A stretch of 64,000 nt of DNA from Desulfurobacterium thermolithotrophum DSM 11699 (GTDB lineage: Bacteria > Aquificota > Aquificia > Desulfurobacteriales > Desulfurobacteriaceae): assembly GCF_000191045.1 (NCBI RefSeq), contig NC_015185.1, positions 248,001-312,000 on the forward strand, given 5' to 3'. The position numbers and the translations under genes are program-made. Numbering within the stretch: the stretch's first letter is position 1; each line of letters starts with the position of its first letter. The notes under the pieces were generated by a model, which saw only the letters and a program-made list of their open reading frames with translations, was not told the origin of the DNA and made no database searches. Positions 1 to 64,000 of this stretch are shown here, in pieces.

Positions 1-1
1 T

Positions 2-484
2 CATAAAACTGCTCATAGATTTGGCTTAAAGTCTAACGCGACAATGCTTTTTGGACATATTGAAAGCTATAAAGATAGAGTTGACCATCTTTTAAAACTT
101 AGAGAAGCTCAAGATGAAACAGGTGGTTTTCAAACGTTTATTCCACTTGCCTTTCATCCTCTTAATACAAAAATTCCCGGAGCAACTTATACTACCGGAG
201 TTGACGAACTCAAAACTATCGCTGTTTCAAGACTTTTGCTCGATAACTTTTCTCACATTAAAGCTTATTGGATAATGCTTGGAGAAAAGGTTGCCCAAAT
301 AGCACTTCAATTTGGAGCCGACGATATAGATGGAACAGTTACAGAAGAAGATATTACGCAAGCTGCTGGAGCAAAGGCTGGAGAGTATATGCCAAAAAGC
401 AGACTTATAAAGCTTATAAAAGAAGCTGGAAAAATTCCTGTTGAGAGAGATACTCTCTATAATGTTATAAAAATTTATGATTAA
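2..484 (+). CDS. mqnE: Aminofutalosine synthase MqnE, C-terminal fragment
   Basis: Open from the first complete codon of the window, so the start lies upstream; 160 residues are visible. The segment [17 protein letters not shown] followed by ERVDHLL-like and [16 protein letters not shown] stretches is the conserved C-terminal half of the radical SAM futalosine enzymes, closer to MqnE than to MqnC. MqnE joins a chorismate-derived enolpyruvyl compound to adenosine in the futalosine route to menaquinone, a cytosolic pathway feeding the membrane quinone pool. The CxxxCxxC iron-sulfur motif would be in the missing part. The 190 bp downstream to pgi hold no clear gene. Confidence 0.85.
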
Positions 485-673
485 TATAGATATAAATCTT
501 ATTTGTTAGTTGTTAGTGTTGATATAAAAGGATCTTCGAAAGAAAAGTTCTGTTAAAACTTCTATTCTTGAATTTGCAAAAGTTATTTGTGAAAATACAA
601 AAGTCCTTTGAAATTAGAGATTACCAATATATGAGGGCACCTTGAAAGGAGTATTAAATTATGAGGAGGGGAT

Positions 674-1882
674 ATGGCTGTTGTTTTTTCATTTGAAGGA
701 TGTAATCTTCCTCAATTAGAAGTTCAAAAATTGATTTCTAAATATAATCTCTTTAATCTAGTAAACGAAAAAGAAATGCCTTTTATTAAATCTCTCCAAA
801 CTAACTTAAAAGAAATCAAAGATGTAATAGGAAGTTTAAAGAATAAATTCGATACTCTTGTTGTTGTAGGCATGGGAGGTTCTTCTCTTGGAACAAAAGC
901 AATATACAATACTTTAACATGTGACGAGTTTAATCACGGAAGAAAATTAGTTTTCTTTGACAACATTGATCCGACTTATGTAAAAAGGTGTATAGATTCT
1001 CTTGACTGGAGTAAAACAGTTTTTGCTTTTATTAGTAAATCAGGAAAAACACTTGAAACAGTTAGTTTATTAAATGTAATAAAGGAAGAATTCCGGAAAA
1101 GAAGAATAGCTAATCCAGGAAAACAGATGATTTTTATTGGAGATCCTGGAAATGCCTTTGAGAAATTGTCAAAAGAAAATAAGGCCTTCTTTTTTCCTAT
1201 CCTTCCTGAAATTGGTGGAAGGTTTTCAGTTCTCACTCCAGTAGGTCTTGTCCCAGCAGAATTTATAGGTTATGGAACTAAAGAACTTTTGGACGGAGCA
1301 AGAGCAGTAGTTGAAAGTCCAAAATCGGCAATTTATCTTGGAGTTTATAAATATCTTCACTATTTAAGAAACAGAACTATTTCTGTAATGATGATGACCT
1401 ACTCTAACTATTTAAGAGAATTTACAGAGTGGTATGCTCAATTGTGGGCAGAAAGTTTGGGAAAAGACGGGAAAGGACAAACACCAATGAAAGCTATAGG
1501 TACATCTTCTCAACATTCAGTTCTTCAGCTCTTTATGGACGGACACGATGATAAAATCTACCAATTCTTTATAATTGAAAATTACCGAGAAGATGTTCGT
1601 CTTCCAGAAAGAACAGAAATTCTTGATTTTATAGCCGGTAAGAAACTATCAGATATAATCAAGGCAGAATTTGAAGGAACAGTTAAAGCACTTCTCAGCC
1701 GTAAAAGACCAATAATTCAAGTTGAATTAGATGATCTGTCTCCCTGGAATCTTGGTTATCTCTTTATGAGTTATATGGTTGCAACTGTTGTTATTGGAAA
1801 GCTTATGGGAGTCAATCCATACGGTCAACCTGCAGTAGAAGTGGGAAAAAAACTAGCTTATGAAAAACTTAAAAAAACATAA
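674..1882 (+). CDS. pgi: Glucose-6-phosphate isomerase
   Basis: 402 residues, a short bacterial-type phosphoglucose isomerase that interconverts glucose-6-phosphate and fructose-6-phosphate in the cytosol. The family signatures are visible: GMGGSSLG near residue 66, SKSGKTLET near 122 (phosphate binding), GGRFSVLTPVGL near 181, and a C-terminal PYGQPAVEVGKK segment carrying the catalytic lysine. The ATG has a strong purine-rich ribosome site (GAGGAGGG, 663-670) a few bases upstream. It converges with rlmB, leaving a 9-bp gap. In an autotroph it would serve gluconeogenesis and sugar-precursor supply (inference). Confidence 0.93.
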   Translation: MAVVFSFEGCNLPQLEVQKLISKYNLFNLVNEKEMPFIKSLQTNLKEIKDVIGSLKNKFDTLVVVGMGGSSLGTKAIYNTLTCDEFNHGRKLVFFDNIDPTYVKRCIDSLDWSKTVFAFISKSGKTLETVSLLNVIKEEFRKRRIANPGKQMIFIGDPGNAFEKLSKENKAFFFPILPEIGGRFSVLTPVGLVPAEFIGYGTKELLDGARAVVESPKSAIYLGVYKYLHYLRNRTISVMMMTYSNYLREFTEWYAQLWAESLGKDGKGQTPMKAIGTSSQHSVLQLFMDGHDDKIYQFFIIENYREDVRLPERTEILDFIAGKKLSDIIKAEFEGTVKALLSRKRPIIQVELDDLSPWNLGYLFMSYMVATVVIGKLMGVNPYGQPAVEVGKKLAYEKLKKT

Positions 1883-1896
1883 AGTTAAACTTTATG
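1871..1896 (-). terminator. AT-rich hairpin plus T-tract, terminator of rlmB
   Basis: CATAAAGT (1878-1885) pairs with ACTTTATG (1889-1896) around a 3-base loop. On the minus strand it is followed by seven T, as expected for an intrinsic terminator of the leftward rlmB transcript. The hairpin overlaps the rlmB stop codon and the last codons of pgi. The stem is AT-rich, so strength is uncertain. Confidence 0.45.
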
Positions 1897-2599
1897 TAAA
1901 CATACTCCAAATTGCTATTCCAGCTGCTACTGAAACATTTAAAGAAGGAGTTTTACCTACTGTAGGAATTGATACTATTTCATTTGAAAGTTTTAAAAGA
2001 TTTTTTTCTATTCCTTTTCCTTCAGAACCTAAAATAAGTCCTAATGGTTTTTGAAAATTTATGTTTCTTATATCCTTTCCACCTGTTTCTACAGCATAAA
2101 TACTACCACCCAATTTTTTAAAAGTGATTAATGATTCATTTAGAGAAGGAACTCTTGAAACCATTAGATGAAATAGAGCTCCAGATGAAGCCTTCAAGGC
2201 AATTTCATTTATCGGAGCAGAGTTTTTCTCCGGTAGAAGAATACCCACTCCTCCAAAAGATTCTACTGTTCTAGCAATAGCACCTAAGTTTTGAGGTTCT
2301 GTCACTCTATCAAGAACTACGAAAAAGCTTTCTTTTTCAATGGTACTTTTAAAAAGTTTTTCACAAGAAATGTATTCTATTGGCGATAGGATTGCTACTA
2401 TTCCTTGATGTTTCTTCGTTTTTGCTAGCCTTTCAAGTTGCTGCTTTTTTGCCCATTGAAATTTAATTCCTTTTTCCTTTAACCAATTAAGAAAACTGGG
2501 CTCAAAATAATGTCCATATTGGAGATACACTTTTTCTAAAGTTCTTCCCGACTTTACAGCTTCTTCAAGTGTGTTTCTTCCCCATATTATAAAGCCCAA
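1892..2599 (-). CDS. rlmB: TrmH/SpoU-family RNA 2'-O-methyltransferase (RlmB-like)
   Basis: SPOUT-fold methyltransferase, about 235 residues, probably modifying the ribose of a 23S rRNA guanosine with S-adenosylmethionine. The N-terminal part (IIWGRNTLEEAV) matches the substrate-binding domain; the catalytic half shows NLGAIARTVESFG, LILGSEGKGI and a C-terminal PSLNVSVAAGIAIW knot motif. I chose the TTG at 2599 because GGAGG lies 6 bases upstream (2606-2610) and because homologues start near this point; an ATG 13 codons upstream is also open. RlmB versus another TrmH-family enzyme cannot be settled from sequence alone. Confidence 0.82.
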   Translation of the reverse strand: MGFIIWGRNTLEEAVKSGRTLEKVYLQYGHYFEPSFLNWLKEKGIKFQWAKKQQLERLAKTKKHQGIVAILSPIEYISCEKLFKSTIEKESFFVVLDRVTEPQNLGAIARTVESFGGVGILLPEKNSAPINEIALKASSGALFHLMVSRVPSLNESLITFKKLGGSIYAVETGGKDIRNINFQKPLGLILGSEGKGIEKNLLKLSNEIVSIPTVGKTPSLNVSVAAGIAIWSMFT

Positions 2600-2730
2600 C
2601 TTAATCCTCCGATTATAGTATAGATTATGAAAGTCCAAATATAGTTCAAGTTAAATCAAATATAACCTGGAGTATAAGAAAAATTAATTGTTTTTTTCAT
2701 TTTTTAAATTTTTAGAAATATCACAAATAC

Positions 2731-2759
2731 TTGTCTGGTTAAAGATAGCCTCTTATAAT
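2731..2759 (+). promoter_or_regulatory. Sigma-70-type promoter for the NapH-like gene
   Basis: TTGTCT (2731-2736), a 17-base spacer and TATAAT (2754-2759) match the housekeeping promoter consensus well, 31 bases upstream of the ATG at 2791. The intergenic region between the divergent rlmB and this gene is otherwise very AT-rich. Confidence 0.7.
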
Positions 2760-2790
2760 AGTTTATTATTCTTAAAGTTTGGAGGTTGTT

Positions 2791-3804
2791 ATGAAAATAC
2801 AGAAGCTAAGATTTATAGTTCAAACAGCTTTCTTTTTACTAATTGCTTACGGTATTTATAAATACTACCTCTTTGTATTCTATGGAAGTAATAGACCAGA
2901 TTTCTTAGATGCTTTTCTTCCCATTGTTGGAGTTTACGATATTATCATGAAAATTCGCACTGGAATTACAGATCCTTTTCATCCAGCAGCAATGCCAATA
3001 ATGTTAGCAGTAATTTTAATTACATTCATTCTAGGAAAAGGCTTTTGTAGTTGGATATGTCCTGTTGGAACATTACTTGATTATATTACTTGGCTTAGAA
3101 ATAAGCTACTCTTTATTAAAAAGATTGATAATGTGGGAAGTAAATTAAAGAATTGGAAATACTTCTTTGCTCTTGATATACCTTTAAGGAGTTTAAAGTA
3201 TTTAATTCTTGGTTGGTTTCTTTATAACATACTTTTAATACCAGCCCAAATGATGAGCATGATGGCTCAAAATATAAGTGCAGCTGCAGATATAGAGCTT
3301 TTTAAGTTTTGGATAGACCTTTTTCATGGTAAAGAAAATTTATTTGCTGCAATACTTGTATTAATTCTTATCTTTTCTTTTATTATTCCTCGCTTCTGGT
3401 GTAAATATCTATGTCCTCTTGGTGCTTTTTATGGAATTTTTAATTTATTTTCTCTAACTCATCTTCGAAGGTCTCCTAAAACTTGCACTCAATGTAAACA
3501 GTGTTCAAATTGCTTAATAGGTTTAACTCCTTACAAAACTGTGGAATTTAATAATAGTGAGTGTGTTATGTGTCTTCAGTGCAAAAGTAAATGTACTCAT
3601 GATGCTATGAAGCTACAAATACTTGGTAGAAATGTTCCGCTATGGATTTATCCTTTTGCACTTATAGGTGTTTTTATTGGTATTATAGGATTGTTTATGG
3701 CGGCAGGAATATGGCACTCACATTTAACTATGAGAGATGAAGCATATCTTCTTCTAAACCATGGATTTGATGTTGAATGGGCAAGAAATATTTTAATGAA
3801 ATAG
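2791..3804 (+). CDS. NapH/MauN-family membrane ferredoxin
   Basis: 337 residues with about five hydrophobic membrane segments. Two cytoplasmic CxxxCP motifs are present (FCSWICPVG, WCKYLCPLG), and two ferredoxin-like 4Fe-4S clusters lie in the C-terminal third (CTQCKQCSNC and CVMCLQCKSKC). This is the NapH/MauN/CcoG-like architecture, in which quinol electrons are passed through Fe-S centres to a periplasmic reductase. The ATG has GGAGG 5 bases upstream (2781-2785), so the in-frame TTG at 2779 is not used. No nap genes are adjacent, so the electron acceptor is unknown. Confidence 0.8.
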   Translation: MKIQKLRFIVQTAFFLLIAYGIYKYYLFVFYGSNRPDFLDAFLPIVGVYDIIMKIRTGITDPFHPAAMPIMLAVILITFILGKGFCSWICPVGTLLDYITWLRNKLLFIKKIDNVGSKLKNWKYFFALDIPLRSLKYLILGWFLYNILLIPAQMMSMMAQNISAAADIELFKFWIDLFHGKENLFAAILVLILIFSFIIPRFWCKYLCPLGAFYGIFNLFSLTHLRRSPKTCTQCKQCSNCLIGLTPYKTVEFNNSECVMCLQCKSKCTHDAMKLQILGRNVPLWIYPFALIGVFIGIIGLFMAAGIWHSHLTMRDEAYLLLNHGFDVEWARNILMK

Positions 3805-3831
3805 ATTTATTTTCTAACTGTTTGAGTTGTG

Positions 3832-3888
3832 GACATCTGAAAAACGATAGCTTTTGTTAGCATTCATTAGCTATCGCTAACAGATGTC
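3832..3888 (-). ncRNA. Nested stem-loop at the tnpB 3' end, candidate omega-RNA 3' region or element end
   Basis: GACATCTG (3832-3839) pairs with CAGATGTC (3881-3888), and inside it CGATAGCT (3845-3852) pairs with AGCTATCG (3869-3876); GTTAGC/GCTAAC gives an alternative pairing. The structure spans the last codons and stop of tnpB. In related elements the guide RNA overlaps the tnpB 3' end and runs to the element boundary, which is what this position suggests. It is structure only; transcription is not shown. Confidence 0.4.
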
Positions 3889-5293
3889 CTTCGCTACCTC
3901 TTGTAAGGTAGGAACTACTATCTGCTATCCCCTGAAATAGAGGACTCGCAGAATACTTTGAATGAGGAAAAAGTGTTAGTTTAACAGCTCTACTGAGCTT
4001 ATCTATCCAGTTTGGAAGTTTGAGAAATTTTTCTCTAACACTTTTTCCTAACTTCTTAATCGCAATATTTAAAGCTCCATTAAGGTCTGCATTGAAAACT
4101 TTGCTGATCTTCAGGTCTTTGAAAAGACCTCTTCTGACTCTTTTTCCTGTAAATTGTAGTTTATTGATATCTTCTTCCGTAAGTTCTTCCTTACTCTTTC
4201 CAGAAATTTCCTCTATGTTCCCTGTTACTGCTGAAATTTGGGAAGTATAGGTTTCGGGTTCTTTGAGAAACTCTATCCCTGCTAATCTGCACTTGTATTC
4301 AAGTTTCTGAATGAGTTTTCCAAGTGGTATGTGTCTGAAAGTTTGGTTAAACCTTTTTCCTTTTGTTCCCTCCTTTTGATATTCCTCTGTTAAGCTGTCA
4401 GAAATGACTACTTTCCCTATTCCTTTTTTTAAACATAAAGCAACTATGAAATTGGATACAGTTCCAAACAGTTGATTAATTCTCTTTTTCCTGTAATTCC
4501 AAAGCTTCTTGTGTTCTAATTCTTTTCCTTCACTTTGGAGTTTTGCTGATAGCTTGTTTACCCATTGGTTGAATGCTTTTAAGGGATTGCCATTGATGAT
4601 AAACGACGGTAAATCCTCTTTGTTGGAAACTGCAGAAATCAAATTCTTGACTCCCAAGTCAATTGAGAGGAAAAACTCTTTGTTTAGAATAACTTCACTT
4701 TTAGGAACTTCATAGCTTATTAGATAAGTTACTTCTCCTGATGCTGACCAGCTCACCTTGATGTGTTTTACATTAATTCCAGCAGGAATCTTAAACTTAA
4801 CTGCTCCAAAATCTTTTCCTATCCTGATTACCACGTGATTGGATTTCTTTTTACCTTTGAGTTTCCTTTTATCTACCAACATATTTGGATTAGTCTCAAG
4901 AGTGAAAGAATAGAGAGAACTTAACTTTTTCGGTTTTGGTAAATCTGACTTTTCTCCTTTTTTCCATTTTCCTACTACTGTTTTAAACTCTTTTGCAACT
5001 ATCCCTACCAATGTTTTTGCAGTATCAGAACCGATTTTTTCTTTCCACAAGTTTTCAAGCTCTTTTTTCCATTCTTTTATCTTCTCGTTTTCAAAGAGAA
5101 GTTCCTCCTTCCCTTTAACAAACTTTTCAAGAAAGGTTCTTGATAGAAAAGGTTTTAGGTCTTTTGTGTTCTGGTAGTATTCTAATGCACACAGGTAGAT
5201 TAAATTTTTAAACTGCTGGAATGTTTTTGAAGCTTTCTCCAGCTTATTAACAACGCTTTTCTTAGTCGTTGTTACGCTCATCGTTAGGAGCAT
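3857..5293 (-). CDS. tnpB: IS607-type TnpB protein (RNA-guided nuclease family)
   Basis: 478 residues, the usual TnpB length. The RuvC-like core is recognisable from FFLSIDLGVKN near residue 207 (first Asp) and NADLNGALNIA near 401 (last Asp). The middle acidic position sits in KVVISDSL near 294 and lacks an obvious glutamate. The zinc-ribbon region, normally TSQxCxxCG, reads TSQISAVTG near 350, so both cysteines of the first pair are missing and no second pair follows. Family knowledge: TnpB uses an omega-RNA to cut DNA and promote element retention. Activity of this copy is uncertain. The ATG at 5293 overlaps tnpA and has GAGG 6 bases upstream. Confidence 0.85.
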   Translation of the reverse strand: MLLTMSVTTTKKSVVNKLEKASKTFQQFKNLIYLCALEYYQNTKDLKPFLSRTFLEKFVKGKEELLFENEKIKEWKKELENLWKEKIGSDTAKTLVGIVAKEFKTVVGKWKKGEKSDLPKPKKLSSLYSFTLETNPNMLVDKRKLKGKKKSNHVVIRIGKDFGAVKFKIPAGINVKHIKVSWSASGEVTYLISYEVPKSEVILNKEFFLSIDLGVKNLISAVSNKEDLPSFIINGNPLKAFNQWVNKLSAKLQSEGKELEHKKLWNYRKKRINQLFGTVSNFIVALCLKKGIGKVVISDSLTEEYQKEGTKGKRFNQTFRHIPLGKLIQKLEYKCRLAGIEFLKEPETYTSQISAVTGNIEEISGKSKEELTEEDINKLQFTGKRVRRGLFKDLKISKVFNADLNGALNIAIKKLGKSVREKFLKLPNWIDKLSRAVKLTLFPHSKYSASPLFQGIADSSSYLTRGSEGHLLAIANEC

Positions 5294-5903
5294 TGACTAC
5301 CTCTTTGATACATTTTTCTATCTTCTTTCTTTTATAACTTCTTGAACTGTAAATCTTTGATGTAATGTAGTGAATAAAACTAATCATTTCCTCTACTGCG
5401 TCCTTTAACTGTTCGTCTGTTAATAAACCTTCAGATTTATCAACAATTAGTATTTCTATTCCAAGTCTTTTGAGTATTTCCTCAAATAGATCGTAAGCTA
5501 TCCTTGACAACCTGTCTTTTGAATAAATGCAGATAACTCCTACTTCTCCATTGAAACATTCGTCAAGCAATTTATTAAGTTCCCTACGCTTAAAGTTGAA
5601 AGAACTTGCTACATCTGTAATAACCTCATCTACCGAATAACCTTTAGAAACAAGGAAGTTTCTGCATGCTTCAACTTGGTTTTCAAGGTATTTCCTTTGC
5701 TTTTGAGTAGATACTCTTGCATAAATAACTGTTTTCCCTTTCCTTTCTATCCCTTTTAATCCCAATACCTGCTTTACGTGTTCCTCTGTGAATCTGAACT
5801 GTCCTGACGGAGTTATGTAAGGTCTCAATTCTCCTCTTTTTACCATTGCTCTAACTGTTTGAGGATGAAGTCCTACTCTCCTTGCAAATTCTGAAGTTCT
5901 CAT
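5262..5903 (-). CDS. tnpA: IS607-type serine recombinase TnpA
   Basis: 213 residues. A MerR-like helix-turn-helix at the N-terminus (EFARRVGLHPQTVRAMVKRG) precedes a serine resolvase domain. IYARVSTQKQ carries the catalytic serine, and SKDRLSRIAYDLFEEIL is the conserved DR.SR active-site segment. The order HTH then catalytic domain is the IS607 arrangement, reversed relative to resolvases. I chose the ATG at 5903, with AAAGGA just upstream, over the in-frame TTG at 5915. The enzyme excises and integrates the element as a circle (family knowledge). Confidence 0.88.
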   Translation of the reverse strand: MRTSEFARRVGLHPQTVRAMVKRGELRPYITPSGQFRFTEEHVKQVLGLKGIERKGKTVIYARVSTQKQRKYLENQVEACRNFLVSKGYSVDEVITDVASSFNFKRRELNKLLDECFNGEVGVICIYSKDRLSRIAYDLFEEILKRLGIEILIVDKSEGLLTDEQLKDAVEEMISFIHYITSKIYSSRSYKRKKIEKCIKEVVNAPNDERNND

Positions 5904-5993
5904 TGTTCCTTTCAACTTGCAACCTCACTAATAAAAACTTATATTCTATAACGAAATATAATGAAAATCTGGATTGTTTTCAAAGAGGATCTT

Positions 5994-7010
5994 ATGGCTC
6001 AGTTTATAGATAGAGCAAAAATATTTGTTCAAGGTGGACATGGTGGGAACGGCTGTGTTGCTTTTAGAAGGGAAAAGTTTGTTCCAAAAGGAGGACCTTC
6101 AGGTGGGAACGGCGGAAAAGGAGGAGACGTTATCTTAGAAGCAGATAGAAACGTTCATACGCTCCTTGATTTTAAATACAAACGCCACTATAAAGCTGAA
6201 AGAGGAAGACACGGAGAAGGAAATAAAAGAACAGGAAGAAGTGGAGAAGATCTGATAATAAAAGTACCCGTAGGAACTGTTGTTAAGGATGCTGAAACGG
6301 GAAAAGTTCTTGGAGATTTAAATAAGCATGGTCAAAGGCTTATTGTTGCAAAAGGTGGAAGAGGTGGAAGAGGAAATGCAGAGTTTGCAACTCCCACAAG
6401 AAGAACTCCCGACTTTGCTGAACCTGGTGAGCCCGGAGAAGAAAGATGGGTTGAGCTTGAACTAAAACTTCTTGCTGACGTTGGTCTTATCGGATTTCCA
6501 AATGCTGGAAAATCAACATTCCTTTCAAGAGTTACAGCAGCAAAGCCTGAAATTGCAGATTATCCGTTTACAACTTTAAGGCCAATTCTTGGAGTTGCTA
6601 AGGTTGGAGATTTTTCCTTTGTTGTTGCAGATATTCCAGGTCTTATAGAAGGAGCTCATGCAGGAAAGGGTCTAGGGCATGAGTTTTTGAGACACGTAGA
6701 AAGAACAAAGCTACTTTTACATCTCATAGATCTTACAGATATGACAAGAGATCCAAAAGAGGCCTTTGAGAAGATTAATAAGGAACTGGAGCTTTACTCT
6801 CTGGAACTTACCCAAAAACCTCAGATAGTTGTAGGAACTAAGATTGATGCATTGACTGATAGAAGTAAAATAGAGGAACTTAAAAACTACTTTGAAAAAA
6901 AAGGTTATCCTTTCTTTGCAGTTTCGGCTGTAACTGGCGAAGGAATGAACGAACTTATGTGGTTTGTTTCAAAAAAGCTAAAGGAACTGGAAGTTGAAGA
7001 TGTTGAGTAA
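5994..7010 (+). CDS. obgE: GTPase Obg
   Basis: 338 residues. The glycine-rich Obg fold (HGGNGCVAFRREKF, GGNGGKGGDV) occupies the first 155 residues. A P-loop GTPase domain follows, with GFPNAGKST (G1), DIPGLIEGAH (G3) and a later TKID (G4). Obg is an essential ribosome-associated GTPase acting in 50S maturation and stress control. The ATG at 5994 follows AAAGAGG; the ORF extends 33 bases upstream but without a ribosome site. It overlaps proB by 11 bp, so the two are co-transcribed. Confidence 0.95.
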   Translation: MAQFIDRAKIFVQGGHGGNGCVAFRREKFVPKGGPSGGNGGKGGDVILEADRNVHTLLDFKYKRHYKAERGRHGEGNKRTGRSGEDLIIKVPVGTVVKDAETGKVLGDLNKHGQRLIVAKGGRGGRGNAEFATPTRRTPDFAEPGEPGEERWVELELKLLADVGLIGFPNAGKSTFLSRVTAAKPEIADYPFTTLRPILGVAKVGDFSFVVADIPGLIEGAHAGKGLGHEFLRHVERTKLLLHLIDLTDMTRDPKEAFEKINKELELYSLELTQKPQIVVGTKIDALTDRSKIEELKNYFEKKGYPFFAVSAVTGEGMNELMWFVSKKLKELEVEDVE

Positions 7011-8064
7011 TGTTAAAAGAATTGTAGTGAAAGTAGGTTCACAGCTTTTATCTGGGGATGAAGGTATAAATAGAAACTTTATTAAGGAACTTGCTAAGCA
7101 AATTTCAATTCTTATTGAGAATGGAAAAGAGGTTGTTCTTGTCAGCTCCGGTGCTGTCCTTGCTGGAATAAAAGCACTTAAGCTTAACAGAAAACCTTTT
7201 TCTCTTCAGGAAAAACAGGCTCTTTCTGCTATCGGGCAACCCTACTTAATGGCTGAATATCGAGAAGCTTTTAAATCACACGGAATAGAAATTGCTCAGG
7301 TTTTGTTAACTGCCGAAGACTTGAGGTCAAAAGAGCGATTTATAAACGCTAAAAACACCTTAAATGCCCTTATGAAATTCGGAGCTCTCCCCATAGTTAA
7401 TGAAAACGATACAGTTTCTGTAGAAGAGATAAAGATCGGAGATAACGACAATCTTTCTGCTCACGTTTCTGTTGTTTTCGAAGCAGATCTTCTAATAATG
7501 CTTACTATAACAAACGGTCTTTACGACAAAGATCCAAATAAATATTCTAATGCCAAACTGATTCCTATTGTTGAAAATCTGGAGGAGCTTAAAAAAATCT
7601 GTGATTTCTCGGGAAAAACTAATTTTGGTACAGGTGGAATGTGGACAAAGGTTGAAGCAGCAGCCAAAGCTTCTAAAAAGGGAATTCCGGTCATAATAGC
7701 CGGCGGTAAGGAAAAAGACGTTATTTTAAGGATTCTCAAAGGAGAAAAGATTGGAACCTTTTTCATGCCCGCAAAAAAACTTAAAGCCAAAACGTACAGA
7801 ATTCTCTATTTGATGAAGCCAACGGGTAAACTCTACATAGATGAAGGAGCTGTTAAAGCAATAGTTGAAAACGGTAAAAGTCTCCTTTCAAGAGGAATTA
7901 AAAAAGTAGAAGGAAGTTTTAGAAAAGGGGATGCCATAGAGATTTTTGACACTTACGGCAATCTCATTGGAAAAGGAATAGTAAGGTGCAATTCAGATGA
8001 GATTGGTTCTTTTAGAAAAACATGTGTACACAGAGATGATCTGGTGATTTTGAAAGAGAACTAA
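7000..8064 (+). CDS. proB: Glutamate 5-kinase
   Basis: About 354 residues. The amino-acid kinase domain (VKRIVVKVGSQLL, LVSSGAVLAG, NENDTVSVEEIKIGDND, GTGGMWTKVEAA) is followed by a C-terminal PUA domain from about residue 275. ProB phosphorylates glutamate, the first step of proline synthesis; the domain order and length are typical. The ATG at 7000 lies inside the obgE tail, and an in-frame TTG at 6994 is the alternative. proA is not in the window. Confidence 0.93.
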   Translation: MLSNVKRIVVKVGSQLLSGDEGINRNFIKELAKQISILIENGKEVVLVSSGAVLAGIKALKLNRKPFSLQEKQALSAIGQPYLMAEYREAFKSHGIEIAQVLLTAEDLRSKERFINAKNTLNALMKFGALPIVNENDTVSVEEIKIGDNDNLSAHVSVVFEADLLIMLTITNGLYDKDPNKYSNAKLIPIVENLEELKKICDFSGKTNFGTGGMWTKVEAAAKASKKGIPVIIAGGKEKDVILRILKGEKIGTFFMPAKKLKAKTYRILYLMKPTGKLYIDEGAVKAIVENGKSLLSRGIKKVEGSFRKGDAIEIFDTYGNLIGKGIVRCNSDEIGSFRKTCVHRDDLVILKEN

Positions 8065-8069
8065 ATTTA

Positions 8070-8456
8070 TCACCTATCTAGAACGTGCGTTGGAAGAACA
8101 AAGCAGATAAACTCTCCTTTGAAAACCTCTTCGTCGTTTCTTTTTACAACAACCTCGACAATTTTTTTCTTTCCTTCTTCTGAAATAACTTTTGCTATGG
8201 CTAGAACTTTTTCTCCAACTTTTACAGGTTTTAAGAATCTTACATTTGCTCCACCGAGAACAACGTTTGGATGATTAACAGAAAGCATTGCTGCATAATC
8301 TGCCTGTCCAAAGATAAATCCTCCATGAACAAGACCCTTGTCATCTGCTGCCATTTCTTCTGTCGTTGTAAGCTCTACTTCAGCATAACCTTGCGATAAC
8401 TTTGTAGGAATTCCGCATAAATTTTGGTTGATCTTTTGATGGGTTTTAATTTCCAT
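8070..8456 (-). CDS. Hotdog-fold thioesterase family protein
   Basis: 128 residues. LVHGGFIFGQADYAAML with GGANVRFLKPVKVGEKV is the HGG-type hotdog active-site region of PaaI-like acyl-CoA thioesterases. The substrate is unknown. It converges on proB with a 5-bp gap and stands alone on the minus strand. The ATG is preceded by GAGGGAG. Confidence 0.7.
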   Translation of the reverse strand: MEIKTHQKINQNLCGIPTKLSQGYAEVELTTTEEMAADDKGLVHGGFIFGQADYAAMLSVNHPNVVLGGANVRFLKPVKVGEKVLAIAKVISEEGKKKIVEVVVKRNDEEVFKGEFICFVLPTHVLDR

Positions 8457-8571
8457 TTGTTTTTCTCCCTCTTTTGTATTTATTAAACAAAATTAAAATT
8501 TTTTTATTCCCTTGTCAAAATTTTCATTTTGACTATCCTTATCACTGAAACCAGTATTAGAGGTAACTTAA

Positions 8572-9657
8572 ATGGAAAAAGCAATTATCGAAAGACTGGA
8601 CAGAATAGTAGAAAAGTTTAAGGAAATAGAAGAGAGTCTTGGAAAACCGGAGATTATTGCTGATCAAAAAAAGTTTCAAGCTCTAGCAAAAGAACATAAA
8701 GAACTCCAGCCAATCTATGAAACATACATGGAGTATAAAAAGACAAAGCAAGGAATAGAAGAAGCTATTGAAATAATAGAAAGTGCTAATGAAGATGAAC
8801 TAATAGAACTTGCAAAAGAAGAAAAGAAAGAATTAGAAGAAAGACTAGAGCAGTTAGAAGCTGAACTTAAAAAACTCTTGATTCCAAAAGATCCAAACGA
8901 TGAGAAAAATGTAATCTTAGAGATAAGAGCTGGAACAGGCGGAGAGGAAGCAGCTCTCTTTGCACAGGATCTCTTCAGAATGTACACAAGGTATGCAGAG
9001 AAGAAGGGCTGGAAGGTTGAAATCCTCTCTCTCAACGAGACAGGACTTGGTGGAATTAAGGAAGTTATAGCTACAATTTCTGGAAAAGGTGCCTACAGTA
9101 GGCTTAAGTACGAAAGTGGAGTTCATAGAGTTCAGAGAATTCCTGTAACAGAATCCGGTGGAAGGATTCACACATCTGCTGCAACTGTTGCAATTTTACC
9201 GGAAGCAGAAGAGGTTGATATTCATATAGATGAGAAAGACTTAAAGATAGATACTTACCGTTCTTCTGGTGCTGGTGGACAGCACGTAAACACGACTGAT
9301 TCAGCTGTAAGAATTACTCACATTCCAACAGGAATAGTTGTAACGTGCTCAAATGAACGTTCTCAGATCCAAAACCGTATAAAAGCTATGAAAATTTTAA
9401 GGGCAAGACTTAAAGAGCTCTACGAAAGACAACAAAAAGAACAACTTGATTCGGCAAGGCGTTCGCAAATTGGAAGTGGAGATAGAAGCGAAAAGATTAG
9501 AACTTACAACTTCCCTGAAAATAGAGTTACAGACCATAGAATTAAGTTAACACTTTATAACCTTGAAGAATTTTTAGATGGTGAGCTTGATGAAATGATA
9601 GATGCTCTTACAGCAGCAGAGCAAGCAGAAAAGATAGAAGCTCTCGCAAGAGAATAG
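8572..9657 (+). CDS. prfA: Peptide chain release factor 1
   Basis: 361 residues, the full bacterial RF1 length. The GGQ peptidyl-hydrolysis motif lies in [17 protein letters not shown] near residue 235, within the domain that enters the peptidyl transferase centre; an N-terminal coiled coil of about 100 residues precedes it. RF1 reads UAA and UAG stops in the A site. The usual partner prmC is not adjacent. Confidence 0.93.
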
Positions 9658-9699
9658 TTTGGTAAACTTTTCCTTTCAGAACACTTTAAAGGGGCTATT

Positions 9700-10854
9700 A
9701 TGGCAATAAAAGAGGAATTCCTTCCAAAATGGATAGCATGGGAAATCACAAGACGTTGTAATTTAAACTGTATTCATTGCCGTTCTTCTTCGACAATGGA
9801 GTCAGAACAAGGAGATTTTTCTTTTGAGGACGGCAAAAAACTTATGGATGACATAGCAAAAATCTCAAAACCAACAATAGTTCTCACTGGTGGCGAACCC
9901 CTCTTAAGAGAAGACGTTTGGGATTTGGCTGCTTATGGTACAGAAAAAGGCTTTAGGATGTGTATTGCTACAAATGGTGTTTTAGTAGATGACGAAGTGT
10001 GTAAGGAAATGAAAAGAGTTGGAATAAAAATGGTATCTCTTTCTCTTGATGGCTCAACAGCTGAAATTCACGATGATTTTAGAAAGCAGCCTGGAGCTTA
10101 TGAAGGAGTAATGAAGGCTGCGGAGCTCTTTAAAAAACACGATATTCCATTTCTTATTAATTCCTCGTTTACAAAGAGAAATGCTTTTGATATTCCGAAT
10201 GTCTATAAAAAGGCAAGAGAAATTGGAGCAAGAGCCTGGTATATGTTTTTAGTTCTTCCAGTTGGAAGAGCTGAAGAAGCAAACGCAGAGCTCCTTAATG
10301 CCGAAGAAGCTCAATATTGGTTAAATTGGCACTATGAACTGGAAAAAGAGCTAATACTAAAAGGAGACAATACAATTTTAGTTCGTCCAACCTGTGCTCC
10401 TCACTACTATAGAATTTTTAATCAAAACGCAAAAAGAGATGGACTTGACTTAAAAAGACGTAACCTTGTTTTTGGAACAGGTGGTGGAAAGGGATGTGTT
10501 GCAGGACAATCGATTGCCTATATTGATTGCCATGGATGGCTAAGACCCTGTAGTTACTTCCCGATTTCAGACATAAACGTTTTTGATGTTCCGTTTGACC
10601 GTGCCTGGTTTGAATCAAAGATAATGCAGGATATGAGGAAGATTGAGGAGTACAAAGGAAGGTGTGGCGTTTGTGAATACGTTAAAATCTGCAATGGCTG
10701 TAGAGTAAGAGCTTACTGGGAGCATAACGATTACATGCACGAAGATCCAATCTGTAAATACGTACCTGTAAAAATGAAGGTTGGAATTAAGCATAAAGGA
10801 CTTCTTAATAAGACGCCAGAAAAAGGAGATGATATAAAAGATGTCACCCCCTGA
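9700..10854 (+). CDS. Radical SAM/SPASM protein, AhbC/AhbD/NirJ-like, tail altered by IS110
   Basis: 384 residues as read. The N-terminal radical SAM motif CNLNCIHC (Cys 20, 24, 27) and TGGEPLL are followed by a SPASM-type cysteine cluster (GCVAG, LRPCSYF, CGVC, CNGCR, PIC). The overall layout resembles tetrapyrrole-modifying radical SAM enzymes of the AhbC/AhbD/NirJ group, and hemE lies next after the IS. The last seven codons and the stop come from IS110 DNA. Joining the flanks across the element gives Lys-Gly-Val-stop, with the stop embedded in the hemE ribosome site, so the gene was probably operonic with hemE. The exact substrate is not determined. Confidence 0.75.
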
Positions 10855-11025
10855 AATTCGGGACTATAGTAAAGAGGCAACCTTTAAAGGCAGGAGGCTG
10901 GATTTTTCCCTGGGGAATAAGCCCCGTGCGTGGAGATTAGCCGATGCCTCCTGCCGGCTAATTATAGTGGCGGGAAGCGCCGTATTGGAGTATGGGAATA
11001 GTCCCGAAGCAGAGGTTGCAAAACA
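10845..11025 (+). ncRNA. Candidate IS110 bridge RNA, copy 1
   Basis: The 220 bp between the element end and the transposase start are GC-rich and highly structured. An 11-bp perfect stem joins 10857-10867 with 10998-11008; ggcaggaggc (10889-10898) pairs with gcctcctgcc (10946-10955); small hairpins sit at 10912-10925 and 10969-10981; attagccg/cggctaat gives an alternative. Family knowledge: IS110 elements encode a bridge RNA upstream of the transposase that pairs with target and donor. The inner stem contains AGGAG and CTCCT, matching the insertion site. The exact RNA ends are unknown. Confidence 0.65.
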
Positions 11026-11047
11026 CAAAACATATCAGGGGGTAGAG

Positions 11048-12148
11048 ATGAAGGAGAAGGTAGAGAAAACACTGTATGTCGGAGTGGACTACCACAAAAA
11101 CAGCTTTACAGCAGCTTATTTAGATTGTCTGACAGGGATACTTAATACCAAGAAGTACGAAGCAGAAGAGTTAGAGAAATTTAAAAATCACCTAACAACT
11201 TTTAGGAAAAAAGGATATTCAGTAAAAGTTGCGGTAGAAACCTTAACAGGAGTAACATTTTTTACGGAGGAGATAAGGAACTGCGTTGATGAAATAACTT
11301 ACGTTAACACTAACAAATTTAAGAACATTCTAAAAGGTGTTAACAGTGCTAAAAACGACAGGATAGATGCAGAAACGATAGCCATTTACTATGAAATGGG
11401 CTTACTTCCGACAGTTTACGTCCCGACGAGAAAAGAAAAAGAGCTAAGGATAAAGATGAAAGAGAGAGATAGCTTTGTAGATATGAGAAAAGGGGTAATT
11501 AACAGACTTCATAGCCTATTGCTTGAATATGGGATAAAGACAAACAAGAGAGAACTCACCACGAAGAAAGGGATGGAAAGGATAAAGGAAGAAACGAAGA
11601 AGAAAGTGCCTCCGTCATTACGAGAAACGATATGGAGGCAAATAGAAACAATAGAATACTTAACAGATAAGATAAGAGAGACAGAAGAAGATATCAAGAG
11701 TTTTATAGGAGAAGATGAGGAGCTTAAGGGAAAAGTAGAACTTCTAAAAAGCATACCTGGAGTAGGAGATATAGTAGCTATAGCCTTTATATCTGCCGTA
11801 TGTAACGAAGAGAGGTTTGAAAACGGAGACAAGGTAGCGGCTTATTTTGGACTTGTTCCTCGTGTTAATAGCAGTGGAGACGAAGTTAGAAATGGAAGGA
11901 TAACAAAGAAAGGGGACAGCAGAACGAGGAACAAGATTATCCAGGCTACGAGAGCGTTATTGAACAGCAAGTTAGACAATTCAGTTAAAAGATTTTACGA
12001 AGGGTTAGTTAAGAAAGGTTTAGAGAAGAAGAAAGCGCTGATAGCTGCGGCGAGGAAATTGGTTAAAGTAATGTTCGCAGTTTTGAGAGAGAGAAGGCAA
12101 TTTATGGATTTTGTTGAAAATAAATGCAACCTCTGTGTTGGGGGTTGA
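11048..12148 (+). CDS. IS110-family transposase, copy 1
   Basis: 366 residues from the ATG at 11048, preceded by GGGGGTAGAG. The N-terminal DEDD RuvC-like domain shows YVGVDYHKN (Asp 14), VAVETLTG and KNDRIDAETIA. The C-terminal Tnp2 domain shows LKSIPGVGDIVAIAF, then FGLVPRVNSSGDEVRNGRITKKGD with the candidate catalytic serine. The frame is open upstream to 10841, but that part encodes the structured RNA and has no protein-like conservation. The enzyme is an RNA-guided recombinase in this family. Confidence 0.92.
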   Translation: MKEKVEKTLYVGVDYHKNSFTAAYLDCLTGILNTKKYEAEELEKFKNHLTTFRKKGYSVKVAVETLTGVTFFTEEIRNCVDEITYVNTNKFKNILKGVNSAKNDRIDAETIAIYYEMGLLPTVYVPTRKEKELRIKMKERDSFVDMRKGVINRLHSLLLEYGIKTNKRELTTKKGMERIKEETKKKVPPSLRETIWRQIETIEYLTDKIRETEEDIKSFIGEDEELKGKVELLKSIPGVGDIVAIAFISAVCNEERFENGDKVAAYFGLVPRVNSSGDEVRNGRITKKGDSRTRNKIIQATRALLNSKLDNSVKRFYEGLVKKGLEKKKALIAAARKLVKVMFAVLRERRQFMDFVENKCNLCVGG

Positions 12149-12170
12149 CATCTTTCATAGGAGTTTAAAA

Positions 12171-13211
12171 ATGAAAGACCATCCGATTTTAAAAGCGGCA
12201 AGAGGAGAAAAGACCGACTACACTCCTATTTGGATTATGAGACAGGCTGGAAGGTATTCTGAGAGGTACAGAAAGATCAGAGCTCAAGCTGGTAGTTTTA
12301 TGGAGCTGTGTAAGAATCCTAAACTTGCAGCAGAGGTTACTCTTATTCCAATTGAAGAAATTGGAATTGACGCTGCAATTCTCTTTTCTGATATCTTAGT
12401 TCCTCTCGAGAAAATGGGAATAGACGTTAGCTTTGTTGAAGGAAAAGGACCTATTCTCGAGCCAAAGGCTGAAAAGCTCGAAGACGTTGAGAAACTAAAA
12501 ATTCCAGAGCCTGAAAAAGATCTTCCTTACGTTCTTGAAACGATTCAGCTGATAAAGAAAAGACTTACAGATAGACCTTTAATTGGCTTTTCCGGAGCTC
12601 CATTTACTTTGGCAAGTTACATGTTAGAGGGTGGAAGTTCTAAAAACTATATTGCTGCAAAATCTACAATGTGGAATGAGCCAGAGCTTTGGGATGCTCT
12701 TATGTCAAAACTTGCAGAAACAGTTATAGAATATCTTTCATCGCAAATAAAAGCAGGTGTTGACTTAATTCAGATTTTTGATTCATGGATGGGAGTTCTT
12801 TCAAAAGATGATTATGAAAAGTTTGTCTTTCCTTACACAGAAAGAATTGTTAATGAATTAAAGAAAAGATATCCAGAAATTCCAATCATTCATTTTGGAG
12901 TTAACGCAGGGCATCTTCTTGAAGTTAACAACAGGTTAAGTGTTGATGTTATTGGTCTTGACTGGAAAACAGAAATACCATTTGCACTTGAGAGAATAGA
13001 CAAGTCAATTCAGGGTAATCTTGATCCTGTGACTCTTTTTGCAGACGAAAAGATAATAGAAGAAAGAGTGAGAAAAATTCTCATAGAAGGATTAAAAGCA
13101 AGAGGACATATCTTTAACCTTGGACATGGCATATTACCACCTACAGATCCAAAAAAGGCTAAGTTCTTAGTTGATACAGTTCATAAAGTAAGCAAAGAAC
13201 TTAGAGGTTAA
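12171..13211 (+). CDS. hemE: Uroporphyrinogen decarboxylase
   Basis: 346 residues. The N-terminal signature PIWIMRQAGRY, IGFSGAPFTLASYMLEGG and HFGVNAGHLL mark HemE, which decarboxylates uroporphyrinogen III to coproporphyrinogen III in the cytosol. The ATG at 12171 follows AGGAG (12159-12163), the same motif that borders the IS110 copy; the frame runs further upstream into the element but that is not gene. Together with hemG and hemH at 26-28 kb it shows a classical protoporphyrin-dependent heme route. Confidence 0.95.
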   Translation: MKDHPILKAARGEKTDYTPIWIMRQAGRYSERYRKIRAQAGSFMELCKNPKLAAEVTLIPIEEIGIDAAILFSDILVPLEKMGIDVSFVEGKGPILEPKAEKLEDVEKLKIPEPEKDLPYVLETIQLIKKRLTDRPLIGFSGAPFTLASYMLEGGSSKNYIAAKSTMWNEPELWDALMSKLAETVIEYLSSQIKAGVDLIQIFDSWMGVLSKDDYEKFVFPYTERIVNELKKRYPEIPIIHFGVNAGHLLEVNNRLSVDVIGLDWKTEIPFALERIDKSIQGNLDPVTLFADEKIIEERVRKILIEGLKARGHIFNLGHGILPPTDPKKAKFLVDTVHKVSKELRG

Positions 13212-13215
13212 TTTT

Positions 13216-14109
13216 ATGCGTTTAAGGTGGTTATTTACCTTTATTTTGTTTGTAATTGCTGTCATTTCTTCTTACTTTGCTCTCGAAAGCTATGCTGAAG
13301 TTAAGTTGAAAGAAAAACTTGACAGGAAACTTTCATCTTTACCTTTAGATATTACTTACAGGAAGTTTGACTATAAACTTTTAGAAAACACGATAACTAT
13401 TGAGAACCTTAGGGCATCTCAACTTGGCTATTCAATTTTTGCAAATAAAATAATTGTTGATCTCCCTATCTCTTATAGAAAAAAGGAAATTCCAGAAAAC
13501 CTTCACTTAAAAGTAGAAGGATTAGAAATTCCACTGAAAATGCCTTTTATTAGTAATTTCTCAAAAACCTTAAATCTTAAGGAAAAAACTATAAATTTTA
13601 TTCCTCTTAATTTAGATGTTAGCTATGCCTTCGATGGTAGTATATTAAAGGTAGAGTTTCTTACATCTTCTCCTTTATTTGGAGAACTTAAGACTGTTTC
13701 TTATTTTACAAATATCACAAAACAGAAACTAGAACTTTTAATTAATGGAAAAGCAGACAAGGAATATACTTTAAAAAGAATAGCTTTAGCTTACTTTGAC
13801 TTGATTTATAAAGATAGAGGGCTTGTTCAAAACTTTTTAAAGAAAGAAGCAAAACAACAAGGAATTTCTGTAGAAGAGTTTAAGAAAAAGCTTATTTACA
13901 CTATTGAAAGTAATTCTTCCAGTGAAAGTGTAAAAAAGAAAATAGTTTTCCCACTTGTTAGTTTTATTAAAAATCCTTCTTGCTTAGAAGTTTCATTAAA
14001 GCCCTCTGAACCTATTTCGCTTAAAGACGCTACGTATCTTCTAAATGAAAATCCAGAAGTTTTTTCACTAATTGAGAAATTAGGATTAACTCTTAAAACA
14101 TGTAATTAA
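13216..14109 (+). CDS. Unknown protein with N-terminal membrane anchor
   Basis: 297 residues, not recognised. An N-terminal hydrophobic segment (LFTFILFVIAVISSYFAL) acts as a signal anchor or uncleaved signal, and the rest is polar with alternating strand-like patterns, which suggests a periplasmic domain loosely like AsmA/YdgA-type proteins. There are only two cysteines, both near the C-terminus. It starts 4 bp after hemE and ends at a strong terminator, so it belongs to the hemE transcript. Confidence 0.7.
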   Translation: MRLRWLFTFILFVIAVISSYFALESYAEVKLKEKLDRKLSSLPLDITYRKFDYKLLENTITIENLRASQLGYSIFANKIIVDLPISYRKKEIPENLHLKVEGLEIPLKMPFISNFSKTLNLKEKTINFIPLNLDVSYAFDGSILKVEFLTSSPLFGELKTVSYFTNITKQKLELLINGKADKEYTLKRIALAYFDLIYKDRGLVQNFLKKEAKQQGISVEEFKKKLIYTIESNSSSESVKKKIVFPLVSFIKNPSCLEVSLKPSEPISLKDATYLLNENPEVFSLIEKLGLTLKTCN

Positions 14110-14131
14110 AAAGGGGAGAAAACTCCCCTTT
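14110..14131. terminator. Bidirectional intrinsic terminator between the hemE unit and acs
   Basis: AAAGGGGAG (14110-14118) and CTCCCCTTT (14123-14131) form a 9-bp stem with an AAAA loop. A- and T-runs on either side suit termination of both converging transcripts. Confidence 0.8.
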
Positions 14132-14134
14132 CCA

Positions 14135-16030
14135 TTAATCTTCGAGAGTTGAAAGATCTCCTGGATCAATTCCAAGTTCTTTAGCCTTAAGCACTCTTCT
14201 CATAATTTTTCCACTTCTTGTTTTTGGAAGTTTCCCTACAAATTCAATCTTAGACGGTACTGCAATAGCTCCAAGTTCTGCTTTAACGTGCTGTTTAAGA
14301 CTATCAACCAGCTCTTCAGATGAACTGTAACCTTTTTTCAAAATTACAAATGCCTTAATTGCTTCTCCTTTAATAGGATCAGGTATACCTATAACTGCAG
14401 CTTCTGCAACTGCTGAATGAGAAACAAGAGCAGATTCAACTTCCATTGTTCCAATTCTATGTCCAGAAACATTGATAACGTCATCTGCTCTACCAAGAAT
14501 CATTATGTATCCGTCTTCATCTTTAACTGCAACATCTCCAGCTGTATAACAGTTTGGAATAGTGTTCCAGTACTGCTCGTATCTTTTAGGATTTTTCCAT
14601 ATAGTTCTCATCATTGAAGGCCAAGGATACTTAACAACAAGAAATCCTCCTTTATCTGCTTTTACAGGATTTCCTTCTTTGTCAACGACATCTGCAACTA
14701 CACCAGGAACAGGTTTACCTGCTTTACCTGGTTTCATAGGAAGACTATCGATTGTTGTAATCATTACAGTACCTGTTTCAGTCTGCCACCAAGTATCAAT
14801 AATTGGACATCTTTCTTTACCAATAACTCTGTAGTACCACAGCCATGCTTCAGGGTTGATAGGTTCACCAACAGAACCAAGAAGTCTTAGGGAAGAAAGA
14901 TCATACTTGTTAGGCCACTCTTCTCCTGCTTTCATAAACATCCTAATAGCAGTTGGGGCAGTATAAAAGATGTTTACACCATATTTTTCTATTAATCTCC
15001 ACCATCTTCCAAAATCTGGATAATTTGGAGCTCCTTCTGCAATAACCTGTGTAGCTCCGGCAATAAGAGGTCCATAAACAATGTAGCTGTGACCTGTGAT
15101 CCATCCTGGGTCTGCAGTACACCAATAGACATCATTATCTTTTAAATCAAAAACGGTTTTCATGGAATAATAAGTTCCAACCATGTAGCCGCCTGTCGTA
15201 TGTAGAACACCTTTGGGTTTACCTGTAGAGCCGGAAGTGTAGAGAATAAAAAGAGGATCTTCTGAATCCATCACTTCAGGTTCACAATAATCAGAGCATC
15301 CGTTCATAAATTCGTAAAAATCAACTTCTTTTTCTCCAATAAGGTCAACCTTTGGTTCAAGTCTTCTAAGAACAACTACCTGCTTGATGAAAGAGAGTTC
15401 CATAATTGCTTCATCAACGATTCTTTTAAGAGGAATAGCTCTTCCTCTTCTAATAGTTACATCGGCAGTAATGATAATTTTTGCTTCTGCATCTTCTATC
15501 CTGTGTTTTAGAGCTGGTGCACTAAATCCAGCGTATACAACCGAATGAATAGCTCCTATTCGTGCACATGCAAGCATCGCAGCTATTTGCTCGACAACAA
15601 GAGGCATATAAATAACAACTCTATCTCCTTTTTTTATACCGGCTTTTTTTAAAGCGTTTGCAAGTTTGTTTACAAGTCTGTAGAGCTCTCCATAGGTAAC
15701 AACTCTTTCATTTCCAAGTTCATCTTCCCAAAAGAAAGCAACCTTGTTTCTCTTTCCGTTTTTAACGTGTCTATCAAGGGCATTAACTGTTATGTTTGTT
15801 TTAGCTCCAACAAACCATCTCGCATGAGGATAATTCCACTCAAGAACTTTTTTCCACCTTTCATACCAGAAGAGTTCTTTGGCAATACTTGACCAAAAAT
15901 TTTCAGGATCTTTTTCAAATTTTCTGTACTCAGCCTCATAGTCTTTTACATTTGCATTTTCTATAAACTCCTCTGGCGGTTGAACTACGATTTCCTGTTT
16001 TAATAAGTGCTCAAGTCTTTCTTCGGACAT
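14135..16030 (-). CDS. acs: Acetyl-coenzyme A synthetase (AMP-forming)
   Basis: 631 residues, the full Acs length. The adenylate-forming core has [18 protein letters not shown], then DTWWQTETG and [25 protein letters not shown]. The C-terminal [11 protein letters not shown] carries the catalytic lysine, a known acetylation site. The enzyme makes acetyl-CoA from acetate, ATP and CoA. I chose the ATG at 16030, with GGAGG five bases upstream (16036-16040), over the in-frame GTG at 16036. It is monocistronic and ends at the shared terminator. Confidence 0.95.
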
Positions 16031-16197
16031 CTCCACCTCCCAAGTTAGTTAACTTCTTTTTTAATCATAGCAAAATTTTATATTTTTTCATGATTTAAAC
16101 AATGAATATTAAATTAATTGTATTTTTTCAAGAATTTGAGTCTATTTCCTTAAGTGGTTTGATAGAATAATTTTTGAAAGCAAATAAAGTTTTCAAG

Positions 16198-17649
16198 ATG
16201 GAAAAACATACTCTCTATATCTTCTTTTTGACTTTTTTGATAATTACGCTTCAAAGTTTTGGAACACCTTACTTTATCTTTTGTGTAGCAGTAACTTTCG
16301 TTTTATTAACTTGTTATTGGATTAGATTTAAACTAGTAGAGCTCTTACCTGGAATAGTCTTATCTATTTTCCTTTTAATTCTTCTCAAGCTAATTACTCC
16401 CATAGAAAATCCTCAAAAAGTTGTCTGGATAACAGAAAATTGGAATGATGAAAAAATAGCTCTGCTTTCAAACGGCTCAAAAGTTCCAATAGAAGAGGCA
16501 AAAATAGGTGATATTGTTGATGAAACAGGAAAAGTTATAAAAAGAGGAAACACTCTTATTTATTTTTTTCCAAACATAAGGTATGAACTTTATAAAAAGT
16601 TAAAGGAATCTATCTCTTTTCCTATTTCTGAAGTAGCAGGAGGAATTACTCTCGGAATTAGAAGGGAAATTCCGGATTCTGTTAAAAGCTACTTTCTTCT
16701 TTCAGGACTTTATCCATTTTTGGCTATTTCTGGACTTCATATTAGTATTGTAATAGGTACGATTGCTCTTCTTCTTAAATTCTTACGCATAAAAAAGCCT
16801 TTAACTAAAGCTTCTTTAATTGCTCTTTTTTTTATGCCTTTCACTGGACTTCCAACTTCAGCAGTTAGAGCTTATCTTTTTACTTTATTTATATCCTTAG
16901 GAGTAGAAAATTATAGAAAGTTTTCTCCCTTTTATCTTCTTGGAATAATTCTTTTTATTGCAGCAATAGGCAAAAATTTGTCTATTGGGGCTGTTCTTTC
17001 ATTTCTTGCTGTGACTGGAATAATTGTTGCTCTGGAATTTACGGAAAGCAAAATTATAAGGAGTCTTCTTCTTGCAATTGCTCCAGTTCTCTTTACTGCT
17101 CCTGTTGTTTTGTCAAAATTTGGTACTTTTAACTTGTTGTCCTTTATAAATTCTCAAATTGCAGGAATTATTTTTATTCCTTTTCTTATAACGACTTTTT
17201 TATCGGAAATTACTTTTTTTAAAGTTAATTTTATTAACAATTTGGCAGAAATTACAGGAAGTTTTTTCCTGCAATTTAGTAAGGAACTCTTTCTACTTAC
17301 AAAAAATTTTATTTTCTACTCAAAATTATCTCTTTGGATTTCAGGTATAACATTAGGAGTTATGTTCTTATTTTTACTTTCTAAAAAAAATAAACTTTCT
17401 TTTATCCCTCCAGTAATCCTTTTGTTTTATGCTTTTTTTCTTCCTACTGAGATTAACAATAAAACTTTTCTCTTGAAAGGTTACAAAATGAATTCATTTC
17501 AATTCATATCTAAGGAAGGACAGTCTCTTAGAAATTGTCTTATTTATTCTGATTATGTTTTCCCTTATGCAAAAAAATGTCTATATAAAAACAAAATTTT
17601 TGATAAAAGAGTTATAATTGCAACAAAACCTAAAGAGGTAAGAAAATGA
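16198..17649 (+). CDS. comEC: ComEC/Rec2-type membrane protein, short form
   Basis: About 483 residues, strongly hydrophobic with roughly ten membrane spans. FLAISGLHISIVIG and LPTSAVRAYLF are core motifs of the ComEC competence domain, the channel that moves single-stranded DNA into the cell. There is no C-terminal metallo-beta-lactamase domain, so this is the shorter ComEC form. Start choice is weak: ATG 16198 or TTG 16174, neither with a clear ribosome site. The stop overlaps the lysA start (ATGA). Confidence 0.78.
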   Translation: MEKHTLYIFFLTFLIITLQSFGTPYFIFCVAVTFVLLTCYWIRFKLVELLPGIVLSIFLLILLKLITPIENPQKVVWITENWNDEKIALLSNGSKVPIEEAKIGDIVDETGKVIKRGNTLIYFFPNIRYELYKKLKESISFPISEVAGGITLGIRREIPDSVKSYFLLSGLYPFLAISGLHISIVIGTIALLLKFLRIKKPLTKASLIALFFMPFTGLPTSAVRAYLFTLFISLGVENYRKFSPFYLLGIILFIAAIGKNLSIGAVLSFLAVTGIIVALEFTESKIIRSLLLAIAPVLFTAPVVLSKFGTFNLLSFINSQIAGIIFIPFLITTFLSEITFFKVNFINNLAEITGSFFLQFSKELFLLTKNFIFYSKLSLWISGITLGVMFLFLLSKKNKLSFIPPVILLFYAFFLPTEINNKTFLLKGYKMNSFQFISKEGQSLRNCLIYSDYVFPYAKKCLYKNKIFDKRVIIATKPKEVRK

Positions 17650-18908
17650 GAGAAGAGCTTTTTCCATTTATTTATTACGAGAACGGAAAGTTAAAGATAG
17701 ATGGTATTAGTGTAGAGGAACTTGCAAGAAAATATGGAACTCCTCTTTACGTTTATAGTCAGTCAGCATTAGAACATTGGTTTAAAGAGTTTGACAGTGC
17801 TTTTTCATCGATAGAACACATTACGTGTTTTGCTGTTAAATCTAACTCAAACATTTCTGTATTAAAAGTTTTAAAAGAGCTTGGGGCTGGAGCAGATACT
17901 GTTTCCATGGGAGAAATATTTAGAGCTCTAACCGCTGGTATTGATCCTAAGAAAATAGTCTTTGCAGGAGTAGGAAAAAGGATAGACGAAATAGAATACG
18001 GCCTTGAAAAGGGAATTTTAATGTTTAATGTTGAATCAGAAAGTGAACTTTACGCCATAAATAGAGTGGCTGAAAAGCTTGGGAAAGTAGCGCCTATTGC
18101 ATTTAGGGTTAATCCTGATGTAAATCCTAAAACTCATCCCTACATTTCTACAGGACTTAAAACCAGTAAATTTGGTATTGCTTACGAAGGAGCAATAGAA
18201 CTTTATAAAAAAGCTAAAAACCTTAAAAACATAAATCCAATAGGTATTCACTTTCACATAGGTTCTCAAATAACTGATGTTTCAGTTTTTGGAGAAGCTG
18301 CGAGGAAAATTAAAGAAATAGTTAAAGAACTTTATTCTGTTGGCATAGAGATTGAGTATTTTGACGCAGGTGGTGGACTTGGTATAAGCTATAATCCTAA
18401 TGAACCTCCAGTCCCGGCTAGAGCTCTTGCAGATGAGATTATTCCAATCATAAAGGATTTAGGATGTAAACTCATACTTGAACCAGGAAGAAGATTAGCA
18501 GGAAACGCAGGTATTCTTCTATCTCAAGTAATTTATAAAAAAGAAAGACACGAGAAACTGTTTTACATAGTTGATGCAGGGATGAATGATCTTGCAAGAC
18601 CTTCCCTTTATAAAGCCTACCATCATATAGTTCCTGCTTCTAAAAAAGAAGGTAACTTAAAAAAAGCTGATGTAGTAGGTCCAATTTGTGAAACAGGAGA
18701 TATTCTTGCAGAAGATAGGGAACTTCCTCCTTTAAATGAAGGAGACATAATTGCTGTCTTGAGTGCTGGGGCTTACGGATTTACAATGGCTTCAAACTAT
18801 AATTCAAGACCGCGACCTGCTGAAGTTATAGCTAAAGAAGGGAGGGCAGAAATTATAAGGCAGAGAGAAACTCTTGGGGATTTAATAAGTAAAGAGGAAA
18901 TATTTTAA
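17646..18908 (+). CDS. lysA: Diaminopimelate decarboxylase
   Basis: 420 residues. The fold-III PLP enzyme signatures are clear: CFAVKSNSN carries the PLP lysine near residue 61, HIGSQITDVSVF, FDAGGGLGISY, EPGRRLAGNAG, and GPICETGDILAEDR near the C-terminus. It converts meso-diaminopimelate to lysine. It overlaps comEC by 4 bp. Its 3' end abuts an IS4-type element whose transposase frame runs 27 bp into lysA on the opposite strand. dapE at the window end belongs to the same pathway. Confidence 0.95.
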   Translation: MREELFPFIYYENGKLKIDGISVEELARKYGTPLYVYSQSALEHWFKEFDSAFSSIEHITCFAVKSNSNISVLKVLKELGAGADTVSMGEIFRALTAGIDPKKIVFAGVGKRIDEIEYGLEKGILMFNVESESELYAINRVAEKLGKVAPIAFRVNPDVNPKTHPYISTGLKTSKFGIAYEGAIELYKKAKNLKNINPIGIHFHIGSQITDVSVFGEAARKIKEIVKELYSVGIEIEYFDAGGGLGISYNPNEPPVPARALADEIIPIIKDLGCKLILEPGRRLAGNAGILLSQVIYKKERHEKLFYIVDAGMNDLARPSLYKAYHHIVPASKKEGNLKKADVVGPICETGDILAEDRELPPLNEGDIIAVLSAGAYGFTMASNYNSRPRPAEVIAKEGRAEIIRQRETLGDLISKEEIF

Positions 18909-19889
18909 GTAAGGAATACAAGCTGAGAGTGTTTGAAAAATCATCCAGACAAAGAACAAAACTCCCATGTTAAAGAGGATAAACTTAGCTAAAACAAACA
19001 GTTGAGCTATATGAAAGCTCTTTGTTTTCTCGTAACTTCCAACATCCTGCTTAACTTCTCCAAAAATACTCTCTATCAGTCCTCTAAACCTGTAAATTTC
19101 ATCAGATTCTAAAAGCTCTTTGCATTTAAGCCTAATCTCAGATTTAATTCCCTTCCTTAATGTTTCTCTCACCTTTATGTAAGGCTTTAAGCCTGCTAAC
19201 AGAACAAGCTCAATAAACTTAATGCTGTCATAAGCTTTGTCTCCTAAAAATGGCTTTCCTTTCAAAGCTCTCCATATAAATCCCCTTTCGTTTAACCACC
19301 TAACTATTTTCTCTCCAAGTTTCACTTCCGAAGCGTAACTCTCTCCAGGTAATGCAGTAAGAATGAACCTTTTTCCATCTTTTAGATGAACGCTTAATAC
19401 AACAACTTTAACGTGGCTTTTTACCTCCTTTATCTCTTTGCCTCTTAGAATTTTCAATGGATAAATCTCATTGTATTTGAAGCCAGTTCCATCTATTATC
19501 AGAAATCTTAGTTCTTTATGATACTTCCCTAAGAGTCTTCGAGAGACAAAGTTCAGAAAATCTACAAGGAGAATGGAAGGTAGTTGCTTGAGTCGGTAAT
19601 AATAGGTTGAAAAATCAGGAATATTCTCTCTTCCAAATATCTGAACTGCCAAATATTCAAGGTCTCTGAATGATAGGTTCCAGGCTACTTGGAGGAAAAG
19701 AAGGGTAAGAATTATCTCGTCAGGGTATTTCTTGGGTCTTCCTCTTTTGGTTTTAAAAGGATATAAATATACCAGTACAGCCTGTCCTCTCCGGTTCATG
19801 TATGTTTTTGATAGGTTGAGTACTTTGTGGAAATTTAGTCTTTTCGCTTTCATACCGGAGAGGATAGGCTTTTTTCTTAATTTTGGCAA
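18882..19889 (-). CDS. IS4/IS5-superfamily DDE transposase, copy 1
   Basis: 335 residues from a TTG start at 19889; an internal ATG (SGMKAKR) is the alternative. The DDE triad is visible: LIIDGTGFKY (Asp), FLGDKAYDS (Asp), and YRFRGLIESIFGEVK, which fits the Y-(2)-R-(3)-E-(6)-K signature of the IS4 superfamily. The frame has no stop inside the element and ends 43 bp outside it, so the last 14 residues are host-encoded. Otherwise nearly identical to copy 2. Confidence 0.85.
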   Translation of the reverse strand: MPKLRKKPILSGMKAKRLNFHKVLNLSKTYMNRRGQAVLVYLYPFKTKRGRPKKYPDEIILTLLFLQVAWNLSFRDLEYLAVQIFGRENIPDFSTYYYRLKQLPSILLVDFLNFVSRRLLGKYHKELRFLIIDGTGFKYNEIYPLKILRGKEIKEVKSHVKVVVLSVHLKDGKRFILTALPGESYASEVKLGEKIVRWLNERGFIWRALKGKPFLGDKAYDSIKFIELVLLAGLKPYIKVRETLRKGIKSEIRLKCKELLESDEIYRFRGLIESIFGEVKQDVGSYEKTKSFHIAQLFVLAKFILFNMGVLFFVWMIFQTLSACIPYLKYFLFTY

Positions 19890-19904
19890 TTTTCAAACAC
19901 CCTC
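18925..19904 (-). mobile_element. IS4/IS5-superfamily element, copy 1 (980 bp)
   Basis: Terminal inverted repeats GAGAGTGTTTGAAAAAT (left) and GAGGGTGTTTGAAAATT (right, reverse complement) match at 15 of 17 positions. Unlike copy 2 (60492-61487), the flanks of this copy share no target duplication: left flank gaatacaagct, right flank tttgctacaat. That suggests recombination or an adjacent deletion after insertion. The CRISPR array begins 87 bp to the right. Confidence 0.85.
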
Positions 19905-19991
19905 TTTGCTACAATTAATTACTTTTTCACGATTTGATATAGTTCAAAAATAAGTTGTGGTTCTTTGACTTAAAAGAATATGGATTTCTTG

Positions 19992-20349
19992 GTTTTATCT
20001 GAACGTAGTGGGATATAAAGTGTATTCCTACTACCTAAGACCACAAAACATTCAGCGTTTTATCTGAACGTAGTGGGATATAAAGTATCGTTAATGCTGG
20101 TGTTGGCGTTGGAACTAAAGAAGTTTTATCTGAACGTAGTGGGATATAAAGCGCATTTTTAAAACAAGCTCAATTGCTCTTGTATTACGTTTTATCTGAA
20201 CGTAGTGGGATATAAAGTACTTGAAAAGAGCAGCATTAGTTGTATCTGTTGCTGTTTTATCTGAACGTAGTGGGATATAAAGTCCTCGCAGGTAAAGAGC
20301 GTATCTCTTCGGATTCTTGTGTTTTATCTGAACGTAGTGGGATATAAAG
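19992..20349 (+). CRISPR. CRISPR array, six 29-nt repeats and five spacers, no cas genes nearby
   Basis: Repeats start at 19992, 20057, 20123, 20189, 20254 and 20321 and are all identical (gttttatctgaacgtagtg then ggatataaag). Spacers are 36, 37, 37, 36 and 38 nt and all different. The repeat follows the GTTTTAT...AAC...AGTGG.AT.TAAA pattern of type I-B arrays such as those of clostridia, so the leader is expected on the left. Only 87 bp (19905-19991) separate the array from the IS copy. No cas gene lies within the window, so interference proteins must act from elsewhere or be lost. Confidence 0.96.
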
Positions 20350-20417
20350 TTAAATGTTTGTGATTTAATTAATAGATTCGATCCAATATAAGAAACAAAC
20401 GAAAATAACGTAGATTC

Positions 20418-21473
20418 TTATTTTAAATTGGTTGTTATGAAAAAAGTAAGAATTCCAACTATGAAAAAGAGATAGCCAATTACATGAAACTTGATAAAGA
20501 TTTTTTTACTGTTTCCAAATTTTTCAACATAAAGTTTATAGACAATTAGGTTTGCAAGAGAACCTATCAGATTTCCAAATCCTCCAACATTTACTCCCCA
20601 GAGAAGAGGTTTCCACTGGTTTGTGAAATCTGCAAAGAAAGGAGTTGCTGGAACATTACTCATTATCTGACTTCCAATGGCTGAATAGAGGAAGACTTCT
20701 GTTGGATTCTCCAGTCTTAAGTTCAGAGTATGAACTAAGTTGTCGGTAAGTCCAAAAAAGAAAAAGAAAGTAAAAAGAAGAAAGTAGTTAATCTTCAAGA
20801 TTTCTCTATTGAAAAAGAGTGCATAGATAATAGGCAAGATACCAACCCACAGCGGGATGAACTTTAAAACGCTCAAGATAAAGGTTCCAAAGAAAAATAG
20901 GAGTAAATAAGATTCCCGGGAGTACTTAACCTCTTCTTCCATGGGTTTTATTTTTTCTTTTCCTTTTGGTGTCAGGAGTATGAGGAGGATAAGTGAAACA
21001 AAAACGAAAGGAAATATCGTTTCAACGAATTCTTTGAAGTGAAGGTTGTAGTGATAATAGATAAAGATATTTTGTGGATTCCCAAAGGGGCTTAGTGCTG
21101 AACCGCTATTTGCAGCCATTGCTTCAAGAACAATAAGGAGTTCCAATTTCGGTATTTTCATCAAAAGAGTAAGAGGAACGATGACTATTAGTGCAACATC
21201 ATTTGTAATAAAGGCAGAAATGAAAGCTGTAAAGAGAACTATCTTTAAAGGGACAAATCTGCCTCTCTCAACCTTTATCGCAAGGTATTTCAGGAAATTA
21301 CTTTTCTCAAGTCCTTTGGTAAGAATAAGAAAAACAAAGAGTGTAAATAGAATCTTAAAATCATCAATTGAATAATGAGGAATTCTAAAGAAACAGACAC
21401 TTGTTAGTAAAAAGCTCAAGAGTGATAATAAGAAAAACCATTCCTTTATTATGATTTCTTTGACTGTTCTCAT
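20418..21473 (-). CDS. ArsB/NhaD/SLC13-superfamily ion permease
   Basis: 351 residues with about ten membrane helices. FITNDVALIVIVPLT and SGSALSPFGNPQNIFIYYH are the paired re-entrant-loop motifs of the ion transporter superfamily (ArsB, NhaD, DASS). Substrate cannot be assigned; an anion or sodium-coupled carrier is likely. It is shorter than typical ArsB (about 430), but both halves are present. It is monocistronic, with no ars regulator or reductase nearby. Confidence 0.72.
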   Translation of the reverse strand: MRTVKEIIIKEWFFLLSLLSFLLTSVCFFRIPHYSIDDFKILFTLFVFLILTKGLEKSNFLKYLAIKVERGRFVPLKIVLFTAFISAFITNDVALIVIVPLTLLMKIPKLELLIVLEAMAANSGSALSPFGNPQNIFIYYHYNLHFKEFVETIFPFVFVSLILLILLTPKGKEKIKPMEEEVKYSRESYLLLFFFGTFILSVLKFIPLWVGILPIIYALFFNREILKINYFLLFTFFFFFGLTDNLVHTLNLRLENPTEVFLYSAIGSQIMSNVPATPFFADFTNQWKPLLWGVNVGGFGNLIGSLANLIVYKLYVEKFGNSKKIFIKFHVIGYLFFIVGILTFFITTNLK

Positions 21474-21587
21474 TGCAACGAGAAGTATAGTGAACTACTC
21501 CGCACTATGCAAATGAGCTTCTGAGAGGGTTTGATTGTTTTATCCAGGAGACTTACCAAAAAAATTGTGTGATTATTCTACCACCTC

Positions 21588-22517
21588 CTAAACTCCAAAC
21601 TTAGCATTCATTAACTGTCTAAGTCTATAGAGTTTGTTTCTAATAGCTGGGATTGGCTTCCTCATCCATCTGTCATTGAAGTTACTAAACTGAACTTGGG
21701 TGAAGGAAAATATCCTCCAAGCTCAAGTCACATCGTCTCAAGTCCAGCATTCACACTTTCTACTATATTCGTAGTGTATATGAACTTTCTTACCTCCTCA
21801 GTAGAGGACTTCCCTCAATCCATTAAAGTCGTCTGTTACGAAAATACAGACTCTGCTAAGTCCTCGTGAGATGAGATCTTGCAGGACTTCTGCCCAGAAA
21901 CCTTTACTTTTCCTCCCTTTTTTACCCACCATCCCAGAATCTGCTCATAGCCTTCCATATCTATTCCTACTGACACGTAGAGGCTTATCTCTGTTACCTT
22001 TCTGTTATCGTTTCTTAGCTTGGTGTGATAAGCGTATATGAAGACTGCAGATATTTCTTCTGGTAAAGGAGAGGTTTTATAAGCATCAAGATGATTGTAA
22101 ACGAGATTGACAAGTTCTTCTATTCATTCCTCAGAATAGGACAAATTAAGCCTCTGTAAGGTTTTCTTGATCCTTGCTCTTGAATATCCATTGGACAGCA
22201 ATGCTAAAAGCAGGTTTTCGTAGTCCTTATCTACTTGGTGGTAGTGAAGGTCTGAATGTTTTTCCTACTCTCACTCTTGGAACTTTTATGTCTAACTGCC
22301 CCATTATGAGAGATAAAGTTCTGTTCTATAAGCCGTTTGCAGAATTTTCTGGGTGTTGTTGAAGATACAGTTCTCTTTCTACTTGTATGTAGGCATTGAG
22401 GAAATCCTGTATTAATGTAAGAATTGAGACAGGAGTACCTTCTTCCTTTTGTTTGATGTAGTCTTGGACTACCAATTTTAGGGCTTTTTCTTTTTCAGTT
22501 TCTCTTCACCTCGCCAT
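21588..22517 (-). pseudogene. Decayed IS256-family (mutator) transposase
   Basis: Reading the minus strand by eye gives fragments in three frames: MAR, stop, RETEKEKALKLVVQDYIKQ; MGQLDIKVPRVRVGKTFRP; DKDYENLLLALLSNGYSRA; ISLYVSVGIDMEGYEQILGWW; SKGFWAEVLQDLISRGL; and VRKFIYTTNIVESVN. These match the IS256 transposase order. At least three frameshifts, several stops (mostly TGA, one TAG) and loss of about 100 central residues make it non-functional. The start retains GGAGGTGAAAAG upstream. No element ends were identified. Confidence 0.85.
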
Positions 22518-22567
22518 CTTTTCACCTCCTTTTTTGCTTTTATACAATTTTTTCTTGTACCCCGAGT

Positions 22568-22903
22568 ATGGAGATATTATTCAGCCATCTTGTGATTGTG
22601 ACCTGTAAAGAGTCTCCTTTTCGTTATCCAAAATTAAACTTGAAGGAATGTGATGAAATTACAAGAGGTAGAGTGGTTTATGATAAAAGAAAAAATTGCT
22701 TATTGCTGGGAACTTTTACTTACTATTTTCTATGGGACAGATTGATAGTAAAAAAAACGGAACTAACTGTAAAACTCTCTGATAAAATCTATTTCGAAAT
22801 TAACTTTGAATGGATTGAGGGAAAATTTTTCAATCCTCCTCCTTTTCAACCAGTGGAGGGAAGGATTCCGGTATTTGGAGTGGTAAAAGTAAGGTATAAG
22901 TAG
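22568..22903 (+). CDS. Unknown small protein
   Basis: 111 residues, not recognised. It is rich in aromatic and basic residues with a proline cluster near the end (FNPPPFQPVEGRIP), probably mostly beta strand; no signal peptide is evident. There is no clear ribosome site, and it sits 50 bp from the IS256 remnant, so the N-terminus may be truncated or wrongly placed. It precedes the next membrane protein by 38 bp on the same strand. Confidence 0.5.
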   Translation: MEILFSHLVIVTCKESPFRYPKLNLKECDEITRGRVVYDKRKNCLLLGTFTYYFLWDRLIVKKTELTVKLSDKIYFEINFEWIEGKFFNPPPFQPVEGRIPVFGVVKVRYK

Positions 22904-22941
22904 AGGAAGGATATGGAGAAAAAAATAAAAGCGTTCTTGCA

Positions 22942-23943
22942 ATGATTAAGAAGAAAAGGAAAGAAATTATTTTTTCTTCTATTCTAATCATTGCAGTTTT
23001 CATTTTTAGAATCTTCCCTTCTGAAATTCCATACCTTGACAGAAAAGGAGATGAATACTTTGAAGTTGCAACGAAAAAAGCAGTAGCAGCTTATGCAACT
23101 ACAAGAGTATTAAATGCTGTTGTTTCTGTTGCAAAAGAAACAGAAATAGAAGTGGCTCCCCTTGGTCTCGGTATGACCGTTCATTTAGGACAATTTCTTG
23201 ATCCTGTTGATGATGCTACAGAAAGACTTTCTACGATTTTAACGGCCTCGATAGCAGCATTAGGACTAATGAAAATTACAAAAGAACTTTTAGAGATTTA
23301 CACTTTTAAGTTGATTTCTTATCTTCTGTTTTTCCTTCTTCCTGGACTCTGGATAAAGAGTTTGAGGAATTTTTCGAGAACCATTCTGAACATTGTTACT
23401 CTTCTTTTTGCCGTTCGATTAGCTCTTCCTATTTGTGGAATCGTTAACGATTTTCTTTACAAAGATTACTTTGAACCAGAAATAAACAGAGCTCTTTCTG
23501 TTTTTGGAAGTGTAGATGAGTATGAACAAAAGTTTTCCCCTCAAAATATTTCTCTTGATTCAATAGAGTTTAACGATTCTGGAAACTACCAAAGTCAAGA
23601 GGAAAGAAGTTTTTGGAATTCAGTAAAAGACTTTAATCCTCTTTCAAAATTAAATTCTATAAAAGAGGAAATTTTTTCTATTTGGAACAGTACAAAGGAA
23701 AAAGCTCAAGAATTTAAAGAGTTTTTAATCTATCTCTGGCAGCATAAAGGAGAATTTGTAGAAGCCATTGGAGAACTCATTGTCCTTGAGGTTTCAATGA
23801 TTGTAATTCAAGTGATAGCTTTGCCTTTCGCTGTTATATGGATGTTAACAAGGCTTATAAATGTTCTTTTTGAAAAAAGACTAACATTAGAAGATTTAGT
23901 TGAAGTTCTTGACAGAGTGAAACTAAAAGAGGAAAGTAATTAA
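22942..23943 (+). CDS. Unknown multi-pass membrane protein
   Basis: 333 residues, not recognised. There is an N-terminal hydrophobic segment after a KKKRK basic start (signal anchor), a central pair of helices (residues about 125-175), a polar Ser/Asn/Glu-rich middle (about 185-260) and a C-terminal hydrophobic helix (about 280-310) before a charged tail. The position beside IS debris and a solitary CRISPR repeat marks an accessory locus. The ATG has no strong ribosome site; GGAGAAAAAAAT lies about 20 bases upstream. Confidence 0.65.
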   Translation: MIKKKRKEIIFSSILIIAVFIFRIFPSEIPYLDRKGDEYFEVATKKAVAAYATTRVLNAVVSVAKETEIEVAPLGLGMTVHLGQFLDPVDDATERLSTILTASIAALGLMKITKELLEIYTFKLISYLLFFLLPGLWIKSLRNFSRTILNIVTLLFAVRLALPICGIVNDFLYKDYFEPEINRALSVFGSVDEYEQKFSPQNISLDSIEFNDSGNYQSQEERSFWNSVKDFNPLSKLNSIKEEIFSIWNSTKEKAQEFKEFLIYLWQHKGEFVEAIGELIVLEVSMIVIQVIALPFAVIWMLTRLINVLFEKRLTLEDLVEVLDRVKLKEESN

Positions 23944-24037
23944 TATACTATACATCAATATTATGAAAAAACTAAAAACTTTGGAAACTATGAAGAACTT
24001 AGTTTTTCCTCGAGAAAAATTAAATCTAAAAGAGAAG

Positions 24038-24065
24038 AATGGGCACTTTCTAATGGGCACTTTCT
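24038..24065. repeat. Tandem duplication of a 14-bp unit
   Basis: AATGGGCACTTTCT occurs twice head to tail (24038-24051, 24052-24065) in the non-coding gap between the membrane protein and trpD. No gene is disrupted. Confidence 0.9.
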
Positions 24066-24105
24066 ATAATTTACCCAGTTCTATGAGTACTCCCTAAACT
24101 TGTAG

Positions 24106-24135
24106 GTTTCAATTCCTTATAGATACGCTTTAAAC
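24106..24135 (+). repeat. Solitary CRISPR-like repeat of a second type
   Basis: GTTTCAATTCCTTATAGATA then CGCTTTAAAC is a 30-nt sequence with the GTTTCAAT...AAAC layout of many thermophile CRISPR repeats, and it differs from the array at 19992. Only one copy is found here; no second repeat lies 60-75 bp to either side. It may be the remnant of a deleted array. The 258-bp gap 23944-24201 otherwise contains only the tandem duplication. Confidence 0.55.
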
Positions 24136-24201
24136 ACAGAAGAATCTACACACGGTAACAATAGACACAACCGAGTGTTGGTGTTAGCGTTAGTAGTATT
24201 A

Positions 24202-25236
24202 CTAACTAAAAGTGTTTGTTACTTTAACGACTTTAAGAAGGAGCTTGTAAGGTTTACCCTCTTCTATAACAGAATTTGCAAGTTCAATTCCTTCTTCTAC
24301 AGAACTCACTTTCTCCGCTGCAAGAAGTGCAAAAGCAGCATTTAGGAGAACAACGTCTCTCTTTGCTCCTTTTTCCTCTCCTGTCAATATTTTTTTCACG
24401 ATTTCTCTGTTTTCTTCTAAAGTTTCTCCGCCTTTTAATTCTTCAAAAGAAGCTTTTCTAATTCCAAAGTCCTCTGGAGAAACTATGTAGCTTTTTATAT
24501 CTCCATCCGAAATTTCTGTAATTTTTGTCATATCACAAATTGTTATTTCATCAGTTCCATCTTTTCCATGAACGATAAAGGCCTTCTTAGTTCCAAGTTT
24601 TAAAAGCACTTCAGCAAGTTTTTCTGTTAAGTAGTCAGCAAAAACTCCCATGAGTTGTCTTTTAGCTCCAGCCGGATTCGTCATTGGACCAAGAAGGTTA
24701 AAAACCGTTCTAATTCCAAGTTCTTTTCTCGGTCTTACAACCGTTGCCATTGCAGGATGAAATCTTGGAGCAAACATAAATCCAAAGTTTGTTTCTCCTA
24801 TACACTTTGCAACTTGCTCTGGTGTTAGATCTATTTTCACACCAAAAGCTTCTAAGATATCTGCACTTCCACACTTGCTTGAAACAGACCTATTTCCGTG
24901 CTTTGCAACAGGCACACCGCAGGCAGCAACAACAAGAGCAACGGTTGTAGATATGTTAAATGTTCCCTTTAAATCTCCACCGGTTCCACAGGTGTCAACT
25001 ATTCTCTCCCTTATATCTTTGGAAAGTGGAACTTTCAGGCTCTTCTCTCTCATTACAGAAGTTGCACCTGCTATCTCCTCTGTTGTCTCTCCCTTTGATC
25101 TGAGAGCAACGAGGATTCCGGCTATCTGAACGTCTGTCAGTTTTCCATCCATTATTTGTGTAAAAAGATTTCTTGTTGCCTCAAAAGAAAGATTTTGCTT
25201 TTCAACTAATTTATTTAAAACCTCTTTAACTTCCAT
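24202..25236 (-). CDS. trpD: Anthranilate phosphoribosyltransferase
   Basis: 344 residues. VDTCGTGGDLKGTFNIST (PRPP binding), KHGNRSVSSKCGSADILEAFG, and HPAMATVVRPRKELGIRTVFNLLGP are the TrpD signature blocks. It transfers phosphoribosyl to anthranilate in tryptophan synthesis. It is the last gene of the yjbQ-to-trpD operon, 15 bp after the DUF123 gene, and separated from any other trp gene in the window. Confidence 0.95.
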   Translation of the reverse strand: MEVKEVLNKLVEKQNLSFEATRNLFTQIMDGKLTDVQIAGILVALRSKGETTEEIAGATSVMREKSLKVPLSKDIRERIVDTCGTGGDLKGTFNISTTVALVVAACGVPVAKHGNRSVSSKCGSADILEAFGVKIDLTPEQVAKCIGETNFGFMFAPRFHPAMATVVRPRKELGIRTVFNLLGPMTNPAGAKRQLMGVFADYLTEKLAEVLLKLGTKKAFIVHGKDGTDEITICDMTKITEISDGDIKSYIVSPEDFGIRKASFEELKGGETLEENREIVKKILTGEEKGAKRDVVLLNAAFALLAAEKVSSVEEGIELANSVIEEGKPYKLLLKVVKVTNTFS

Positions 25237-25251
25237 CTTCTTCTCCGCCTG

Positions 25252-25689
25252 TCAGATTTTGAAAATTTTAACATTGAATTTTTCAAGGAGCCGTTTTCTT
25301 AAGTTTTCAACTTCACTAACTCTAAAAAGGTGAGATGGACAGTTACAGTCGGTTGAACCAAAACCGATAACAGGTTTTTCTGTTTCAGATATTGAATTGG
25401 CTAAGGAACATTCGAGCTTTCTATCTTCGATAATCCAGATCTCAAGAACTTTAAAAGAGCTGTCCGTTGAAATGAAATCTAAGTGCCAGTGCTTTTTCTT
25501 TTTCTTTCTGAGATGTCTTGAAATTCTTTTTCTTAAACCACCACTTCCAAAGGCTGAACCAACATAAACATAAACACCTTTCTTGAGTAAAAACTGCTTA
25601 CCGCTTTTAACTTTGAACAAAAGAGTGTCTATCACAAAAAGAATGCAATAAGTTCCTTTAGTTTCTGGAAGTTCAAAGTTGAAGCTCAT
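25252..25689 (-). CDS. DUF123 / GIY-YIG-like nuclease family protein
   Basis: 145 residues. GTYCILFV, YVYVGSAFGSGGLRKRISRHLR, HWHLDFI and CSLANSI, then GFGSTDCNCPSHLF, match the DUF123 domain, a minimal GIY-YIG relative found alone or fused to other nucleases. The Y-V-Y-V-G-S stretch and the following arginine are the expected active-site core. Its start overlaps hepT by 17 bp, so it is translationally linked to the toxin-antitoxin pair. Function is not known. Confidence 0.75.
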   Translation of the reverse strand: MSFNFELPETKGTYCILFVIDTLLFKVKSGKQFLLKKGVYVYVGSAFGSGGLRKRISRHLRKKKKKHWHLDFISTDSSFKVLEIWIIEDRKLECSLANSISETEKPVIGFGSTDCNCPSHLFRVSEVENLRKRLLEKFNVKIFKI

Positions 25690-26137
25690 TAAAGAGTCTT
25701 TCTAAGTATGGAAGTTCTGAATGAATTTTGTTTAATGTCCAGGCTATTTTTTCATATTCATCTTCATATTCATGAGCTATTGAATTCCGAATTTCACGGA
25801 GTTCAAACCATTTTTCTGGAGTAATTTCAAAACCAAACTTTTCTAAAAGGTTAATTACATCAATAATTGGAAGATGCTCTACATTTTCACCTTTTAGTGT
25901 AAGGTAGGCTCTAAGTAACCTTCCAAGAGAATCCTGAAGTTTTGAAAACCTATAGGCTATCTGATCCAAAAGTAGTACTCCTTCTTCTTTATTAAGAAGG
26001 TCAGCAACGTCCATAGCAGCAATTGGGAGCTCTTTCAGAGCTCCTAACTTCTCAAATGCCTGTTTTAATCGAAACAAATGTTTTTGAATTTCTGAATGGA
26101 GCTTATTATATTTTTGTCTTATAGCTTCATCGGTCAT
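25673..26137 (-). CDS. hepT: HEPN-domain toxin HepT
   Basis: 154 residues, all-helical. EIRNSIAHEY near residue 119 contains the RX4HXY motif (R-NSIA-H-E-Y) of HEPN ribonucleases. Family knowledge: HepT is a tRNA- or mRNA-cleaving toxin silenced when its partner MntA adds AMP to the motif tyrosine. The start codon overlaps the mntA stop (ATGA) and the end overlaps the DUF123 gene. Confidence 0.85.
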   Translation of the reverse strand: MTDEAIRQKYNKLHSEIQKHLFRLKQAFEKLGALKELPIAAMDVADLLNKEEGVLLLDQIAYRFSKLQDSLGRLLRAYLTLKGENVEHLPIIDVINLLEKFGFEITPEKWFELREIRNSIAHEYEDEYEKIAWTLNKIHSELPYLERLFNELQL

Positions 26138-26433
26138 AGTTCAACCCCAGTCAGCATGGCTACTTTTTCTATATCCCTTTCAGGATCCCTCTGAATTATA
26201 ACGTCTATCTTTCTATCTCCGATTTTCTGTTTCAGTTTAATAAGAAACTTTAACTTTTTCTCAAAAGGATCCTCTTTATCTTCTGGAACAATGTAGAGGT
26301 CTATATCTCCTCCTTTTCTTGAAAGGTCTGCTCTGCTACCAAAAAGAATAATCTTAGTTCCTTCTCCAAAAACATCTTTTGCTGTTTCTTTAATAGCTGA
26401 GACTTCCCGGTCACTCAGCCTAACCTTAGCCAT
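26134..26433 (-). CDS. mntA: MNT-type nucleotidyltransferase antitoxin MntA
   Basis: 99 residues from the ATG at 26433, which lies in the last codons of hemG behind AAGGAGA; the frame extends upstream only as an antiparallel shadow of hemG. LFGSRADLSRKGGDIDLYI is the GS-X9-DxD active-site motif of minimal nucleotidyltransferases, with a third acidic residue in KIDVIIQ. It is expected to modify and neutralise HepT. Its overlaps with hemG and hepT place the pair inside a metabolic operon. Confidence 0.87.
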   Translation of the reverse strand: MAKVRLSDREVSAIKETAKDVFGEGTKIILFGSRADLSRKGGDIDLYIVPEDKEDPFEKKLKFLIKLKQKIGDRKIDVIIQRDPERDIEKVAMLTGVEL

Positions 26434-27796
26434 CAAGAATTCTCCTTGCAACCTCTTCTGCAGCCTTTGTGCAGTCGTTGACTCCAACTCCTGTATAGGC
26501 ATTGTTGCAAAGATAAAGACCAGGATATTTACTAATTAGTCTAAATATCTTTTCTACTCTTTCAGCATGTCCAACAGTATAGTGTGGAATACCTTTTTCA
26601 TGCTTGAAGACTTTTATTTTCTCAGGATAATGGCGAATTTTCATTATTCTTCTGAGTTCTTTGAGAGCAATGTTTACAAGCTCCTCATCTGGCAGGAGTG
26701 CAAGTTCAGGTTGTCTTGCACCACCTATCATGACTCTTATTAAAGCTTTCCCACTTGGAGCTCTATTTGGAAAAACTGAACTGTCCCAGAGAGCTCCAAG
26801 GATTTTTCTCTTTTCACTCCTTGGAACTAAAAAGCCAAAACCATCAAGGTCGTGTCCAAGTCCTTTCTTTTCAAATCCAAGAGCAACAACGGAAATCGGA
26901 GAGTACTCTATCTCTGAAAGGAGCTTAGAGAGCTCAAGATTTAAATCGTTTAAAAGTTTAGCTGTTATATAGGCAGGAGTTGAAAAAACAATAGCATCAA
27001 AAGTTTCTTCAAAAACTTCATTTTCCTTTTTGTACTTTACCTTCCAACCTTTTTCTATCCTATCAAGACCTAAAATTTCTACCTCTGTTTCAATAGAATC
27101 TCCCAGAAACTCACTTAAAGAATCAATTAAATCTTTTACTCCACCTTTAAAGGAAGTAAGAACGCCTCCGGGACCTGCTGGACCACTTTTCTTTCCACTC
27201 TTTTTAGCTTCTTTCATTTTTGCGATAAGGCCTTTTATAAGACCACCGTACTGTTTTTCAAGGTAATAGATGGCTGGAAAGGCAGCTTTGAGGCTGAGTC
27301 TATCAGGGTCTCCAGCAAAAATTCCTGCAACCATAGGGTCTAACAATTTTTCAAGTGCTTCTTCTCCAATTCTTCTTTTTGCAAATTCAGAAAGACTTTC
27401 ATCTATATCCTCTTTTTTTGGAGGAACTAAAAACTCTCCTACAAGCCTTAACTTTCCTTTCCATGAAAGAAGATAGGAGGCAAGAAATGCAATTGGGCTT
27501 TCTGGAAGTCTTACAAGTCTTCCATTTGTGTAGATAAACCTTTTTCTTGCTTTATCAGAACTCCTATAGAGCTTACTCTCAATTCCAAGCTCTTTTACAA
27601 GGTTTAAAGTGTAAGGTTTTCCATCAAGAAAACCGTTTGGTCCTGTTTCTATAATGTAACCATCTTCATGGATTGTTTTCATTTTACCGCCAACAGTCTT
27701 TTCCTTTTCAAAAACTTTTACTTCTGCTCCACCCTTTTTTAAATAGAAAGCTACAGAAAGTCCTGAAATTCCTGCTCCTATAACAGCAACTTTCAT
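26426..27796 (-). CDS. hemG: Protoporphyrinogen oxidase (HemG/HemY type, FAD)
   Basis: 456 residues. The N-terminal FAD-binding motif VIGAGISGLSVAFYLKKGG, then ETGPNGFL and a central SFKGGVKDLIDSL region, fit oxygen-dependent-type PPOX; the C-terminal LYLCNNAYTGVGVNDC loop completes the Rossmann domain. It oxidises protoporphyrinogen IX to protoporphyrin IX at the membrane. It is 15 bp downstream of hemH and overlaps mntA by 8 bp. Confidence 0.9.
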   Translation of the reverse strand: MKVAVIGAGISGLSVAFYLKKGGAEVKVFEKEKTVGGKMKTIHEDGYIIETGPNGFLDGKPYTLNLVKELGIESKLYRSSDKARKRFIYTNGRLVRLPESPIAFLASYLLSWKGKLRLVGEFLVPPKKEDIDESLSEFAKRRIGEEALEKLLDPMVAGIFAGDPDRLSLKAAFPAIYYLEKQYGGLIKGLIAKMKEAKKSGKKSGPAGPGGVLTSFKGGVKDLIDSLSEFLGDSIETEVEILGLDRIEKGWKVKYKKENEVFEETFDAIVFSTPAYITAKLLNDLNLELSKLLSEIEYSPISVVALGFEKKGLGHDLDGFGFLVPRSEKRKILGALWDSSVFPNRAPSGKALIRVMIGGARQPELALLPDEELVNIALKELRRIMKIRHYPEKIKVFKHEKGIPHYTVGHAERVEKIFRLISKYPGLYLCNNAYTGVGVNDCTKAAEEVARRILDG

Positions 27797-27811
27797 AAAA
27801 GTCCTCCAACT

Positions 27812-28738
27812 TTATTCTTTTCTTAGCTTATCAATTTCTGAGGATAAAGCTTTTATTAAAAGTAAATTTTTGTGATCTAATTTAACTCTTTTATAATTTA
27901 AGCCTAACTCATTTGCTAATTCTCCATACTCCACGTCTAACTCGTAAAGAGTTTCTATATGTTCAGAAATAAAGCTTATTGGAAATACGAGCACTTCTTT
28001 TCTTTTTTCTTCTTTAAGTTCTTTTAACACTTCCTCAGTTGACGGCTCAAGCCACTTGATTGGTCCAACTTTACTTTGGTAAGAAATCTTATAAGGAATC
28101 TCTTTAAACTTTTCCATTACCAATTTTACTGTATCTTCAATTTCATTAACATAAATATCTCCATTCTCAACTATGTATTTTGGGAGACTATGAGCTGAAA
28201 AAAGAATGAAAGGTTCTTTTAAATCTTTTAGTTCCTTCCCTATAGATTTTTGAATCCACTCAATGTAATAGGAATTTCTACACCACGACTTTATAAAAGT
28301 GTAATTAATTTTTTTACTTAAAAACTTTTCTACATCTCTAAAACACGCTCCTGCGGTTGCAACTGAATACTGTGGATACAATGTAAGAACGTAGAGTCTA
28401 TCTGGACTGTATCTTTCAATTTCCTTAACAACTTCCTTAAGTAAGGGTTTGGAATATAACATCCCAAGAAAAGTTTTGATACCTGTTTCCTTTTCAAGAA
28501 GATTTGCCTGATCTAGTGCATATCTAACAAGAGGACTTCCTCCACCTATTGCTTCATACTGAGGTTTAACTTTGGGAGTTCTAAATGTAGAAATCAAATA
28601 AGCCAAAGGTTTTTGGAGAAATGCCGGAACTCCAAAGTTTATGAGATCTCTATCGGAAAAAAGCCTGAAAAGGAAAGGTTTAATTTCATCTAAGGTGGAA
28701 GGAGCTCCCATATAAGTTAATAGTATAGCTTCTCTCAT
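27812..28738 (-). CDS. hemH: Ferrochelatase
   Basis: 308 residues. LLTYMGAPSTLDEIKPFL at the N-terminus, LYPQYSVATAGACF, ILFSAHSLPKYIVENG with the metal-inserting histidine, and ISFISEHIETLYELD define HemH, which inserts Fe2+ into protoporphyrin IX. It starts immediately after the yjbQ stop codon and precedes hemG. It completes heme synthesis needed for the cytochrome bd oxidase at 50-53 kb. Confidence 0.94.
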   Translation of the reverse strand: MREAILLTYMGAPSTLDEIKPFLFRLFSDRDLINFGVPAFLQKPLAYLISTFRTPKVKPQYEAIGGGSPLVRYALDQANLLEKETGIKTFLGMLYSKPLLKEVVKEIERYSPDRLYVLTLYPQYSVATAGACFRDVEKFLSKKINYTFIKSWCRNSYYIEWIQKSIGKELKDLKEPFILFSAHSLPKYIVENGDIYVNEIEDTVKLVMEKFKEIPYKISYQSKVGPIKWLEPSTEEVLKELKEEKRKEVLVFPISFISEHIETLYELDVEYGELANELGLNYKRVKLDHKNLLLIKALSSEIDKLRKE

Positions 28739-29152
28739 CTAATCTCCAATTATTTTTATGATAACTCTTTTTGGTCTTTGACCATCAAATTCAGCATAGA
28801 AAATTTCCTGCCAAGGGCCTAAATCTAACTGACCGTTAGTTATTGGAAGAACTACTTGAAGGTGAACAAGTAAATTCTTAAGATGAGCATCTCCGTTATC
28901 TTCGCCAGTTCTGTGGTGTTTATAGTTAGGTTTAAACGGAGCTAGTCTTTCAAGCCATTCCCAAATATCTTCGTGAAGACCTTCTTCATCGTCCTGAATA
29001 ATAACTGCTGCAGTTAGATGCATTGCAGAAACAAGGCAGAGACCTTCTTTAACGCCAGATTTCTTAACAGCTTCTTTTACTGTGTCTGTTATTCTGATTA
29101 AATCCCTTCTTTTTTGTGTATTAAACGTCAGGTATTCTGTATAAGCCTTCAT
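28739..29152 (-). CDS. YjbQ/UPF0047 family protein
   Basis: 137 residues. [39 protein letters not shown] and [16 protein letters not shown] are the conserved metal-binding-like blocks of the YjbQ family, linked to secondary thiamine-phosphate synthase activity in some bacteria; true role uncertain. It is the first gene of the leftward operon, divergent from fabD, so the operon promoter lies in 29153-29252. Confidence 0.8.
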
Positions 29153-29252
29153 CTTTCCTCCATTTTAAAAGTAATGATATCAAATGCTTTTAAGTCTTTT
29201 AAAATTTTATGATATCATCACGCTTAAAATCAGAAAAATCAAGGAGAGAAAG

Positions 29253-30176
29253 ATGGCAGTTGCGTTTATCTTTCCTGGTCAGGGTTCTCAGTACAGTGGA
29301 ATGGGAAAAGAGCTTTTTGACGCTTTCCCAGAGGCAAGAGAAGTATTTGAAGAAGCTTCTGAAGGCGCAAAAGTTGACATAGCAAAACTTTGTTTTGAAG
29401 CTCCAGAAGAGAAGCTAACTCTTACGTACAATGCACAACCAGCAATATTCACACTCAGTATGGCTATCTTAAAAGTTCTTGAAAAGGCTGGTTTTAATGA
29501 AGAACCAGTATTAGTTGCCGGACATTCTCTTGGTGAATTTTCTGCTGCCGGTGCAGCCAAGGTAATTTCTATTCACGATGGAGCTCTTCTTGTAAGAAAG
29601 AGAGGAGAGTTTATGCAGGAAGCTGTTCCAGCTGGTGTTGGTGGCATGACAGCAGTAATAGGACTTACTTCTAAGAAAATAGAAGAAGTTTTAAAAAATG
29701 TTAAATCAGGATTTATTCAAGTAGCAAACTACAACAGCCCTGAACAAACAGTAATTTCTGGAGAGATTAAAGCCCTTGAAGAAGCTGAGGAAAAACTAAA
29801 AGAAGCTGGTGCAAAAAAAGTTGTAAGGCTTGCAGTTTCAGCTCCGTTTCATTCAGAGCTCATGAAACCTGCTGCAGAAAAGTTAAAGGAACTAATGGAA
29901 GAAATCGAGTTTAAAGAAGCTGAAGTTCCTATTCTTAACAATGCTGACGTCAGAATTATTAAAACTCCTGAAGAGATAAGAGATTCTTTTTATAGACAGA
30001 TGTTTTCTCCGGTTAGATGGGTTGAGGATGTTCTAAAGATGAAAGAAATGGGTGTTGATACTTTTTATGAAATTGGTCCTAAGAACGTTTTAAAAGGACT
30101 TATAAGAAGAATAGATAGAAGCCTAAAAGTTATAAACGTTGAAAAGCCAAAAGACTTGGAAAAATTTTTAAGTTAG
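29253..30176 (+). CDS. fabD: Malonyl-CoA:ACP transacylase
   Basis: 307 residues from the ATG at 29253 with AAGGAGA upstream; the longer frame to 29184 is leader. FPGQGSQYSGMGKELF, the nucleophile motif GHSLGEFSAAG, APFHSELM and the C-terminal FYEIGPKNVL identify FabD, which loads malonyl units on acyl carrier protein for fatty-acid synthesis. No other fab gene is adjacent. A weak hairpin (30177-30193) follows the stop. Confidence 0.94.
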   Translation: MAVAFIFPGQGSQYSGMGKELFDAFPEAREVFEEASEGAKVDIAKLCFEAPEEKLTLTYNAQPAIFTLSMAILKVLEKAGFNEEPVLVAGHSLGEFSAAGAAKVISIHDGALLVRKRGEFMQEAVPAGVGGMTAVIGLTSKKIEEVLKNVKSGFIQVANYNSPEQTVISGEIKALEEAEEKLKEAGAKKVVRLAVSAPFHSELMKPAAEKLKELMEEIEFKEAEVPILNNADVRIIKTPEEIRDSFYRQMFSPVRWVEDVLKMKEMGVDTFYEIGPKNVLKGLIRRIDRSLKVINVEKPKDLEKFLS

Positions 30177-30212
30177 AGCTAAAGAAGTTAGCTGTCTTTT
30201 GGAGGATTTAGA

Positions 30213-31436
30213 TTGAAGAAGCTTTTTTTTATAGCTTTTTTAATTCTATCTCTCTTTTCCTGTTTAATTCTATCTCTCTTTTCCTGTGGAGGGGGAAGTG
30301 GTTCTTTCAGCGAGAGAAATTGGTTAGTTTTAATTTATATGGATGGTGATAATAGCCTTTCTCCTTTTACAAACTACGACCTCCAAGAACTTGGTCAAGT
30401 TAACTATCCGCAAAGTGTTAAAGTTGTTGTTCTTGTAGACAAACAAAATTCAATAGGTGGAGAAATTTACGAATCCATAGATGGAAAGCTTCAAAAAGTA
30501 AAGGATATTCCAGAACCGAATATGGGAGATCCACAAACCCTTGTAAACTTTGTTAAAGAGTACTCCGATTTCTATCCAGCACAAAACAGAGCTCTCATTT
30601 TATGGAACCATGGAGATGGCTGGAGGAGTTCAGGTTTAGACTACGCTGATAGTAGATCTGCTGCTGAGGATCTTACTAATAACGATTACCTTTTCATGTT
30701 TGAGCTAAAAGAAGCATTACAGCAACTAAAAAATGATGGGTACAACTTAAGCCTTATAGGATTTGACGAATGTCTTATGGGAATGACTGAAGTCCTTTAT
30801 GACATTAAAGACTATGCTAATGCTTTTGTCGCGTCTGAAACTTTCGAACCAGGAGATGGCTGGAATTACACAAAAGTAATGGCAAAGCTTATTTCCAATC
30901 CAAATGCTGATGCTTACACTTTTGGTAAGTATATAGTTGACGCGTTTAAAGAAAACTATTTAAACTCTTTAGAATGTAGTAGTAATAATGGTGGCTGTAC
31001 GTTAGCAGTTTATACGAAAGAACAAATAGAAAACATAGTAAGTAAAGTTAACGATATTGCACTAAGCTATAGCTTTGGCAATTTTACAGACTTTTATTCT
31101 GCAAGAGAGAACGCTACTCAAATTCCTGGTTGGAATGAAACAATAGATTTGTGGTCTTTTGCTGATAATCTTTCCAGCCTTACTGCTACTATTGACTTAA
31201 AAAATACAATTGATAGTATTTATAAAGCTTTGATAAACACTAACTTAAAGGGAATTTCGATTTATTTCCCTAAGACCTATTCTTCAGCTTTAGACTTTGA
31301 GTGTTATAGTGCAACTGTTGATAATCCTCGAAACTGTGTGATAAATAATATAACAGTTAATAACTACTACAATCCTTTTACAGAAAACTACTGGGATGAC
31401 TTTCTTAAAATTTACTATCAGGATTTAGGATATTGA
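30213..31436 (+). CDS. Clostripain-like (C11) lipoprotein peptidase
   Basis: 407 residues with a TTG start 7 bases after GGAGG (30201-30205). The signal peptide ends in a lipobox that occurs twice because of a tandem duplication (Cys 17 and Cys 25, each after LFS), so lipid attachment could be at either. The mature part has the C11 caspase-like fold: NWLVLIYMDGDNSLS, ILWNHGDGW with the catalytic His, and LIGFDECLMGMTEV with the catalytic Cys. It is probably an outer- or inner-membrane-anchored periplasmic protease. Confidence 0.85.
   Translation: MKKLFFIAFLILSLFSCLILSLFSCGGGSGSFSERNWLVLIYMDGDNSLSPFTNYDLQELGQVNYPQSVKVVVLVDKQNSIGGEIYESIDGKLQKVKDIPEPNMGDPQTLVNFVKEYSDFYPAQNRALILWNHGDGWRSSGLDYADSRSAAEDLTNNDYLFMFELKEALQQLKNDGYNLSLIGFDECLMGMTEVLYDIKDYANAFVASETFEPGDGWNYTKVMAKLISNPNADAYTFGKYIVDAFKENYLNSLECSSNNGGCTLAVYTKEQIENIVSKVNDIALSYSFGNFTDFYSARENATQIPGWNETIDLWSFADNLSSLTATIDLKNTIDSIYKALINTNLKGISIYFPKTYSSALDFECYSATVDNPRNCVINNITVNNYYNPFTENYWDDFLKIYYQDLGY
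30239..30286 (+). repeat. In-frame 24-bp tandem duplication in the signal peptide
   Basis: A 24-bp unit (30239-30262) is repeated exactly at 30263-30286. It duplicates eight codons (LILSLFSC) of the lipoprotein signal, producing two successive lipoboxes without breaking the frame. Confidence 0.95.
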
Positions 31437-31446
31437 GGAAAATGGG

Positions 31447-31827
31447 ATGAAGACGAAAAAGTTAGCCTTTCTTTTTACTTTACTAATAACAAGCTTTTCC
31501 TGTGCTTCTTTCAAGGTTAACGGAGAGGCAACATTTAGACTTGAGACTATTGGTAATATCTTAAAGCGCTGTAATTCTTTTGAAAATCAGAAAGTTACTT
31601 TAAGGGCAAAATACATGGGATGGAACTGTCCTGCAGAATGCAAAAATCCTGGAATAACAAGATCAGATTCCTGTATAGTTGATTCTACTGGCTGTATCTA
31701 TGTAAGAGCCACAGGAGGTCTTAATCCCATTACTGATAAAAGGAAAGAATACATTTTTAAAGGAATTGTGAAGAAATTCAAAAATATTTGCTATTTAGAG
31801 GTTGTAGAGGCTGATGAAACTAAGTGA
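31447..31827 (+). CDS. Small cysteine-rich lipoprotein, OB-fold-like
   Basis: 126 residues. The N-terminal KTKKLAFLFTLLITSFSCAS is a lipoprotein signal with lipobox SFSC. The mature part has six more cysteines (NILKRC, NCPAEC, DSC, GC, NIC) and a strand pattern similar to small OB-fold proteins (VTLRAKYMGWNC, YIFKGIVKKF). Function unknown. It lies 10 bp after the C11 protease gene and overlaps thiL by 14 bp. Confidence 0.65.
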   Translation: MKTKKLAFLFTLLITSFSCASFKVNGEATFRLETIGNILKRCNSFENQKVTLRAKYMGWNCPAECKNPGITRSDSCIVDSTGCIYVRATGGLNPITDKRKEYIFKGIVKKFKNICYLEVVEADETK

Positions 31828-32767
31828 ATTTGAGCTTATAAGCAAGTTGACACGTAAGCTTTCCTGTCCTTCTGAAAAAGTTGTAGTAGGGATTGGTGAT
31901 GATGCTGCCGTTGTGAAGTTAAACGGCTCTTACCAAATCATTACTTCTGATGCTCTTGTTGAGAACTCCCACTATAAAAGAGAGTGGATAAATAATTTTC
32001 CTGAACTTTACTATTATTTAGGAAGAAAGCTTTTATCAATTTCTATAAGTGACGTTGCTTCTATGGGAGGAGTTCCCGAGTTTGCGATAATTAACTTGGG
32101 AGTCTCTAATCAATCAGAAGAAGAATTACTAGAAGCACTTTATGATGGTCTTTCAGATGCCTGTAAGGATTACAGAGTATCAATTGTTGGAGGAGATACG
32201 GTAGCTTCCGAAACAGAATTTTTTGATTCAACACTTACAGGAAAAAGCAAAGGTTACATGTTAAGATCTTTGGCAAAACCTAAAGATCTGGTTGCAGTAA
32301 CAGGAACGTTTGGAGACAGTAGAGCCGGACTTGAAATTCTCTTAGAAAACAAACCGATTGAAAGTTATCTTGTTAAAAGATTTTTAGACCCATCTGCAAG
32401 AGTAAAAGAAGGAAAAGAAGCTCTAACCCTTGGAGTTCAATGTGGAACTGACGTTAGTGATGGTCTTATTTTCAATCTTTATACAATTTCTGAGAGCTCT
32501 AACGTAAAAATAGATATTTTTAGTGAAAAAATTCCTATTTCTAAAGAGCTTATTTCTTATGTAGGTACTAGAGAAAGAGCTCTTCAATATGCTCTTTTTG
32601 GTGGAGAAGATTACGAGCTTATAATTACATTTCCTGAAAAGTTACTTAATAGTATAGAAAGGATTGGATTTAAGGTCATAGGAGTTGTTTCAGAAGGAAA
32701 TGGAGTTTTTCTTGATGGAAAAAGAATAAAAAAAGTAGGTTTTGATCATTTAAGGAGTGTAGAATGA
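31814..32767 (+). CDS. thiL: Thiamine-monophosphate kinase
   Basis: 317 residues. VVVGIGDDAAVV, ITSDALVENSHYK, LLSISISDVASMGG, VGGDTV, CGTDVSDGL and LFGGEDYELIITF are the ThiL blocks in order. It phosphorylates thiamine monophosphate to the active cofactor. It overlaps the lipoprotein upstream and uppP downstream (ATGA). Confidence 0.94.
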   Translation: MKLSEFELISKLTRKLSCPSEKVVVGIGDDAAVVKLNGSYQIITSDALVENSHYKREWINNFPELYYYLGRKLLSISISDVASMGGVPEFAIINLGVSNQSEEELLEALYDGLSDACKDYRVSIVGGDTVASETEFFDSTLTGKSKGYMLRSLAKPKDLVAVTGTFGDSRAGLEILLENKPIESYLVKRFLDPSARVKEGKEALTLGVQCGTDVSDGLIFNLYTISESSNVKIDIFSEKIPISKELISYVGTRERALQYALFGGEDYELIITFPEKLLNSIERIGFKVIGVVSEGNGVFLDGKRIKKVGFDHLRSVE

Positions 32768-33531
32768 ACATATTAGATGCCATTATTCTGGGAATAGTAG
32801 AAGGAATTACTGAATTTCTTCCCATCTCTTCAACGGGACACATGATTTTAGTTTCTTACCTTCTCGGATTGAAACAGAACTCCTTTGAAAAAACTTTTGA
32901 AATTGCTATTCAGCTTGGAGCTATCTTGGCAGTGGTTTCTATTTACAGAGAAAAGCTCACTCGCAATATTGAACTATGGAAGAAGTTAATTGCAGCCTTT
33001 ATTCCTACTGGAATAATAGGACTTGCGCTACACCATTATGTTGAAGAACTCTTTAATCCTTTTGTCGTAAGTATTGCTCTTATTTTTTGGGGAGCAGTGT
33101 TCATTGTTATAGAGCTCTTATACAAAGAAAAGGAACATCATATCTCTGAACCTGAGAAGATAAGTTATTTAAAAGCTGTAATGCTTGGTGTTTTCCAATC
33201 TCTTGCAATGATTCCCGGAACTTCTCGTTCTGGTGCCACAATAATTGGCGGACTTCTTCTTGGAATGAAAAGAGTTGCTGCCACAGAATTTTCTTTTCTT
33301 TTAGCTATTCCAACGATGTTTGCTGCTACAGGCTTTGAGATAGTTAAAAACTTCAAAGATTTTACTCCGGAAGGAGGTATTGCCTTAATCGTTGGTTTTG
33401 TTACAGCCTTTGTTTTTGCGTACATTTCGGTTAAGTGGTTATTAAATTTTATAAAAACTCACACGTTCATTCCTTTTGGAATTTACAGAATAGTTGTAGG
33501 CTTTCTTTTTTTAAAGCTATTCTTGCTATAA
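32764..33531 (+). CDS. uppP: Undecaprenyl-diphosphatase
   Basis: 255 residues, about eight membrane helices. GIVEGITEFLPISSTGHM near the N-terminus and PGTSRSGATI near residue 150 are the two BacA/UppP catalytic motifs. It recycles undecaprenyl pyrophosphate for cell-wall and LPS assembly. Start codon overlaps the thiL stop. Confidence 0.94.
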   Translation: MNILDAIILGIVEGITEFLPISSTGHMILVSYLLGLKQNSFEKTFEIAIQLGAILAVVSIYREKLTRNIELWKKLIAAFIPTGIIGLALHHYVEELFNPFVVSIALIFWGAVFIVIELLYKEKEHHISEPEKISYLKAVMLGVFQSLAMIPGTSRSGATIIGGLLLGMKRVAATEFSFLLAIPTMFAATGFEIVKNFKDFTPEGGIALIVGFVTAFVFAYISVKWLLNFIKTHTFIPFGIYRIVVGFLFLKLFLL

Positions 33532-33555
33532 TTTAAGGAAAACCGGGATAAAAAG

Positions 33556-34635
33556 ATGGCTCTAAGTATTGTTGACCTTTTAAAAGAAGTTGTTGAACGT
33601 AAAGCATCAGATCTACACATCGCACCTGGAAGTCCTCCAAGGTTAAGGATTAATGGAGACTTAATTCCTATTGAAGGTTATGGGATTCTCTCTCCTACAG
33701 ACACCAAGCAGCTTATATATAGTGTTTTAACTGATTTTCAAAAGAAAAAATTAGAGGAAAATTTAGAGTTAGACTTTTCCTTTGGTATAAAAGGAATAGC
33801 AAGATTTAGAGGAAATGCTTACTATCAGAGAACGTCATTAGCTGCGGCCTTTCGTTTGATTCCTTACGATATTCCAAAATTTCCAAAACTTGGATTACCA
33901 CCAGTAGTAGAAAGTTTTGCTCACAAAGATAAAGGTCTTGTTCTTGTCACAGGACCAACAGGTTCAGGTAAATCAACAACTCTTGCTTCTTTAATAGATA
34001 TCATTAATGAAACTTATCCATACCACATCATAACAATTGAAGATCCAATAGAGTTTGTCTATGAACATAAAAAATCTCTTGTAACTCAAAGAGAATTAGG
34101 AGTAGATACAAAATCATTTGCAAATGCTTTAAGAGCTTCTTTAAGAGAAGATCCTGATGTTATACTTGTTGGTGAAATGAGGGATCCTGAAACGATAGAA
34201 GCAGCTTTAACTGCTGCTGAAACAGGCCATCTTGTATTTTCTACTCTTCACACAAACTCAACCATAGAAACAATTAACCGTATAGTGGATGTATTTCCTG
34301 CCGAAAAACAAGCTCAAGTTAGAACTCAACTGTCTTTTGTCTTAGTCGGTGCAGTTGCTCAAAAGCTTTTAAAAAGAAGAGATGGAAAGGGAAGAGTAGC
34401 TGCTGTAGAAGTTTTCATTCCAACACCAGCAATAAGAAATCTCATAAGAGAAAACAAACTTCATCAGGTATATTCACTAATGCAAACAGGACAATCATCT
34501 ACTGGAATGATTACAATGAACCAGTCGTTAGCAAGACTTTATATAGAAGGTGTTATAACCCTTGAAGAAGCTAAAAAGGTTTCCCCAGATGTTAAAGAAC
34601 TTGAATCTCTGATAAAAGCTTATATGAAAGGCTAA
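33556..34635 (+). CDS. pilT: Type IV pilus retraction ATPase PilT
   Basis: 359 residues. It has an N-terminal PAS-like domain, Walker A TGPTGSGKSTT near residue 137, Asp box, Walker B LREDPDVILVGEMRDPETI and the His box GHLVFSTLHTNS. KRRDGKGRVAAVEV lies toward the end. PilT drives pilus retraction for twitching motility and DNA uptake, consistent with comEC. It is followed after 2 bp by pilC. Confidence 0.93.
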   Translation: MALSIVDLLKEVVERKASDLHIAPGSPPRLRINGDLIPIEGYGILSPTDTKQLIYSVLTDFQKKKLEENLELDFSFGIKGIARFRGNAYYQRTSLAAAFRLIPYDIPKFPKLGLPPVVESFAHKDKGLVLVTGPTGSGKSTTLASLIDIINETYPYHIITIEDPIEFVYEHKKSLVTQRELGVDTKSFANALRASLREDPDVILVGEMRDPETIEAALTAAETGHLVFSTLHTNSTIETINRIVDVFPAEKQAQVRTQLSFVLVGAVAQKLLKRRDGKGRVAAVEVFIPTPAIRNLIRENKLHQVYSLMQTGQSSTGMITMNQSLARLYIEGVITLEEAKKVSPDVKELESLIKAYMKG

Positions 34636-34637
34636 TA

Positions 34638-35852
34638 ATGGCAATATATACTTATGTTGGTAGGGATATTCTTGATAGAAAGAGAAAGGGAAAAATAGAG
34701 GCAGACAACGAGAAACTTGCAAAACAGCTCCTTTTTTCTAAAGGAATTGTTCATATAGAGAAACTTAAAGAGGATAAATCAATCTTTAAATCCGAATTGG
34801 ATTTTTCCTTTTTAAATAGAATAAGTACAAAGGATAAACTTATATTTACTAGACAGCTATATGCAATGATACATGCTGGCATTTCAATAGTTACAGCATT
34901 GAGAATCATAAAAGAACAGATTCAAAACAAAAGTTTAAAAAAAATTATTGAAGACATAGCTTCTCATATCGAAGAAGGTGGAAAGTTTTCAACTGCTCTT
35001 TCAAAATACAAAAATATTTTTGGAGAGCTCTATATTAGCATGATAAGAGCAGCCGAAGAATCAGGTACATTAGAAGAAACTCTAAAAAGATTAGCTGAAT
35101 ATTTAGAAAAAATTGAAAAACTAAGAGGAAAAATAAAAAGTGCTCTTTTTTATCCTGCTTTTGTTTTATTGATAGCTACCATAATAATAGGAGGTATTCT
35201 CATTTTTATAATTCCTACATTTAAAGCGCTTTATAAAGACTTAGGAGGAGAGCTTCCAAGTCTTACTCAATTTGTAATTGAATTAAGTAACTTCTTAAGA
35301 GACTATGTCGGCTGGATAGTTTTAGGATTGGTTTTAACTGTTGTTCTTTTAGTTTCACTGCGAAAGTTCAAAAAAGCAAGGTATTTAATGGACTTAACAC
35401 TCCTTCGTCTTCCAATTATAGGTCAGTTAATTTTAAAAGCCAGTATAGCAAGTTTTTCTAGAACGCTATCTTCTATGGTTTCAAGTGGTCTTAATATTCT
35501 TAATGCACTTTCAATCTCAGGAGAAACAACAAATAATGAAGTTCTAAGAAGAGCAATAAATGGAGTCAGAAATCAAGTTGAAAAAGGGATTAGTATTTCT
35601 GTTGCGCTTTCAAGATATAAAGTTTTCTCTCCAATGCTGATTAACATGGTAGCAATAGGAGAAGAAGCAGGGAATTTGGATGAAATGCTAAGTAAAGTTG
35701 CTGACTTTTACGAAGAAGAAGTAGATAGAACAGTTGATGCTTTAACATCTTTAATAGAACCAATAATGATGGTATTTATAGGAGGAATTATCGGATTCAT
35801 AATTATCGCTATGTATCTACCAATATTTAAGATTGGAGAACTTATAAAATAA
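34638..35852 (+). CDS. pilC: Type IV pilus inner-membrane platform protein PilC
   Basis: 404 residues with two type II secretion F domains (FTRQLYAMIHAGISIVTALRI and SFSRTLSSMVSSGLNILNALSI) separated by membrane helices, and a third helix at the C-terminus (IMMVFIGGIIGFIIIAMYLPI). It anchors the pilus ATPases at the inner membrane. It directly follows pilT; pilB and pilin genes are not in the window. Confidence 0.92.
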   Translation: MAIYTYVGRDILDRKRKGKIEADNEKLAKQLLFSKGIVHIEKLKEDKSIFKSELDFSFLNRISTKDKLIFTRQLYAMIHAGISIVTALRIIKEQIQNKSLKKIIEDIASHIEEGGKFSTALSKYKNIFGELYISMIRAAEESGTLEETLKRLAEYLEKIEKLRGKIKSALFYPAFVLLIATIIIGGILIFIIPTFKALYKDLGGELPSLTQFVIELSNFLRDYVGWIVLGLVLTVVLLVSLRKFKKARYLMDLTLLRLPIIGQLILKASIASFSRTLSSMVSSGLNILNALSISGETTNNEVLRRAINGVRNQVEKGISISVALSRYKVFSPMLINMVAIGEEAGNLDEMLSKVADFYEEEVDRTVDALTSLIEPIMMVFIGGIIGFIIIAMYLPIFKIGELIK

Positions 35853-35867
35853 GATTTTTTTAATTCT

Positions 35868-35886
35868 AAAGAGTTAAACACTCTTT
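35868..35886 (+). terminator. Hairpin after pilC
   Basis: AAAGAGT (35868-35874) and ACTCTTT (35880-35886) with a 5-base loop, followed by TT and CC, lies 15 bp after the pilC stop and overlaps the end of the converging U32 gene. Short stem, moderate support. Confidence 0.4.
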
Positions 35887-37085
35887 TTCCTTAATATTGC
35901 ATTTTCAGGAATTTCCAATACATTCTCAAACTTTAGGATAGCTATCTGATTTGGGTGAGCTATCTTTACATTTTCAAATTTATCCTTTCTCAAAATTTGG
36001 ATATCTTTTACGATAGTCTTTTTTGTCTTTGCATCTGGAGTAAAAACTTCTACTTCATCACCAACTTTTAATGCATTTCTTACATTCCACTTTCCGTTCT
36101 TAAAGACTGCAAGAAACTTGTAGTTTCTTATGTAGGAACTTGTTTCGTAGTGCTGAAGGTTTTCTTTGTTTCCTGAAAGAAATCCTATGGTGTATGGCCT
36201 ATGACTAATTTTTTTAAGCTCTTCAAGGAGAAGTGGAAGCTCTTTTTTAAATGCTTCCCTGTCGTTTAAAATCAGATCGACAGCTTTTCTATAAACACTT
36301 GTTGTAACAGCAACGTAGTAAGCACTTTTTACTCTTCCCTCGATTTTAAGTGAATCAACTCCAGCATCTATCAGCTCTTCAAGAAGTGGAAGAGCACATA
36401 AATCTTTAGAATTGAAAATATATGTTCCCTTTTCATCTTCCTCTATCGGTATGAATTCTCCTGGACGAGTTTCTTCAACAAGATAGTACTTCCATCGGCA
36501 GCTTTGAGAACACGCGCCCTTGTTGCTTTCTCTGTAAGAAAGATAATTAGAAAGCAAACATCTCCCGGAATAAGCCATACACATTGCTCCATGGACAAAT
36601 ACTTCAACTTCCATATTTGGAACTCTATCCTTAATCTCTTTTATTTCTTCGATGGAAAGTTCTCTTGCAAGTACAATTCTACTTGCTCCAAGTTCTTGAT
36701 AAACTTTTACGGCTTTGTAATTTGTAACGTTTGACTGGGTACTTATGTGAATGTCAACTTCTGGAGCAATTTCCTTTACAGTTAAAAGAACTCCAAGGTC
36801 TGAAACTATAAAGGCATCAGGCTCCAACTCTTTAACTTCCTTTACAAAATTTTTAATACCTTCAAAGTCATCGTTCCTTGCAAATGCGTTCAGCGTAACA
36901 TAAACTTTTCGTCCTTTTCTATGAGCATATTCTATTCCTTCCGCCATTTCTTCTACTGTAAAGTTATTAGCCTTTGCTCTTAAATTAAAAAGTTTTCCTC
37001 CTAAGTAAACTGCATCTGCTCCAAAGTCTATTGCAAACTTTAACTTCTCTAAGTTTCCTGCTGGTGAAAGAACTTCCGGTTTCAC
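35874..37085 (-). CDS. U32 family peptidase-like protein (RlhA/TrhP-type)
   Basis: About 403 residues from a GTG at 37085 with AAGGAGA five bases upstream; that start gives KPEVLSPAGN, the usual family N-terminus. Cysteines at GRCLLSNYL and GACSQSCRWKY match the U32 signature now linked to iron-sulfur RNA hydroxylases (RlhA, TrhP) as well as collagenase-like names. SLKIEGRVKSAYYVA follows. The substrate is not assignable from sequence; tRNA uridine modification is the best guess. Confidence 0.82.
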   Translation of the reverse strand: MKPEVLSPAGNLEKLKFAIDFGADAVYLGGKLFNLRAKANNFTVEEMAEGIEYAHRKGRKVYVTLNAFARNDDFEGIKNFVKEVKELEPDAFIVSDLGVLLTVKEIAPEVDIHISTQSNVTNYKAVKVYQELGASRIVLARELSIEEIKEIKDRVPNMEVEVFVHGAMCMAYSGRCLLSNYLSYRESNKGACSQSCRWKYYLVEETRPGEFIPIEEDEKGTYIFNSKDLCALPLLEELIDAGVDSLKIEGRVKSAYYVAVTTSVYRKAVDLILNDREAFKKELPLLLEELKKISHRPYTIGFLSGNKENLQHYETSSYIRNYKFLAVFKNGKWNVRNALKVGDEVEVFTPDAKTKKTIVKDIQILRKDKFENVKIAHPNQIAILKFENVLEIPENAILRKKSV

Positions 37086-37169
37086 AGCTTTCTCCTTAAA
37101 AGTTATCACTTGAAAAAAATAAAATTGCTACAATTGAAGTGCAACTTTAACTGTGTATAGGAGGTTTCA

Positions 37170-37844
37170 TTGAAAAAGCCGCCTTATAAAGCTTACAGAA
37201 AGAAAGAAGAGAAAGAAGCACCAGTTCAAATTCCAGATAAGATAGACACTCCGGAAGCAAAGCAGTTAGTAGATGATCTTTATAAAATCGGTACGTATTT
37301 AATAACTCATTGGAAAAAGATTTTCGCAGTAGTAGTAGCTTTTCTTATTGTAGGTGGTGGTTATTTAAGCTACATGTGGTATCAAAACTCTATTGAAGTA
37401 AAAGCTTCTCAACTTGTAGATGAAGGACTTTTTAAACTTGAAAAAGGAAAGATAAAAGAAGCGTTACAACTTTTTAGTGAAGCTGAGAAAAAATATCCAG
37501 AAGCTCCTTCTACCTTGATTGCAAGATTTTTAAAAGGTAAGTTAGAAAAAAATAGCGATGAGTTTCGTTATTTAGCCTATAAAAATAAATACATTGTTTC
37601 TCCACCTTCAAAGACCTCTTTAACTGCTGATTACATAGAAAAAGGTCAATTAACAGAAGCAGAAAAACTCTTTTCTACTTTAAAGAGAGATAAAGATTGG
37701 ACTTATCCAGAGGCTCTCTACGATAGTATTATCGTAGCTCTTAGGAAAGGAGACAGAAAGAAAGCTTTAGAGCTCCTTGAAATTCTCAAAGGAGACTACA
37801 AAGACCTTCCAATTACTATTGTTGCTGAAAAGCTCGTAGAATAA
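37170..37844 (+). CDS. TPR-type single-pass membrane protein (YfgM-like)
   Basis: 224 residues, TTG start after TAGGAGG. A basic cytoplasmic N-terminus of about 48 residues leads to one transmembrane helix (IFAVVVAFLIVGGGYLSYMWY), then a periplasmic helical region resembling TPR repeats (SQLVDEGLFKLEKGKIKEALQLF). This layout is that of YfgM, a SecYEG-associated chaperone partner, and in many genomes it sits beside hisS as here (22 bp upstream). Confidence 0.7.
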   Translation: MKKPPYKAYRKKEEKEAPVQIPDKIDTPEAKQLVDDLYKIGTYLITHWKKIFAVVVAFLIVGGGYLSYMWYQNSIEVKASQLVDEGLFKLEKGKIKEALQLFSEAEKKYPEAPSTLIARFLKGKLEKNSDEFRYLAYKNKYIVSPPSKTSLTADYIEKGQLTEAEKLFSTLKRDKDWTYPEALYDSIIVALRKGDRKKALELLEILKGDYKDLPITIVAEKLVE

Positions 37845-37866
37845 GAAAAAAAGAGAGGAGAACCTC

Positions 37867-39099
37867 ATGGAATTTAAAGCAGTTAGAGGAGTTGAAGATT
37901 TAATTCCTCCTGAAAGTGAAAAGTTTGAAAAAGTAGTTGAAACCTTTAAGAATGTTGTTAATAAAGCAGGATTTAGAGAAGTTATTCTTCCAATTTTTGA
38001 AGAAGCTGGGTTATTTTCTAGAAGTGTGGGAGAGACTACAGATATTGTTCAAAAGGAGATGTATGTATTTGAGGATAAAGGGGGTAGAGTAATTGCTCTA
38101 AGACCAGAAGGAACAGCTTCTGCTGTTAGAGCTTACATTGAACATGGAGTTTTTGCTAAAGAACCTTTCACAAAGTGGTTTTACGTTGGCCCTATGTTTC
38201 GCTTTGAAAGGCCTCAAGCTGGAAGAAAAAGACAGTTTTTCCAGGCTGGATGCGAAGTCTTTGGACTTTCTTCTCCAGGAGCAGATGCAGAAGTTATAAA
38301 AGTAGCCTGTGATATTCTTAAAGCTCTCAAAATTGATTATTCTCTTGAACTAAACTCCATAGGCTGCGAAAAGTGTCGATCAGAATATAAAAGAGCTCTT
38401 ATTGAATTTTTAGAAAGTAGAAAAGAAAAGTTGTGCGAGGATTGCATTAAAAGGTTTGAGAGAAATCCTTTAAGAGTTTTAGATTGTAAGGTTGAAACCT
38501 GTCAAAACATTGTAGCTGAAGCACCAAAAATAACTGATTTCTTGTGTAATGAGTGTAGTGAGCATTTTGAAAAACTTAAAGAATATCTTGCTCTTTTAGA
38601 TGTTAAGTTTGTTGAAAATCCTTTTCTTGTTAGAGGACTTGACTACTACACAAAGACTGTTTTTGAGTTTAAGTCTAAAAAGCTTGGAGCTCAAAGTACT
38701 ATTTTGGCAGGTGGAAGGTATGACAAATTAGTTAGCCAGCTTGGAGGACCTGAAACACCAGCTCTTGGCTTTGCAATGGGAGTTGACAGAGCAATGCTTC
38801 TTTTACCTGAGATAGAAGAAAAAAGAGAAGGAATATTTCTTGTAACAAGAGGAGAAAAAGCTTACAAAGAGGGTCTAAAGCTTTTAAGACTTTTAAGAGA
38901 AAAAGGCTTTAGGGTAGAAATAGACCACAGACAAGGTAGTTTTAAAGCACAGATGAAAGCTGCCGATAGGGTAAAAGCTAAATACGTTGTAATCATTGGC
39001 GAATCTGAAGTGGAAGAAGGTTTCTTCTCTTTTAAAGAGCTTGAAACAGGAAAACAGGAAAGAGTTGAAAACATAGAAGCACTTATTGCAAGGTTTTAG
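37867..39099 (+). CDS. hisS: Histidyl-tRNA synthetase
   Basis: 410 residues, class II synthetase. RPEGTASAVRAYIEHG (motif 2 region), FYVGPMFRFERPQAGRKRQFFQ, LVRGLDYYTKTVFEF and GGRYDKLVSQLGG are HisRS-specific. A Cys-rich insertion (CEKC, CEDC, CKVETC, CNEC) at about residues 166-235 may bind zinc. The C-terminal anticodon domain is present. It begins the long plus-strand gene run. Confidence 0.95.
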   Translation: MEFKAVRGVEDLIPPESEKFEKVVETFKNVVNKAGFREVILPIFEEAGLFSRSVGETTDIVQKEMYVFEDKGGRVIALRPEGTASAVRAYIEHGVFAKEPFTKWFYVGPMFRFERPQAGRKRQFFQAGCEVFGLSSPGADAEVIKVACDILKALKIDYSLELNSIGCEKCRSEYKRALIEFLESRKEKLCEDCIKRFERNPLRVLDCKVETCQNIVAEAPKITDFLCNECSEHFEKLKEYLALLDVKFVENPFLVRGLDYYTKTVFEFKSKKLGAQSTILAGGRYDKLVSQLGGPETPALGFAMGVDRAMLLLPEIEEKREGIFLVTRGEKAYKEGLKLLRLLREKGFRVEIDHRQGSFKAQMKAADRVKAKYVVIIGESEVEEGFFSFKELETGKQERVENIEALIARF

Positions 39100-39101
39100 T
39101 G

Positions 39102-40220
39102 ATGAAAAAGGTTTTAATCTTAGGTTCTACAGGTTCAATTGGTGAAAGTACTCTTGATGTAATTTCTCGCTTTCCAGATAGATTTAAAGTAGAAGCTCTT
39201 GTTGCGGGAAAAAATGTAGAAAAGTTAAAAGAACAGGTAGAAAAGTTTAAACCTAAAGCTGTTTGTCTTGTTAATTCTAAGGATAAGTTTTCATTTAAGG
39301 GTAAGTTTTACTTAGGTCTTGATGGACTTAAAAAGCTGATTGAAGAAGTTGAGTTTGATATATGTGTATCGGCCATAACAGGTTCAGCTGGTATTTTGCC
39401 TACTTATTGGGCTGCCAATAAAGGAGCTAGGATAGCCATTGCAAATAAAGAATCTTTGGTCTGTGCTGGTAAATTTATAATGGAAGCTGCCAAAAAGGTT
39501 ATACCTGTTGACAGCGAACATTCAGCTATATTTCAGTGTTTAAATGGTGAAAGTAGAAAAAATGTGAAAGAGATAATTCTTACCGCTTCAGGAGGTCCTT
39601 TTAGAAAGAGAAAAGACCTTGAATCAGTAACTCCACAAGAAGCTCTAAGACACCCCAATTGGGATATGGGACAAAAAGTTACCATTGATTCTGCTACGCT
39701 AATGAATAAAGGACTTGAAGTTATAGAAGCTTACTGGCTGTTTGGCTTAGAGCTTGAAAAGATAAAGGTTCTTGTCCATCCTCAAAGTATTGTTCATTCC
39801 TTTGTAAGGTTTATAGATAACTCAGTTTTGGCTCAACTAGGCGTCCCAGATATGAGAATTCCCATTGCTTATGCCTTAAGTTATCCTGAAAGATTACCCC
39901 TTGATGTAGAAAAGCTTTATTTAAATCTTTACGGTTTAAAACTTGACTTTGAAGAGCCAGATTTAAAAAGATTTCCAGCTTTAAAACTTGCATATGACTC
40001 TTTAAAAAGTGGATATCCCTATCCTATAGTATTAAATGCTGCCGATGAAGTTGCTGTTGAACTTTTTCTCAAAGGAAAAATTAAGTTTACACAAATTCCT
40101 GTTTTAATAGAAAAAACTCTTCAGAGCTCTAAATTCAAAGAACCTTCATCAATAGAAGAAGTAATCGAAATAGATAAAGAGGCAAGAAAGATTGCTATGG
40201 AGATTTCTAAATGCCTCTAA
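39102..40220 (+). CDS. dxr: 1-deoxy-D-xylulose 5-phosphate reductoisomerase
   Basis: 372 residues. LILGSTGSIGESTLDV binds NADPH; SAITGSAGILPTYWA, NKESLVCAG, PVDSEHSAIFQCL and HPNWDMGQKVTIDSATLMN are the catalytic blocks. It commits carbon to the MEP isoprenoid pathway, which supplies quinone side chains and undecaprenol. The ATG at 39102 is 3 bp after the hisS stop; a GTG at 39099 is the alternative. Confidence 0.95.
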   Translation: MKKVLILGSTGSIGESTLDVISRFPDRFKVEALVAGKNVEKLKEQVEKFKPKAVCLVNSKDKFSFKGKFYLGLDGLKKLIEEVEFDICVSAITGSAGILPTYWAANKGARIAIANKESLVCAGKFIMEAAKKVIPVDSEHSAIFQCLNGESRKNVKEIILTASGGPFRKRKDLESVTPQEALRHPNWDMGQKVTIDSATLMNKGLEVIEAYWLFGLELEKIKVLVHPQSIVHSFVRFIDNSVLAQLGVPDMRIPIAYALSYPERLPLDVEKLYLNLYGLKLDFEEPDLKRFPALKLAYDSLKSGYPYPIVLNAADEVAVELFLKGKIKFTQIPVLIEKTLQSSKFKEPSSIEEVIEIDKEARKIAMEISKCL

Positions 40221-40723
40221 AAAAAGGATTTGTTCATATATATACTGGAAATGGAAAGGGAAAAACCTCAGCTGCTTTAGGCCTTTGTCTTAGGGCTATT
40301 GGTAGAGGTTTAAAATGCTGCTTTTTGCAGTTTGTAAAAGGTAAAATAACCGGTGAAATGCTTGTAGCTAATAAACTTTCAAATTTTGAGTTCATTCAAT
40401 TAGGAAGACCTGGTTTCGATTTTAAGATAGTTGACGAAGACTATATAAGAGCTGAAAACGGTATTAAGTTAGCAGAAGAAAAGATAAAGGAATCTGATGT
40501 TATAGTTCTTGATGAAATCAATGTAGCTATTCACTTGGGACTTATCCCAGTGGAAAAAGTAGTTAAGTTAGTTAAGGAAAAGCCTGAAAGTGTAGAGTTG
40601 ATACTTACAGGAAGACATGCTAAAAAAGAAATCATAGAGCTTGCAGATTACGTTACGGAGATAAGACTATTAAAACACCCTTTCTATAGAGGTGTTCATG
40701 GGAGAAAAGGCATTGATTATTAG
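40211..40723 (+). CDS. cobO: Cob(I)alamin adenosyltransferase (CobO/BtuR type)
   Basis: 170 residues. The P-loop GNGKGKTSAALGLCLRAIGRG near residue 13, FLQFVKG and VIVLDEINVAIHLGL are BtuR/CobO motifs. It transfers adenosyl from ATP to reduced corrinoids. It overlaps dxr by 10 bp and the next small gene by 26 bp. No other cobalamin gene is in the window, suggesting salvage or a distant pathway. Confidence 0.92.
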   Translation: MPLKKGFVHIYTGNGKGKTSAALGLCLRAIGRGLKCCFLQFVKGKITGEMLVANKLSNFEFIQLGRPGFDFKIVDEDYIRAENGIKLAEEKIKESDVIVLDEINVAIHLGLIPVEKVVKLVKEKPESVELILTGRHAKKEIIELADYVTEIRLLKHPFYRGVHGRKGIDY

Positions 40724-40880
40724 ATTAATAGCTATATGTACTGTTTTACTTTTTTCTTCTGGTTGTGTTCCTCTTTTAATTGCTGGTGGAGCAGGTGCTG
40801 CTGCTGGTTACTATGCAGGAAAACACTACGATGTAGAGATAGAATCACCTGTTAAGGTAAAAAGAAAAGATGAGGAGTAG
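40698..40880 (+). CDS. Small glycine-zipper lipoprotein
   Basis: 60 residues. The hydrophobic signal IIRLIAICTVLLFSSGC ends in a lipobox (SSGC), then a glycine/alanine-rich zipper (LLIAGGAGAAAGYYAGKHY) and a charged tail. Such short proteins are envelope lipoproteins of unknown function. The ATG at 40698 lies in cobO, and the end overlaps queE by 11 bp, so it is clearly part of the operon. Confidence 0.65.
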   Translation: MGEKALIIRLIAICTVLLFSSGCVPLLIAGGAGAAAGYYAGKHYDVEIESPVKVKRKDEE

Positions 40881-41544
40881 TATAGCCATTTCTGAACTTT
40901 TTACATCCCTTCAAGGAGAAGGACTTGATTTAGGAGCTCCCTCTTTTTTTATAAGAATTTCTGGATGCTCTATTGGCTGCAAGTACTGCGATACAAAGTA
41001 CTCATGGAAAAAAGGTAAGTTATGGGATATTGACTCTCTTGTTAAAGAGGTTTTGAAATCAAAGATTCCTGAAGTCATCGTGACAGGTGGAGAACCAGTT
41101 GAGGAAAAAAATCTATCAATTCTCATTAAACGTCTTTCTGACCTTGAAACAGTAAGAAAGATAACACTTGAAACTTGTGGACACATATTTAGAGATGACC
41201 TTAAGTATCCAAAACTGAAAATAGTTCTCTCTCCAAAGCCTCCGACAATGGGAGTTGACTTTCCTACAGAAACCTTGGAAAAATTCTTAACAACTTACGA
41301 GCAAGTATACATTAAATTTGCAGCTTACGATCAAAAAGATTTAGAAGTAATAAAAGAGTTTGCGTACAAAAATAAGAATCTCATTAGAGCTCCCATAGTA
41401 ATTCAACCTCTTGAAGTTCCGTTTGAGGACTACTCTTATACTTCTAAAAGAATTTTTGAATTAGTTATTAGTGACAGGAAGTTCATAAATGACTTTGAGA
41501 TTAAAATTATTCCACAAATACACAAGTTAATAGGACTAAAGTAA
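40870..41544 (+). CDS. queE: 7-carboxy-7-deazaguanine synthase
   Basis: 224 residues. SLQGEGLDLGAPSFFIRISGC then CSIGCKYCDTKYSW provides the radical SAM CxxxCxxC cluster, and VTGGEPVEEKNL follows. QueE forms the deazaguanine core of queuosine. The compact length and the N-terminal LQGEG are diagnostic. It overlaps the upstream lipoprotein and touches waaA (stop and start share one base). Confidence 0.92.
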   Translation: MRSSIAISELFTSLQGEGLDLGAPSFFIRISGCSIGCKYCDTKYSWKKGKLWDIDSLVKEVLKSKIPEVIVTGGEPVEEKNLSILIKRLSDLETVRKITLETCGHIFRDDLKYPKLKIVLSPKPPTMGVDFPTETLEKFLTTYEQVYIKFAAYDQKDLEVIKEFAYKNKNLIRAPIVIQPLEVPFEDYSYTSKRIFELVISDRKFINDFEIKIIPQIHKLIGLK

Positions 41545-42722
41545 TGAGAATTTTTTTCTATAACGTACTTTTATCATCTTCCATTTTATTTTATCCAGTA
41601 GTCAAATTAGCTACAAGAAAACGAGGAAATATTTCCATTTCTGATAGATTTTTAACTGATTTTCCTCAATTGAAAGGAAAAATATTGCTTCATCTTTCCA
41701 GTATAGGAGAGGTTAACTCTGTTAAACCTCTTGTAAAGAAACTAAAAGACAGATTGGCTCTTACAGTATTTACAGACTATGGGCTTGAAAGAGCAAAAAA
41801 TATCTACCCTGAAGTTCCATCAAAAATTCTTCCTCTTGATCTTTACCCAATAGTGAAGAAATTTTTACAGAAAAATAAGCCTGAGAAAATCTTAATCTAC
41901 GAAACAGAAATTTGGCCTTCTCTTTTACACTGCGCTGGTAAGTTAAAAATTCCAACCTTTATAGTAAGTGGTAAAATTTCTGAAAGGAGTTTTAAAAACT
42001 ACAAAAATTTTAAGTTTTTTTTCAAACCATTGTTTAAAAATGTTGTCTTCCTTGCAAGGTCTCAAGCAGATGCTGATAGGGCAAAAAGCTTAGGATTTAA
42101 AAACGTAAAAATTGTCGGAGATTTAAAATTTGATGTAGAAAAGCCAGAAAGTCTTTCTGATCTTTTTATAGAAGGTAATAGAAAAGTTATTATTTGGGGA
42201 AGTACCCATCAAGGTGAAGAGAAAATAGCCTTTGAACTTCATGAGAAACTAAAGAGCAAGTTTCCAAATCTTCTTACTATTATAGCTCCAAGACATATTA
42301 AAAGAGCTAAAGAAATTAAAATTCCTTCAAGATATGCTTTTCGAAGTGAAACAAAACAAATTACAAGTGATATTGAATTTTATATAGTAGACACTATAGG
42401 CGAACTTTCTTCTCTTTACAGATTTGGAGACGTTATAGTGATAGGTGGTAGTTTTGTTCCTAATATTGGTGGACACAATCCTATTGAAGCAGCCCTTTGG
42501 AAAAAGCCTGTAGTTATTGGTGATTTTGGAACCGATTTTTCTGAAGTTGCATATCGTCTTAAAGTTCCTGTTCTTACTGTTAAAGAACTTCTCCGTTTTG
42601 TAGAAAAGCTTCTTTTAGATAAAAGGTTTTACAGTGAGCTTTCAGAAACTATTTTTAAATCCTACCAGAAGGAAAAAGGCGTTACCGAGAGGATATTAAA
42701 AGCTATAGGGGAAGAGCTTTGA
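41544..42722 (+). CDS. waaA: Kdo transferase WaaA
   Basis: 392 residues, family GT30. There is an N-terminal membrane anchor segment, HLSSIGEVNSVKPLVKKL with the base-catalyst glutamate, ETEIWPSLLH, and GGSFVPNIGGHNPIEAALW in the CMP-Kdo site. It adds Kdo to lipid A at the inner membrane, which shows an LPS-bearing outer membrane. The stop overlaps the lpxK TTG start. Confidence 0.92.
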   Translation: MRIFFYNVLLSSSILFYPVVKLATRKRGNISISDRFLTDFPQLKGKILLHLSSIGEVNSVKPLVKKLKDRLALTVFTDYGLERAKNIYPEVPSKILPLDLYPIVKKFLQKNKPEKILIYETEIWPSLLHCAGKLKIPTFIVSGKISERSFKNYKNFKFFFKPLFKNVVFLARSQADADRAKSLGFKNVKIVGDLKFDVEKPESLSDLFIEGNRKVIIWGSTHQGEEKIAFELHEKLKSKFPNLLTIIAPRHIKRAKEIKIPSRYAFRSETKQITSDIEFYIVDTIGELSSLYRFGDVIVIGGSFVPNIGGHNPIEAALWKKPVVIGDFGTDFSEVAYRLKVPVLTVKELLRFVEKLLLDKRFYSELSETIFKSYQKEKGVTERILKAIGEEL

Positions 42723-43822
42723 ATTTAAACAAGCTAAGACTTAAAGCTTTGAGGAAGGAAGGTATAGGCGTTTTTCTCTTTCCAGTTTTGTGGTCTCTTT
42801 CAAAGCTTTACTGTTTTGGAGCAGAAGTAAGAAATTTCCTCTATAGCAATGGATTCTTAGAATCTAAAGCTTTTCCTTTTCCCGTTATTTCTGTTGGAAA
42901 TATAGTTGCTGGGGGTTCCGGGAAAACTCCTCTTACTGAATCTATATACCTCATTCTTGAAGAAATGGGATTTTCACCTGCAATTGTAAGTAGAGGTTAC
43001 AAAGGAAAAGAGAAAGGGCCAGCTTTTGCAACTGATAATGTAGAACTCTTTGGAGATGAAGCATCGTTATATGCTGTAAAAGGCTATAAAACAATAGTCA
43101 GCAAGAATAAGCTCAAAGGAATAGAATACGCTTTTTTGAAAGGAGCAAACGTTGTCATCCTTGACGACGGATTTCAGTACAGAAAGTTACTGCCGAAAAT
43201 AAACATTGCAGTTATAGATCCTTTTAATCCGTTTGGAGACAACTACTGCTTGCCTCTGGGTCTTTTAAGAGAAGCACCTAAGAATCTTGAAAGGGCAGAC
43301 TGTTTTGTAATTACAAGAAGTAATCTTATTGACTCTAAAAGGCTTAATTCATTAGAGCTCTACTTAAGAAGTTTTAGAAAACCTATTTTTCTTGCCGAGC
43401 AAGTCTTTAAATTTTGGATAAATGAAAGTTTTGAAAGAACAGAACCGCCTGAAAGGGAAATAGATGTTTTTTGTGGGATAGGTAACCCTTCCCAATTTGT
43501 GGAAATGCTGATAAATATGGGCTATAAAGTTAGAAATTATGTTATATATGATGATCATCATGCCTATACACAAGATGACATTAAAGAGCTAAAGAGGTTT
43601 AAAAATCTCGTAACTACCGAAAAAGACTTGATTAAACTTAGAAAATCTGGACTTAGATTAAAAGCACCGGTTATAAGATTTGACGCTTACGGCCTTAAGG
43701 AATACTTGAGTTCTAACATTGAAAATACAGAAAAGTTAGAGGAAGAAGTTGAAAGAGGTTTCATACCTTCTGGAATATCTACTTTTAAAGGGGAGTCTTT
43801 CTTTAATAAGGAAAATTGGTAG
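42719..43822 (+). CDS. lpxK: Tetraacyldisaccharide 4'-kinase
   Basis: 367 residues with a TTG start overlapping the waaA stop. The P-loop VGNIVAGGSGKTPLTE near residue 58, VSRGYKG, FGDEASLYA and VVILDDGFQYRKL are LpxK motifs. It phosphorylates the lipid A disaccharide at the 4' position on the membrane's cytosolic face. The C-terminal tail overlaps the following acyltransferase frame by 74 bp. Confidence 0.93.
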   Translation: MNLNKLRLKALRKEGIGVFLFPVLWSLSKLYCFGAEVRNFLYSNGFLESKAFPFPVISVGNIVAGGSGKTPLTESIYLILEEMGFSPAIVSRGYKGKEKGPAFATDNVELFGDEASLYAVKGYKTIVSKNKLKGIEYAFLKGANVVILDDGFQYRKLLPKINIAVIDPFNPFGDNYCLPLGLLREAPKNLERADCFVITRSNLIDSKRLNSLELYLRSFRKPIFLAEQVFKFWINESFERTEPPEREIDVFCGIGNPSQFVEMLINMGYKVRNYVIYDDHHAYTQDDIKELKRFKNLVTTEKDLIKLRKSGLRLKAPVIRFDAYGLKEYLSSNIENTEKLEEEVERGFIPSGISTFKGESFFNKENW

Positions 43823-44609
43823 AGATAAGGCTTTTAAGATAGGAGATATTCTGGCTGAGATTATTTACTATTATCCTCGGATAAAAAGAGTAACTGAGGA
43901 AAATCTTTTATTTGCTGGATTTCCTCTCGAAGTAGGAAAAGAAAGTCTTAAAAGTTTCATAAGGTGCTCAATAGATTTCATTAAGTCTACTAACTATTCT
44001 TTTGAGTATTTGAAAAAATTGTTTAAACCTGTTGATCCATCTACTATACCATCTGAAGGTGGAATTCTTCTTACAGCTCATATTGGAAACTGGGAGCTTA
44101 TGGGAGCTTTATTTTCTGTTCTTAGTGATGGAAAGCTTTCTGTTGTTGCAAAACCGATGAAAAATCATAGAGTGGATAAACTTATAAATTCTATTCGCCA
44201 AAAGTGGGGAATAAAGGTTATTCCTACAGGAAACGTGATTGAAATAGTGAAAGATTTAAAGAAAAATAGATATGTTGGAATTCTTCTTGATCAAAGGCCA
44301 AAAGTTAAAGAAGGGGTTCTTACAGATTTCTTAGGAAGAGAGACTTATACAAACAAAGGTGTAGCACTTCTTAGTATAAAAACAGGAAAACCTATTATTC
44401 CAGCATTCTGTTTTGTTGAAAATGATAAGTATGTTATTGAAACCTACAAACCAATCTATCCAGATGGTAAAACAGTTGAAGAGCTTACTAAGGAATGTAC
44501 AAAAGCCATTGAGAAAGCCGTAAGAAAACATCCAGAACAGTGGTTCTGGTTTCATAGGAGATGGAAAAATTCACCGGAGTTTAAAAAGTGGAAAGAGAAA
44601 AACTTCTAA
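43749..44609 (+). CDS. LpxL/HtrB-family lipid A acyltransferase
   Basis: 286 residues. TAHIGNWELMGALF carries the HxxxxE/D acyltransferase motif near residue 110; GILLDQRPK and YTNKGVALLSIKTGKPIIPAF follow as in LpxL/LpxM. It probably adds a secondary acyl chain to lipid A. The TTG at 43749 gives the full family N-terminus but implies a 74-bp overlap with lpxK; a later start is possible. It overlaps miaA by 22 bp. Confidence 0.85.
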   Translation: MKEVSYLLEYLLLKGSLSLIRKIGRDKAFKIGDILAEIIYYYPRIKRVTEENLLFAGFPLEVGKESLKSFIRCSIDFIKSTNYSFEYLKKLFKPVDPSTIPSEGGILLTAHIGNWELMGALFSVLSDGKLSVVAKPMKNHRVDKLINSIRQKWGIKVIPTGNVIEIVKDLKKNRYVGILLDQRPKVKEGVLTDFLGRETYTNKGVALLSIKTGKPIIPAFCFVENDKYVIETYKPIYPDGKTVEELTKECTKAIEKAVRKHPEQWFWFHRRWKNSPEFKKWKEKNF

Positions 44610-45496
44610 TAATTTTAACAGGACCAACAGCAACTGGAAAAACAGACTTTTCTATAAAACTTGCAAAGGAAATAGAGGGGGAGATAATAAGTGCTGATTC
44701 GATGCAAGTTTACAAAGGACTTGATATAGGAACCGATAAAGTTTCTAAAGAAATAATGAAAGAAATTCCTCACTATTTGATAGATATTAGAAAACCAAAT
44801 GAGCCTTTTTCTGTTGCTGAATTTGTAGAAGAAGCTGATAAGGCTATAAAGGAGATAAGAGAGAAAAATAAGTATCCCATTGTTGTAGGTGGGACAGGAT
44901 TTTATATAAGAGCCCTCCTTTACGGTCTTCCAAAAGTTCCCGCAGGAAATGAAAAGATAAGAAAAGAGTTGGAAAAACTATCAACAGAAGAGATTTACGC
45001 TCTTTTAGAAGAGGTTGATAAACTATCAGCAGAGAGAATAGGAAGCAACGATAGAAAGAGATTAATAAGAGCTTACGAAGTCTATAAGTTAACTGGAAAA
45101 CCTCTTTCTTCGTTTGAAATTCCTCAAAAACCTCGTTATAAGTTCTTAGGATACTTTCTCTATAGAAATAGACCAGAGCTTTACAAAAGAATAGAAGACA
45201 GGGTTGACTCACAGATAAAAAGAGGGCTTATTGATGAAACTAAATGGCTTTTAGAGTTTGGAAAAAATACAACAGCTTTTCAAGCTCTCGGTTACAAGGA
45301 AATGCTTCAGTATTTAGAAGGAAAAAAAACTTTGGAAGAAGCTATAAAACTCCTCAAAAGAAGGACAAAACAGTTTGCTAAAAGGCAGTTTACGTGGTTT
45401 AGAAAAGAGCCTAAATTTAAGTGGGTAAATCTTTCAGAAGTTTCTGAGAGAAAACTGATAGACATGATAAAAAAGGAAATAAGGGAGGAAGTATGA
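44588..45496 (+). CDS. miaA: tRNA dimethylallyltransferase
   Basis: 302 residues, GTG start. [18 protein letters not shown] (P-loop), [33 protein letters not shown] and [11 protein letters not shown] are MiaA signatures. It prenylates A37 of tRNAs reading UNN codons, using dimethylallyl diphosphate made through dxr earlier in the operon. Its stop overlaps the hfq start (ATGA). Confidence 0.94.
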
Positions 45497-45726
45497 ATCT
45501 TCAAGACACTTATCTCAACAGGCTTAGAAAGGAAAGAATTCCAGTAAGTGTATTCCTATCAAAAGGAACAAGGCTTCAGGGTGTAATTACTTTCTTTGAC
45601 CAGTTTACAATTCTTTTAGAAAATGGAGGAAGTCAACAGTTAGTCTATAAACACTCTATAGCCACAATAGTTCCATCAAGACCTGTGAAGAACCTCTTTA
45701 AAGAGGAAGAAAATAAGAATGGCTAA
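45493..45726 (+). CDS. hfq: RNA chaperone Hfq
   Basis: 77 residues. The Sm1 motif [23 protein letters not shown] and the Sm2 motif [11 protein letters not shown] give the Hfq ring fold, with the YKH signature intact. Hfq mediates sRNA-mRNA pairing. The miaA-hfq order is conserved widely. It overlaps the next gene by 8 bp. Confidence 0.95.
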
Positions 45727-47143
45727 AACTATCCTTTTTGGAGGATTGACTCCTCTTCATGAACTCTTTATGAAAGGTGCTGTTGAGAGCTTGGGATATA
45801 GAGCTGAATTCCTGCCAACTCCTAGTAATCACTCTTTTGCAGTTGGCAGGGAGTTTTGTAATAGAGGAATGTGCAATCCCACTTATTACACAGTAGGAAA
45901 TCTTATAAAGTATCTTCAAGAAAAAAGAGCGGAAGGAATAGATGTTGAAAACGAATATTCCTTTGTAACCATAGGTGCGTGTGGTCCCTGCCGATTTGGT
46001 ATGTACGAAACAGAATATAGACATGCATTAAAGTTAGCAGGATTTAAAAACCTCTCTGTTTCTATACTGAACCAAAGCGAACTTTCCTCAGAAGGTGATT
46101 TAGAGCTTACTCCATCCCTTGTTTGGAGGCTTGTAAAGGCTGTATGGGTAGCAGATATAGTAAGAGATTTAGGTTATCAACTTAGACCTTACGAAGTTTT
46201 GTCTGGTTCAGTTGATAAAGTTATTTCCGAAATGAAAGAAGAAATTTATAAAGTACTTAAGAAAGGTGGCAGGGTTAAGGATATCATTTTTGTTTTAAAA
46301 CTTTTAAGGAAAAAACTTGAAGAACTTCAATTTGATTACTCAAGAGTAAAACCCGTTGTAAGCGTCATAGGAGAGTTTTGGGCACACACTACTGAAGGTG
46401 ATGGAAACTATAATCTCCATCGATGGCTTGAGGAAAGTGGTGCAGAAGTTAAAGTTGAATCAATAGCTGGTTGGATAGACTACCAGTTGTTTATGGAAGA
46501 AGAAAAAGCAAAGTTAGAAATTAGAGCAAAAGGACTAAGTTTGAGTAGAGCAAAAAAACTTCTCTTTATAAGAGCAATGGCAGTTACTTTCAGGAATCTT
46601 TATAATCTTTTCAGAAGAATCTTCTCTTTTAGACCAAGACCTTTACCTTCTCAAAAATACCTTGTAGAGCTTGCCAAACCATACTTTGACCACCTTGTTG
46701 TTGGTGGTGAAGGACATCTTGAAGTTGCTAAACACATATACAACGTAAAAGAGAAAAAAGCTCACATGACAGTTTCAGTTAAACCTTTTGGCTGTATGCC
46801 TTCTACTCAAAGCGATGGAGCTCAGGCAAAGGTTCTATCAGACTATCCTGAAAGCATCTTCATATCTATTGAAACTTCCGGTGATGGTGAAGTAAACGTA
46901 AAAAGTAGAGTTCAAATGAAACTCTTTGAAGCTAAAAAAGCTGCGCAAAAGGAATTTGACGAGCTTCTAAGTAGTTTAAGGCTCACCAAATCTACTGTAA
47001 AGAAAATTTTGGAAACTGAGAGCTTCAGAAAACCATTTTTGAAGCTCTCAAAAGACTACATTGGAACAACTGCTCGATTATTAAAAGCTAATGAAAAAGT
47101 CTTTTTATCGTCTGCTCTTCAATTTAGGGAATTAGGAGCTTAA
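45719..47143 (+). CDS. 2-hydroxyacyl-CoA dehydratase/activase-related protein (DUF2229-like)
   Basis: 474 residues. Conserved cysteines lie in [30 protein letters not shown] and [31 protein letters not shown] and [14 protein letters not shown] resemble the C-terminal part of the large activase-associated proteins linked to 2-hydroxyglutaryl-CoA dehydratases (YjiL/YjiM group). The ATP-binding activase domain itself is not part of this protein. Likely an Fe-S protein, but its substrate is unknown. It sits between hfq and rqcH with overlapping or touching ends, an odd setting for such a protein. Confidence 0.65.
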
Positions 47144-48757
47144 GTGGACTATCTCTATATAGAGAAATGCGTAAAAGAGCTTAAGGAAAGAATTTTAAAG
47201 GAAAGAGTAATTAAGATTTACTCTGATTATAGACTCTTTTCAGTTAAGATTGGTAGCTCTTTTTTAAACATCTATACTGGTCAACCTAATGCTCTTTTTT
47301 TCTCAAATGAAAATTTGGTTAGTTCAGAACTTCAGGGCTTTAACATCATTCAAGGGACTTTTGTTAGAGCTGTTAAACTTCCTGTAATAGACAGAGTAAT
47401 TGAAGTTGAAACAGTTAAGTTACTTCCATCCGGAAGTTTTGAGCTCTATTTTCTCATTTTTGAACTTACTGGAAAAAACGCAAATGTTTTTCTTCTTAAT
47501 CAAAAACGAAAAATTCTTTCTTTACTTAGAGAAGTTAAAAGCTCGATAAGACCTATATCAAGAGGTGAAATCTATACATTTCCTCCTCAAGAAAAGAAAG
47601 AATTTCAAGAATTAGAATTTGGAAAAGTGAAAAGGGAAGGAATAGAAAAAAATCTTCATAAATTTGTTGCAGGAATATCTCCACTCAATGGAAAAGAAAT
47701 TGCTTATTTGTTTGAAAAATTTGGAAATCTTCAAAAAGCTTATGAAGAGTTTTTAAGAAAGCATAAAGAATCAAAAAGTGCATTTCTTTATTATGAAAAG
47801 GGAAAGCCTAAATACATGACAACTTTTTTTTATCAATCTTTAAAGAATTTAGAATTTAAGAAATTTTCAGGAAATTTTCCTTATACGAAATGTTGGGAAT
47901 TTTATTACAGAGAGAAAATTGAAAAGGAAAAGGTAGATTCTTTAAAGAAATCTCTTCTTAAAGATGTTGAGAAGAGAATAGAAGCATTGAAAAAGGAAAT
48001 AGAAGCTTTAAAAAGTAAGGAAGAATTACTAAAAGAGGCTGAGGAAAACAGGAAACTCGGAGAGCTCCTTAAGTATAATCTAAACTCTCTAAAACCTGGA
48101 AAGAAAAGTGTAAAAGTTTTCGATTACTATACAAATCAAGAAATAGAAGTACCTATAGATCCTTCTGTTTCACCCCAAAAAAATGTTGAAAAATACTTCT
48201 CAAAGTACAGAAAGCTTAAGCGAAAAGCTGAATACGAGGAAACTTTAAGAAAAAAGTTAGAAGAAGAACTATTAGAACAAGAATTTTTAAAAAGTAGCAT
48301 TAACGAAAAAGAAAGCTTAGAGGAACTAAAGAGCTTTTTACCTGAAACCAAGGAAAAAGAGAAAAGAAAAAAGAATTTCAAAGTATATATACTTCCTTCA
48401 GGAAGAAAAATCGTTGTTGGAAGAAGCAGTAGAGAAAATGAGTTCCTCTCTTTGAAACTTGCAAATCCATGGGATATTTGGTTTCACGCAAAGGAAATAC
48501 CCGGTTCTCATGTTATTTTAAGACTGGAAAAAGGAGAAAAACCTTCTGAAGAAGATATAGTTCTTTCTGCAGCAACAGCAGCTTTTTTCAGTAGAGGAAA
48601 ACAATCAGGAAAAGTAGCTGTCGACTATACAGAGGTAAAAAACTTAAAAAAGCCAAAGGGAGCTCCCCCTGGCTTTGTAGTTTACGAAAATGAAAAAACA
48701 ATTTTCGTAAATCCTGAACTATTCTCTTCTTTCTCCAAAGAGTCTAAGAAGAGCTAA
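47144..48757 (+). CDS. rqcH: NFACT family protein RqcH (ribosome quality control)
   Basis: 537 residues, GTG start directly after the previous stop. It has an NFACT-N domain, a long central coiled coil (residues about 260-310 and 350-400) and the C-terminal NFACT-R domain with NPWDIWFHAKEIPGSHVILR, then VDYTEVKNLKKPKGAPPGFV. RqcH binds stalled 50S subunits and adds alanine tails. Older names call it a fibronectin-binding protein. Its 3' end overlaps the opposite BI-1 gene by 39 bp. Confidence 0.88.
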   Translation: MDYLYIEKCVKELKERILKERVIKIYSDYRLFSVKIGSSFLNIYTGQPNALFFSNENLVSSELQGFNIIQGTFVRAVKLPVIDRVIEVETVKLLPSGSFELYFLIFELTGKNANVFLLNQKRKILSLLREVKSSIRPISRGEIYTFPPQEKKEFQELEFGKVKREGIEKNLHKFVAGISPLNGKEIAYLFEKFGNLQKAYEEFLRKHKESKSAFLYYEKGKPKYMTTFFYQSLKNLEFKKFSGNFPYTKCWEFYYREKIEKEKVDSLKKSLLKDVEKRIEALKKEIEALKSKEELLKEAEENRKLGELLKYNLNSLKPGKKSVKVFDYYTNQEIEVPIDPSVSPQKNVEKYFSKYRKLKRKAEYEETLRKKLEEELLEQEFLKSSINEKESLEELKSFLPETKEKEKRKKNFKVYILPSGRKIVVGRSSRENEFLSLKLANPWDIWFHAKEIPGSHVILRLEKGEKPSEEDIVLSAATAAFFSRGKQSGKVAVDYTEVKNLKKPKGAPPGFVVYENEKTIFVNPELFSSFSKESKKS

Positions 48758-49390
48758 GAAAAGGTTAATTAAGTCTAAGTATAGAGCAAGAGCTCCAAAA
48801 AATGCATTTCCTTCGGTATATGCCATTTCTTCAAGTTTTTGAATATCATAAGCTGTTAATCCTAAAAAAACTAAAACGGTTAAGATGCTAATTGCTATTC
48901 CAAGACCAGCAGATTTTAAAAGGAAAACGTTTAAAAGAGAAGCAACTACAATTCCAATCAATCCAACAAAAAGATAAGTACCAAATTTTCTGAAATCTAC
49001 CTTCTTACTTATTGCAAGAAGAGCCATTATCCCAAAAAGAATAGAAGCTGTAAGAAACGCGGTGATGATCGAGCTTCCTGTATATACAATAAAAATAGGT
49101 GCAAGAAGTATTCCTTCAGCTGCTGAAAAAAGATAAAAAGCTGCTCCAGAAAGAAGAGGATTATTTCTAAGTAATCCTGTAGCTATTACAAGTACAAGAG
49201 AAAGAACAGCAAAACCTATAAATCCCCACTTTCCAAGTGAAAAAACAAAACCTGAGGTAAGAGATAAGTAAGCCGTAATAGCTGTTAGTAATAAACCTAA
49301 AAACATATTTAGGAAAACCTTTCCTAAGAATGCATTAAAACTTGTTACCTCCGTTTTTTCTACAGCAATGGGATTCCTTTCAAACTCCAT
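48719..49390 (-). CDS. Bax inhibitor-1/YccA family membrane protein
   Basis: 223 residues from the ATG at 49390, preceded by TTGGAGGAAACT. About seven hydrophobic helices, ending LVFLGLTAYDIQKLEEMAY then ALALYLDLINLFLALLRLFG, which is the BI-1 C-terminal signature with the Asp pair of the pH-sensing calcium leak channel. The frame upstream to 49486 has no ribosome site. Confidence 0.88.
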   Translation of the reverse strand: MEFERNPIAVEKTEVTSFNAFLGKVFLNMFLGLLLTAITAYLSLTSGFVFSLGKWGFIGFAVLSLVLVIATGLLRNNPLLSGAAFYLFSAAEGILLAPIFIVYTGSSIITAFLTASILFGIMALLAISKKVDFRKFGTYLFVGLIGIVVASLLNVFLLKSAGLGIAISILTVLVFLGLTAYDIQKLEEMAYTEGNAFFGALALYLDLINLFLALLRLFGERRE

Positions 49391-49425
49391 AGTTTCCTCC
49401 AAGAGACAAAAAATTTTTATTAAAG

Positions 49426-49453
49426 ATAATAATAACATAGCCAGAAACTTCAA
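49426..49453 (-). promoter_or_regulatory. Promoter for the BI-1 gene
   Basis: On the minus strand TTGAAG (49453-49448), 16 bases, then TATTAT (49431-49426), 36 bases upstream of the ATG. It lies between the cyd-operon terminator and the gene, as expected for an independent unit. Confidence 0.5.
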
Positions 49454-49522
49454 GCTTTTGAAATTTGAAGAAAGAAGAAAGGGCAAATTTTTAGAAAGGA
49501 AACGAAAAAAGATTTGAAAAAA

Positions 49523-49543
49523 AAGGGGGAAAAAGGCCCCCTT
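49523..49543 (-). terminator. Strong intrinsic terminator of the cytochrome bd operon
   Basis: On the minus strand AAGGGGG and CCCCCTT flank a 7-base loop and are followed by eight T's (positions 49522 downwards). It directly follows the stop of the 33-residue peptide at 49544, so that small gene is the last of the operon. Confidence 0.8.
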
Positions 49544-49645
49544 CTATTTCATTGTTATAATTACGTAAGATGTAATGAGAACAATTAGAATGTATATACC
49601 AAAGACTCCATAAAACATAAGTGTCTTAATTGGATTGCTTTCCAT
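49544..49645 (-). CDS. 33-residue membrane peptide at the end of the cyd operon
   Basis: Too short for routine calling. Reads MESNPIKTLMFYGVFGIYIL and then a hydrophobic tail ending in TMK, one membrane helix. The ATG follows TAAAAGGAGGAAATA, a very good ribosome site, and the start overlaps the upstream 137-residue gene by 20 bp. A terminator follows immediately. It may be an accessory subunit or assembly factor of the oxidase, but there is no family match I can name. Confidence 0.65.
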   Translation of the reverse strand: MESNPIKTLMFYGVFGIYILIVLITSYVIITMK

Positions 49646-50039
49646 TATTTCCTCCTTTTATTGAGGCTTTTAAAGTATTTAGTTCTACTTCAAATCTATC
49701 TCTGTTGATGAATAAGATAACATAGTGACCAACAATACCTTTTAGAGAAAACATGGCTGCTAACATAAATGTTAATCTGGAAAGAAAATGAGCCGTGGTT
49801 CCTGGTTCAAAGTAAACTTTCCACAAATAAAGAGAAGGTAAAAGTAAAATTCCACCAACAAGAAGAAAGTAAGTAAATAGATTTGGTTTAAAAATTGAAA
49901 GTTCTTCTTTAAACTCTTCTCTTAAAAACTTTTCAACTTCTTTCCAGCTTCCAGTTTTCCTATAGAGTTCATAAGCTTTATCTATTAAGTCTTTCCTTTC
50001 TGTCAAGAATCTTTCTTTTAGACCGATAATTGCAGCCAT
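49626..50039 (-). CDS. Two-helix membrane protein of the cyd operon
   Basis: 137 residues, not recognised. A charged helical N-terminus (LKERFLTERKDLIDKAYELY) precedes two hydrophobic helices (about residues 55-75 and 85-110) and a cytosolic tail. It lies 30 bp after cydX and overlaps the next small peptide. A role linked to cytochrome bd is inferred from position only. Confidence 0.7.
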   Translation of the reverse strand: MAAIIGLKERFLTERKDLIDKAYELYRKTGSWKEVEKFLREEFKEELSIFKPNLFTYFLLVGGILLLPSLYLWKVYFEPGTTAHFLSRLTFMLAAMFSLKGIVGHYVILFINRDRFEVELNTLKASIKGGNNGKQSN

Positions 50040-50061
50040 GCTAACTCCCTAAGAATTTAAA

Positions 50062-50082
50062 AGAGGGGATTATATCCCCTCT
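50062..50082 (-). terminator. Hairpin at the cydX stop, attenuator candidate
   Basis: On the minus strand AGAGGGGA, loop TATAA, TCCCCTCT, then TTTT. The loop contains the cydX stop codon. It could partly terminate or stabilise the mRNA after cydABX, separating it from the two downstream small genes. Confidence 0.45.
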
Positions 50083-50162
50083 CTTTCAAACTTGGATTTA
50101 GCCAATGCATAAGTAATCCATGCTACAGCTATCCACCAAATAAATGCTATTATAAGCCACAT
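50070..50162 (-). CDS. cydX: Cytochrome bd small subunit CydX-like peptide
   Basis: 30 residues: MWLIIAFIWWIAVAWITYAL followed by AKSKFEREGI. One membrane helix starting MW, then a short charged tail, directly downstream of cydB, is the CydX pattern; CydX stabilises the heme b595/d site in known oxidases. The ATG follows GAAGGAGGAAGTT. It is 28 bp after cydB. Confidence 0.75.
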   Translation of the reverse strand: MWLIIAFIWWIAVAWITYALAKSKFEREGI

Positions 50163-50190
50163 AACTTCCTCCTTCTTTTCCTAGTTACAC

Positions 50191-51384
50191 TTAGCCATGA
50201 GCCTCTTCAATTTCTCTCTTAATAGACTCTGTAGAAATTTTGAACAAGAACATCTTGTAAACCCATGCTTGATAAGCAATTACAATAGGAGTGAAAATCA
50301 AAGCTGCTACGAGCATAACAGTTAACGTGAGAGTACTTGAGGCTCCATTATAGATAGAAATTGAATGTTCAAGCCCAAAGCTTGAAGGAACAGCTAACGG
50401 ATAAGCACCGAAGAATACTGCAAATCCTGCAAAAACAAACGTAAGAGATGAAAATAGGAAAGCTCTTGCACCATTCATGTTCTTTACAGCCATTAAATAA
50501 CCAACAGCTGAAAGAGCAGCAAGGACGATAAGTGTTAATTCAATTGCAGGATATCTAAAGAGTGCATGGTGTAAAACACCATTTGAGTCAATCATTGAGG
50601 CTATAGACTGAAGCGTATCTTCTGGAAGACCAAGATACTTGATGTTTTCTAGATTAGAAACTTTAAAGGAAATTGTATAAGCAAGTCCTGTACACACAAC
50701 ATACATTATAACAAAGGGAAGCCATAACTTAAGAGCAACATTCCTTGCTCTTTCTGCAATTTCTCCTTCTGTTTTCCATAAAAGCCATGAAACGCCATGA
50801 AGAATAACAAAAAGTACTGTCGCAATACCAACTAAAAGTCCATAAAATCCATGGAACGTAAATGGATTAACAAGATTTATAAAGCTGATAGGAAACTTTT
50901 CTGTATAAATGAAACCAAGAAGTTTTTCTCCTTCTATAGCTGTATTCTTAATAGGAATTCCAGCAAGGATATTACCAATAGCTACTCCTATAAGAAGTGC
51001 AACAATTAAACTTGACCAAAAGATACTTTGATCCCAGAGCTTTCTCCAACCTGGATCTGCCTCTTTACTTCTAAACTCAAATGAAACAGCTCTAAAAATT
51101 AGAGCAAGAAGAACAATAAAGAGAGCTATGTAAAGAGAACTAAAGAGTGCTGCATAAAGTTCTGGAAAGGCTGCAAAAGCAGCTCCACCAGCTGTAATAA
51201 ACCAAACTTCATTACCGTCCCATACAGGACCAATAGAGTTCAGCATAACTCTTTTTTCAATATCTGTTTTGGCAATTAGACCGTGAAGAATTCCGACCCC
51301 AAGATCAAAACCATCAGTAAGAATATATCCTGCAATGAGCACCGTTACCAAAAACGCCCATATCGTAGGCAAATCGAAATGCAT
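50191..51384 (-). CDS. cydB: Cytochrome bd ubiquinol oxidase subunit II
   Basis: 397 residues, about nine helices. IWAFLVTVLIAGYILTDGFDLGVGIL near the N-terminus and GPVWDGNEVWFITAGGAAFAAFPELY are CydB signatures. It is the structural subunit paired with CydA in a high-affinity quinol oxidase that protects against or uses low oxygen. It starts 15 bp after the cydA stop with GAGGAGGTG upstream. Confidence 0.94.
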   Translation of the reverse strand: MHFDLPTIWAFLVTVLIAGYILTDGFDLGVGILHGLIAKTDIEKRVMLNSIGPVWDGNEVWFITAGGAAFAAFPELYAALFSSLYIALFIVLLALIFRAVSFEFRSKEADPGWRKLWDQSIFWSSLIVALLIGVAIGNILAGIPIKNTAIEGEKLLGFIYTEKFPISFINLVNPFTFHGFYGLLVGIATVLFVILHGVSWLLWKTEGEIAERARNVALKLWLPFVIMYVVCTGLAYTISFKVSNLENIKYLGLPEDTLQSIASMIDSNGVLHHALFRYPAIELTLIVLAALSAVGYLMAVKNMNGARAFLFSSLTFVFAGFAVFFGAYPLAVPSSFGLEHSISIYNGASSTLTLTVMLVAALIFTPIVIAYQAWVYKMFLFKISTESIKREIEEAHG

Positions 51385-51399
51385 ATTTCACCTCCTCCA

Positions 51400-52800
51400 T
51401 CAATATAGTTCGGCTTCTTTTTCTGGACCTTTAGTTGCGAACTTAGCAAGAAGATAAAAGTCAGCAATAGCAAGAGCTGTGAATGTTATTGCAAAGACGA
51501 CGTATGTAATTACAACTTCAACGTTTGTGAGAGGAGAAACTGCTTCTGCAGTTTTAAGACCTATTTCTGACATAAGGATTTTTCCGTGATCGTCTGTGAG
51601 CGGATAAACAATCCAAGGTTGTCTTCCAACTTCAGCGTATGCCCATCCAAGCCAACAGGCAATATAAGGAAGTGGTAAAGAATAAAGTGCAAGTTTAAGA
51701 TAACCTTTGCTATTTTCAAGATTTTTATACTTTATAAGTCCTATGAGGAAGAGAGCTACAAAGAAAAATCCGAGATATACCATCAAATGAAAAGATAAGA
51801 AAGAAAAGTTAACAGGTGGAATGTAGTTTCCAGCTCCGAATGTATTCTCAAACTGTTTTTGAAGATCTTTTGCACCTTTTAGTTCACCGTTAAAATCATG
51901 AGTTGCAAGGAAGCTAAGAAGTCCAGGAACTGGAAGAGGAATTTCTATAATGTTCTTTTTAGCTTCTTCGTCTGCCCAAGCAAAAATAAGAAGGTTAGCT
52001 CCTTTTTTTGTATCCCATAAAGCTTCACCAGCAGCAAGCTTAGTTGGTTGAGTTTTTGCAACTTCATAAGCGTGAATATCACCAATAATTACTTCACCTG
52101 CTGAAGCTATGAGTCCAAAAACAAGGGCTATATAGGCAGATTTTTTAAAGAACTCAACGTTTTGTTTTCTAAGAAGGTGATATGCACTTACAGCAAGAAC
52201 AAAAACAGCTGATAAAATCATTCCGGCAGTAGCAGTATGCCAGAACTTAACATCAGCAACAGGGTTAAAAACGACAGCCCACCAGTCTGTAAGTTCTGCT
52301 CTTTTTCCTGCAAGAGTTTCGGTAACTTTGGCACCTACAGGATGTTGCATCCATCCGTTAGCAATGAGAATCCAAAGAGCTGAAAGGTTTGATCCAATAG
52401 ATGAAAGCCACGCAGCTAAAAGGTGGACACCTTTAGGAACTTTATCCCAGCCAAAGAGAAAGACTCCTATGAAGGTTGATTCCATAAAGAAGGCAAGAAG
52501 TCCTTCAATAGCAAGTGGTGCACCAAAGATATCCCCTACGAATCTTGAGTAGACAGACCAGTTCATACCAAATTCAAACTCGTGAACAAGTCCTGTAGCA
52601 ACTCCCAGCGCAAAGTTGATAGCAAAGAGTTTAGCCCAGAACTTAGTCATGTTCTTGTAGATTTCTTTGCCTGTCACGTAGTAAAGAGTCAACATGATTG
52701 CAGATAGCGTTGACAGCCCTAGAGTTAAAGGTACAAAAATAAAGTGGAAGAAGGCTGTCATCGCAAACTGCAGCCGCGATACTAAGAGTACGAAATCCAT
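51400..52800 (-). CDS. cydA: Cytochrome bd ubiquinol oxidase subunit I
   Basis: 466 residues from the ATG at 52800, preceded by GGAGGTTGCGGAG; an upstream in-frame ATG at 52824 is less likely. SRLQFAMTAFFHFIFVPLTLGLS carries a heme-ligand His, GMNWSVYSRFVGDIFGAPLAIEGL and GWMQHPVGA follow, and FLATHDFNGELKGAKDL marks the quinol (Q-loop) region, of the short type. It binds hemes b558, b595 and d. First gene of the operon. Confidence 0.94.
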   Translation of the reverse strand: MDFVLLVSRLQFAMTAFFHFIFVPLTLGLSTLSAIMLTLYYVTGKEIYKNMTKFWAKLFAINFALGVATGLVHEFEFGMNWSVYSRFVGDIFGAPLAIEGLLAFFMESTFIGVFLFGWDKVPKGVHLLAAWLSSIGSNLSALWILIANGWMQHPVGAKVTETLAGKRAELTDWWAVVFNPVADVKFWHTATAGMILSAVFVLAVSAYHLLRKQNVEFFKKSAYIALVFGLIASAGEVIIGDIHAYEVAKTQPTKLAAGEALWDTKKGANLLIFAWADEEAKKNIIEIPLPVPGLLSFLATHDFNGELKGAKDLQKQFENTFGAGNYIPPVNFSFLSFHLMVYLGFFFVALFLIGLIKYKNLENSKGYLKLALYSLPLPYIACWLGWAYAEVGRQPWIVYPLTDDHGKILMSEIGLKTAEAVSPLTNVEVVITYVVFAITFTALAIADFYLLAKFATKGPEKEAELY

Positions 52801-52896
52801 CTCCGCAACCTCCATTAATTGCAAATTTTTATTAACTATAAATTTAGCACATGAAGAAATTTATTTCAATAAACATAAACTTTTATTTATCAATCT

Positions 52897-53826
<930 letters not shown>

Positions 53827-53849
53827 TTAGTAGAAGAGGTAAATAAGAA

Positions 53850-54422
53850 ATGAAAAGAGTTATTGTCGGGATAACAGGTGCAAGTGGTTCTATTTACGGT
53901 AAAAGAATCGTAGAGGTTTTAGTTGCAAACAGTTATTTAGTTGATATTATCTTCTCAGAAATTGGCAAAAAAGTGTTTGAGTATGAAATAGGTATGACGG
54001 TAGAAGAATTTGTAGATTCTTTTCCAAGAGAGCAGGTAACTCTTTTTTCACATAATGACTTATTTGCTCTCCCTTCAAGCGGTTCTTATCAGGCAATAGG
54101 AATGATTATAGCTCCATGTTCAGCTGGAACTTTAGGTCATATAGCATCGGGAACAACAAGGAACTTAATACATAGGGCTGCAGATGTAACACTCAAAGAA
54201 AAAAGATCTTTGATTTTGGTTCTTAGAGAAACTCCGTTAAACAGAATTCACATTGAAAATATGTTAAAAGTCAATGATGCTGGAGCAACAATACTACCTG
54301 CATCTCCTGGATTTTACGGAAAGCCTCAAAAAGTAGACGATTTAGTTAACTTCGTAGTGGAAAGAGCTCTAAGAGCTCTGACAGGTAAAGAATTTAATCT
54401 AATTAAAAATTGGGGAGAATAA
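53850..54422 (+). CDS. ubiX: Flavin prenyltransferase UbiX
   Basis: 190 residues. VGITGASGSIYGKRIVEVL (flavin binding), IAPCSAGTLGHIASGTTRNLIHRAADVTLKE and LRETPLNRIHIENM are UbiX motifs. It makes the prenylated FMN cofactor of UbiD-type decarboxylases, plausibly for menaquinone or other aromatic acid decarboxylation here. It converges with the epmA-like gene with a 20-bp overlap. Confidence 0.93.
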   Translation: MKRVIVGITGASGSIYGKRIVEVLVANSYLVDIIFSEIGKKVFEYEIGMTVEEFVDSFPREQVTLFSHNDLFALPSSGSYQAIGMIIAPCSAGTLGHIASGTTRNLIHRAADVTLKEKRSLILVLRETPLNRIHIENMLKVNDAGATILPASPGFYGKPQKVDDLVNFVVERALRALTGKEFNLIKNWGE

Positions 54423-55350
54423 GTTCATTAATCAATTTTTTTGTAGAAAAAGGAATTACTTCATGTATCTTTTTTCCAGTGATTAGCATTAAAACCCTAT
54501 CAAAACCCAAAGCAACACCTTCACAAGATGGTAGAGGTTTTTCTTTGAGAAGTTTTAAAAATCCTTTATCTACTGCTTGTTTTCCTTTTTCAAAGAATTT
54601 CTTCTTATAACTTTCAAAATCTGTGAGCTCTGTATAACCATTGGCAAGCTCTAAACCACAAACGTAAAGCTCAAATCTTTCTGCATAATTTCCTTTAACC
54701 TTAGCCATAGCAGAGAATTTTGCAGGGTAATTGTAGAGAAAAACGGGAACTTGAAATTCAGCAAGAGCTGGTTCCACTTTATCAACTAAAAGCTTGAAGA
54801 AAGCAGATTCATATTCTTTTTCTTTAGAAACTTTTAAGACTTCCTCTTCATCAAAAATGTCCTTTACACCTGCAAACTCTCTAAAAGCTTCTTCAACAGT
54901 AAAAGAGATATATCCATGTAAGTGAGATCTCTTTCCTCTGTAAGATAGCTCTTCTTTTTTTGCTGCTTTAACACATTCTTTTAGAAGTTCAAGAGTCTCT
55001 TCCATTCCTTTTTTATAATCAGCTCCTGTTCTATACCATTCAACCATTGTAAACTCAACATTGTGAGATTCTGTAATTTCTCCATTTCTAAATACCTTAG
55101 AAATTTGATAGATTCTTGGAATACCATGCCAAATAATTCTTTTCATAAAAAATTCTGGAGAAGTATGTAAAAACCAATTAAACTTCTTTCCTGAAAAGTT
55201 AGAAAATGAAACTTTAACATTAACAACATTAGAATCAGGATTTTCATAAGGTACCATTAAGGGTGTCTCAACTTCTATAAATCCTTGAAGTTCAAAAAAT
55301 CCCCTAACAACTTTTAAAAGTTTGCTTCTTAGCTTTAAAATCTCTTCCAT
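54403..55350 (-). CDS. epmA: EpmA/GenX-type lysyl-tRNA-synthetase-like protein
   Basis: 315 residues, a class II synthetase catalytic core without an anticodon-binding domain. GFIEVETPLMVPYENPD, HTSPEFFMKRI, IYQISKVFRNGEITESHNVEFTMVEWY (motif 2) and GVALGFDRVLMLI (motif 3) match EpmA, which attaches beta-lysine to elongation factor P. Neither epmB nor efp is in the window, so the substrate is inferred from the family. Confidence 0.87.
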   Translation of the reverse strand: MEEILKLRSKLLKVVRGFFELQGFIEVETPLMVPYENPDSNVVNVKVSFSNFSGKKFNWFLHTSPEFFMKRIIWHGIPRIYQISKVFRNGEITESHNVEFTMVEWYRTGADYKKGMEETLELLKECVKAAKKEELSYRGKRSHLHGYISFTVEEAFREFAGVKDIFDEEEVLKVSKEKEYESAFFKLLVDKVEPALAEFQVPVFLYNYPAKFSAMAKVKGNYAERFELYVCGLELANGYTELTDFESYKKKFFEKGKQAVDKGFLKLLKEKPLPSCEGVALGFDRVLMLITGKKIHEVIPFSTKKLINELILPNF

Positions 55351-55381
55351 TTATGGCTACTCCGTAATAAACTTTATATCT

Positions 55382-56098
55382 ATGAAAGTAGGAATAATAT
55401 CCGATATCCATGGAAATATCCATGCCTTACAGGCTGTAGCTGAAGAATTAGAGAAAGAACAGGTTGATGAAGTTTGGTGTTTAGGGGACGTTGTAGGTTA
55501 CGGTGCTTTCCCAAATGAGTGTCTTCAGTGGATTGAAGATAACTGTACTCACTTTGTTTTAGGAAACCATGAATTAGCACTTTTGAATCTTGTAGATATT
55601 TCAATGCTAAATGATTATGCTGCTAGAACAATCCTTTGGACGAAAGAAGTTCTAAAAGAGAAATTCTTAGACTTTCTTATGTCAAAGGGAGTACAAGTAT
55701 TAACTTCTAAATTTCAATTGGTTCACGATACTCCTGAATCATCAGGAAGTATGAAGTATATATTAACGATAGAAGATGCTTACCATGGACTCATTAGACA
55801 AGTTAGACAAGTTTGTTTCTTTGGACATACTCATATACCTACAGTTTTTAAACTAGAGGTAGCAAATCCGGATAGGATTCGAACTTCTATAGTTAAACTT
55901 AAAAAAGGAAGATATCTTATAAATCCTGGAAGTGTAGGACAACCAAGGGATAGAAATCCTGAAGCTTCTTTTATAATCTTTGATGGAAAAACTATTTACT
56001 TTCGACGGGTGAAATATGACGTAAAGTCGGCAGCGAAAGCCATTTTAAAAGCTGGACTTCCTAAATTCTTAGCAGCAAGATTACTTGTGGGGGTGTAG
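55382..56098 (+). CDS. Calcineurin-like metallophosphoesterase
   Basis: 238 residues. The metal-binding blocks are IISDIHGN, LGDVVGYGA, LGNHELAL, and FFGHTHIP, with NPGSVGQPRD at the end: the YfcE/MJ0936-type fold. Probable phosphodiesterase; the physiological substrate is unknown. I chose the ATG at 55382 (KVGIISDIHG), since the upstream 20 codons lie antisense to epmA. The aldehyde dehydrogenase follows, starting 1 bp after the stop. Confidence 0.85.
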   Translation: MKVGIISDIHGNIHALQAVAEELEKEQVDEVWCLGDVVGYGAFPNECLQWIEDNCTHFVLGNHELALLNLVDISMLNDYAARTILWTKEVLKEKFLDFLMSKGVQVLTSKFQLVHDTPESSGSMKYILTIEDAYHGLIRQVRQVCFFGHTHIPTVFKLEVANPDRIRTSIVKLKKGRYLINPGSVGQPRDRNPEASFIIFDGKTIYFRRVKYDVKSAAKAILKAGLPKFLAARLLVGV

Positions 56099-56099
56099 A

Positions 56100-57530
56100 A
56101 TGAAAGGTTATATGTTAATTGCCGGAAAGAAAGTTTACACACAGGAGGAAATAAAAATCCTCTTTCCTTATGATGGTTCTTTAGTTGGAACAATTCCAAG
56201 GGGAAAAGAAGAAGATGTAAATCTAGCTGCAGAATCTGCAAAAGTTGGATTTGAGAAAATTAAGAAAATGACTGCTTATGAAAGGTATCAATGTCTTCAA
56301 AGAGCTGCAAGAATCATCTCAAAAAGAGCTAATGAATTTGCACACCTTCTTACTCTTGAAGTTGGAAAAACTATAAAAGAGTCTATGGGAGAAGTAGGAA
56401 GAGCAGTAAACACTATAACACTTTCGGCAGAAGAAGCAAAGAGAATTCTTGGCGAAGAAGTACCTTTTGATGCTGCTCCAGGAATAGAAAATAAAGTAGG
56501 TTTTTATAGAAGGGTTCCTCTTGGAATAATTGGATGTATAACTCCATTTAATTTTCCTCTAAACCTTACCTGTCATAAAGTTGCTCCTGCTTTAGCAGCC
56601 GGAAACAGCGTTATTATAAAACCTTCTGAAAATACATCGTTAGTAGTTATCAAACTTGCTGAGGTTTTAATTGAAGCTGGATTTCCTCCTGAAGCAGTTA
56701 ATGTTGTAACTGGATATGGTGAGGAAGCAGGAGATGCCCTTGTCCGAAGTAAAGATGTCAGAATGATTACATTTACGGGAAGCGTTGAAACTGGAAAGAT
56801 TATTATGAGTAGAGGAGGACTTAAAAAGTATGCAATGGAACTTGGTTCAAACGCTGGTGTGTATATAGATGAGGATCAGGATTATAGGCTTAAAGAAATA
56901 GCCGAAAAGGTTGCAAGAGGAGGTTTTGCTCTTGCTGGACAAGTCTGTATATCAGTTCAAAGAGTTTTTGTTCATGAAAAGCTTTTTGATACCTTTATAG
57001 AAGAAATTACAGCATTCTCAAAGACCTTAAAAGTAGGAGATCCAAGAAAAGATGATACTGGCATGGGGCCTGTAATAGATGAAAATGCAGCAGACAGAAT
57101 TATGGAGTGGATAGAAGAAGCAAAATCATTAGGAGCAGAAATAGTCTGTGGCGGTAAAAGGATTTCAAATACACTGATTGAACCAACAGTAGTTATAAAT
57201 GTACCTGAAAAGGCTAAACTCTTTAGAAAGGAAGTTTTTGGACCTGTAATTATTGTTAATAAAGTTTCTTCCATTAAAGAAGGAATAAACCAGGTAAATA
57301 ACTCTCCTTACGGTCTTCAAGCCGGAATATTTACAAATAATTTGAAAAATGCTTTTAAGTTTAGTGAAGAAGTTGAATGCGGTGGAATAATGGTTAACGA
57401 GATTCCAACATTTAGGGTTGACCAAATGCCTTATGGAGGCGTGAAAGAAAGCGGAATAGGAAGGGAAGGTCCACATTTTGCTATAGAAGAAATGACAGAG
57501 ATAAAAACAATTTGTTTTGACCTTGGTTAA
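56100..57530 (+). CDS. NAD(P)-dependent aldehyde dehydrogenase
   Basis: 476 residues, full-length ALDH superfamily. TPFNFPLNLTCHKVAPALAAGNSVIIKPSE, ITFTGSVETGK, the catalytic Glu in AMELGSN, and the catalytic Cys in AGQVCISVQRV are intact; KEVFGPVIIVNKV and YGGVKESGIGREG follow. It resembles lactaldehyde/GapN-like members, but the substrate is not certain. It immediately follows the phosphoesterase and ends before a terminator. Confidence 0.88.
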   Translation: MKGYMLIAGKKVYTQEEIKILFPYDGSLVGTIPRGKEEDVNLAAESAKVGFEKIKKMTAYERYQCLQRAARIISKRANEFAHLLTLEVGKTIKESMGEVGRAVNTITLSAEEAKRILGEEVPFDAAPGIENKVGFYRRVPLGIIGCITPFNFPLNLTCHKVAPALAAGNSVIIKPSENTSLVVIKLAEVLIEAGFPPEAVNVVTGYGEEAGDALVRSKDVRMITFTGSVETGKIIMSRGGLKKYAMELGSNAGVYIDEDQDYRLKEIAEKVARGGFALAGQVCISVQRVFVHEKLFDTFIEEITAFSKTLKVGDPRKDDTGMGPVIDENAADRIMEWIEEAKSLGAEIVCGGKRISNTLIEPTVVINVPEKAKLFRKEVFGPVIIVNKVSSIKEGINQVNNSPYGLQAGIFTNNLKNAFKFSEEVECGGIMVNEIPTFRVDQMPYGGVKESGIGREGPHFAIEEMTEIKTICFDLG

Positions 57531-57567
57531 GTATTAGGTGATACTATTAGAAATAGTGATAGTATAA

Positions 57568-57590
57568 GTAAGGGGATATCCTCCCCTTAC
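57568..57590. terminator. Bidirectional terminator
   Basis: GTAAGGGGA (57568-57576) and TCCCCTTAC (57582-57590) form a 9-bp stem with a 5-base loop between the converging aldehyde dehydrogenase and aldolase genes. A weaker AT-rich inverted repeat lies just left (ATACTAT at 57541, ATAGTAT at 57559). Confidence 0.75.
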
Positions 57591-57594
57591 TAAA

Positions 57595-58389
57595 TTATTT
57601 TAAATACTCTGCAGCTTCTTTTGCAGACTTTCCTTCGTGAACTATAGCAGCAATTGCTTTTACTATTTTCTCAGGATTTTCATGCTGGAAAGCATTTCTT
57701 CCAATAGAAACACCCTTAGCTCCAGCTTTCATAGCTCCTTCAACCATTTCAAGTATTTCCATATCGCTATCCATCTTTGGTCCACCAGCAATAACTACCG
57801 GTATAGGACAGCCTTCTGTTACCTTCCTGAATGATTCTGGATCTCCAGTATAGGCAACTTTTACAATGTCAGCTCCAAGCTCAGCAGCAACTCTTGCGCA
57901 GTGAGCAACTACTTCAGGATCAAACTGATCTTTTATATGTTCTCCTCTTGCATACATCATAGCTATTAACGGCATTCCCCATTCAAGACAGCTTTCTGAA
58001 ACTCTTCCAAAGTCTTCAAGCATCTTATCTTCATTTATATCTCCAAGATTCACATGAATTGAAACACCATCAGCACCAAGCTTAATAGCTTCTTCTACAG
58101 TACAAACAAGTACTTTAGTATTTGGTTTTGGAGAAAGAGAAGTACTTGCTGACATGTGAAGAATAAGTCCAACGTCTTTACCGCCTTTTCTATGACCATG
58201 TCTTACAAGACCTTTATGAATAATAACTGCATTAGCTCCACCATTTGCAACTCTGTCTATGGATTCTCTGATATCTATTATCCCTGGAATAGGTCCCATG
58301 GAAACGCCATGATCCATAGGAATTATTACAGTATTTCCTGTTTCTCTGTTTAAAATTCTTTCCATTCTTATAGCTTTTCCTATCTTCAT
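57595..58389 (-). CDS. ADTH synthase / class I DhnA-type aldolase
   Basis: 264 residues. [43 protein letters not shown] with the Schiff-base lysine, and [12 protein letters not shown] define the DeoC/FbaB-like class I aldolase. The GPIPGI motif fits 2-amino-3,7-dideoxy-D-threo-hept-6-ulosonate synthase, first step of the archaeal-type route to dehydroquinate, better than fructose-bisphosphate aldolase, but both are possible. Confidence 0.72.
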
Positions 58390-58500
58390 AATAAAAACCT
58401 CCTAAACTAATTTTACAAAGCTGAATTTTTCTGTAAGAATTTTAGCAGTATTCTGAGAAAATTTAATAAATTACTGACTATTTCCCTCCTATGAAAGATG

Positions 58501-59601
58501 TCAACCCCCAACACAGAGGTTGCATTTATTTTCAACAAAATCCATAAATTGCCTTCTCTCTCTCAAAACTGCGAACATTACTTTAACCAATTTCCTCGCC
58601 GCAGCTATCAGCGCTTTCTTCTTCTCTAAACCTTTTTTAACTAACCCTTCGTAAAATCTTTTAACTGAATTGTCTAACTTGCTGTTCAATAACGCTCTCG
58701 TAGCCTGGATAATCTTGTTCCTCGTTCTGCTGTCCCCTTTCTTTGTTATCCTTCCATTTCTAACTTCGTCTCCACTACTATTAACACGAGGAACAAGTCC
58801 AAAATAAGCCGCTACCTTGTCTCCGTTTTCAAACCTCTCTTCGTTACATACGGCAGATATAAAGGCTATAGCTACTATATCTCCTACTCCAGGTATGCTT
58901 TTTAGAAGTTCTACTTTTCCCTTAAGCTCCTCATCTTCTCCTATAAAACTCTTGATATCTTCTTCTGTCTCTCTTATCTTATCTGTTAAGTATTCTATTG
59001 TTTCTATTTGCCTCCATATCGTTTCTCGTAATGACGGAGGCACTTTCTTCTTCGTTTCTTCCTTTATCCTTTCCATCCCTTTCTTCGTGGTGAGTTCTCT
59101 CTTGTTTGTCTTTATCCCATATTCAAGCAATAGGCTATGAAGTCTGTTAATTACCCCTTTTCTCATATCTACAAAGCTATCTCTCTCTTTCATCTTTATC
59201 CTTAGCTCTTTTTCTTTTCTCGTCGGGACGTAAACTGTCGGAAGTAAGCCCATTTCATAGTAAATGGCTATCGTTTCTGCATCTATCCTGTCGTTTTTAG
59301 CACTGTTAACACCTTTTAGAATGTTCTTAAATTTGTTAGTGTTAACGTAAGTTATTTCATCAACGCAGTTCCTTATCTCCTCCGTAAAAAATGTTACTCC
59401 TGTTAAGGTTTCTACCGCAACTTTTACTGAATATCCTTTTTTCCTAAAAGTTGTTAGGTGATTTTTAAATTTCTCTAACTCTTCTGCTTCGTACTTCTTG
59501 GTATTAAGTATCCCTGTCAGACAATCTAAATAAGCTGCTGTAAAGCTGTTTTTGTGGTAGTCCACTCCGACATACAGTGTTTTCTCTACCTTCTCCTTCA
59601 T
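58501..59601 (-). CDS. IS110-family transposase, copy 2
   Basis: 366 residues, protein identical to the copy at 11048-12148, with the same DEDD and serine motifs. The ATG at 59601 follows the structured RNA region. Identity of the two copies argues for a recently active element in this genome. Confidence 0.92.
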   Translation of the reverse strand: MKEKVEKTLYVGVDYHKNSFTAAYLDCLTGILNTKKYEAEELEKFKNHLTTFRKKGYSVKVAVETLTGVTFFTEEIRNCVDEITYVNTNKFKNILKGVNSAKNDRIDAETIAIYYEMGLLPTVYVPTRKEKELRIKMKERDSFVDMRKGVINRLHSLLLEYGIKTNKRELTTKKGMERIKEETKKKVPPSLRETIWRQIETIEYLTDKIRETEEDIKSFIGEDEELKGKVELLKSIPGVGDIVAIAFISAVCNEERFENGDKVAAYFGLVPRVNSSGDEVRNGRITKKGDSRTRNKIIQATRALLNSKLDNSVKRFYEGLVKKGLEKKKALIAAARKLVKVMFAVLRERRQFMDFVENKCNLCVGG

Positions 59602-59624
59602 CTCTACCCCCTGATATGTTTTGT

Positions 59625-59804
59625 GTTTTGCAACCTCTGCTTCGGGACTATTCCCATACTCCAATACGGCGCTTCCCGCCACTATAATTAGCCGGCAGGA
59701 GGCATCGGCTAATCTCCACGCACGGGGCTTATTCCCCAGGGAAAAATCCAGCCTCCTGCCTTTAAAGGTTGCCTCTTTACTATAGTCCCGAATTTCAGGG
59801 GGTG
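59625..59804 (-). ncRNA. Candidate IS110 bridge RNA, copy 2
   Basis: Reverse-complement counterpart of the structured region in copy 1, upstream of the transposase. The same 11-bp stem arms are present (atagtcccgaa at 59782-59792 region and ttcgggactat at 59641-59651 region). No change relative to copy 1 was noticed. Confidence 0.62.
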
Positions 59805-59811
59805 ACATCTT

Positions 59812-60423
59812 TTATATCATCTCCTTACAAAGAGAAGAAAAATAAGCTTTCATTTCCTTTTGCCTACCGCAGCTTTTTTTTCCTTCTGTACAGTAGCCAA
59901 GATAATAGCAATTGGGGCCTACAGACTTAAAAAGCGAAGGATGTTTTTCTCTTAAAATTTTAAGCATTTTGATGGCTACCTTTCTGATTTCCCATTGAGC
60001 TCTTGTGCAAGTACGAAGTCTTAGAAAATGAATAAGCTCTTCCCCATTCATAGTAAAAACAATTCTTGTAGTACAAGCATTAGGAAGCACAAATCTTGCA
60101 TCTTCCTTAGGTACTTCTTCTTCAACAAGTGCTTCATAGAATTTACCTATGAACATCATAACATCGTTGTAGCTATAAGTCTTGCCTTCTATTTCAACTT
60201 TTTTCTTCCTTACGGACTCAGGAATAACGTAAGGAAAGTTTTTCATTGCAACATATCTTTGAGACTGCTGACTATAAGAGGCAGGTCTGTGTCTTACAAG
60301 CTGATGGGAACATGCTCTTGATATTCCATCAACTAAAAACGTGAAGTGAGAATGTCTCAGTAAAACTTTTAAGTTTCCTTCCAAAGGTGGAACATTTTCT
60401 GAGAGAAGGAGTACTTCCATCAT
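59812..60423 (-). CDS. thyX: Flavin-dependent thymidylate synthase, C-terminus altered by IS110
   Basis: 203 residues. QLVRHRPASYSQQSQRYV holds the ThyX signature RHRxxSxxxxSxR, and RTCTRAQWEIRKVAIKM is the C-terminal substrate-binding block. It makes dTMP with FAD and methylenetetrahydrofolate. The last three residues and the stop come from the IS110 end; without the element the frame would continue Gly-Asn-Ser-Gln-stop. The catalytic part is intact. AAGGAG lies just before tandem ATG codons. Confidence 0.93.
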   Translation of the reverse strand: MMEVLLLSENVPPLEGNLKVLLRHSHFTFLVDGISRACSHQLVRHRPASYSQQSQRYVAMKNFPYVIPESVRKKKVEIEGKTYSYNDVMMFIGKFYEALVEEEVPKEDARFVLPNACTTRIVFTMNGEELIHFLRLRTCTRAQWEIRKVAIKMLKILREKHPSLFKSVGPNCYYLGYCTEGKKSCGRQKEMKAYFSSLCKEMI

Positions 60424-60434
60424 TAAGCTCCTTA

Positions 60435-61472
60435 CTAATTATGGAATATAAAATTATACGGTATTAATATTGCTTCTGAAAATTTTAGACAGAGAGTGTT
60501 TGAAAAATCATCCAGACAAAGAACAAAACTCCCATGGAACAAAACTCCCATGTTAAAGAGGATAAACTTAGCTAAAACAAACAGTTGAGCTATATGAAAG
60601 CTCTTTGTTTTCTCGTAACTTCCAACATCCTGCTTAACTTCTCCAAAAATACTCTCTATCAGTCCTCTAAACCTGTAAATTTCATCAGATTCTAAAAGCT
60701 CTTTGCATTTAAGCCTAATCTCAGATTTAATTCCCTTCCTTAATGTTTCTCTCACCTTTATGTAAGGCTTTAAGCCTACTAACAGAACAAGCTCAATAAA
60801 CTTAATGCTGTCATAAGCTTTGTCTCCTAAAAATGGCTTTCCTTTCAAAGCTCTCCATATAAATCCCCTTTCGTTTAACCACCTAACTATTTTCTCTCCA
60901 AGTTTCACTTCCGAAGCGTAACTCTCTCCAGGTAATGCAGTAAGAATGAACCTTTTTCCATCTTTTAGATGAACGCTTAATACAACAACTTTAACGTGGC
61001 TTTTTACCTCCTTTATCTCTTTGCCTCTTAGAATTTTCAATGGATAAATCTCATTGTATTTGAAGCCAGTTCCATCTATTATCAGAAATCTTAGTTCTTT
61101 ATGATACTTCCCTAAGAGTCTTCGAGAGACAAAGTTCAGAAAATCTACAAGGAGAATGGAAGGTAGTTGCTTGAGTCGGTAATAATAGGTTGAAAAATCA
61201 GGAATATTCTCTCTTCCAAATATCTGAACTGCCAAATATTCAAGGTCTCTGAATGATAGGTTCCAGGCTACTTGGAGGAAAAGAAGGGTAAGAATTATCT
61301 CGTCAGGGTATTTCTTGGGTCTTCCTCTTTTGGTTTTAAAAGGATATAAATATACCAGTACAGCCTGTCCTCTCCGGTTCATGTATGTTTTTGATAGGTT
61401 GAGTACTTTGTGGAAATTTAGTCTTTTCGCTTTCATACCGGAGAGGATAGGCTTTTTTCTTAATTTTGGCAA
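60435..61472 (-). CDS. IS4/IS5-superfamily transposase, copy 2, frameshifted tail
   Basis: 345 residues. The catalytic DDE and Y-R-E-K region is the same as in copy 1 apart from a Val/Ala change (LLVGLKP versus LLAGLKP). The 16-bp tandem duplication shifts the frame after NMGVLF, replacing the last residues, and the frame runs out of the element to stop at 60435. The catalytic core is complete; the effect on activity is unknown. Confidence 0.82.
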   Translation of the reverse strand: MPKLRKKPILSGMKAKRLNFHKVLNLSKTYMNRRGQAVLVYLYPFKTKRGRPKKYPDEIILTLLFLQVAWNLSFRDLEYLAVQIFGRENIPDFSTYYYRLKQLPSILLVDFLNFVSRRLLGKYHKELRFLIIDGTGFKYNEIYPLKILRGKEIKEVKSHVKVVVLSVHLKDGKRFILTALPGESYASEVKLGEKIVRWLNERGFIWRALKGKPFLGDKAYDSIKFIELVLLVGLKPYIKVRETLRKGIKSEIRLKCKELLESDEIYRFRGLIESIFGEVKQDVGSYEKTKSFHIAQLFVLAKFILFNMGVLFHGSFVLCLDDFSNTLCLKFSEAILIPYNFIFHN

Positions 61473-61487
61473 TTTTCAAACACCCTC
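60492..61487 (-). mobile_element. IS4/IS5-superfamily element, copy 2 (996 bp)
   Basis: Same inverted repeats as copy 1 (GAGAGTGTTTGAAAAAT, right end CACCCTC). It is flanked by an 11-bp direct repeat, AATTTTAGACA (60481-60491 and 61488-61498), a clean target duplication. It is 16 bp longer than copy 1 because GAACAAAACTCCCATG is duplicated in tandem at 60521-60552. Confidence 0.92.
60521..60552. repeat. 16-bp tandem duplication inside IS copy 2
   Basis: GAACAAAACTCCCATG at 60521-60536 is repeated at 60537-60552; copy 1 has it once. It causes the C-terminal frameshift of the transposase. Confidence 0.95.
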
Positions 61488-61502
61488 AATTTTAGACATG
61501 GC

Positions 61503-62626
61503 TGTTGAAGTTCAGATAGAAGGTGGACACCCTACAATAACCTTTGAATCCCAGAAGGAGGTGTCCACCGATGAAACAATTGAAAAGATTCAAAGGAACA
61601 TCCCTCCATATATCAAGCACAAATACAGCATTCAAAGAAACCCTGAAAGAAGGAAGAAGAGTAAAAAAGAAACTTGACCTAACAAAAGACAGAAACGTTA
61701 AAAAAAGACTGAAATGGATAGAGTACTACCACAAAACAGGCAACGCCAGAAAAACATGCAGATACTTTGGCATCAGTCCAACAACCTTCTACAAGTGGAA
61801 AAAAAGATACGACAAGTACGGGATAGAAGGACTCCAAGACAGAAACAAAAGACCTCATAAAGTAAGACAACCCCAAACAGAACCTGAAATAGAACACATC
61901 ATCGTCACAATAAGGGAAAATTCCCAACCTGGAGCAAAGAAAAGATAGCAGCCTTCATGGAAAGATACCTAAATGTAAAAATATCATCCTCTACAGTTTA
62001 CAGGGTTCTCAAAAGACACGGACTAATAGAAAGAACCTGGAAACTAAAAAGTACCTACAAGAGGAAGAAACAGAAAGGGAAAAAGAACCGCACCAGAAAA
62101 GGACTAAGAGCAGACAAACCAGGAACAATCCTCATGGACGTTAAATACCTCTACTGGTGCGGTAAAACCTTTTACCAGTTCACGGCAATAGACAAGTTCA
62201 CCCGAATAGCATTTGCCAAGGTTTATTCTACAAAAAGCAGCAGGAGCGGAAGAAGGTTTTTTGAAGAACTTGAAAAATTTCTTCCCTTCAAGATAGAGAA
62301 AGTTCAAACGGATAACGGGAGCGAATTTTTAGGGGAGTTAGACGAATATCTTAAAAGAAAAGGGATAGAACACTACTTTAGTTATCCGAAATCTCCCAAG
62401 ACTAATGCGCATGTAGAAAGGTTTATTCAAACGACAGAAAGTGAACTATGGATGATAGAAGGAACAGAACCGACTGTTGATGAGATGAATAAAAAACTTT
62501 TTGAGTATTTAAAGATTTACAACTTTCTTAGACCCCATCACTCTTTAAATTACAAGACTCCCGCTGAGAAGTTTGAGGACTATATTAGAAGTCATCAAGG
62601 TGTCCACCATGTATTGAACTCGAACA
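61503..62626 (+). mobile_element. IS481-type element (1124 bp)
   Basis: The ends are imperfect inverted repeats of about 28 bp: TGTTGAAGTTCAGATAGAAG then GTGGACACC on the left, and TGTTCGAGTTCAATACATGG then TGGACACC from the right (reverse complement). The flanks share CATGGC (61497-61502 and 62627-62632), a 6-bp target duplication. An inner inverted copy of the GGTGGACACC box (61560-61569) forms a hairpin near the left end. Confidence 0.85.
61571..61948 (+). CDS. IS481-type transposase, 5' frame (HTH part)
   Basis: About 125 residues from an ATG with AAGGAGG upstream. KTCRYFGISPTTFYKWKKRYDKYGIEGLQDRNKRPH is the helix-turn-helix and linker of IS481/IS3 relatives. The frame ends at 61948, but the -1 frame continues the protein sensibly from about 61919 (KFPTWSKEKIAAFMERYLNV). 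The junction is GGGAAAATTCCC. It is either a one-base loss or -1 ribosomal frameshifting. Confidence 0.72.
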   Translation: MKQLKRFKGTSLHISSTNTAFKETLKEGRRVKKKLDLTKDRNVKKRLKWIEYYHKTGNARKTCRYFGISPTTFYKWKKRYDKYGIEGLQDRNKRPHKVRQPQTEPEIEHIIVTIRENSQPGAKKR

Positions 62627-62649
62627 CATGGCTTGACATCTTTTTCTAG
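61957..62649 (+). CDS. IS481-type transposase, 3' frame (DDE integrase core)
   Basis: 230 residues from an internal ATG; the frame is open from about 61919. The rve-type catalytic core shows ILMDVKYLY (Asp), VQTDNGSEF (Asp) and NAHVERFIQT (Glu), then the IYNFLRPHHSLNYKTPAEKF tail typical of IS481. No stop lies within the element; translation ends 23 bp beyond its right end, inside the tRNA promoter region. Confidence 0.8.
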   Translation: MERYLNVKISSSTVYRVLKRHGLIERTWKLKSTYKRKKQKGKKNRTRKGLRADKPGTILMDVKYLYWCGKTFYQFTAIDKFTRIAFAKVYSTKSSRSGRRFFEELEKFLPFKIEKVQTDNGSEFLGELDEYLKRKGIEHYFSYPKSPKTNAHVERFIQTTESELWMIEGTEPTVDEMNKKLFEYLKIYNFLRPHHSLNYKTPAEKFEDYIRSHQGVHHVLNSNTWLDIFF

Positions 62650-62662
62650 CTGCCTATATTAT
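62633..62662 (+). promoter_or_regulatory. Promoter of the tRNA cluster
   Basis: TTGACA (62633-62638) is followed by TATATT (62655-62660, spacer 16) or the overlapping TATTAT (62657-62662, spacer 18), 17-19 bp before tRNA-Lys. The IS481 element and its duplication end immediately upstream of the -35 box, leaving the core promoter intact. Confidence 0.75.
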
Positions 62663-62678
62663 CCTTCGTCTTAAAAGT

Positions 62679-62754
<76 letters not shown>

Positions 62755-62763
62755 CTTAAATGC

Positions 62764-62841
<78 letters not shown>

Positions 62842-62851
62842 TTACTATTTT

Positions 62852-62927
62852 GGGGCCGTAGCTCAGCTGGGAGAGCGTCAGGCTGGCAGTCTGAAGGTCG
62901 TGGGTTCAAGTCCCACCGGCTCCACCA
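62852..62927 (+). tRNA. tRNA-Ala (GGC)
   Basis: 76 nt with encoded CCA. Acceptor GGGGCCG pairs with CGGCTCC and includes the G3-U70 alanine identity pair; anticodon stem TCAGG/TCTGA region encloses CTGGCAG, anticodon GGC; T-loop GTTCAAGTC. Confidence 0.95.
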
Positions 62928-62943
62928 GAGTAGATGATAAAAG

Positions 62944-63020
62944 GGGCCTGTAGCTCAGTTGGTTAGAGCATCCGGCTCATAACCGGACGGTCGGAGGTTC
63001 GAGTCCTCCCGGGCCCACCA
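62944..63020 (+). tRNA. tRNA-Met (CAT), elongator type
   Basis: 77 nt with encoded CCA. Anticodon stem TCCGG/CCGGA encloses CTCATAA, anticodon CAT. The first acceptor pair is G-C, so it is not the initiator. A lysidine-modified Ile2 tRNA cannot be fully excluded from sequence alone. Confidence 0.93.
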
Positions 63021-63039
63021 TTTTTATAAAGAGGTTATT

Positions 63040-64000
63040 ATGCCAGTCTCTCTCCTCCAAAAGCTTATATCTATCCCTTCTGTTTATGGAAACGAAAAGG
63101 AAATTGCTGATTTCGTTGAAAATTTTATAAAAGAAAAAAATTCTAAGCTTTCAGTAATTAGGGAAAATAACACCATAGTAGCTTACACTCATTTTGAATC
63201 TAAAAAGAAAACGATTGCTCTTGTAGGACATCTTGACACAGTTCCAGGAGAAAATGACTACACAGGGCAAATAATTAATGGAAAACTTTACGGTCTTGGC
63301 ACCAGTGATATGAAAGCTGGTGACGCAGTTATGCTTAAATTGATTGAGGACTTTGCATTTAAAAGTTCAAAGTACAATCTTTTTTTTATTTTTTACGAAA
63401 AGGAAGAGGGACCTTATCTTGATAATGGTCTAAGACAAATATTTGATAGATACCTTGATCTCTTAAAGAAAATAGACTTTGCCTTTGTCCTTGAGCCTAC
63501 CGATAATGTCGTCCAGGTTGGGTGCCTTGGGGTAATTCACGCCTGGTTCAAATTCAAAGGTAAGAGAGCTCATTCTGCAAGACCCTGGGAAGGGCATAAT
63601 GCTATTCACAAAGGTTGGAAGCTTTTAAAGTTCCTTAATGAACTTGAACCTGTTGAGTACAAAGTTGGAAAGCTTTCCTACTTTGAAGTTCTCAATGCAA
63701 CAATGACCGAGTTTAAAGGGGGAAGAAACATAATTCCAGAAGAATTTAAGGTTAATCTTAACTACAGATTTTCTCCAACAAAAACATTAGAAGAAGCTAA
63801 AGAGGATCTACTTAAAATAAAAGAACAGATTGAAGCAGATGAAATTGAATTTACCGATCTCTCTCCTGCTGCAAGACCTTGCATAGATAATCCAATTTTA
63901 GTTGAGTTTCTCAAGAGGTTTAATCTTCCTATTGAGCCAAAACAAGCTTGGACAGATGTTGCACAGTTTTCCTATCACGGAATAGATGCTGTTAACTTTG
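63040..64000 (+). CDS. dapE: Succinyl-diaminopimelate desuccinylase, 3' end outside window
   Basis: At least 320 residues, cut by the window edge. ALVGHLDTVPG and YGLGTSDMKAGDA are the M20 metal-binding motifs, FIFYEKEEGP supplies the catalytic glutamate, and the dimerisation domain (HAWFKFKGKRAHSARPWEGHNAI) follows. DapE makes LL-diaminopimelate for lysine and cell wall; lysA is at 17.6 kb. The ATG at 63040 follows AAAGAGG, 20 bp after the tRNA cluster. Confidence 0.85.
   Translation, partial: MPVSLLQKLISIPSVYGNEKEIADFVENFIKEKNSKLSVIRENNTIVAYTHFESKKKTIALVGHLDTVPGENDYTGQIINGKLYGLGTSDMKAGDAVMLKLIEDFAFKSSKYNLFFIFYEKEEGPYLDNGLRQIFDRYLDLLKKIDFAFVLEPTDNVVQVGCLGVIHAWFKFKGKRAHSARPWEGHNAIHKGWKLLKFLNELEPVEYKVGKLSYFEVLNATMTEFKGGRNIIPEEFKVNLNYRFSPTKTLEEAKEDLLKIKEQIEADEIEFTDLSPAARPCIDNPILVEFLKRFNLPIEPKQAWTDVAQFSYHGIDAVNF

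Follow-up and report, generated by a model that had tools for sequence, protein, structure and literature searches.

Two-gene modules pairing a minimal nucleotidyltransferase (MNT) with a HEPN protein provide the closest described systems for the locus analyzed here, namely HepT/MntA of Shewanella oneidensis and HEPN-MNT of Legionella. According to the sections on such pairs in two studies, their HEPN toxins are RNases silenced by AMPylation (PMC7641770, PMC11586414). In type VII HepT/MntA the RNase toxicity of HepT is neutralised by tri-AMPylation, and the MntA motif as given in the relevant part of the first study is GSX10DXD (PMC7641770). A second line of work concerns COG1833, which a 2006 survey, in the portion dealing with it, placed in the GIY-YIG superfamily. 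There, the authors describe a cluster rich in His and Cys at the C-terminus as well as fusion to EndoIII in Methanococcales, and name Thermotoga maritima and M. jannaschii (PMC1564403).

We followed up a sequence-only reading of a window of 64,000 nucleotides from Desulfurobacterium thermolithotrophum DSM 11699 (NC_015185.1, positions 248,001 to 312,000), in which relatives of both groups lie side by side. In this deep-sea bacterium, seven minus-strand genes follow each other head to tail with a largest gap of 15 nt. The directon starts with a UPF0047 gene (28739..29152; PF01894, 134.1 bits) and continues with hemH for ferrochelatase (27812..28738; TIGR00109, 269.5 bits) and hemG for protoporphyrinogen oxidase (26426..27796; TIGR00562, 377.4 bits), the host gene upstream of the pair. 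Next come mntA for an MNT and predicted antitoxin (26134..26433; 99 aa), hepT for a divergent HEPN protein and predicted RNase toxin (25673..26137; 154 aa), a DUF123 gene of the COG1833-type GIY-YIG family (25252..25689; 145 aa; PF01986, 112.1 bits, E 1.9e-32), and trpD for anthranilate phosphoribosyltransferase (24202..25236; TIGR01245, 440.9 bits). UPF0047 and hemH abut with a gap of 0, and 15 nt separate hemH from hemG as well as DUF123 from trpD. The start of mntA lies inside hemG with an overlap of 8 nt, hepT overlaps mntA by 4 nt and DUF123 overlaps hepT by 17 nt, which bears out the arrangement of overlapping genes ahead of trpD that had been read from the sequence. The accompanying label of a heme/tryptophan operon fits hemH, hemG and trpD and is otherwise loose, since just those three among the seven tested genes carry it. 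The pair is embedded in one directon with hemH-hemG and trpD, and co-expression with them is therefore likely. A promoter scan was uninformative (6 sites, with 11.5 expected by chance), and PADLOC returned weak candidate-defence matches only, the best being PDC-S09 for MntA (3.9e-5) and PDC-S14 for DUF123 (7e-4), with none for HepT. A longer mntA frame of 122 aa starting at 26502 is unlikely: the start is placed at 26433 because the whole open frame totals 99 aa in two relatives, G122 and G130, the lengths of the other alignment rows being weaker evidence as the script picked starts near the expected one.

MntA exceeds the cut-off of PF01909 (NTP_transf_2) with 32.5 bits versus 21, and its residues G32, S33, D43, D45 and D77 are invariant in 22 aligned rows. 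The motif spacing is GSX9DXD, one residue short of the published form, and the protein stays under the NF047752 cut-off (23.7 of 60 bits). A PDB sequence search with MntA gave a designed knot protein and both a chimera and chains of HP0242, at E values from 0.00035 to 0.26; these were taken as chance because each match spans about 40 residues that lie mostly outside the motif. The genome holds five PF01909 matches in all. One further MNT gene (G000:C1:1351745-1352044, equivalent to L239:2246-2545; A2 profile, 2.1e-24) lies near two ORFs, one matching Uma2 below threshold and one resembling a sugar transferase by eye; no HepT-profile match was found among ORFs of at least 60 aa in its 5-kb stretch.

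On the HepT side, the RX4HXY motif (R117-x4-H122-x-Y124) is invariant in 23 of 23 aligned rows. The window protein scores under the cut-offs of PF18730 (21.1 vs 27.1) and TIGR01987 (21.7 vs 55.8) and has no PF01934 or PF08780 match at E 0.01. At an E limit of 0.01, PF08780 matches 20 of the aligned rows and PF01934 matches 17; the lowest E, 5.5e-8, belongs to a PF08780 match that may pass the cut-off of that family, and all eight homologues given a cut-off check fall under both. A sequence search of the PDB yielded a single weak Argonaute match (E 0.2). No relatives of HepT were matched on plasmids, none of 27 pattern matches in viral contigs was confirmed, and no PF05168 HEPN was found in the D. 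thermolithotrophum genome.

An AlphaFold model of HepT built from three sequences reaches a pLDDT of 90.8, and its first five Foldseek rows are chains of 8xeh (HEPN-MNT), 1wty and 1jog (HI0074), with 7ae6 in row 7, all at probability 1.00; no match reaches E 0.001, none of these rows has an E better than 0.02, and row 6 is a designed helical protein with the same probability. With VIA, the model aligns to the AMPylated HEPN toxin 8xdj with a Z of 14.2 (rmsd 2.4 over 128 residues, VIA-align) and to the MntA-HepT mutant 6m6u with a Z of 12.8. In thirteen of the first fifteen titles a HEPN toxin, a nucleotidyltransferase or one of the pairs SO_3166-SO_3165 and MntA-HepT is named, and rank 16 is an unrelated designed protein at Z 9.6. 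Helical bundles score high by themselves. Because of this general tendency, the case for a HEPN protein is carried by motif and fold jointly.

Compared with the Shewanella and Legionella systems, the window pair has adjacent MNT and HEPN genes as a mobile two-gene operon, RX4HXY in HepT, the G-S...D-x-D signature of type VII MntA plus a further Asp and, in the model, a HEPN-like helical-bundle fold. Unlike strict type VII HepT/MntA, it shows GSX9DXD in place of the exact GSX10DXD spacing, a HepT under the curated HEPN cut-offs and a housekeeping directon as its setting, with PF01909 alone passed among the curated NCBIfam and Pfam models. Given this spacing, we file the pair as an HEPN/MNT module working like type VII. 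RNase activity and AMPylation are predicted for it by analogy with HepT/MntA.

Our preferred reading, to which we assign a probability of roughly 0.86, is that a two-gene HEPN/MNT cassette lodged behind hemG and that DUF123-trpD is independent of it. A type VII-like mntA-hepT cassette would have inserted directly behind hemG and would be read as part of the host operon through co-transcription and translational coupling. HepT would act as a HEPN ribonuclease kept silent by MntA, which would AMPylate Tyr124 beside the RX4H site, and DUF123 would have come to sit behind hepT in this lineage through rearrangement. The main points counting against this reading are the scores of HepT and MntA under curated cut-offs, the GSX9DXD spacing and the Foldseek E values above 0.001. 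The same divergence would fit a pair that is no longer an active toxin-antitoxin system and persists as a neutral passenger or in another nucleotidyl-transfer role; decay in relatives points the same way, and other MNT-HEPN roles are left open in the part of Makarova 2009 that treats them (PMC2701414). We consider loss of activity unlikely, however, in view of the invariant motif residues of both proteins and dN/dS values against G122 of 0.09 for mntA and 0.07 for hepT, both from two sequences in a block that may have recombined. The corresponding values are 0.16 for DUF123 and 0.07 each for hemG and trpD.

A survey of 22 family genomes, within 136 genomes of the phylum, shows the pair behind hemG in several states. 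It is intact in six (G000, which is D. thermolithotrophum, G122, G130, G116, G117 and G118), lacks hepT in G119, has both genes truncated in G121, is reduced to a hepT 3' scar in G131 and is cut inside mntA by a contig end in G120. In the other 12 no pair was seen, as judged from ORF maps and searches and, in G115, G129, G133 and G135, by also reading the junction. The G131 scar comprises 51 nt at 86% identity with the end of the G130 hepT, and its best 45-nt identity is 38, where 200 shuffles gave at most 26. Two Uma2 genes, 65% identical to each other, lie behind hemG in G131 (L138/L119) and behind the hemG-linked pair in G130 (L120). G131 also carries two long opposite-strand ORFs before DUF123, one with FG-GAP/PQQ-type propeller repeats.

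The gene that follows also varies. In G116, G117 and G118 there are 4-nt overlaps on both sides of the pair, with hemG before it and with a gene of 441 aa after it; Pfam, run on the G116 copy only, identifies the latter as purB for adenylosuccinate lyase. A gene of 440-452 aa comes directly after hemG in G115, G129, G132, G133, G134 and G135, and at each of the junctions that were read (G115, G129, G133 and G135) the start of this gene resembles that of purB. In searches across the phylum, 67 of the 136 genomes gave a HepT relative and 71 gave an MntA relative. In family member G127 the pair lies between a BPL/LplA (biotin/lipoate-ligase)-type gene and an HD-domain gene, and elsewhere in the phylum its neighbours include argH with a HAD hydrolase, TldD/PmbA, RmlD, IMPase (inositol monophosphatase), a GFO/IDH oxidoreductase, APS kinase and Uma2 genes.

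These contexts bear on the proposal that toxin-antitoxin expression is tied to heme and amino-acid synthesis. The shared directon, with the likely co-expression that follows from it, upholds the general part of that proposal, and the special tie to heme is weakened by the unrelated neighbours elsewhere in the phylum and by the decayed copies. A stronger version would make the pair a heme-linked regulator kept behind hemG, its dose following heme synthesis. Such a role could explain why this site holds a pair, partial copy or scar in 10 of the 22 genomes, which come from three genera (g1, g2 and g6), and why the family pairs cluster together in the tree discussed below. It is nevertheless very unlikely, as no pair was seen behind hemG in 12 of 22 genomes, G127 has its pair at another site, G119, G121 and G131 lost parts in three different ways, and other Aquificota keep the pair beside unrelated genes. 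The pair is thus a dispensable cassette riding a host operon, its toxicity being predicted, since its contexts vary in the phylum and decayed or partial copies occur behind hemG while DUF123-trpD is kept. A text search found no literature joining toxin-antitoxin systems with a housekeeping operon.

How often the cassette arrived is a related question. In a joined MntA and HepT tree of 21 rows the family pairs group together, G127 included, with support of 92/94. A single clade of hemG-linked pairs has a p-AU of 0.171 and is thus neither rejected nor demonstrated. On the hemG tree the pair label needs several changes, so the cassette may have inserted once long ago and then been lost many times, or may have inserted repeatedly. 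Comparison with G122 further shows a block (about 24,600 to 26,900) in which identity is mostly 85-94% per 150 nt, versus about 59-87% upstream. This block covers the 3' part of hemG, mntA, hepT, DUF123 and much of trpD, and is possibly an exchanged recombination tract. Separately, identity to G122 is only about 59-60% in the stretch 27753-27960, which takes in the last part of hemH and its junction with hemG, the neighbours being far more conserved.

The sequence-only reading had also suggested that the DUF123 protein may be a third component of the toxin system acting on nucleic acids, and conservation of the mntA-hepT-DUF123 triplet was one check it proposed. DUF123 matches occur in 26 of 136 phylum genomes, including all 22 of the family, and DUF123 adjoins trpD in 22/22. 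The pair is directly beside DUF123 in 2/22 (G000 and G122), and in G130 one Uma2 gene intervenes. DUF123-trpD stands without the pair in the stretch examined in 19/22; for G128 this stretch reaches only about 0.5 kb upstream of DUF123, where the contig stops. In the 11 genomes of genera g2, g5 and g7 the gene preceding DUF123-trpD encodes 322-331 aa and is tsaD in both copies tested (G118 and G133). Four DUF123 loci outside the family (L047, L052, L053 and L057) have no pair within about 1.5 kb.

A wider scan gave a similar picture. At the best 80 of 540 relatives of DUF123 in GTDB, MntA and HepT were found at two loci, which re-find G122 and G130, and at one of the two a gene separates the pair from DUF123; the scan used subfamily profiles at E up to 10 on ORFs of at least 50 aa in flanks of up to 4 kb, and could therefore have overlooked a strongly divergent MNT/HEPN pair. 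Conversely, DUF123 lies within the fetched flanks, some of which end at contig ends, of 3/30 HepT loci, the window included. A three-component system, in which DUF123 acts alongside MntA-HepT as nuclease effector or modulator, would account for the tight overlaps on a common strand, the strict triplet kept in G122, the low dN/dS of all three genes and their position within one block of raised identity. Against these stand the neighbourhood counts, on which the idea was rejected, with DUF123-trpD found without the toxin pair in most relatives, the very outcome that the sequence-only reading had named as refuting it. Overlaps with flanking genes are moreover not special to DUF123, because the pair forms a similar overlap with purB elsewhere and adjoins varied genes. 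We regard a third component as extremely doubtful; the neighbourhoods suggest that DUF123 is a chance neighbour outside the toxin system.

What DUF123 encodes can be approached through its family. Its only match in the D. thermolithotrophum genome is the window gene, which features GTY and YVG boxes, a central Arg, Glu93, and a C-terminal Asp-Cys-x-Cys and Ser-His-Leu cluster. In a 56-row alignment, in which 55 of 57 candidate ORFs join the window protein, Y42 and E93 are invariant and Y14 and R55 reach 90% or more. We take Pfam DUF123 to be COG1833, given the shared features and the presence of Thermotoga maritima and M. jannaschii both in the survey and among the matches of our control set. 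The Pfam match over the cut-off, together with the GIY-YIG Tyr, Arg and Glu and the Cys/His cluster, agrees with this family; the window gene differs in being bacterial, stand-alone, on the same strand as trpD and free of EndoIII or SfsA fusion. The structure model (pLDDT 94.2) has no significant Foldseek match, Slx1 chains appearing among weak rows only, and its best VIA rows are weak as well (At-HIGLE Z 5.1, Slx1 Z 4.5, with a CRISPR Cascade chain close at 4.2); a PDB sequence search gave no match. Judged from sequence, DUF123 is an independent, putative GIY-YIG-family nuclease gene with trpD as its constant partner in the family. Elsewhere, DUF123 is fused behind SfsA in a Thermodesulfobacterium (L191:3260-4420) and a Spirochaetota MAG (L205:3353-4474), joining a GIY-YIG-family domain to the Pfam SfsA 'RE domain', and an Aquificota-like DUF123 gene occurs on a contig titled Gammaproteobacteria MAG (L171), a title that may be a mislabel. 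No literature was found on this family under the name DUF123, as judged by title, or linking GIY-YIG and SfsA in a text search.

The purB junctions offer one idea of how such a cassette may persist. The final hepT codons of G116, G117 and G118 run through AGGGAGG just before the purB ATG. AGGGAGG stands at this position also in G133 and G135, which have no cassette, and G115 and G129 show another GGAGG form. The cassette might hold the translation start of the next housekeeping gene hostage: with the final hepT codons of the purB lineage containing the purB Shine-Dalgarno sequence and overlapping its start codon, the toxin gene could be lost only by deletions sparing the tail. Two cases fit, namely G119, which keeps the hepT tail although the rest of hepT is gone, and G131 with its hepT 3' tail behind hemG. 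Because the tail is equally purB's own leader, G119 alone is no proof of a deletion scar, and the idea, drawn from few genomes, is quite unlikely. If true, a hostage start site would be a route to fixation of toxin-antitoxin systems inside operons apart from addiction.

Taken as a whole, the locus is an ordinary HEPN/MNT cassette in a housekeeping directon, beside a DUF123-trpD pair that occurs throughout the family and is unrelated to it. This corrects an appealing three-component reading and teaches that gene overlap in compact genomes does not equal functional linkage. Attention is also drawn to an Aquificota branch of HepT whose window member and other tested members score under curated cut-offs. 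Finally, the series found behind hemG across the family, from none through intact, antitoxin alone and truncated pair to scar, is useful for studying the gain and loss of HEPN/MNT modules.
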